Assembly: GCA_023432655.1 (NCBI GenBank)
Contig: JAEYUK010000078.1
Coordinates: forward strand, 1 to 18,605
Source: Pseudomonadota bacterium
Lineage (GTDB): Bacteria > Bdellovibrionota > Bacteriovoracia > Bacteriovoracales > Bacteriovoracaceae
Direction of reading: 5' to 3'
DNA length: 18,605 nucleotides
Shown here: positions 1-18,605 of the stretch, piece by piece
Layout: every line of letters begins with the position of its first letter
Position numbering within the stretch: position 1 is the first letter of the stretch
The notes under the pieces: generated by a model
Databases searched by the model: none
Told to the model about the DNA's origin: nothing
The model's input: the letters and a program-made list of their open reading frames with translations, nothing else
Program-made: the position numbers and the translations under genes

Positions 1-1
1 G

Positions 2-619
2 CTTAAGCCTTTTACCTGTTACCTAAAGGATAAAGACCAAAACTTACAAGAACTTTTCTTTCGGGTTGTGGAACGCGAATATAAATCAGAACAGTTAAGA
101 GTTAATCCAAAACGCATTAAACTCTCGGCCAAAGATCAAAAACGGGCCAATGCGGAACAGGCCGTCCTTAATAAAATTTATGCCTCATCGCTTGGTACTT
201 TTCAGTTTGATAAAGCATTCATGAAGCCCATGGATAGTTTTATCACCAGTATTTATGGCACCAGACGAGTCTATAACAACATAAAAAAGGGACAGCACTT
301 AGGAACGGACTTCCGCGCCGCCATTGGCGAGAAAGTTCCAGCTACGAATTCCGGAAAAGTCGTTTTAGCCGCGGATCTGTTTTTTACTGGATGGACCGTC
401 ATTATAGACCACGGACTGGATATTTTTTCCGTATACGGCCACCTGTCTAAAACATTAGTCAAGGAAGGGGATATGGTAGAAAGAGGCCAAGTCGTTGCCC
501 TTTCCGGTAATACAGGAAGAACTTCTGGACCACATCTTCTATGGGGTGTTAAAGTTCAAGGCCAGTATATCGATGGCATGGTCTTAATTGATGAGAGCCA
601 GAAAATCTTCAAGGAATAA
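2..619 (+). CDS. M23 (LytM) family envelope protein, 5'-truncated, probably catalytically degenerate
   Basis: Cell-envelope protein of the M23/LytM peptidase family, whose active members cut peptidoglycan cross-bridges. The frame is open to the first base, so the gene starts before the window; a GTG at 68 is not needed as a start. The N-terminal part up to about base 220 resembles the beta-domain and linker that precede M23 domains. Numbering from the GTG codon, the M23 domain runs from about residue 55 to 172. It has the HxxxD zinc motif (H77, D81), the YGHLS histidine (H125) and a GPH motif (H156). Active enzymes read GPHLHWG; here it is GPHLLWG, so the zinc-ligand histidine is Leu158 (codon 539-541). 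It may be a non-enzymatic LytM protein of the EnvC/NlpD kind that activates an amidase; that role is inference. It overlaps the next gene by one base (TAATG), which suggests translational coupling. Confidence 0.85.
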   Translation, partial: LKPFTCYLKDKDQNLQELFFRVVEREYKSEQLRVNPKRIKLSAKDQKRANAEQAVLNKIYASSLGTFQFDKAFMKPMDSFITSIYGTRRVYNNIKKGQHLGTDFRAAIGEKVPATNSGKVVLAADLFFTGWTVIIDHGLDIFSVYGHLSKTLVKEGDMVERGQVVALSGNTGRTSGPHLLWGVKVQGQYIDGMVLIDESQKIFKE

Positions 620-2316
620 TGCAGCAGTACTCAGGCCTTCTCCAGTTTCGAATTGATCCTCTTCTTTCTCCAGACATGAGAAAGGATCTGGATACGTTAC
701 TCTCAAATTTAAAAGATGCGGAGAAGGTTGAAGGACTGTTGGGCCCGAGAAAAGATCAATTGTTAACAGTTGATTTCGTTTCTGAAAACTCCCTTCATCT
801 CTTAAAACCTGGCCCGGAGTTTAGAATCTGTCTACTGGATCAAAATCAGGGGCTTTTTAGTTTTGGTCAGAACATTAATGAATCTCTGGCAGACGCCGTC
901 TTAGATGATGGTCTCGACTTAAAGCAATTAGAAAGACTGATATTCCCTCGTCTTAAAACTTTGATTAAGAGCAAAGAGAATGTATTTACTTCGCTTGGTC
1001 TGAAGAACATTCGAAAATTTGAACTAAAAGTTAAACAGGCGACCCAAAAAAGTTTAGGAGACTCTTTTACTTCAGAAGGTCTTCTCAGTTTCGCTCAGTC
1101 CTTGGTTGATCTGGAAAAAGATCTCATTCAGGCCGATGATCTTCCAAAGCTTGAAAAAGTCCTCAAGCAATTTGTAAAAAACAACATCGAGAAGGCGAAG
1201 TTTTTATTTATCTCAAGTAAAGATCTCGCAGAGCTAATCCCTACAGATAATTTCCTTCTTCTGCCTCCTTTTAAGGGCCAGTTTATTGGCATAGAAATGC
1301 TGTGGAATGAAGAGGACATTAATAAACTGACTAAGCGCCTTTTCTTTTTTAATACTCTGGTGCATTTTTTTAAATCTCAGCAAGAAGTAGATGATCCTTT
1401 CTTTAATCATCTTCTTTGGGAACGAGTACTCGACAGTATTCCATTTCCGGTGGCACTCCTTTCTGAGACTGCTGAAGTTCATCAGCACAATACGCTGTTC
1501 TCAAAACTGCGTTTCTCGCCTGGAGACTGCTTAAAGTTAGAGCTTAGAGAAAAAATCATGATTAATGACATCCCTTACAATATTTACCGTAAGGATGTTA
1601 GTCATCTGAATGAGAAAAAGATTCTGTTCGTTTTTTTTACGGAAAGCTTCTTTCTAAAAGGGGATGGTAATTTAACTCCAACCGGACAGGAATTAGGAAT
1701 AATTAGTTCCAGTATCGCCCATGAATTAAATAATCCTATTGCTGGCATTCAGGCCGCCTTAAGTTTACTTCTTCTGGACGAATCTCTTAATCAGGAAGCG
1801 ACGAGTACTCTTAAAGAAATGAAGAATGGAGCTCTTCGCTGTAAGCAGCTCATAGAAACATTCCTTGGCTTTTCCCGGGCAACACCCAGAAGCCTTCAGA
1901 GCGTTGAAGCAAGTTTAAGCCCCATTGAGATCTGTTATCAACAGGCCCAAAATCTTCTTCGCTTTAGAACTGTTGAAAGTGGAATTCGGTTTAATTTCGT
2001 TTCAAGTAAACATGCGGACTTTAGAGCAGCAGTAAATTTAAGCCTTCTGACGATGACTTTTTATCTCATTTTAGGTGAGCTCATGACCCTCTATTCTCAC
2101 CAAATGCTGGTGGCGAATCGTAATCAAATTGAGAAAGTGATTAGGGGAGAAATTGTAGAGTCATCTCAGGAAATTCAGATCCAGCTTCATGAGTTAAATA
2201 TATCTACTCTCAGTTTATCAAAGCTAATTCAAAATCTTCTCACCATTGAGAATCTCGTTCTCCAGGTTTCCGATTACTCGCTCCGCTTTATTTACAGCCA
2301 GTCTAAAGGTATTTAG
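619..2316 (+). CDS. Histidine-kinase-like protein with PAS-like and DHp domains but degenerate ATPase domain
   Basis: Protein of 565 residues resembling a cytoplasmic two-component sensor; no membrane segment is evident. Residues 1-260 are unassigned. About 265-345 looks PAS-like. About 355-420 is a HisKA dimerisation/phosphoacceptor domain with a clear H-box at 365-373 (SIAHELNNP, H368). In normal kinases an HATPase_c domain follows, with an N box and DxGxG/GxGxG loops. Residues 430-565 have about the right length and strand/helix pattern, but I see no N-box asparagine pair and no glycine-rich ATP-lid motif. It may therefore be phosphorylated by another kinase, or act as a non-catalytic adaptor; this is inference. 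The start overlaps the stop of the M23 gene, so the two are probably co-translated. The 3' end overlaps the convergent exonuclease gene by 14 bases, with no terminator visible between them. Confidence 0.85.
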   Translation: MQQYSGLLQFRIDPLLSPDMRKDLDTLLSNLKDAEKVEGLLGPRKDQLLTVDFVSENSLHLLKPGPEFRICLLDQNQGLFSFGQNINESLADAVLDDGLDLKQLERLIFPRLKTLIKSKENVFTSLGLKNIRKFELKVKQATQKSLGDSFTSEGLLSFAQSLVDLEKDLIQADDLPKLEKVLKQFVKNNIEKAKFLFISSKDLAELIPTDNFLLLPPFKGQFIGIEMLWNEEDINKLTKRLFFFNTLVHFFKSQQEVDDPFFNHLLWERVLDSIPFPVALLSETAEVHQHNTLFSKLRFSPGDCLKLELREKIMINDIPYNIYRKDVSHLNEKKILFVFFTESFFLKGDGNLTPTGQELGIISSSIAHELNNPIAGIQAALSLLLLDESLNQEATSTLKEMKNGALRCKQLIETFLGFSRATPRSLQSVEASLSPIEICYQQAQNLLRFRTVESGIRFNFVSSKHADFRAAVNLSLLTMTFYLILGELMTLYSHQMLVANRNQIEKVIRGEIVESSQEIQIQLHELNISTLSLSKLIQNLLTIENLVLQVSDYSLRFIYSQSKGI

Positions 2317-3613
2317 CAGGGAAGTGGTAGCGGTCTTCATGGGTAGTGGAGAGATGTTCTATCTTTTCCAGATAGGCCTTTTTCTCGTCCTTAATATCAG
2401 CTGTTCTCAAGGTCAGATAAACATCCGGATTCGTCGTTAGTTCATGATTAAAAAGACTTAGAAAGATCTCCCGAATGTCATTTTGAATAGAGGCCCTCTT
2501 CTTTCCCTTCTGCTGAGTTTCAAATCTCGTTACTTGATTGGAGAGAAACTGATGGAGCTTCTTCTTATGAGAAGGAAATTTGAAAACCAGTTGTGAATAC
2601 GGAGAGAAATTTAAAAATGAATAAACAATAAACTGACCACTGATCAGATGGGGAGTGATCACAAAATCGTGATCATCCATTAAGCGAGGAGCCGCAGGAA
2701 CTGGATGTTTATTTTTCAGGTAATTGATGCTCTTCTGGCGGTAGACTTCCGGGATTTTAACGAAATTTGCATTCATAAAGAAGAGGCCTTCAATGAATGG
2801 CCCACAAAGTCTTAGATGTATCTGACTCCAGCGGAATTCTGGGAGGTAATTTTTTAAATCTTCAATTTCGGCTTTTGGGTTTTTTAATGGAAGAATGGTG
2901 AGTATGACCCCATTATCTCCCTTGATGGTAAGAACGCAGGGAGTTTCGATTTTTTCCAGAGTTTGGTATACTTTCTGAAGTCCATCTTCCGCCTCAATGA
3001 TGGCACGGTCTAATTCAAATTTATTTCTTGGATAATAGAGCTGATTCACCTTGCGAATATTTTTACTCTCAAAGATTTCCATGTACTTAAGTAATAGCAT
3101 CCCGGTTGCGCGAGCATCCTCAATCGCCCGGTGGGCGTGAGAGTGATTGATGTTAAAGATTTGAGACATGTAATTGAGATTGGAGCTCATGATATCGGGG
3201 ATCATGTACTTGGTCATGATATTGGTACAGATCACTTTATTATCAAGGGTAGGGCGTTGAAGCTTTTTTAAGACCCCGTTCAAAAAGGGAATATCAAAAG
3301 AAGTATTATGAGCAACCAGAATACTGTCCCCAATAAACTCGAGGATTTCATCAATCACTTCTTCAATTTGAGGAGAGTGCTCAACGTCTGCTTTTTTAAT
3401 GCCTGTTAATTTCTGAACGAAGTCTGGAATTTCTTTAACAGGATTCACCAGAAAAGACCGCTCTTCGGTAATTTTCCTGTTTTCAATTTTAACCATACCG
3501 ATTTCGATGATTTTTTCGGTATCGGGATTACCACCAGTGGTCTCCAGATCGATGACACAAAAGCGAAGCGAATTTAATAACTCGCCAGAGGAGTTGAAGT
3601 TTTTTTCTTGCAT
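2303..3613 (-). CDS. DEDDh-family 3'-5' exonuclease (DnaQ/epsilon-like) with unassigned C-terminal region
   Basis: Protein of 436 residues whose first 180 residues form a DnaQ-like 3'-5' exonuclease domain. Exo I is at residues 20-26 (D22, E24), Exo II is NTSFD (D107), and Exo III is HRAIED (H161, D166), so all metal ligands and the general-base histidine are present. Residues 185-436 are not a GIY-YIG, BRCT or helicase domain that I recognise. Stand-alone epsilon subunits are about 240 residues, so this is more likely an accessory repair or degradation nuclease than the replicative proofreader. It lies 42 bases after cdd on the same strand and is probably the last gene of the salvage operon. 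The chosen ATG has no good Shine-Dalgarno sequence. A purine-rich stretch (AAGGATGGGG) about 20 bases upstream is better placed for an out-of-frame ATG. No other in-frame start lies between here and the cdd stop. Confidence 0.88.
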   Translation of the reverse strand: MQEKNFNSSGELLNSLRFCVIDLETTGGNPDTEKIIEIGMVKIENRKITEERSFLVNPVKEIPDFVQKLTGIKKADVEHSPQIEEVIDEILEFIGDSILVAHNTSFDIPFLNGVLKKLQRPTLDNKVICTNIMTKYMIPDIMSSNLNYMSQIFNINHSHAHRAIEDARATGMLLLKYMEIFESKNIRKVNQLYYPRNKFELDRAIIEAEDGLQKVYQTLEKIETPCVLTIKGDNGVILTILPLKNPKAEIEDLKNYLPEFRWSQIHLRLCGPFIEGLFFMNANFVKIPEVYRQKSINYLKNKHPVPAAPRLMDDHDFVITPHLISGQFIVYSFLNFSPYSQLVFKFPSHKKKLHQFLSNQVTRFETQQKGKKRASIQNDIREIFLSLFNHELTTNPDVYLTLRTADIKDEKKAYLEKIEHLSTTHEDRYHFPAKYL

Positions 3614-3655
3614 GTTAATAAATGAGACATTCGCCCCATCCTTTATATTTTCTTG

Positions 3656-4042
3656 TTATTCCATGTGCTCTGGTGAGAAAGCACAGGTAAGTAGTTCATT
3701 TAATTTTTTTGTTGTTTCTTTTCCAGCTTCGTTACCCATGGTGATTTCTAGGTTACCATCAGCAAACTCGGTCATGACTTGTAGGCACATTCCACAGGGA
3801 GGCCAGCCGTCCTTGGTGTAAACATAAACACGTTTAACTTTTTTATGACCTTCAGAAACGGCCTTCCAGATGGCGACTCTTTCGGCGCAAACTGTGCCAC
3901 CAAAGCTTGCATTCTCAATATTGCAGCCCTGATAGATATGCCCGTCTGTGGTTTCAATGGCGGCTCCCACTTTGGCCTTGGAATAAGGGGAGTGGGATCT
4001 GGTAGAAGCATCAAAGGCCTTGTCGCGTAAATCGTGACTCAT
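3656..4042 (-). CDS. cdd: Cytidine deaminase
   Basis: Zinc enzyme of pyrimidine salvage (EC 3.5.4.5) that deaminates cytidine and deoxycytidine to uridine and deoxyuridine in the cytoplasm. At 128 residues it has the length of the homotetrameric bacterial form. The substrate-binding segment YSKAKVGAAI is at about 20-29. The catalytic motif CAE is at 52-54 (Cys52 zinc ligand, Glu54 proton shuttle), and PCGMC at 82-86 supplies Cys83 and Cys86. Three cysteine ligands are typical of the tetrameric class. Its ATG shares one base with the stop of the purine nucleoside phosphorylase gene (TAATG on the minus strand), so the two are probably translationally coupled. Its uridine product would be handled by the pyrimidine phosphorylase at the head of the operon if that enzyme accepts uridine. 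Confidence 0.96.
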   Translation of the reverse strand: MSHDLRDKAFDASTRSHSPYSKAKVGAAIETTDGHIYQGCNIENASFGGTVCAERVAIWKAVSEGHKKVKRVYVYTKDGWPPCGMCLQVMTEFADGNLEITMGNEAGKETTKKLNELLTCAFSPEHME

Positions 4043-4875
4043 TAAACTTTCCCTAGTTTATGAAGTTCGCTAATAGTTTCAGTTAAAACGGTGGCAAATC
4101 CAACCATGGCCTTTTCTGCCACATTTTTCACATCAGCGTGATCAAGTTTTTCTTTCTTAATCCCAGCAGCATAGTTTGTAATACAGGCCACACCGGCAAC
4201 CTTTAAACCTAAGTGGTTAGCGGCAATTACCTCTGGTACTGTACTCATACCGACCATGTCGGCACCGATGGTTCTTAGCATACGAATTTCCGCCGGTGTT
4301 TCATAAGTTGGACCTAAAACAGAGCAGTAAACTCCATCTTTTAAATTCACTTTATGAGTCGCACCTACTTGAAGAAGAAGGTTACGAAGTTCAGCATCGT
4401 AGGCGTTCCCCATGTCCGGGAAACGAGGACCAAGTTCTGCGATATTTGGTCCAACCAAAGGATTTCTTCCTGAAAGGTTAATGTGGTCGGAGATGGCCAC
4501 CAGATCTCCAGGATGGAAATCTAGATTGATTCCTCCAGAAGCATTGGTAAGAAAAAGATAATCAATCCCGATGGCGGCAAGAGTTCTGACTGGAAGAACG
4601 ATCTCTTCCATCGCATACCCTTCATAAGCGTGAAGTCGACCTTGAAGGGCCACAACTGTCACTCCTCTTACTTCACCAATAATCAAAGCACCAGAATGAC
4701 CTTCAACCGATGTTCTTTTGAAGTGAGGAATATCCTGGTAGGGAATCACGAGTTTATTTTCGATCTGATCAATATAAATCCCAAGCCCTGAACCTAGGAC
4801 GATACCAATCTTAGGTTTCTTGGAAATCTTAGAAAGGATGTATTGAGAGGCTTCCATTATTTTTGTCATAGTCAT
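4042..4875 (-). CDS. punA: Purine nucleoside phosphorylase (trimeric PNP / MTAP family)
   Basis: Catalyses phosphorolysis of purine (deoxy)nucleosides to free base and (deoxy)ribose-1-phosphate (EC 2.4.2.1). The 277 residues match the trimeric mammalian-like PNP family, not hexameric DeoD. Visible motifs are the phosphate loop GSGLG (28-32), GRLHAYEG (79-86), GPTYETPAE (189-196; Glu192 matches the base-binding glutamate) and GMST (209-212). CITN (231-234) has an Asn where human PNP has its purine-binding Asn243. The start at 4875 has AAGGAT eight bases upstream. A second in-frame ATG six bases later is possible but less well spaced. It lies 11 bases after the thymidine phosphorylase gene and overlaps cdd by one base, so it is mid-operon. 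Methylthioadenosine phosphorylase is a relative, but the Asn in CITN favours PNP. Confidence 0.94.
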   Translation of the reverse strand: MTMTKIMEASQYILSKISKKPKIGIVLGSGLGIYIDQIENKLVIPYQDIPHFKRTSVEGHSGALIIGEVRGVTVVALQGRLHAYEGYAMEEIVLPVRTLAAIGIDYLFLTNASGGINLDFHPGDLVAISDHINLSGRNPLVGPNIAELGPRFPDMGNAYDAELRNLLLQVGATHKVNLKDGVYCSVLGPTYETPAEIRMLRTIGADMVGMSTVPEVIAANHLGLKVAGVACITNYAAGIKKEKLDHADVKNVAEKAMVGFATVLTETISELHKLGKV

Positions 4876-4886
4876 AAAAAGTATCC

Positions 4887-6209
4887 TTAGCTTAGTTTCT
4901 CGATGATTAATTTAGGGGATTTCACTTTGCTGGCCGACATCGTGAGGACTTCTTTTAAGAATCTCTTCTTGATTTCTTCAGCAATTGTTTTTTGATGAGG
5001 ATGGTGAGTGATAGTGAAAATGACATCGCCTTTTTTCACCTGATCTCCAATTTTCTTTTTGAATGTGAATCCAACCCCATGATCAATAGCATCTGATTTA
5101 GATTTTCTTCCGCCACCAAGTTCAATCAATAACAATCCAATCTTCTCATTCTGGAACATTTTAATGTATCCGGTCTGAGTTGCTTTAACTTCAGTTGTTT
5201 CTGTGGCCATTGGAAGAAGAGAGTAGTCTTCAACCACCCGGGCATCTCCGCCTTGATTAGTGATAAGTTTTTTAAATTCATTCAGCGCTTTACCGGAAGA
5301 CACCATCTCCAGGGCCTTTTTATGGGCCTTTTCAAAAGTTTTCTCAACGCCTGCAAGGTGAATCATATGGGCCGCCAGAGCGATTGAAAGATCTGTGAGA
5401 TCTTTCGGGCCATTTCCTTTTAAGGTCTCGATGCTTTCAATGAGTTCATTAGAGTGACCAACTTCCAGACCGAGTGGTTGGTTCATGTCAGTAATGAGTG
5501 CCACAGCTTTTTTCTTAAAACGTTTACTGGTAGCGATGAGGCTTTTTCCCAGGGCCTTTGCATCTTTTGGAGTGCGCATGAAGGCACCTGTTCCACATTT
5601 AATATCAAAGACAATACCATTGGCCCCTTCAGCTAACTTTTTACTCATAATAGATGCTGTGATTAAAGGAATGGAATCAATGGTTGCCGTCACATCACGG
5701 AGGGCATAAATCAAACGATCTGCCGGAGCGATGTCAGGGGTCTGACCAATTAAAACCAGACCTTCTTTGTTGAGCATTTTTGAAAACTCTTTAAGGTCCA
5801 AAGCAGTTTTAAAACCTTTGATCGCTTCAATCTTATCAACTGTTCCGCCGGTATGACCTAAGCCTCGACCAGCGATCATAGGAACTTTTACCCCTGCAGC
5901 ACTGGCAATTGGTGCGAGAATGAAAGAAGCCTTATCTCCGATTCCACCCGTGGAGTGCTTATCGATGACATTTTTACCCGGGAATTTGAGCTGTTCTCCA
6001 GACTCGAGCATGGCATCTGTCAAAGCCGCTGTCTCGGAAACGTCCATTCCTTGAATAAACATCGCCATCAGCATGGCCGACATTTGATAATCAGGAATTT
6101 TATTATCTGTGAAACTTTGAATGAACCACTTTATTTCTTTTGAAGTGAGAACTTCTCCGCGCTTCTTTTTATCAATCAGGGGGTAAACTTGAAAATTTTC
6201 TTTAGTCAT
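4887..6209 (-). CDS. deoA: Thymidine / pyrimidine-nucleoside phosphorylase
   Basis: Cleaves thymidine and deoxyuridine (perhaps also uridine) with phosphate to base and (deoxy)ribose-1-phosphate (EC 2.4.2.4 or 2.4.2.2). I chose the ATG at 6209, giving 440 residues, the length of E. coli DeoA. The frame runs upstream to 6509, but that part is antisense to another gene and unlike the family. With this start, R171, S186 and K190 fall at the numbers of the E. coli catalytic residues, and His85 lies in KHSTGGIGDK (84-93). The family signature is at about 115-129 (RGLGHTGGTVDKIEA). The C-terminal alpha/beta domain is complete. It is the first gene of a deoA-punA-cdd-exonuclease operon. A TTGCCA-N17-TATGAT promoter lies about 43 bases upstream of the start. 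The Shine-Dalgarno sequence is weak (GTGAG). Whether uridine is also a substrate cannot be told from the sequence. Confidence 0.95.
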   Translation of the reverse strand: MTKENFQVYPLIDKKKRGEVLTSKEIKWFIQSFTDNKIPDYQMSAMLMAMFIQGMDVSETAALTDAMLESGEQLKFPGKNVIDKHSTGGIGDKASFILAPIASAAGVKVPMIAGRGLGHTGGTVDKIEAIKGFKTALDLKEFSKMLNKEGLVLIGQTPDIAPADRLIYALRDVTATIDSIPLITASIMSKKLAEGANGIVFDIKCGTGAFMRTPKDAKALGKSLIATSKRFKKKAVALITDMNQPLGLEVGHSNELIESIETLKGNGPKDLTDLSIALAAHMIHLAGVEKTFEKAHKKALEMVSSGKALNEFKKLITNQGGDARVVEDYSLLPMATETTEVKATQTGYIKMFQNEKIGLLLIELGGGRKSKSDAIDHGVGFTFKKKIGDQVKKGDVIFTITHHPHQKTIAEEIKKRFLKEVLTMSASKVKSPKLIIEKLS

Positions 6210-6234
6210 TTTTAACTCACATGTAACAAGAGAT

Positions 6235-6263
6235 TTGCCAACTTTAAGATGGGAACTTATCAT
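6235..6263 (+). promoter_or_regulatory. Sigma-70-like promoter of the small membrane protein gene
   Basis: TTGCCA (6235-6240), 17 bases, TATCAT (6258-6263). Each box differs from consensus at one position. The predicted start is near 6270, about 37 bases before the ATG at 6307. Confidence 0.5.
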
Positions 6264-6287
6264 AGTCATAAGGATTCCCGCTGGCAA
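6259..6287 (-). promoter_or_regulatory. Sigma-70-like promoter of the deoA operon
   Basis: Read on the minus strand: TTGCCA (6287-6282), 17 bases, TATGAT (6264-6259). Each box differs from consensus at one position. Predicted transcription starts near 6252, giving a leader of about 43 bases. Its -10 box overlaps that of the plus-strand promoter. Confidence 0.5.
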
Positions 6288-6306
6288 ACTAACTCCTAGG
6301 ATTGGT

Positions 6307-6708
6307 ATGAAAAAAATTTCGGCACTTTTATTATCTTTAAACCTTTTTTTCGTGACTGCGGGACTTTCTGCGGCCCAAGCTGAGGATGATCTGATCAAGA
6401 GCACGCAAAACGATATTATGTTAGTTGCTGGAGCAGGGGCCGCTGGAGCCATCCTTGGTCTTTCTACACTATCTTTTGTTGATAAACCTTCGAAGCACCT
6501 TTCTAACATCTGGACCGGTGCCGCTGTGGGGGTAATTGTCGGGGTGATTTTTGTTGCCTACAATAGTGCTCAGAAGAATTCTGAGGATTTACAGTCCTCA
6601 AAAGACTTCAATTCCTTTGAAAGATTTGCCTGGCATTCTGACAATTCTCAAGATCTAACATTACCTTCCGTTCAATTTGGCACCAAAATCTGGGAATTAA
6701 GCTTCTAA
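6307..6708 (+). CDS. Small exported or inner-membrane protein, unknown function
   Basis: I do not recognise a family with an assigned function. The ATG at 6307 is preferred over upstream codons because AGGA sits five bases before it and a typical signal peptide follows at once. The product is 133 residues. Residues 1-25 look like a signal sequence (KK, hydrophobic core, AQA before ED). Two glycine/alanine-rich hydrophobic stretches follow at about 37-57 and 67-86, the second with GxxxG-like spacing, which suits helix packing. The last 45 residues are hydrophilic and acidic. If the signal is cleaved, this is a two-span membrane hairpin; if not, a three-span protein. It is divergent from the deoA operon and lies just before the nucleoside transporter gene, so an accessory role in nucleoside uptake is possible. 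That is inference from position only. Confidence 0.8.
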   Translation: MKKISALLLSLNLFFVTAGLSAAQAEDDLIKSTQNDIMLVAGAGAAGAILGLSTLSFVDKPSKHLSNIWTGAAVGVIVGVIFVAYNSAQKNSEDLQSSKDFNSFERFAWHSDNSQDLTLPSVQFGTKIWELSF

Positions 6709-6724
6709 ATAAGTCGACTTTTTC

Positions 6725-6753
6725 TTGCCATGAAAAATTGTGCTCGGTATAAG
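6725..6753 (+). promoter_or_regulatory. Sigma-70-like promoter of the nucleoside transporter gene
   Basis: TTGCCA (6725-6730), 17 bases, TATAAG (6748-6753), five of six matches in each box. It lies about 38 bases before the ATG at 6791. The -35 hexamer is the same as in the two promoters around 6260. Confidence 0.5.
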
Positions 6754-6790
6754 TGAACAGTTTAACTTAATACACACATTAGGATGGCTT

Positions 6791-8008
6791 ATGGAACGGT
6801 TGGTTTCTTTGTTGGGTTTGTTCGTCATGATAGGCATTGCTTACGCCTTAAGTGAAAAGAAAAAAGCAATTCAATGGAGACCGGTTGTTACAGGTCTTTT
6901 ATTGCAAGTAGTCTTCGGACTCATCATTATGAAGACCACCGTAGGTAGAAATTTTTTCGATACTACCGGTAAGGGTTTTAATGCAATTCTTGCTTACACT
7001 GGTGAGGGTTCAAAGTTTCTTTTCGGGGGACTCGCCACGCCTTCTGACAGCCTCGGTTTTATTTTCGCGACGATGGTTCTTCCTACGATTATTTTTATGA
7101 GTGCCCTCATGTCTGTGCTTTATCACATAGGCATTATGCAAAAAGTGGTTGAACTGGTGGCCAAAGTCATGATGAAAGTCATGCGTACTTCTGGGGCCGA
7201 ATCACTTGCTGCGGCCGCCAATATTTTCGTAGGACAGACCGAAGCTCCTCTCGTGATTAAGCCTTTCATTGGTAAAATGACTAAGTCTGAAATCATGTCT
7301 CTTATGACGGGTGGAATGGCGACAGTAGCCGGAGGAGTTCTTGCGGCCTATGTTGGTTTCGGTGTTGACCCTGCTCACTTACTTGCTGCTTCGGTGATGT
7401 CGGCACCAGCTGCATTAGTTTGTGCTAAGTTGCTTCTTCCTGAAACAGAAGAGTCTGTTACGGCCGGAGTGGTGAAAGTTGATCTGCCAAAGAATGCTAC
7501 CAATACAATCGAAGCTGCGGCCAATGGAGCCTCAGATGGATTAAGATTAGCTGTTAACGTAGCGGCCATGCTTCTTGCTTTTATTGCCCTGATTGCCATG
7601 TTGAATGGAATCTTGGGCGCTCTTGGGGGGCTAGTTGGCTTTCCACAACTTTCTTTTGAACTCATCATGGGATATGTGAATGCCCCAATAGCATGGTTAC
7701 TAGGTGTGCCATGGGAGGACTGTTTCACTGTTGGTGCTATCCTTGGGAAGAAACTCGTTCTTAACGAATTTGTCGGATATTTGGATCTAATCGCGGCCAA
7801 GGGACAACTTTCTGAGCGTGCCACAATTATTACTACGTATGCTCTTTGCGGCTTCTCTAACTTTTCTTCAATTGCCATCCAAGTAGGGGGCATTGGAAGT
7901 CTTGCTCCTGAGAAAAAATCCGTCCTTGCGGCCTATGGTTTGAAGGCGATGATTGGCGGAACTTTGGCATGCTACATGACAGCATGTATTGCCGGACTTT
8001 TTATTTGA
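6791..8008 (+). CDS. nupC: Concentrative nucleoside transporter (NupC / CNT family)
   Basis: Inner-membrane symporter that brings nucleosides into the cell with protons or sodium. I chose the ATG at 6791, which has AGGA six bases upstream, giving 405 residues (E. coli NupC is 400). A GTG at 6740 would add 17 residues and overlap the predicted promoter. The sequence is hydrophobic throughout. It contains the nucleoside-binding motif GQTEAP (148-153) and the CNT signature GKKLVLNEFVGY (319-330), both on the re-entrant loops that hold substrate in CNT structures. Whether the coupling ion is sodium or a proton cannot be decided by eye. It has its own promoter and lies next to the deoA-punA-cdd operon, which would use its imported substrates. 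No terminator is visible after the gene, so read-through into the RNase gene is possible. Confidence 0.93.
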   Translation: MERLVSLLGLFVMIGIAYALSEKKKAIQWRPVVTGLLLQVVFGLIIMKTTVGRNFFDTTGKGFNAILAYTGEGSKFLFGGLATPSDSLGFIFATMVLPTIIFMSALMSVLYHIGIMQKVVELVAKVMMKVMRTSGAESLAAAANIFVGQTEAPLVIKPFIGKMTKSEIMSLMTGGMATVAGGVLAAYVGFGVDPAHLLAASVMSAPAALVCAKLLLPETEESVTAGVVKVDLPKNATNTIEAAANGASDGLRLAVNVAAMLLAFIALIAMLNGILGALGGLVGFPQLSFELIMGYVNAPIAWLLGVPWEDCFTVGAILGKKLVLNEFVGYLDLIAAKGQLSERATIITTYALCGFSNFSSIAIQVGGIGSLAPEKKSVLAAYGLKAMIGGTLACYMTACIAGLFI

Positions 8009-8027
8009 TATAAAAAGATGTAACCTG

Positions 8028-8057
8028 ACTGTAATTACAGTTTAAGTTTTTACAGTT
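8028..8057. repeat. Perfect 14-base palindrome plus a third repeat copy upstream of the RNase G gene
   Basis: ACTGTAATTACAGT (8028-8041) is a perfect palindrome. Its right half recurs as a direct copy, TTACAGTT at 8035-8042 and 8050-8057, with the starts 15 bases apart. The block ends just before the Shine-Dalgarno sequence (AGGA, 8058-8061) of the RNase gene. It could be an operator, or an RNA hairpin in the leader. RNase E is known to control its own mRNA through its leader; a parallel here is inference. No clear -10/-35 pair was found nearby. Confidence 0.45.
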
Positions 8058-8069
8058 AGGACATTTTTC

Positions 8070-9647
8070 ATGGCAAAAGAACTAGTGATCAACCAGACTC
8101 ACAGTGAGTCGCGTATTGCGCTCATTGAGAATGGTGAGATCTTGGACTTTCTGATCGAGCGGCATTCACCGAAAAACGAATCGGCCCCAATCGTAGGAAA
8201 TATTTATTTAGGGCGCGTTTTGCGCGTCCTTCCCGGTATGCAATCGGCCTTTGTTGATATTGGCCAGGAGCGCGCTGCCTTCCTCTATGTAGACGACGCT
8301 TATCTTCCAACTTTGGAAGAGCAGCGTGATATGCAAAGCCGGATCGCCACTGCTGAATCTGCTACTAAACGACTGGGAGAAATTATCCCAGATGAATTCT
8401 CCACCCTCACTGAAACTGTCGACATGAAATTCCGCCCGGATGTAAAAATCCAGGACTTCTTAAAAGAAGGGGATGAGATTGTAGTTCAAATCGCGAAAGA
8501 ACCGATTTCAACTAAAGGTCCACGTGTCACTCGTCATATTACATTGGCCGGTCGTCACATTGTTTATATGCCTTTTATTGAGCACACTGGTGTTTCACGC
8601 CGAATCGAATCCGAAGAGGAGCGAAAGCGGTTAAAAGAAATTCTGGATTCAGTCAGACCTGAAGGGGTGGGTGTAATTGCTCGAACCGTGGCGGAAACCC
8701 AAAGCTATAAAGTTCTTAAGAGCGATTACAATAATCTGGTTAAGATCTGGAAAGATGTTCAGAAAAAAATTGAGAAAGCAAAAGCTCCTACTGAACTTCA
8801 CCAAGACCTCTCTTTTGTCCAGCGTGCTCTAAGAGATATAATGGATGAGGATGTGGATGTATTAGTGGCCGATACCAAGGCCTCTATTAAACAGATCGAA
8901 AAGTTCATTCAGCGATTTATTCCTCATCATAAGGCCAAAATTAAATATTACGATAGTGAGACTCCTATCTTTGAGCACTATGGGATTGATATTGAGATTG
9001 AGCGAGCTCTTTCTAATCAGGTGTTTTTGAAGTCTGGCGGTTCAATCAATATTGACCAAACAGAAGCTCTTGTTTCCATTGATGTGAATACCGGAAAATT
9101 TGTCGGTAAAAAGACTTTGGAAGAGACGATTCTTAAAACAAACCTGGAAGCCGTGAAGGAGATTGTTTATCAGCTCCGTCTGCGCAACTGCGGTGGTATC
9201 ATCATTATCGATTTTATCGATATGGAAAAAGAAGAACACCGGAACCAGGTCTATACAACGCTTTTGGAAGCTTTGAAAAAAGACCGCTCGAAAACGAACG
9301 TCCTCCCAATCTCCGGTCTTGGACTGGTTGAAATGACCCGTAAGCGCACTCGCGATACCTTGATTCGTACAATGTGTGAACCCTGTCCTTATTGTGAGGG
9401 AGTAGGTCGGGTGAAGTCAGTGGAAACCGTGAGTTTTGAAGTGATCCGCGAAGTGCAAAAAGTGATGAAGCGCTCTCAGGCACCTAAAATTACAGTTTTT
9501 GCCCATCCTGAAGTCTGTGCCAAATTGTCTTCCGAAGACTTTGGCATCATCGAAGTTCTGGAAGAAACATTTAATAAAACTCTTCTGGTTCGTGCGGATA
9601 ATAATTATCACGCTGAACAGTACGAGATTTACGCTCCGGAAAACTAA
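8070..9647 (+). CDS. rng: Ribonuclease G/E family endoribonuclease
   Basis: Single-strand endoribonuclease acting in 5' rRNA maturation and mRNA turnover. At 525 residues it is close to RNase G (489) and lacks the long scaffold tail of RNase E. An S1 domain covers about 40-145, with an insertion of some 25-30 residues relative to E. coli RNase G (about 82-125). The 5'-sensor/RNase H-like region follows. The magnesium-binding aspartates are D338 in SIDVNTGK and D381 in IIIIDFIDM. The zinc-link CPYCEGVG is at 439-446 (Cys439, Cys442) and allows dimer formation. The start has AGGA eight bases upstream. The gene runs tail-to-tail with a lipoprotein gene, and the two stop codons overlap. RNase E itself is the alternative name, but no C-terminal degradosome region is present. 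Confidence 0.93.
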   Translation: MAKELVINQTHSESRIALIENGEILDFLIERHSPKNESAPIVGNIYLGRVLRVLPGMQSAFVDIGQERAAFLYVDDAYLPTLEEQRDMQSRIATAESATKRLGEIIPDEFSTLTETVDMKFRPDVKIQDFLKEGDEIVVQIAKEPISTKGPRVTRHITLAGRHIVYMPFIEHTGVSRRIESEEERKRLKEILDSVRPEGVGVIARTVAETQSYKVLKSDYNNLVKIWKDVQKKIEKAKAPTELHQDLSFVQRALRDIMDEDVDVLVADTKASIKQIEKFIQRFIPHHKAKIKYYDSETPIFEHYGIDIEIERALSNQVFLKSGGSINIDQTEALVSIDVNTGKFVGKKTLEETILKTNLEAVKEIVYQLRLRNCGGIIIIDFIDMEKEEHRNQVYTTLLEALKKDRSKTNVLPISGLGLVEMTRKRTRDTLIRTMCEPCPYCEGVGRVKSVETVSFEVIREVQKVMKRSQAPKITVFAHPEVCAKLSSEDFGIIEVLEETFNKTLLVRADNNYHAEQYEIYAPEN

Positions 9648-10624
9648 TCAAGAAGATCATTGATCAGCGAACGAATTTTTTCTTTCTGCTGATCATGGTC
9701 TTTGTTATTTCCTTTTCCATTTTTTTCATTGAAATCAATTTGTTTAAAAGCCGATTTAATGGTTGTCTCGAGCGGCTTTTCTATCTGAAGAGTTGCCAGA
9801 AAATCTTTGGACTCAAGTGAATCATTAAGGTAGTTTTGGGTTAACTTTTTCGTTGAATCGTTACTACCAGCGTAGGTTTCAGGAAGGTCGATCGATCCAA
9901 GTCTTCCCCCTGTAATATTAAAAATTAATCTTTTGGCCTTTTGTCCGAGAGTCATATTCCTTTCGTCAGTGAGGTTTTTAAGGCCCAGTGTTGCCGTCAT
10001 ATCCATTCTCGCCTTAATAAGTTCTAGCATCATTTCTTTTCTCTGCCCGCTGACGAGTTCTTCCTCATAGGGAAGGAGTTGTTCGCGGAAATATTCTTTA
10101 GAAAGAGCATCTTTTAGGATTTTATAAAAGGAGGCAGATCCTGATTGATGAGTTAAATGCATTGAAGCGGATAATGCGTAAAAAGACATTTCCGCTTTGT
10201 TTTTGTGATTTAAGGGACTCATTTTTTCGACTTTAATCTTGGCATAAAGATCACTCAGTCGGTTGGTGAATTCCTTGGTAGCATTGAGGTAAAGCTCTTC
10301 GCGAGTGTCTTGATTATTAAATTCTTTGGTATCGAGTAGCTGGAATTCCATCGATTTAAAATAGGTTTCTGCAGCCGTAAGACGCGCACCCATCTCAGAT
10401 TCATCATCCATCAGGATTTTAAACTTTTCACTGCGGACAGCTTCAGCTTCCCGGGAGCGCGTCTGTTCATGCATAACGGTTATGGTCTTTTTTACCTCAT
10501 CCGTCGCTTGAGAAACATGGGTGGTTGCTTTCTCCATATTCTCTGTCCGCTTATCAATTTCTTTAACTTTTGAACAAGCTCCAAAAAAGATAAGGGTACT
10601 AAGTAGTACGGATGATTTCTTCAT
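9644..10624 (-). CDS. Predicted lipoprotein of unknown function with N-terminal coiled coil
   Basis: I do not recognise a family. The ATG at 10624 has AGGAG seven bases upstream and gives 326 residues; the frame continues 15 codons further up without a better ribosome site. Residues 1-17 form a lipoprotein signal (MKK, hydrophobic core, FFGAC) with Cys17 as the lipidation site. Ser follows the cysteine, so outer-membrane sorting is expected under the usual +2 rule. Residues about 22-65 are heptad-like and rich in Lys/Glu/Thr/Val, probably a coiled coil. The rest is mainly helical and charged, ending in a hydrophilic Lys/Asp/Asn-rich segment at about 295-315. No enzyme motif is visible. It converges on rng with overlapping stops and is divergent from the metalloprotease gene. 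A structural or envelope role is only a guess. Confidence 0.8.
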   Translation of the reverse strand: MKKSSVLLSTLIFFGACSKVKEIDKRTENMEKATTHVSQATDEVKKTITVMHEQTRSREAEAVRSEKFKILMDDESEMGARLTAAETYFKSMEFQLLDTKEFNNQDTREELYLNATKEFTNRLSDLYAKIKVEKMSPLNHKNKAEMSFYALSASMHLTHQSGSASFYKILKDALSKEYFREQLLPYEEELVSGQRKEMMLELIKARMDMTATLGLKNLTDERNMTLGQKAKRLIFNITGGRLGSIDLPETYAGSNDSTKKLTQNYLNDSLESKDFLATLQIEKPLETTIKSAFKQIDFNEKNGKGNNKDHDQQKEKIRSLINDLLD

Positions 10625-10801
10625 TTCTAAACTCCTGGTAAGAGTGATTTTAGCCACATCTGAACTCATGTGTAGGGACTGGATAAATAAGAAAGGTCGT
10701 GTAAAAAAGTTAGACAGCTAAAAAATGAGCGATGTAACAATTTCCCTTTCCCCCCTTGGATATTTTGAAAATGTTAAGATACGCAGTAACAGGAGATATT
10801 C

Positions 10802-11512
10802 ATGAATCTTAAGGGTATTGCTTTTACTCTATTCGCTTTTTTAGTCTTAGCTTCAAGTGCCTCCTATGCTGGAGTTGCTAAATACAACCGTTGGACCCAG
10901 GCGGAAATCAATGTGTGTTTTGGAGAAAAAGAGACTGAGTACTATATGACCGGAATGGAGGGCCCCAAGAGAGACTGGAAGCAAAGTGAGAAAGAACTGG
11001 TTCAGAAGGTACTGGAAGAAGAATACACACCTGCGCGGACTGGTTACTTTTTCTCAGGTTTTAAAAATTGTTCGGAAACTGAAAATATTAACATTGTGGT
11101 CGGCGTCCGATCTGGATTCACTGTCCAGTCAGTGGCCGGAGTTAATGGGATTGCTACCGTAGGAATGGGTGGAAGTAAGACTAGTTATGAAAGGGACCGT
11201 GGAGCTGTAGTCCTCTCTCCAAGAGGAGTAAGTAAAACAACCATCGTTCACGAATTTGGTCATGTCTTGGGTCTTTTGCATGAACATTTGCACCCTAACG
11301 CCCGGGAAGAGTCAGGAAGCCTTTGCCCATATTATTTGAATAGTGGGGATATTGATCGTGCCACCCTCTATACTGATTTTGATAAAACCTCGGTTATGAA
11401 TTATTGCCACATTTTTAGTCCGTCTGGAAGGAAGGCCGGTCTAAGTGAAAAAGATGTGGAACTTATTCTTGATATATATAATGACAAACACCCTTTTAGA
11501 CTAAGACGCTAA
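10802..11512 (+). CDS. Secreted astacin/matrixin-like zinc metalloprotease (metzincin)
   Basis: Small exported metalloprotease of 236 residues. Residues 1-23 are a signal peptide (likely cut after SYA). The catalytic motif is HEFGHVLGLLHEH (150-162): His150, His154 and His160 bind zinc and Glu151 is the catalytic base. The Glu after the third His is as in astacins. The Met-turn is SVMNYC (Met199), as metzincins require. Four cysteines in the mature part (39, 90, 175, 202) could form two disulfides, which fits export to periplasm or medium. The stretch from signal peptide to catalytic motif is about 125 residues and contains no evident inhibitory propeptide or cysteine switch. The start has AGGAG six bases upstream. 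The gene stands alone between a divergent lipoprotein gene and the ribosomal operon. The substrate is unknown; digestion of prey or environmental protein is a possibility. Confidence 0.88.
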   Translation: MNLKGIAFTLFAFLVLASSASYAGVAKYNRWTQAEINVCFGEKETEYYMTGMEGPKRDWKQSEKELVQKVLEEEYTPARTGYFFSGFKNCSETENINIVVGVRSGFTVQSVAGVNGIATVGMGGSKTSYERDRGAVVLSPRGVSKTTIVHEFGHVLGLLHEHLHPNAREESGSLCPYYLNSGDIDRATLYTDFDKTSVMNYCHIFSPSGRKAGLSEKDVELILDIYNDKHPFRLRR

Positions 11513-11543
11513 GCATTTACTGAGTTCTAACTTATTGAATTTA

Positions 11544-11577
11544 CGTGAGTGCTCACGGGCATTTTCTCTCCCGTGAG
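11544..11577 (+). other. Three-part inverted repeat able to form two exclusive hairpins upstream of rpsF-rpsR
   Basis: CGTGAG (11544-11549) can pair with CTCACG (11552-11557). Alternatively CTCACGGG (11552-11559) can pair with CCCGTGAG (11570-11577), eight G+C-rich pairs with a ten-base loop. The two forms share the middle segment, so only one can exist at a time. No U-run follows, so it is not a standard intrinsic terminator. It could end the metalloprotease transcript or act in the ribosomal leader if the promoter lies upstream. The promoter is not certain: a weak TGT-GTTAAT extended -10 at 11603-11611 would place the hairpins upstream of the RNA. Confidence 0.4.
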
Positions 11578-11693
11578 AAACCCATTGAGCTAACCTTTTC
11601 GCTGTGTTAATTTGCCCCCTGACATTCATTTTACTTATTTCATTCTCGCTCATAGCAATGGTGTTATGGGCTTTTTATAATCCAGGAGGAAAT

Positions 11694-12308
11694 ATGATCT
11701 ACGAATTGGCTTTCGTCGTTCGCCCTGACGCATCTGAGGAAGTTGTAACTTCCATTAAGAACTCCCTAGCTGATACTTTCAAAGAGTACGGCGCAGAAGC
11801 TCTAGTTACTGATTCATGGGGAGTGAAAACTTTCGCTCAACCAACAGAGTCTGGCCTTAAAAAAGGCGCTTACCACTATTTCATGTACAAAGGTGCAGGA
11901 AATCTTAACGCTGAAATCGAGCGTAAGTTCCTCATTAACGAACACCTTGTTCGTCACATGATCATCAAGCTTGGCGAAGATAAGCACCAAGACGAAATCG
12001 TTAAGGGTTACAAAAACCCTAACCACACTCAAGCAGCAGAAGTTGACGAAGAAGGTGGTTTCGGTGGTGATGACAAAGACAAGAAAATGCACTCAAAGCG
12101 CAAGTCTTGTTGGTTCTCAGCTAAGAAAACATCTCCAGATTGGAAAGACCCTAAGTCTTATTCTTGGCTTGTAAACGAGTTCGGAAAAATTTCTCCAGCT
12201 CGTATCACTGGTCTTACTCCGACTTTCCAGCGTCGTGCAAACGAAGCTATTAAGCGCGGACGTAACATGCTTCTTATCAGCTACCAGTCTAACGATACTG
12301 CTCGTTAA
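11694..12308 (+). CDS. rpsF-rpsR: Fused ribosomal proteins S6 and S18 in one reading frame
   Basis: One 204-codon frame encodes both 30S platform proteins. Residues 1 to about 100 are S6, from MIYELAFVVRP to the end of its second helix/strand unit. About 101-134 is a hydrophilic linker with GGFGGDDKDKK. About 135-204 is S18: KRKSCWF, then GKISPARITGLTPTFQRR and AIKRGRNMLLISY, matching the conserved core and tail. No stop or frameshift lies between them. The ATG at 11694 has a strong AGGAGG four bases upstream; the hydrophobic in-frame sequence before it (from 11604) is not part of S6. An internal ATG at 12087 (Met132) has no Shine-Dalgarno sequence, and S6 would still read through into S18. 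Codon use is strongly biased, as in highly expressed genes. S6 and S18 form a heterodimer that binds 16S rRNA, so a covalent pair is structurally plausible. Cleavage after translation cannot be excluded. Confidence 0.93.
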   Translation: MIYELAFVVRPDASEEVVTSIKNSLADTFKEYGAEALVTDSWGVKTFAQPTESGLKKGAYHYFMYKGAGNLNAEIERKFLINEHLVRHMIIKLGEDKHQDEIVKGYKNPNHTQAAEVDEEGGFGGDDKDKKMHSKRKSCWFSAKKTSPDWKDPKSYSWLVNEFGKISPARITGLTPTFQRRANEAIKRGRNMLLISYQSNDTAR

Positions 12309-12327
12309 GCTAGGATAGTAAACTGGT

Positions 12328-13308
12328 ATGAATACAGAAGTGATGCAACAACCACAATTGACTACCGGTCGATTGCTCCTCTTGGGAGTATCTTCGGTTA
12401 TTTTGTGCGTAAGCTTCATCATGACTATATTCGCTCCATTTCCATTGGCCCTGGCGGTTATCCTTTATGGACGTGCCAAGGGTTACCTAACAGGTTTAGC
12501 AGGATTAGTTTTAAGCTACTACTTTGCTTCAATGGTTTATGCTGATTTTACGCTGTTTGGATTTTATTTCGTCGTTTTGATTTTCGGGTTCGGCATTGCT
12601 GAAATTGTCCTCAGGGGAATTTCTCCTATTAAAGGACTGGTGAGTTTTGGAATGGGGTTCATCCTTCTTTCTGCCGCCACTTTCAGTTTCATGATGAGCA
12701 GTTTGAAAACAACTCCGCGTGAGTTTATCCTTCAGCAGATTGAGAGAAGTGCTGATAAAATTGCCGAGCAGAAAAAAGTCGTTGAGCAGAGTGGGGATAA
12801 AGACTCCATTCAGGTTCTGCAACTACTGGATCGTCCTGATTTACTGGCCAAGGAAATGATTGAATCGTTCCCGAGCTATTTCTTCATGGCGGTGTTTCTG
12901 ATGCTTTGGTTTAACATGTTCATGGTTCTTAAAAGCCGCAGGCTTTTATTTTCCGGACAGGATTATCCGTACTCTGAAAGAAATCTCCTGAGCTTTAAAG
13001 TTCCCTTCGGATTTATTGTGGTGCTGGCCTGTGGTTTAGCATTAGCAGTCTGGGGAGAGCAGTTAGGTTCAGCTGCTTATGAATCAATTGGTCATACAAT
13101 CATCTTTTGTCTTGGAATATTTTATTTTTTTCAGGGCTTTGGTGTTTTTAGCGATCTTTTAAATTTCTTAGGTATTGTCGGATTCTTTCGGACTTTAATT
13201 GTGATGATTACGATCTTCACAGGAAGTTACCTCATCGCCTTTGCCGGTTTATTTGATAATTGGTTTGATTTCCGAAAGTATTTTGTAAAACGTAAAACTG
13301 AAGATTAA
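12328..13308 (+). CDS. DUF2232-like polytopic membrane protein
   Basis: Integral membrane protein of 326 residues, similar in layout and location to the DUF2232/YybS family found between rpsR and rplI in several bacterial groups. Hydrophobic segments occur at about 17-49, 57-97, 103-125, 184-205, 233-250, 257-280 and 288-312, giving seven or eight spans. A charged, soluble-looking loop lies at about 128-178. The function of the family is not known to me. It begins 19 bases after the S6-S18 stop and ends 17 bases before rplI, so it belongs to the ribosomal operon. AGGA lies 12 bases before the chosen ATG, which is rather far; a second in-frame ATG at 12343 is an alternative. Confidence 0.82.
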   Translation: MNTEVMQQPQLTTGRLLLLGVSSVILCVSFIMTIFAPFPLALAVILYGRAKGYLTGLAGLVLSYYFASMVYADFTLFGFYFVVLIFGFGIAEIVLRGISPIKGLVSFGMGFILLSAATFSFMMSSLKTTPREFILQQIERSADKIAEQKKVVEQSGDKDSIQVLQLLDRPDLLAKEMIESFPSYFFMAVFLMLWFNMFMVLKSRRLLFSGQDYPYSERNLLSFKVPFGFIVVLACGLALAVWGEQLGSAAYESIGHTIIFCLGIFYFFQGFGVFSDLLNFLGIVGFFRTLIVMITIFTGSYLIAFAGLFDNWFDFRKYFVKRKTED

Positions 13309-13325
13309 AATTTTAGGAGAACAAT

Positions 13326-13892
13326 ATGAAAGTCATCCTTACAGAGAAGGTTAAGGCCTTAGGAACAATCGGCGAGATCGTTAACGTATCTGCCGGTTTC
13401 GCTCGTAACTATCTTTTCCCAAAGAAATTCGCCATTCTTGCTGACGAAAAGAACTCTAACGTTCTTAAAGACAAGCAAAAAGCTCTAGCTAAAAAAATCT
13501 CTGCTGAAAAAGCAGAAGCTGAAGCTGTTAAGAAAAAAATCGAAGGGACAACTATCGAACTTATTAAAAAAGTTGGAGCTAACGGTCGTCTTTTTGGTGC
13601 AGTAACAACTGCAGAAATCGCGAAAGAACTTGAAAAATTGGGTGCTCATGTTGAGCGTCGTCTTATTCAAGTTGAAGCTATCAAAGCTCTTGGTACTTAC
13701 GACGTTAAAGCTAAGCTTTTCAACGACGTAGTTGCTAACTTCAAACTTAAAGTTGCTATGGATGCTGCTATGGCCGAGCAACTTAAGAAAGAACAAGCTG
13801 AAGCTCAAAAGCGTAACGCTGAGAAAAAAGCAAAAGCTGAAGCTGCAAAAGCTGAAGCCGCTGCTGCTGAAGCTGCAGCCACTGAAGAATAA
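13326..13892 (+). CDS. rplI: Ribosomal protein L9 with Lys/Ala/Glu-rich C-terminal extension
   Basis: 50S subunit protein that binds 23S rRNA near the L1 stalk with its N-domain and helps maintain frame. The N-domain signature is GEIVNVSAGFARNYLFPKKFA (split here: GEIVNVSAG, FARNYLFPKKFA; residues 16-36). A long central helix covers about 42-75, and the C-domain motif GRLFGAVTTAEIA is at 87-99. Normal L9 is about 148-150 residues; this one is 188. Residues 150-188 are a low-complexity extension of Lys, Ala and Glu, likely an extended helix. AGGAGA lies just upstream of the ATG. Codon use is strongly biased, like that of the S6-S18 gene. An intrinsic terminator follows the stop closely. Confidence 0.96.
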   Translation: MKVILTEKVKALGTIGEIVNVSAGFARNYLFPKKFAILADEKNSNVLKDKQKALAKKISAEKAEAEAVKKKIEGTTIELIKKVGANGRLFGAVTTAEIAKELEKLGAHVERRLIQVEAIKALGTYDVKAKLFNDVVANFKLKVAMDAAMAEQLKKEQAEAQKRNAEKKAKAEAAKAEAAAAEAAATEE

Positions 13893-13904
13893 TTTTCAGA
13901 CTTC

Positions 13905-13936
13905 GGGACCGGAAAGCAATTTCCGGTCTCTTTTTT
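13905..13936 (+). terminator. Intrinsic terminator with GNRA loop between rplI and dnaB
   Basis: The stem GGGACCGGAAA (13905-13915) pairs with TTTCCGGTCTC (13920-13930): eleven pairs including one G-U. The loop is GCAA, a stable GNRA tetraloop, and TTTTTT follows at 13931-13936. It lies 12 bases after the rplI stop and only 21 bases before dnaB. It probably reduces rather than blocks dnaB transcription, as no clear promoter fits in between. Confidence 0.88.
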
Positions 13937-13957
13937 CTTCTTTAGATCAAGGGGTCC

Positions 13958-15301
13958 ATGATGGCCAATCCACAGAATGAATTACCTCACGATATTGGAG
14001 CTGAAAAAGCGCTCCTTGGTTGTTTACTCATCGATAATTCAAGTTTCGATGAAATTTCTGATGTTAACCTTGAAGCTTCGGATTTCTATCACCCTCAATT
14101 TGGGATTATCTTTCAAGCGATTAAAGACCTTCATATGGAGGCGATGCCTTTTGATATCGTCACTGTCGCTTCAAAATTAAATGATCACGGCAAACTTGAA
14201 AAAGTGGGTGGGCAAAGTGCTCTGATTACCATTTGTGATGAGATCGGTTCCGCGGCTAACGTTGAATACTACGCCCAGCTCATCAAACAAAAGAGCATGC
14301 TCAGAGAAGTGGTAAGAACTGCAACTCGAGTCATGCAAACTGGAACTAATTTTTCCGGAAATGTAGAAGACTTTCTTCAGGAAGTTGAAGCGAGTTTCTT
14401 CAAGCTAACCGCACAAACAAAAAATAACAAAATGGTTCCTCTGAAGCAGGCGCTTTATGAGAACTTAAAGGAACTGGAGAAACCGGCCCGCGCTAAAGGC
14501 GAGATCATGGGGGTTTCTACTGGCTTTCAATCTATCGATAGAAGTCTTTTAGGACTTCAACCTGGTCAGCTGGTTTTGATTGCTGCCCGTCCTGGTATGG
14601 GGAAAACCGCTTTGGCGCTTAATTGGGCCGTGGCCGCCGCAAAACAAACCAATATGGCCGTAGCAGTCTTCTCTTACGAGATGATGTACGCGGAACTTTC
14701 CATGCGTCTTCTTGCCTCAGAAGCCTGTGTTGATGCCCGTAAACTCAAAACTAAGGAGTTTAATGAGATGGATCTGCGAAGCATCTCTAATGCCGTCCAG
14801 AAACTTTCAAATTTGAAACTCTATATTAACGATTCTGGTTCAACGAACTTGATGGATATCCGTTCCTATTGCCGGAAACTAAAAGCCGAGCAGGGACTGG
14901 CGATGATTGTGGTGGATTACTTACAGATCATGCCAATGCACGTGAAAAAGCAAAACCGTGAACAGGAAATTGCAGAACTCTCACGTGGTTTTAAAATGCT
15001 TGCCAACGAACTTGAAATTCCTGTCGTTGCCCTTTCACAGCTTAACCGAACGGCCGCTTCACGTACTGACCGTAGACCTCAGCTTCAGGATCTTCGAGAA
15101 TCAGGTTCCCTAGAGCAAGATGCTAACATCGTTTGTCTGATTCACCGTGAGGATTATTATGATCCTCAAACGCCGAAAAAAGGGATTGCTGAAGTTATTA
15201 TCGCGAAGAACCGTAACGGTGAGCCTGGAACAGTCGAGCTCTCCTGGATTGGTTCACAGACTAAGTTCGCTGATCTCGCACCAGGTAAAGCTGAGTCGTA
15301 A
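13958..15301 (+). CDS. dnaB: Replicative DNA helicase DnaB
   Basis: Hexameric 5'-3' helicase that unwinds the replication fork and recruits primase. The 447 residues have normal DnaB layout. The N-terminal domain starts at about LPHDIGAEKALLGCLL (9-24). A linker lies near 155-185. The RecA-like domain has Walker A at ARPGMGKT (210-217), catalytic glutamate Glu241 in SYEM, Walker B ending at Asp320 (IVVDYLQI) and the H4 signature around 372-395 (QDLRESGSLEQDAN). The C-terminal AKNRNGEPG holds the arginine-finger region. No intein interrupts it. AAGGGG lies just upstream; ATG at 13958 or the adjacent ATG at 13961 may be used. The rplI-dnaB order is common. The next gene starts immediately after its stop. 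Confidence 0.96.
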   Translation: MMANPQNELPHDIGAEKALLGCLLIDNSSFDEISDVNLEASDFYHPQFGIIFQAIKDLHMEAMPFDIVTVASKLNDHGKLEKVGGQSALITICDEIGSAANVEYYAQLIKQKSMLREVVRTATRVMQTGTNFSGNVEDFLQEVEASFFKLTAQTKNNKMVPLKQALYENLKELEKPARAKGEIMGVSTGFQSIDRSLLGLQPGQLVLIAARPGMGKTALALNWAVAAAKQTNMAVAVFSYEMMYAELSMRLLASEACVDARKLKTKEFNEMDLRSISNAVQKLSNLKLYINDSGSTNLMDIRSYCRKLKAEQGLAMIVVDYLQIMPMHVKKQNREQEIAELSRGFKMLANELEIPVVALSQLNRTAASRTDRRPQLQDLRESGSLEQDANIVCLIHREDYYDPQTPKKGIAEVIIAKNRNGEPGTVELSWIGSQTKFADLAPGKAES

Positions 15302-16462
15302 ATGATCTTTTCAAAGTTCAAGTGGAATCATTCTTCTCTTCTTGAATTAACTAAACCTAAAAAAGCTTATGTCTATTACCGGACAACCAGGATGAATCTC
15401 ATCACTGGTTATCCGGAAGTTTATCCCATTAAAAGTTTCCTGACGCATTTAGAAGAAATTAAAATGCAGGATCATTTTTCCAGTCCTGTTGTCTTTCATC
15501 TTTATTACGAAATGGGGCTTTTACTGAATGGTCTTGGCCATACAGTGGACGATAACACCCCTCTTGCCATTGAAATTGAGTACGAAAAAGCAGCATTAAA
15601 AAAATATCCTAAGGCCCATCTAGCGTGTTTAAAACTTAAAACTCTCGAGCGTCCCAATTGGACTGAATATCGTGCGGCTTTTAATTACATTCAAGAAGAG
15701 CTCTTAAACGGTAATTGTTATCAGGTAAATCTCACTTATCCTTATGAGTTCACAACCGATGAAACTTACGACCCACGAGACATCTGCGATTTCTTCTTTT
15801 CTAGGAAGGGTGTAGGTGCCTATGGCCATGCCACTTTTCTTGGTGATGAAATGATTCTCAGTAACTCGCCCGAGTGCTTATTTCAGTTTCAAAACGGTGA
15901 GATGAGGACGATGCCGATTAAAGGCACAGTGAGGACACACGGCAATTGGAAGAAAGAATGGAAAGAGTTACTGAATAATGAAAAAGAAGAAGGTGAACTT
16001 AACATGATCACTGACCTCCTTCGAAATGATTTGAACCGACTGGAAAAACCCCAAGCACGAGTTTTAAAAGAAAGAATGCCTCTCATTGTTCCAGGTTTAC
16101 TCCACCAGTGCTCGCTCCTCTCGGTTAAAATTGAAAAACCTCTATCACTTCTTAGAACGCTCGAGTCTTTATTTCCGGGCGGAAGCATTACCGGAGCTCC
16201 CAAAATAAAAGTAATGGACATTATTCAACGTACAGAACGTGCTCCCAGAGGTGTTTATTGCGGCTCTACGATCCTTTGTTGGAAAGGAAGAAAGAGTGCT
16301 AGTATCAACATCAGAACAGCTTCTTTGTCGATTGGAGATCGAATTTGGAGGTATGGCGCTGGTGGAGGAATTACTCTACTTTCTAAGGCCCCTCTGGAAT
16401 ACCAAGAGATGGAATCTAAAGTTCAGAGCTTTCTAACATTGCTAAAGACCCCAGGATATTAG
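15302..16462 (+). CDS. pabB: Aminodeoxychorismate synthase component I
   Basis: Converts chorismate with ammonia to 4-amino-4-deoxychorismate, the first step to p-aminobenzoate and folate. The chorismate-binding domain covers about 115-382. Key motifs are PIKGT (205-209), ELNMITDLLRNDL (232-244) and FPGGSITGAPK (291-301). Lys207 in PIKGT is the residue that marks PabB; anthranilate synthase TrpE has Ala there. The ending GAGGGI...E is present. At 386 residues it is shorter than E. coli PabB (453); the N-terminal region of about 110 residues is reduced and diverged. No pabA glutaminase or pabC lyase is adjacent. The ATG follows the dnaB stop with no gap and has only a distant AGGT, which suggests translation by re-initiation after dnaB. 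Isochorismate synthase is less likely, given PIKGT. Confidence 0.9.
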   Translation: MIFSKFKWNHSSLLELTKPKKAYVYYRTTRMNLITGYPEVYPIKSFLTHLEEIKMQDHFSSPVVFHLYYEMGLLLNGLGHTVDDNTPLAIEIEYEKAALKKYPKAHLACLKLKTLERPNWTEYRAAFNYIQEELLNGNCYQVNLTYPYEFTTDETYDPRDICDFFFSRKGVGAYGHATFLGDEMILSNSPECLFQFQNGEMRTMPIKGTVRTHGNWKKEWKELLNNEKEEGELNMITDLLRNDLNRLEKPQARVLKERMPLIVPGLLHQCSLLSVKIEKPLSLLRTLESLFPGGSITGAPKIKVMDIIQRTERAPRGVYCGSTILCWKGRKSASINIRTASLSIGDRIWRYGAGGGITLLSKAPLEYQEMESKVQSFLTLLKTPGY

Positions 16463-16476
16463 TCGGAAATACTGTG

Positions 16477-16499
16477 ATTTCATTTACTTGAAGTGAAAT
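16477..16499. repeat. AT-rich inverted repeat after pabB
   Basis: ATTTCATTT (16477-16485) pairs with AAGTGAAAT (16491-16499) with one G-T pair and a five-base loop. It sits 15 bases after the pabB stop. There is no T-run on either side, so it is a weak terminator at best and may equally be a protein-binding site. Nothing else is visible in 16463-16540. Confidence 0.3.
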
Positions 16500-16544
16500 T
16501 CTCAAGAATAACCTAACATCGTCTTACATTTCATATTACCTTGA

Positions 16545-16572
16545 TTGACTTTTATTTTGGTCAAAAGATACG
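16545..16572 (+). promoter_or_regulatory. Candidate promoter of the 69-residue protein gene
   Basis: TTGACT (16545-16550), 16 bases, GATACG (16567-16572). The -35 is good and the -10 is poor for sigma-70. A similar arrangement (TTGGAT, 16 bases, GATACG at 10778-10783) precedes the metalloprotease gene. Read as a sigma-28 type it is weaker than the motA promoter. Confidence 0.3.
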
Positions 16573-16632
16573 CTTCTAACACCAATGGTTATCAAAACGG
16601 ATTTAGATGACCTCACATTCAAGGAGCCAAGA

Positions 16633-16842
16633 ATGACAACAACTCTGACCACTAACGGTCATGAAGAGAAAAACGGGAAGGTTAGCCTAGAAACTCTGGC
16701 TAAAATGACCGGTTTTCCAGTTGAATTGATCAAGGAAGAAATTTTTAAAGGTGAAGGCGAGGAGCAGGTCTCAATGAATGAGCTACGTGCGGCCATGCTT
16801 TCCTACATCGATACGACCATGCTAATGGATGACCAAAAATAA
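16633..16842 (+). CDS. Small conserved-looking protein of 69 residues, unknown function
   Basis: I do not recognise a named family. The ATG at 16633 is chosen because AAGGAG lies six bases upstream; the frame opens 16 codons earlier at 16585 without a good ribosome site. Residues 1-17 are polar and probably disordered. The core from 18 on (VSLETLAKMTGFPVELIKEEIF) is split here as VSLETLAKMTG and FPVELIKEEIF; it reads as two short helices around a Gly-Phe-Pro turn, like a helix-turn-helix or small helical bundle. A further helix follows (about 47-65). Ten or more acidic residues make a DNA-binding role uncertain; protein binding is as likely. It is a single-gene unit with its own candidate promoter and a strong terminator, which is good evidence that it is a real gene. 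It lies before motAB but is separated from it. Confidence 0.8.
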   Translation: MTTTLTTNGHEEKNGKVSLETLAKMTGFPVELIKEEIFKGEGEEQVSMNELRAAMLSYIDTTMLMDDQK

Positions 16843-16843
16843 G

Positions 16844-16872
16844 AAAAACCCCCGCTGTGACGGGGGTTTTTT
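16844..16872 (+). terminator. Strong intrinsic terminator after the 69-residue protein gene
   Basis: AAAAACCCCCG (16844-16854) pairs with CGGGGGTTTTT (16861-16871), with a six-base loop CTGTGA and a T-run at 16867-16872. It begins two bases after the stop codon and isolates the small gene from motAB. Confidence 0.93.
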
Positions 16873-16936
16873 GTTTTTGGAGCTTCTGCAAAATACCATT
16901 CTTATCTGATATAAATTCTCTAGTAATACCAAACAT

Positions 16937-16963
16937 TTAAGTTCATTTTTTTTATTCCGATAC
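16937..16963 (+). promoter_or_regulatory. Sigma-28 (FliA)-type promoter of motAB
   Basis: TTAAGTTC (16937-16944), 11 bases, TCCGATAC (16956-16963). The enterobacterial FliA consensus is TAAAGTTT-N11-GCCGATAA; each element matches at six of eight positions with the exact spacing. It lies 37 bases before the motA ATG. Stator genes are classic sigma-28 targets, so the location supports the call. Confidence 0.6.
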
Positions 16964-17000
16964 TTTATCCATACAGATTCTCTAGTTGTGAAGGTGTGTT

Positions 17001-17765
17001 ATGGATTTAGCTACGGTCGTAGGTTTAGTTTTAGCTTCAGTGGCGATTGTCGGTTCCATTCTTTATGGTTCTCCACTTACGTTATTTATCGATGTTCCAT
17101 CTGTTGGCATTGTAATAGGGGGAGTCATAGCAACGACCATGATTAAGTGGCCCCTTGAAACTTTGAAAAGCTTAGTCTCGATCTACTTAAAATCTATTTT
17201 TGCTACTTCGCCAGATCCCAAACTGATGATCGAGGAGATTCAGAAGTTAGCTGAAACTGCTCGCCGTGAATCAGTATTTGCCTTAGAAAAAGTTCCCGTA
17301 GAGGATAAGTTTCTGAAAAAGGCCGTAACACTTGCGGCCGATAACCGTCCACCTGAAGTGATTACTTCTATTCTTTCATTGGAAATAGCTGCCATGGAAG
17401 AACGTCATACTACAGGGGTTGATATACTTGAAGGTATGGGAGCAGATGGGCCAGCTTTCGGGATGATCGGAACATTGATCGGTCTGGTGCAGATGCTTGC
17501 AAACATGTCTGATCCGAGTGCGATTGGGCCGGCCATGGCGGTAGCTCTCTTAACCACTCTTTATGGATCTATTATTGCTAACGTTTTTACTATTCCGGTT
17601 GCGGCAAAACTTAAAGTTCGTTCAAAACAAGAATCTACTAAAATGAACATCATTGTGGCCGGGGTTCTTGGGATTGTCGCCGGTGAGAACCCGAGAGTGA
17701 TTCGCGAAAAACTTGATTCTTTCCTTCCTCCTGATCAACGTCTGGTAGAAGATAAGAAGGAGTAG
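17001..17765 (+). CDS. motA: Flagellar motor stator protein MotA
   Basis: Inner-membrane stator subunit that with MotB forms the ion channel driving flagellar rotation. The 254 residues show four membrane segments, at about 4-22, 33-49, 148-168 and 178-202. The large cytoplasmic loop between spans 2 and 3 carries the charged rotor-contact residues Arg88/Arg89 and Glu96, corresponding to Arg90 and Glu98 of E. coli. Pro151 (GPAFGMIGT) and Pro199 (FTIPVA) correspond to the channel prolines 173 and 222. AAGGTG lies four bases before the ATG. It is followed three bases later by motB and is probably transcribed from the sigma-28-type promoter. Whether the stator uses protons or sodium is not settled by eye. 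Confidence 0.95.
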   Translation: MDLATVVGLVLASVAIVGSILYGSPLTLFIDVPSVGIVIGGVIATTMIKWPLETLKSLVSIYLKSIFATSPDPKLMIEEIQKLAETARRESVFALEKVPVEDKFLKKAVTLAADNRPPEVITSILSLEIAAMEERHTTGVDILEGMGADGPAFGMIGTLIGLVQMLANMSDPSAIGPAMAVALLTTLYGSIIANVFTIPVAAKLKVRSKQESTKMNIIVAGVLGIVAGENPRVIREKLDSFLPPDQRLVEDKKE

Positions 17766-17768
17766 GAT

Positions 17769-18557
17769 ATGGAAGAGCAAAAATGTCCTCCCTGTAAACC
17801 AGGAGCTCCAGGATGGCTTGCAACGTTCTCAGATCTTTGTACGCTCCTTCTTACATTTTTTGTGCTTCTCCTTTCGATGTCTTCAACGGAAAAAGCTAAG
17901 TATGAAGCGGCCATCGGTTCTTTACGAAATGCTTTTGGCGGTAACGTCTTGAAGGCGGGAGAAGTCATGCGTTCTGGTAAATCACCCAGTGATGCTCCTA
18001 CCATGATTGATTCAGAAGTGCCGGCCAAGCCATTTCCTATTGAGTTTCTGACCTCAGAAGGTCTACTTGATAAATATGAAATTAACCGCGAATCAGACAC
18101 TCAACTTAACCAGCTTAAAAAAATGCTGGCCGATAATGAGTTAGTTGAATCGGCCAATGTGTATGAAATGCCTGAGACCATTCTGGTGAGAATGAAAGAC
18201 AAGATCCTTTTCCAGAAAGGTTCAGTTGGAATTGATGAAATTAATATTCAGGTTTTTGACCGTTTAGTGAAAATGCTTAAAGAAAATAATTGGAATATTC
18301 TGGTTGAAGGCCATGCAGAGGCCGGTGAAACTTCTAGAACCGGACAAGACGCCTATGCTCTTTCAAGTGAACGAGCTATGGCGGTTTCAAAATCACTCTT
18401 ACAAAGAGGGATTTCTGCAGACAGAATCACTACTATCTTTTATGGTGACTCACGTCCTCTAGAGAAAATTAACGGAAAAATTTCAGACCGGCGTGTGGAA
18501 TTTGTTCTGAAAAAATCAGATTTAAGAGTTGAAGGACGCAAAGTCGAGGCCCAGTAA
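17769..18557 (+). CDS. motB: Flagellar motor stator protein MotB
   Basis: Stator subunit anchoring MotA to peptidoglycan. The 262 residues begin with a short cytoplasmic tail containing CPPCKPG. A single membrane helix follows (about 19-38) with the ion-binding aspartate Asp22 in TFSDLCTLLLTFF, equivalent to Asp32 of E. coli. Residues 40-135 are the plug/linker. The OmpA-like peptidoglycan-binding domain is at about 137-248. Its conserved GHTD reads GHAE (181-184), so the meso-diaminopimelate-binding Asp is Glu184. The matching Arg is present (Arg202 in LSSERA), and the closing DRRVEF motif is intact. AGGAG lies near the ATG, and the stop overlaps the next start. A Phe follows Thr in the pore helix region, but this does not decide proton versus sodium use. 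Confidence 0.94.
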   Translation: MEEQKCPPCKPGAPGWLATFSDLCTLLLTFFVLLLSMSSTEKAKYEAAIGSLRNAFGGNVLKAGEVMRSGKSPSDAPTMIDSEVPAKPFPIEFLTSEGLLDKYEINRESDTQLNQLKKMLADNELVESANVYEMPETILVRMKDKILFQKGSVGIDEINIQVFDRLVKMLKENNWNILVEGHAEAGETSRTGQDAYALSSERAMAVSKSLLQRGISADRITTIFYGDSRPLEKINGKISDRRVEFVLKKSDLRVEGRKVEAQ

Positions 18558-18605
18558 TGGAGTTTGTTGAATTTTCCTGGATAAGCGGAGGATCTACATT
18601 TAAAG
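18557..18605 (+). CDS. Start of an unidentified gene coupled to motB, cut by the window end
   Basis: An ATG at 18557 shares one base with the motB stop (TAATG) and opens a frame to the last base, 16 codons (MEFVEFSWISGGSTFK). GAGG lies about eight bases upstream. TAATG overlaps occur at three other real gene junctions in this window, which supports the call. Too little is present to name a product. A third gene in a motAB operon would probably be motility-related, but that is only positional. Confidence 0.5.
   Translation, partial: MEFVEFSWISGGSTFK

What the first reader, a model, noticed from the sequence alone, without database searches (positions are those of the whole stretch)
11694..12308. 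Ribosomal proteins S6 and S18 encoded as one fused polypeptide
Directly seen: a single frame without a stop holds a full S6 domain, a Gly/Asp/Lys linker (about 101-134) and a full S18 domain. In most bacteria rpsF and rpsR are separate adjacent genes. S6 and S18 bind each other and 16S rRNA on the platform, so a fusion would force 1:1 supply and assembly in cis. It would also change the S6:S18 feedback on rpsF leaders known in other bacteria. I do not know whether this fusion is already described.
Basis: partly seen in the sequence, partly recalled or inferred. Interest (0 to 1): 0.75.

Follow-up and report, generated by a model that had tools for sequence, protein, structure and literature searches.

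The report
Single-chain ribosomal protein S6–S18 fusion
In most sampled members of a bacterial group that includes the predator Bacteriovorax, two partner proteins of the small ribosomal subunit (S6 and S18), normally separate, are encoded as one joined protein, and the gene carries an RNA hairpin that looks like the usual feedback switch.

Summary
Real. Window 11694-12308 encodes one 204-aa protein with a complete S6 and a complete S18 domain, both above curated cut-offs. It is no sequencing slip: 31 related loci and 70 of 229 S18-bearing genomes in a phylum sample have both in one open frame. In 72 of 73 fused genomes searched whole for both, that frame is the only S6 and the only S18. In the sampled order, 89 of 94 S18 genes lie in frames of 203-252 aa. 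The linker evolves as protein; no internal start is conserved. Added here: (1) a strongly covarying leader RNA that can sequester the Shine-Dalgarno sequence, laid out like the S6:S18-binding rpsF_leader; (2) unfused relatives in the order have zinc-type S18, 0 of 74 fused S18 do; (3) separate-gene relatives exist, but one origin versus several is unsettled. Six literature searches aimed at the fusion showed no description of it, though JGI labels already read S6/S18. Whether the chain stays uncut in the ribosome is untested.

The parts
11629..11696 (+). leader RNA of the fused gene, ending on its start codon (rpsF_leader-like layout)
   Evidence: covariance models R1/R2; window hit 73.2 bits (the window is among the sequences of both models); 33 of 34 hits over 43 sources lie at an S6 gene start; covariation score 0.515 against shuffled 0.183
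11637..11647 (+). 5' strand of helix H1 (11637-11641 and 11645-11647), pairs with 11686-11693
   Evidence: helices 1 and 2; 5 of their 8 pairs show changes on both sides
11648..11671 (+). hairpin H2
   Evidence: helix 3, 96.3% of cells paired, 6 of 8 pairs with changes on both sides; anchored stem of 6 or more bp in 53 of 60 leaders against 10% of shuffles
11684..11689 (+). Shine-Dalgarno AGGAGG, partly inside helix H1
   Evidence: read; pairing
11694..12308 (+). fused S6-S18 coding sequence, 204 aa, stop included
11694..11978 (+). S6 domain (residues 1-95)
   Evidence: Pfam 3-92, TIGR00166 1-93
11979..12092 (+). linker rich in Asp/Lys/Glu/Gly/Ala (residues 96-133)
   Evidence: alignment; dN/dS 0.104 and composition over residues 96-130
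12087..12089 (+). internal ATG (Met132) without Shine-Dalgarno match, conserved among close relatives but not across the family
12093..12308 (+). S18 domain (residues 134-204, then stop); lacks three of the four zinc-ligand residues, keeps Cys139
   Evidence: Pfam 145-195, TIGR00165 134-198; ligand table; Cys139
12328..13308 (+). DUF2232 membrane protein gene, next in the cluster
   Evidence: PF09991; follows on the same strand in 35 of 36 fused loci
13326..13892 (+). rplI (L9), conserved neighbour
   Evidence: PF03948, PF01281; 35 of 36 fused loci
13958..15301 (+). dnaB, conserved neighbour
   Evidence: PF00772, PF03796; 35 of 36 fused loci

Best explanation
This is the S6/S18 gene of a Bacteriovorax-like bacterium (by kinship; its own genome is not held), encoding both proteins as one chain. 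Shown by sequence: one frame, complete domains, linker under protein-level selection, conservation through most of the sampled order, no conserved separate start for S18, and a covarying leader that can pair with the Shine-Dalgarno sequence. Inferred: one initiation event makes S6 and S18 at 1:1; the two domains pair within the chain, tethered by a flexible charged linker, and bind the 30S platform as a unit; surplus chains bind the leader hairpin as the S6:S18 heterodimer does in E. coli and shut off their own translation. Also inferred: the fusion came from neighbouring rpsF and rpsR genes, as kept by G204, G248, G252, G268 and G276. The second half of the linker corresponds to the acidic N-terminal extension of S18 in those unfused relatives.
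For: Domains above cut-offs. 120 of 120 listed homologues (of 673) carry both Pfam domains. 31 fused loci. 13 of 13 genomes with exactly one S6 and one S18, in one frame. 60 further genomes with S6 and S18 in the same open frame, 59 of them with one S6 and all with one S18. 89 of 94 S18 genes of the sampled order in frames of 203-252 aa. dN/dS: S6 0.081, linker 0.104, S18 0.041 over 97 pairs among 18 close relatives. No Shine-Dalgarno match at 37 of 41 internal ATGs, but a 5-6 base match at the gene start in 57 of 61. Leader at the S6 start in 29 of 29 fused sources given to model R2, 8 of them not in the model. Separate-gene relatives whose S18 carries the same [DE][KR]D[KR][KR]M stretch.
Against: No protein, ribosome or expression data. 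AlphaFold modelled the S6 part (10-residue block means 65-91 over residues 1-100) but not the S18 part (means 36-51 over residues 141-190), so the intramolecular interface is untested. Model R2 does not find the E. coli leader (L231), so homology of the leader to rpsF_leader is not shown. In the covariation control, the count of pairs changed on both sides (11) was reached by 45 of 500 shuffles, unlike the other measures. One MAG-like genome, G106, has an in-frame TAA in the linker with no ATG/GTG/TTG between it and the S18 core. G241 has a second, unfused S6 on another contig. Met132 is invariant among the 36 sequences, so secondary initiation in this sub-lineage is not excluded.
Confidence: 0.77

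Rival explanations
1. The fusion is a precursor: the chain is translated whole and then cut in the charged linker, so the ribosome holds ordinary separate S6 and S18.
For: The linker is rich in Asp/Lys/Glu/Gly, probably unstructured (block mean pLDDT 32-36 over residues 111-150) and ends in a conserved charged, partly dibasic stretch, which could be a protease site. In the window a weak astacin-like metallopeptidase ORF lies directly upstream (10802-11512; 22.7 bits against a cut-off of 22.5).
Against: The charged stretch is also kept in unfused S18 of relatives, where there is nothing to cut. A relative of the upstream peptidase ORF is found only in the window among the 36 fused loci (of the 46 loci) compared, and its N-terminus looks like a secretion signal (by eye). 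No wider search for a processing protease was made.
Confidence: 0.13
2. Both forms are made: the whole chain plus separate S18 by internal initiation at Met132 (12087).
For: An in-frame ATG at the place of residue 132 occurs in 36 of 61 distinct fused genes (read from the rows) and is invariant in the 36 sequences.
Against: 37 of 41 internal ATGs tested have no Shine-Dalgarno match of 4 or more bases, and 17 of 61 fused genes have no ATG/GTG/TTG in the 25 codons checked.
Confidence: 0.07
3. Artefact: a missed stop codon or a sequencing error joins two genes.
For: Sporadic S6+S18 open frames in other bacteria look like this: 8 of the 16 read keep a Met directly before the S18 start.
Against: 120 of 120 listed homologues with both domains, 73 genomes with both in one frame, protein-level selection on the linker, and a single S18 in all 73.
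Confidence: 0.01
4. Real fusion, but the leader is not an S6:S18 switch: it is another structure, for example a mere translation-rate element or a target of another protein.
For: R2 does not match E. coli; no Rfam family reached a meaningful score on the leader (best 18.8 bits against a gathering score of 42).
Against: Same place and same layout as described for rpsF_leader (a stem that holds the Shine-Dalgarno sequence plus a conserved hairpin; PMC4647458, sections read), and found at the S6 starts of unfused G204 and, weakly, of G225 and G188, outside the order, where S18 was not found beside S6.
Confidence: 0.2

Closest known systems
rpsF and rpsR as separate genes of one cluster (E. coli rpsF-priB-rpsR-rplI)
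   Same: same two protein families, in the same order, next to rplI
   Different: here one frame, no priB between, and no conserved separate start for S18
rpsF_leader, the S6:S18-binding mRNA structure (PMC4647458: abstract and the sections on introduction, leader, leader mutations and conclusions read; Matelska 2013 and Fu 2014 only as cited there)
   Same: sits directly before the S6 start, a stem holds the Shine-Dalgarno sequence, plus a conserved hairpin
   Different: the model from this family does not recognise the E. coli sequence; the effector would be one chain, not a heterodimer
zinc-less (C-) S18 paralogues of other bacteria, reviewed in PMC13418864 (passages seen)
   Same: loss of the CxxC zinc motif in S18
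   Different: here there is no second S18 in any of the 73 fused genomes searched, and the zinc-less form is fused to S6
scattered S6+S18 open frames in other bacteria (18 of 116 long S18-bearing proteins list both Pfam domains; 16 of those 18 read)
   Same: both domains in one frame
   Different: 17 of the 18 are single-member clusters; 3 of the 16 read have S18 first; 8 of the 16 keep a Met directly before the S18 start

Membership tests
bacterial ribosomal protein bS6 | PF01250 / TIGR00166 above curated cut-off | tested here: met
   64.3 against 27 bits; 47.7 against 42.9 bits
bacterial ribosomal protein bS18 | PF01084 / TIGR00165 above curated cut-off | tested here: met
   51 against 21 bits; 52.1 against 38.75 bits
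bacterial ribosomal proteins bS6 and bS18 | the genome's only S6 and S18 | tested here: met
   in relatives: 73 of 73 fused genomes have one S18 and 72 of 73 one S6. Not testable for the window's own genome
bacterial ribosomal proteins bS6 and bS18 | presence in purified 30S subunits | not testable with these tools
   needs mass spectrometry or cryo-EM
zinc-type (C+) S18 | four ligands CxxC ... CxxH | tested here: not met
   0 of 74 distinct fused S18 have all four (window: C-S-T-F type); 4 of 4 distinct unfused S18 of the same order have
rpsF_leader (S6:S18-binding mRNA structure) | structure at the rpsF start with a stem holding the Shine-Dalgarno sequence and a conserved hairpin | tested here: met
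   against the description in PMC4647458
rpsF_leader (S6:S18-binding mRNA structure) | recognisable homology to the E. coli leader | tested here: not met
   no R2 match in L231 up to E = 5; no Rfam match near a gathering score
rpsF_leader (S6:S18-binding mRNA structure) | binding by S6:S18 and repression | not testable with these tools
   needs gel shift and reporter

The most novel reading that the evidence does not exclude
Most of an order of bacteria that includes Bacteriovorax runs its ribosomes with a single-chain S6-S18 protein that assembles as a unit and represses its own mRNA as a one-chain effector, and this architecture goes together with loss of the zinc site of S18. Fusion plus zinc loss may have happened more than once, or been reversed, since trees of neighbouring genes and RpoB do not readily accept one fused clade.
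Probability: 0.5. Interest if true: 0.75.

Novelty: new variant of a known kind. Interest (0 to 1): 0.62.

Why it matters
Lasting fusions between bacterial ribosomal proteins are rare (recalled). S6 and S18 form a heterodimer before they join the 30S assembly (PMC4647458, introduction read), so nature appears to have made the tethered version that assembly studies would want to test, kept through most of an order. It gives a direct test of whether the S6:S18 pair is the unit of assembly and of feedback, and it links a change of protein architecture to loss of a zinc site. Pipelines that expect a separate rpsR may score it as missing here: several databases name the fused gene only 'S6'.

Tried and rejected
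Internal start for S18 as a conserved feature: rejected as a rule. Missed stop or sequencing error: rejected (conservation). One origin of the fusion: tested and left open. Tree of rplI+dnaB+DUF2232, 42 rows, p-AU for being one clade: all fused 0.026; fused plus stop-bearing G106 0.009; the 5 unfused of the order 0.003; unfused plus G106 0.020; at least 3 changes of state. RpoB, 27 rows: fused 0.017; fused plus G106 0.257; the 4 unfused are a clade in the best tree but with support 52/38; unfused plus G106 0.014. Combined, 24 rows: 0.0025; 0.056; 0.057; 0.004. G268 is not in the last two (no RpoB found; it also has a long branch). A tree of the short S6+S18 domains put G204 next to the outgroup with support 66. 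Structure prediction: uninformative for S18 and the interface. Rfam: nothing meaningful on the leader. Fusions with Firmicutes-like S18: none of the 120 listed proteins (of 652) has PF01250; the rest were not seen. E. coli-like S18: 18 of 116.

Literature: ten searches. Six aimed at the fusion (13, 16, 17, 42, 81, 90; listings only, of which 13 showed 20 of 40 papers, 42 showed 20 of 32 and 90 showed 10 of 59); no listed title or abstract start describes an S6-S18 fusion. PMC2837039 and PMC11656739 were searched for passages: the first speaks of fused gene clusters in general, the second holds none of the terms. PMC9825181 and PMC13418864: passages on zinc-less paralogues. PMC4647458: abstract and sections 3, 5, 7 and 9 read. 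Most subscription journals are not held, so absence from print is not shown.

Full report
What is there. The window frame 11694-12308 encodes 204 aa (23.2 kDa) with a complete S6 domain (Pfam residues 3-92) and a complete S18 domain (145-195), both over curated cut-offs in Pfam and NCBIfam. AGGAGG ends 4 bases before the ATG. Upstream lie an RNase E/G gene (8070-9647), an unassigned ORF on the other strand and a weak astacin-like ORF; downstream lie DUF2232, rplI and dnaB. The three downstream genes follow on the same strand in 35 of 36 fused loci compared (L156 is cut by its contig end); in L176 dnaB lies about 3 kb further on.

It is a family, not an accident. All 120 listed homologues (of 673) carry both domains. 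31 loci from titled genome records encode it at 65-98% identity, each in one frame; titles mostly say Bacteriovoracaceae or Bacteriovorax stolpii, one Halobacteriovorax, some only Proteobacteria, Bdellovibrionales or Bdellovibrio. Genomes were then searched whole. In 13 of 13 there is one S6 and one S18, in one frame. In a sample of 240 genomes of the phylum, 229 had S18. 70 of these 229 have S6 and S18 in one frame: 60 (same frame length from both searches), and 10 of the 13 above. Of the 60, all have one S18 and 59 one S6. In the sample of the order, 94 of 97 had S18, and 89 of 94 lie in frames of 203-252 aa. The other five are G204, G248 and G252 (separate genes), G106 (stop in the linker) and G253 (cut by a contig end). 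For some of the 89, S6 in the same frame was not checked separately. The sample of G106's family (95 genomes, 88 with S18) added G268 and G276 with separate genes and G277 cut by a contig end.

The linker is translated. Among 61 distinct fused genes (68 fused frames, 7 duplicates dropped) the distance from the end of S6 to the S18 cysteine region varies from 39 to 54 residues, always in frame. dN/dS over 97 pairs among 18 close relatives is 0.081 (S6), 0.104 (linker) and 0.041 (S18). The linker is rich in Asp, Lys, Glu, Gly and Ala.

No conserved second start. 42 of 61 genes have an ATG in the 25 codons checked, 36 of them at the place of Met132. Of 41 ATGs tested, 37 have no Shine-Dalgarno match of 4 or more bases and 4 have one of 4. 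At the gene start, 57 of 61 have a match of 5 or 6 bases. 17 of 61 have no ATG, GTG or TTG in that stretch. Distances were counted from Ser138, one residue before Cys139.

Relatives with separate genes. In G204 rpsF ends in two stop codons, and rpsR follows in another frame with its own start and a charged N-terminal extension. G248, G252, G276 and G268 also have separate, neighbouring genes. All five S18 extensions carry [DE][KR]D[KR][KR]M just before the S18 core, much like the end of the linker in the fused proteins. So the linker looks like S6 tail plus S18 extension. In some genomes outside the order S6 and S18 lie far apart, for example G188, positions 28375 and 3028352 of one contig; I take these for Bdellovibrio-like by inference only.

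Zinc ligands. Among 100 distinct aligned S18 of the loci then held, fused 0 of 74 have the four ligands; all 74 keep the first Cys. Unfused within the order, 4 of 4 distinct have them (G204, G248, G268, and G276, whose stretch also stands for G252). Outside the order 10 of 19 have them. Three further rows that the script counted as unfused are G106 and two contig-cut genes; none is zinc-type. These genomes are related, so the match between fusion and zinc loss rests on few independent events.

Leader RNA. 53 of 60 leaders have a stem of 6 or more bp anchored at the same G, against 10% of shuffles (one of 61 leaders was cut by a contig end). A model from 12 leaders gave 21 hits up to E = 5 in 42 sources, the window among them. 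On that alignment 92.7% of cells pair (shuffled 70.2), 72 cells show changes on both sides (shuffled 26.6), and the covariation score is 0.515 (shuffled 0.183; 0.113 or less when slid); the number of pairs changed on both sides, 11, was reached by 45 of 500 shuffles. The alignment was fitted to the structure and leans towards it. The model rebuilt from these 21 gave 34 hits in 43 sources: 31 end on an in-frame ATG at the S6 gene (28 directly at the domain start, 3 within 42 bases), 2 lie within 4 bases of it, and 1 lies elsewhere at E = 3.3. That is 29 of 29 fused sources (8 not in the model, E up to 0.0085), plus stop-bearing G106, unfused G204, and, weakly, G225 (E = 0.0007) and G188 (E = 0.03) outside the order. 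No hit: G252, G248, G276, G268 (about 40 bases of upstream DNA held), G018, G094, G041, G014, the lone S18 region of G188, and E. coli. So four of the five separate-gene relatives in the order lack it as far as seen. Layout and place match the rpsF_leader described in PMC4647458, where the S6:S18 heterodimer represses rpsF in E. coli. Homology is not shown.

How it most likely works. One initiation makes one chain; the domains pair within it and join the 30S platform; surplus chain binds its leader and closes the Shine-Dalgarno sequence. The first step is strongly supported by sequence; the rest is inference from the known roles of S6 and S18. A linker of about 40 residues is long enough to span two proteins that touch each other (recalled geometry, not measured here).

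Against. No wet evidence. The structure model is silent on S18. G106 has an in-frame TAA with no start codon between it and the S18 core: error or real break, unknown. RpoB places G106 with six fused genomes (85/89), while neighbouring genes place it with unfused ones (96/95). One or several origins of the fusion is not settled.

Elsewhere. With an E. coli-type S18 and a length filter, 116 long S18-bearing proteins appeared, 18 of them listing both domains. Of the 16 read, 8 keep a Met directly before S18 and 3 have the domains in reverse order. With a B. subtilis-type S18, none of the 120 listed (of 652) had S6. So a widely kept fusion was seen only in this order, within the reach of these searches.

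Novelty. JGI already labels some members 'ribosomal protein S6/ribosomal protein S18', so the domain pair is visible in databases. Six literature searches aimed at the fusion (partial listings) showed no paper on it.

Noticed in passing
L092/L155 (G106), linker of the fused gene: An in-frame TAA splits S6 from S18, and no ATG/GTG/TTG follows before the S18 core: a broken gene, an assembly error or unusual decoding.
   Followed up: partly
L151, L152, L153 upstream of rpsF (G252, G248, G276): These unfused genomes lack a match to the common leader but show a different inverted repeat before the Shine-Dalgarno sequence (read by eye).
   Followed up: no
L095 and L096 (G094): Two S18 genes, one zinc-type beside S6 and one zinc-less elsewhere: a C+/C- pair in one genome.
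   Followed up: no
G241, contig C102 (L032): A second, unfused S6 scoring well above the fused one; contamination or a real extra copy.
   Followed up: no
P0152 and P0157: Two related S6+S18 chains with E. coli-like S18 share a linker without a Met before S18; possibly an independent fusion in another lineage.
   Followed up: no
G188, G219, G159 and similar: In several genomes outside the order rpsR lies far from rpsF, yet a weak match to the leader model remains at rpsF in G188 and G225.
   Followed up: partly
window 10802-11512: A weak astacin-like metallopeptidase ORF directly upstream of the fused gene, without a relative in the 45 other loci compared.
   Followed up: partly
window 3656-6509 and 6740-8008: Cytidine deaminase, phosphorylase-superfamily, pyrimidine nucleoside phosphorylase and Na+-dependent nucleoside transporter genes sit together (Pfam), a likely nucleoside-salvage cluster.
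   Followed up: no
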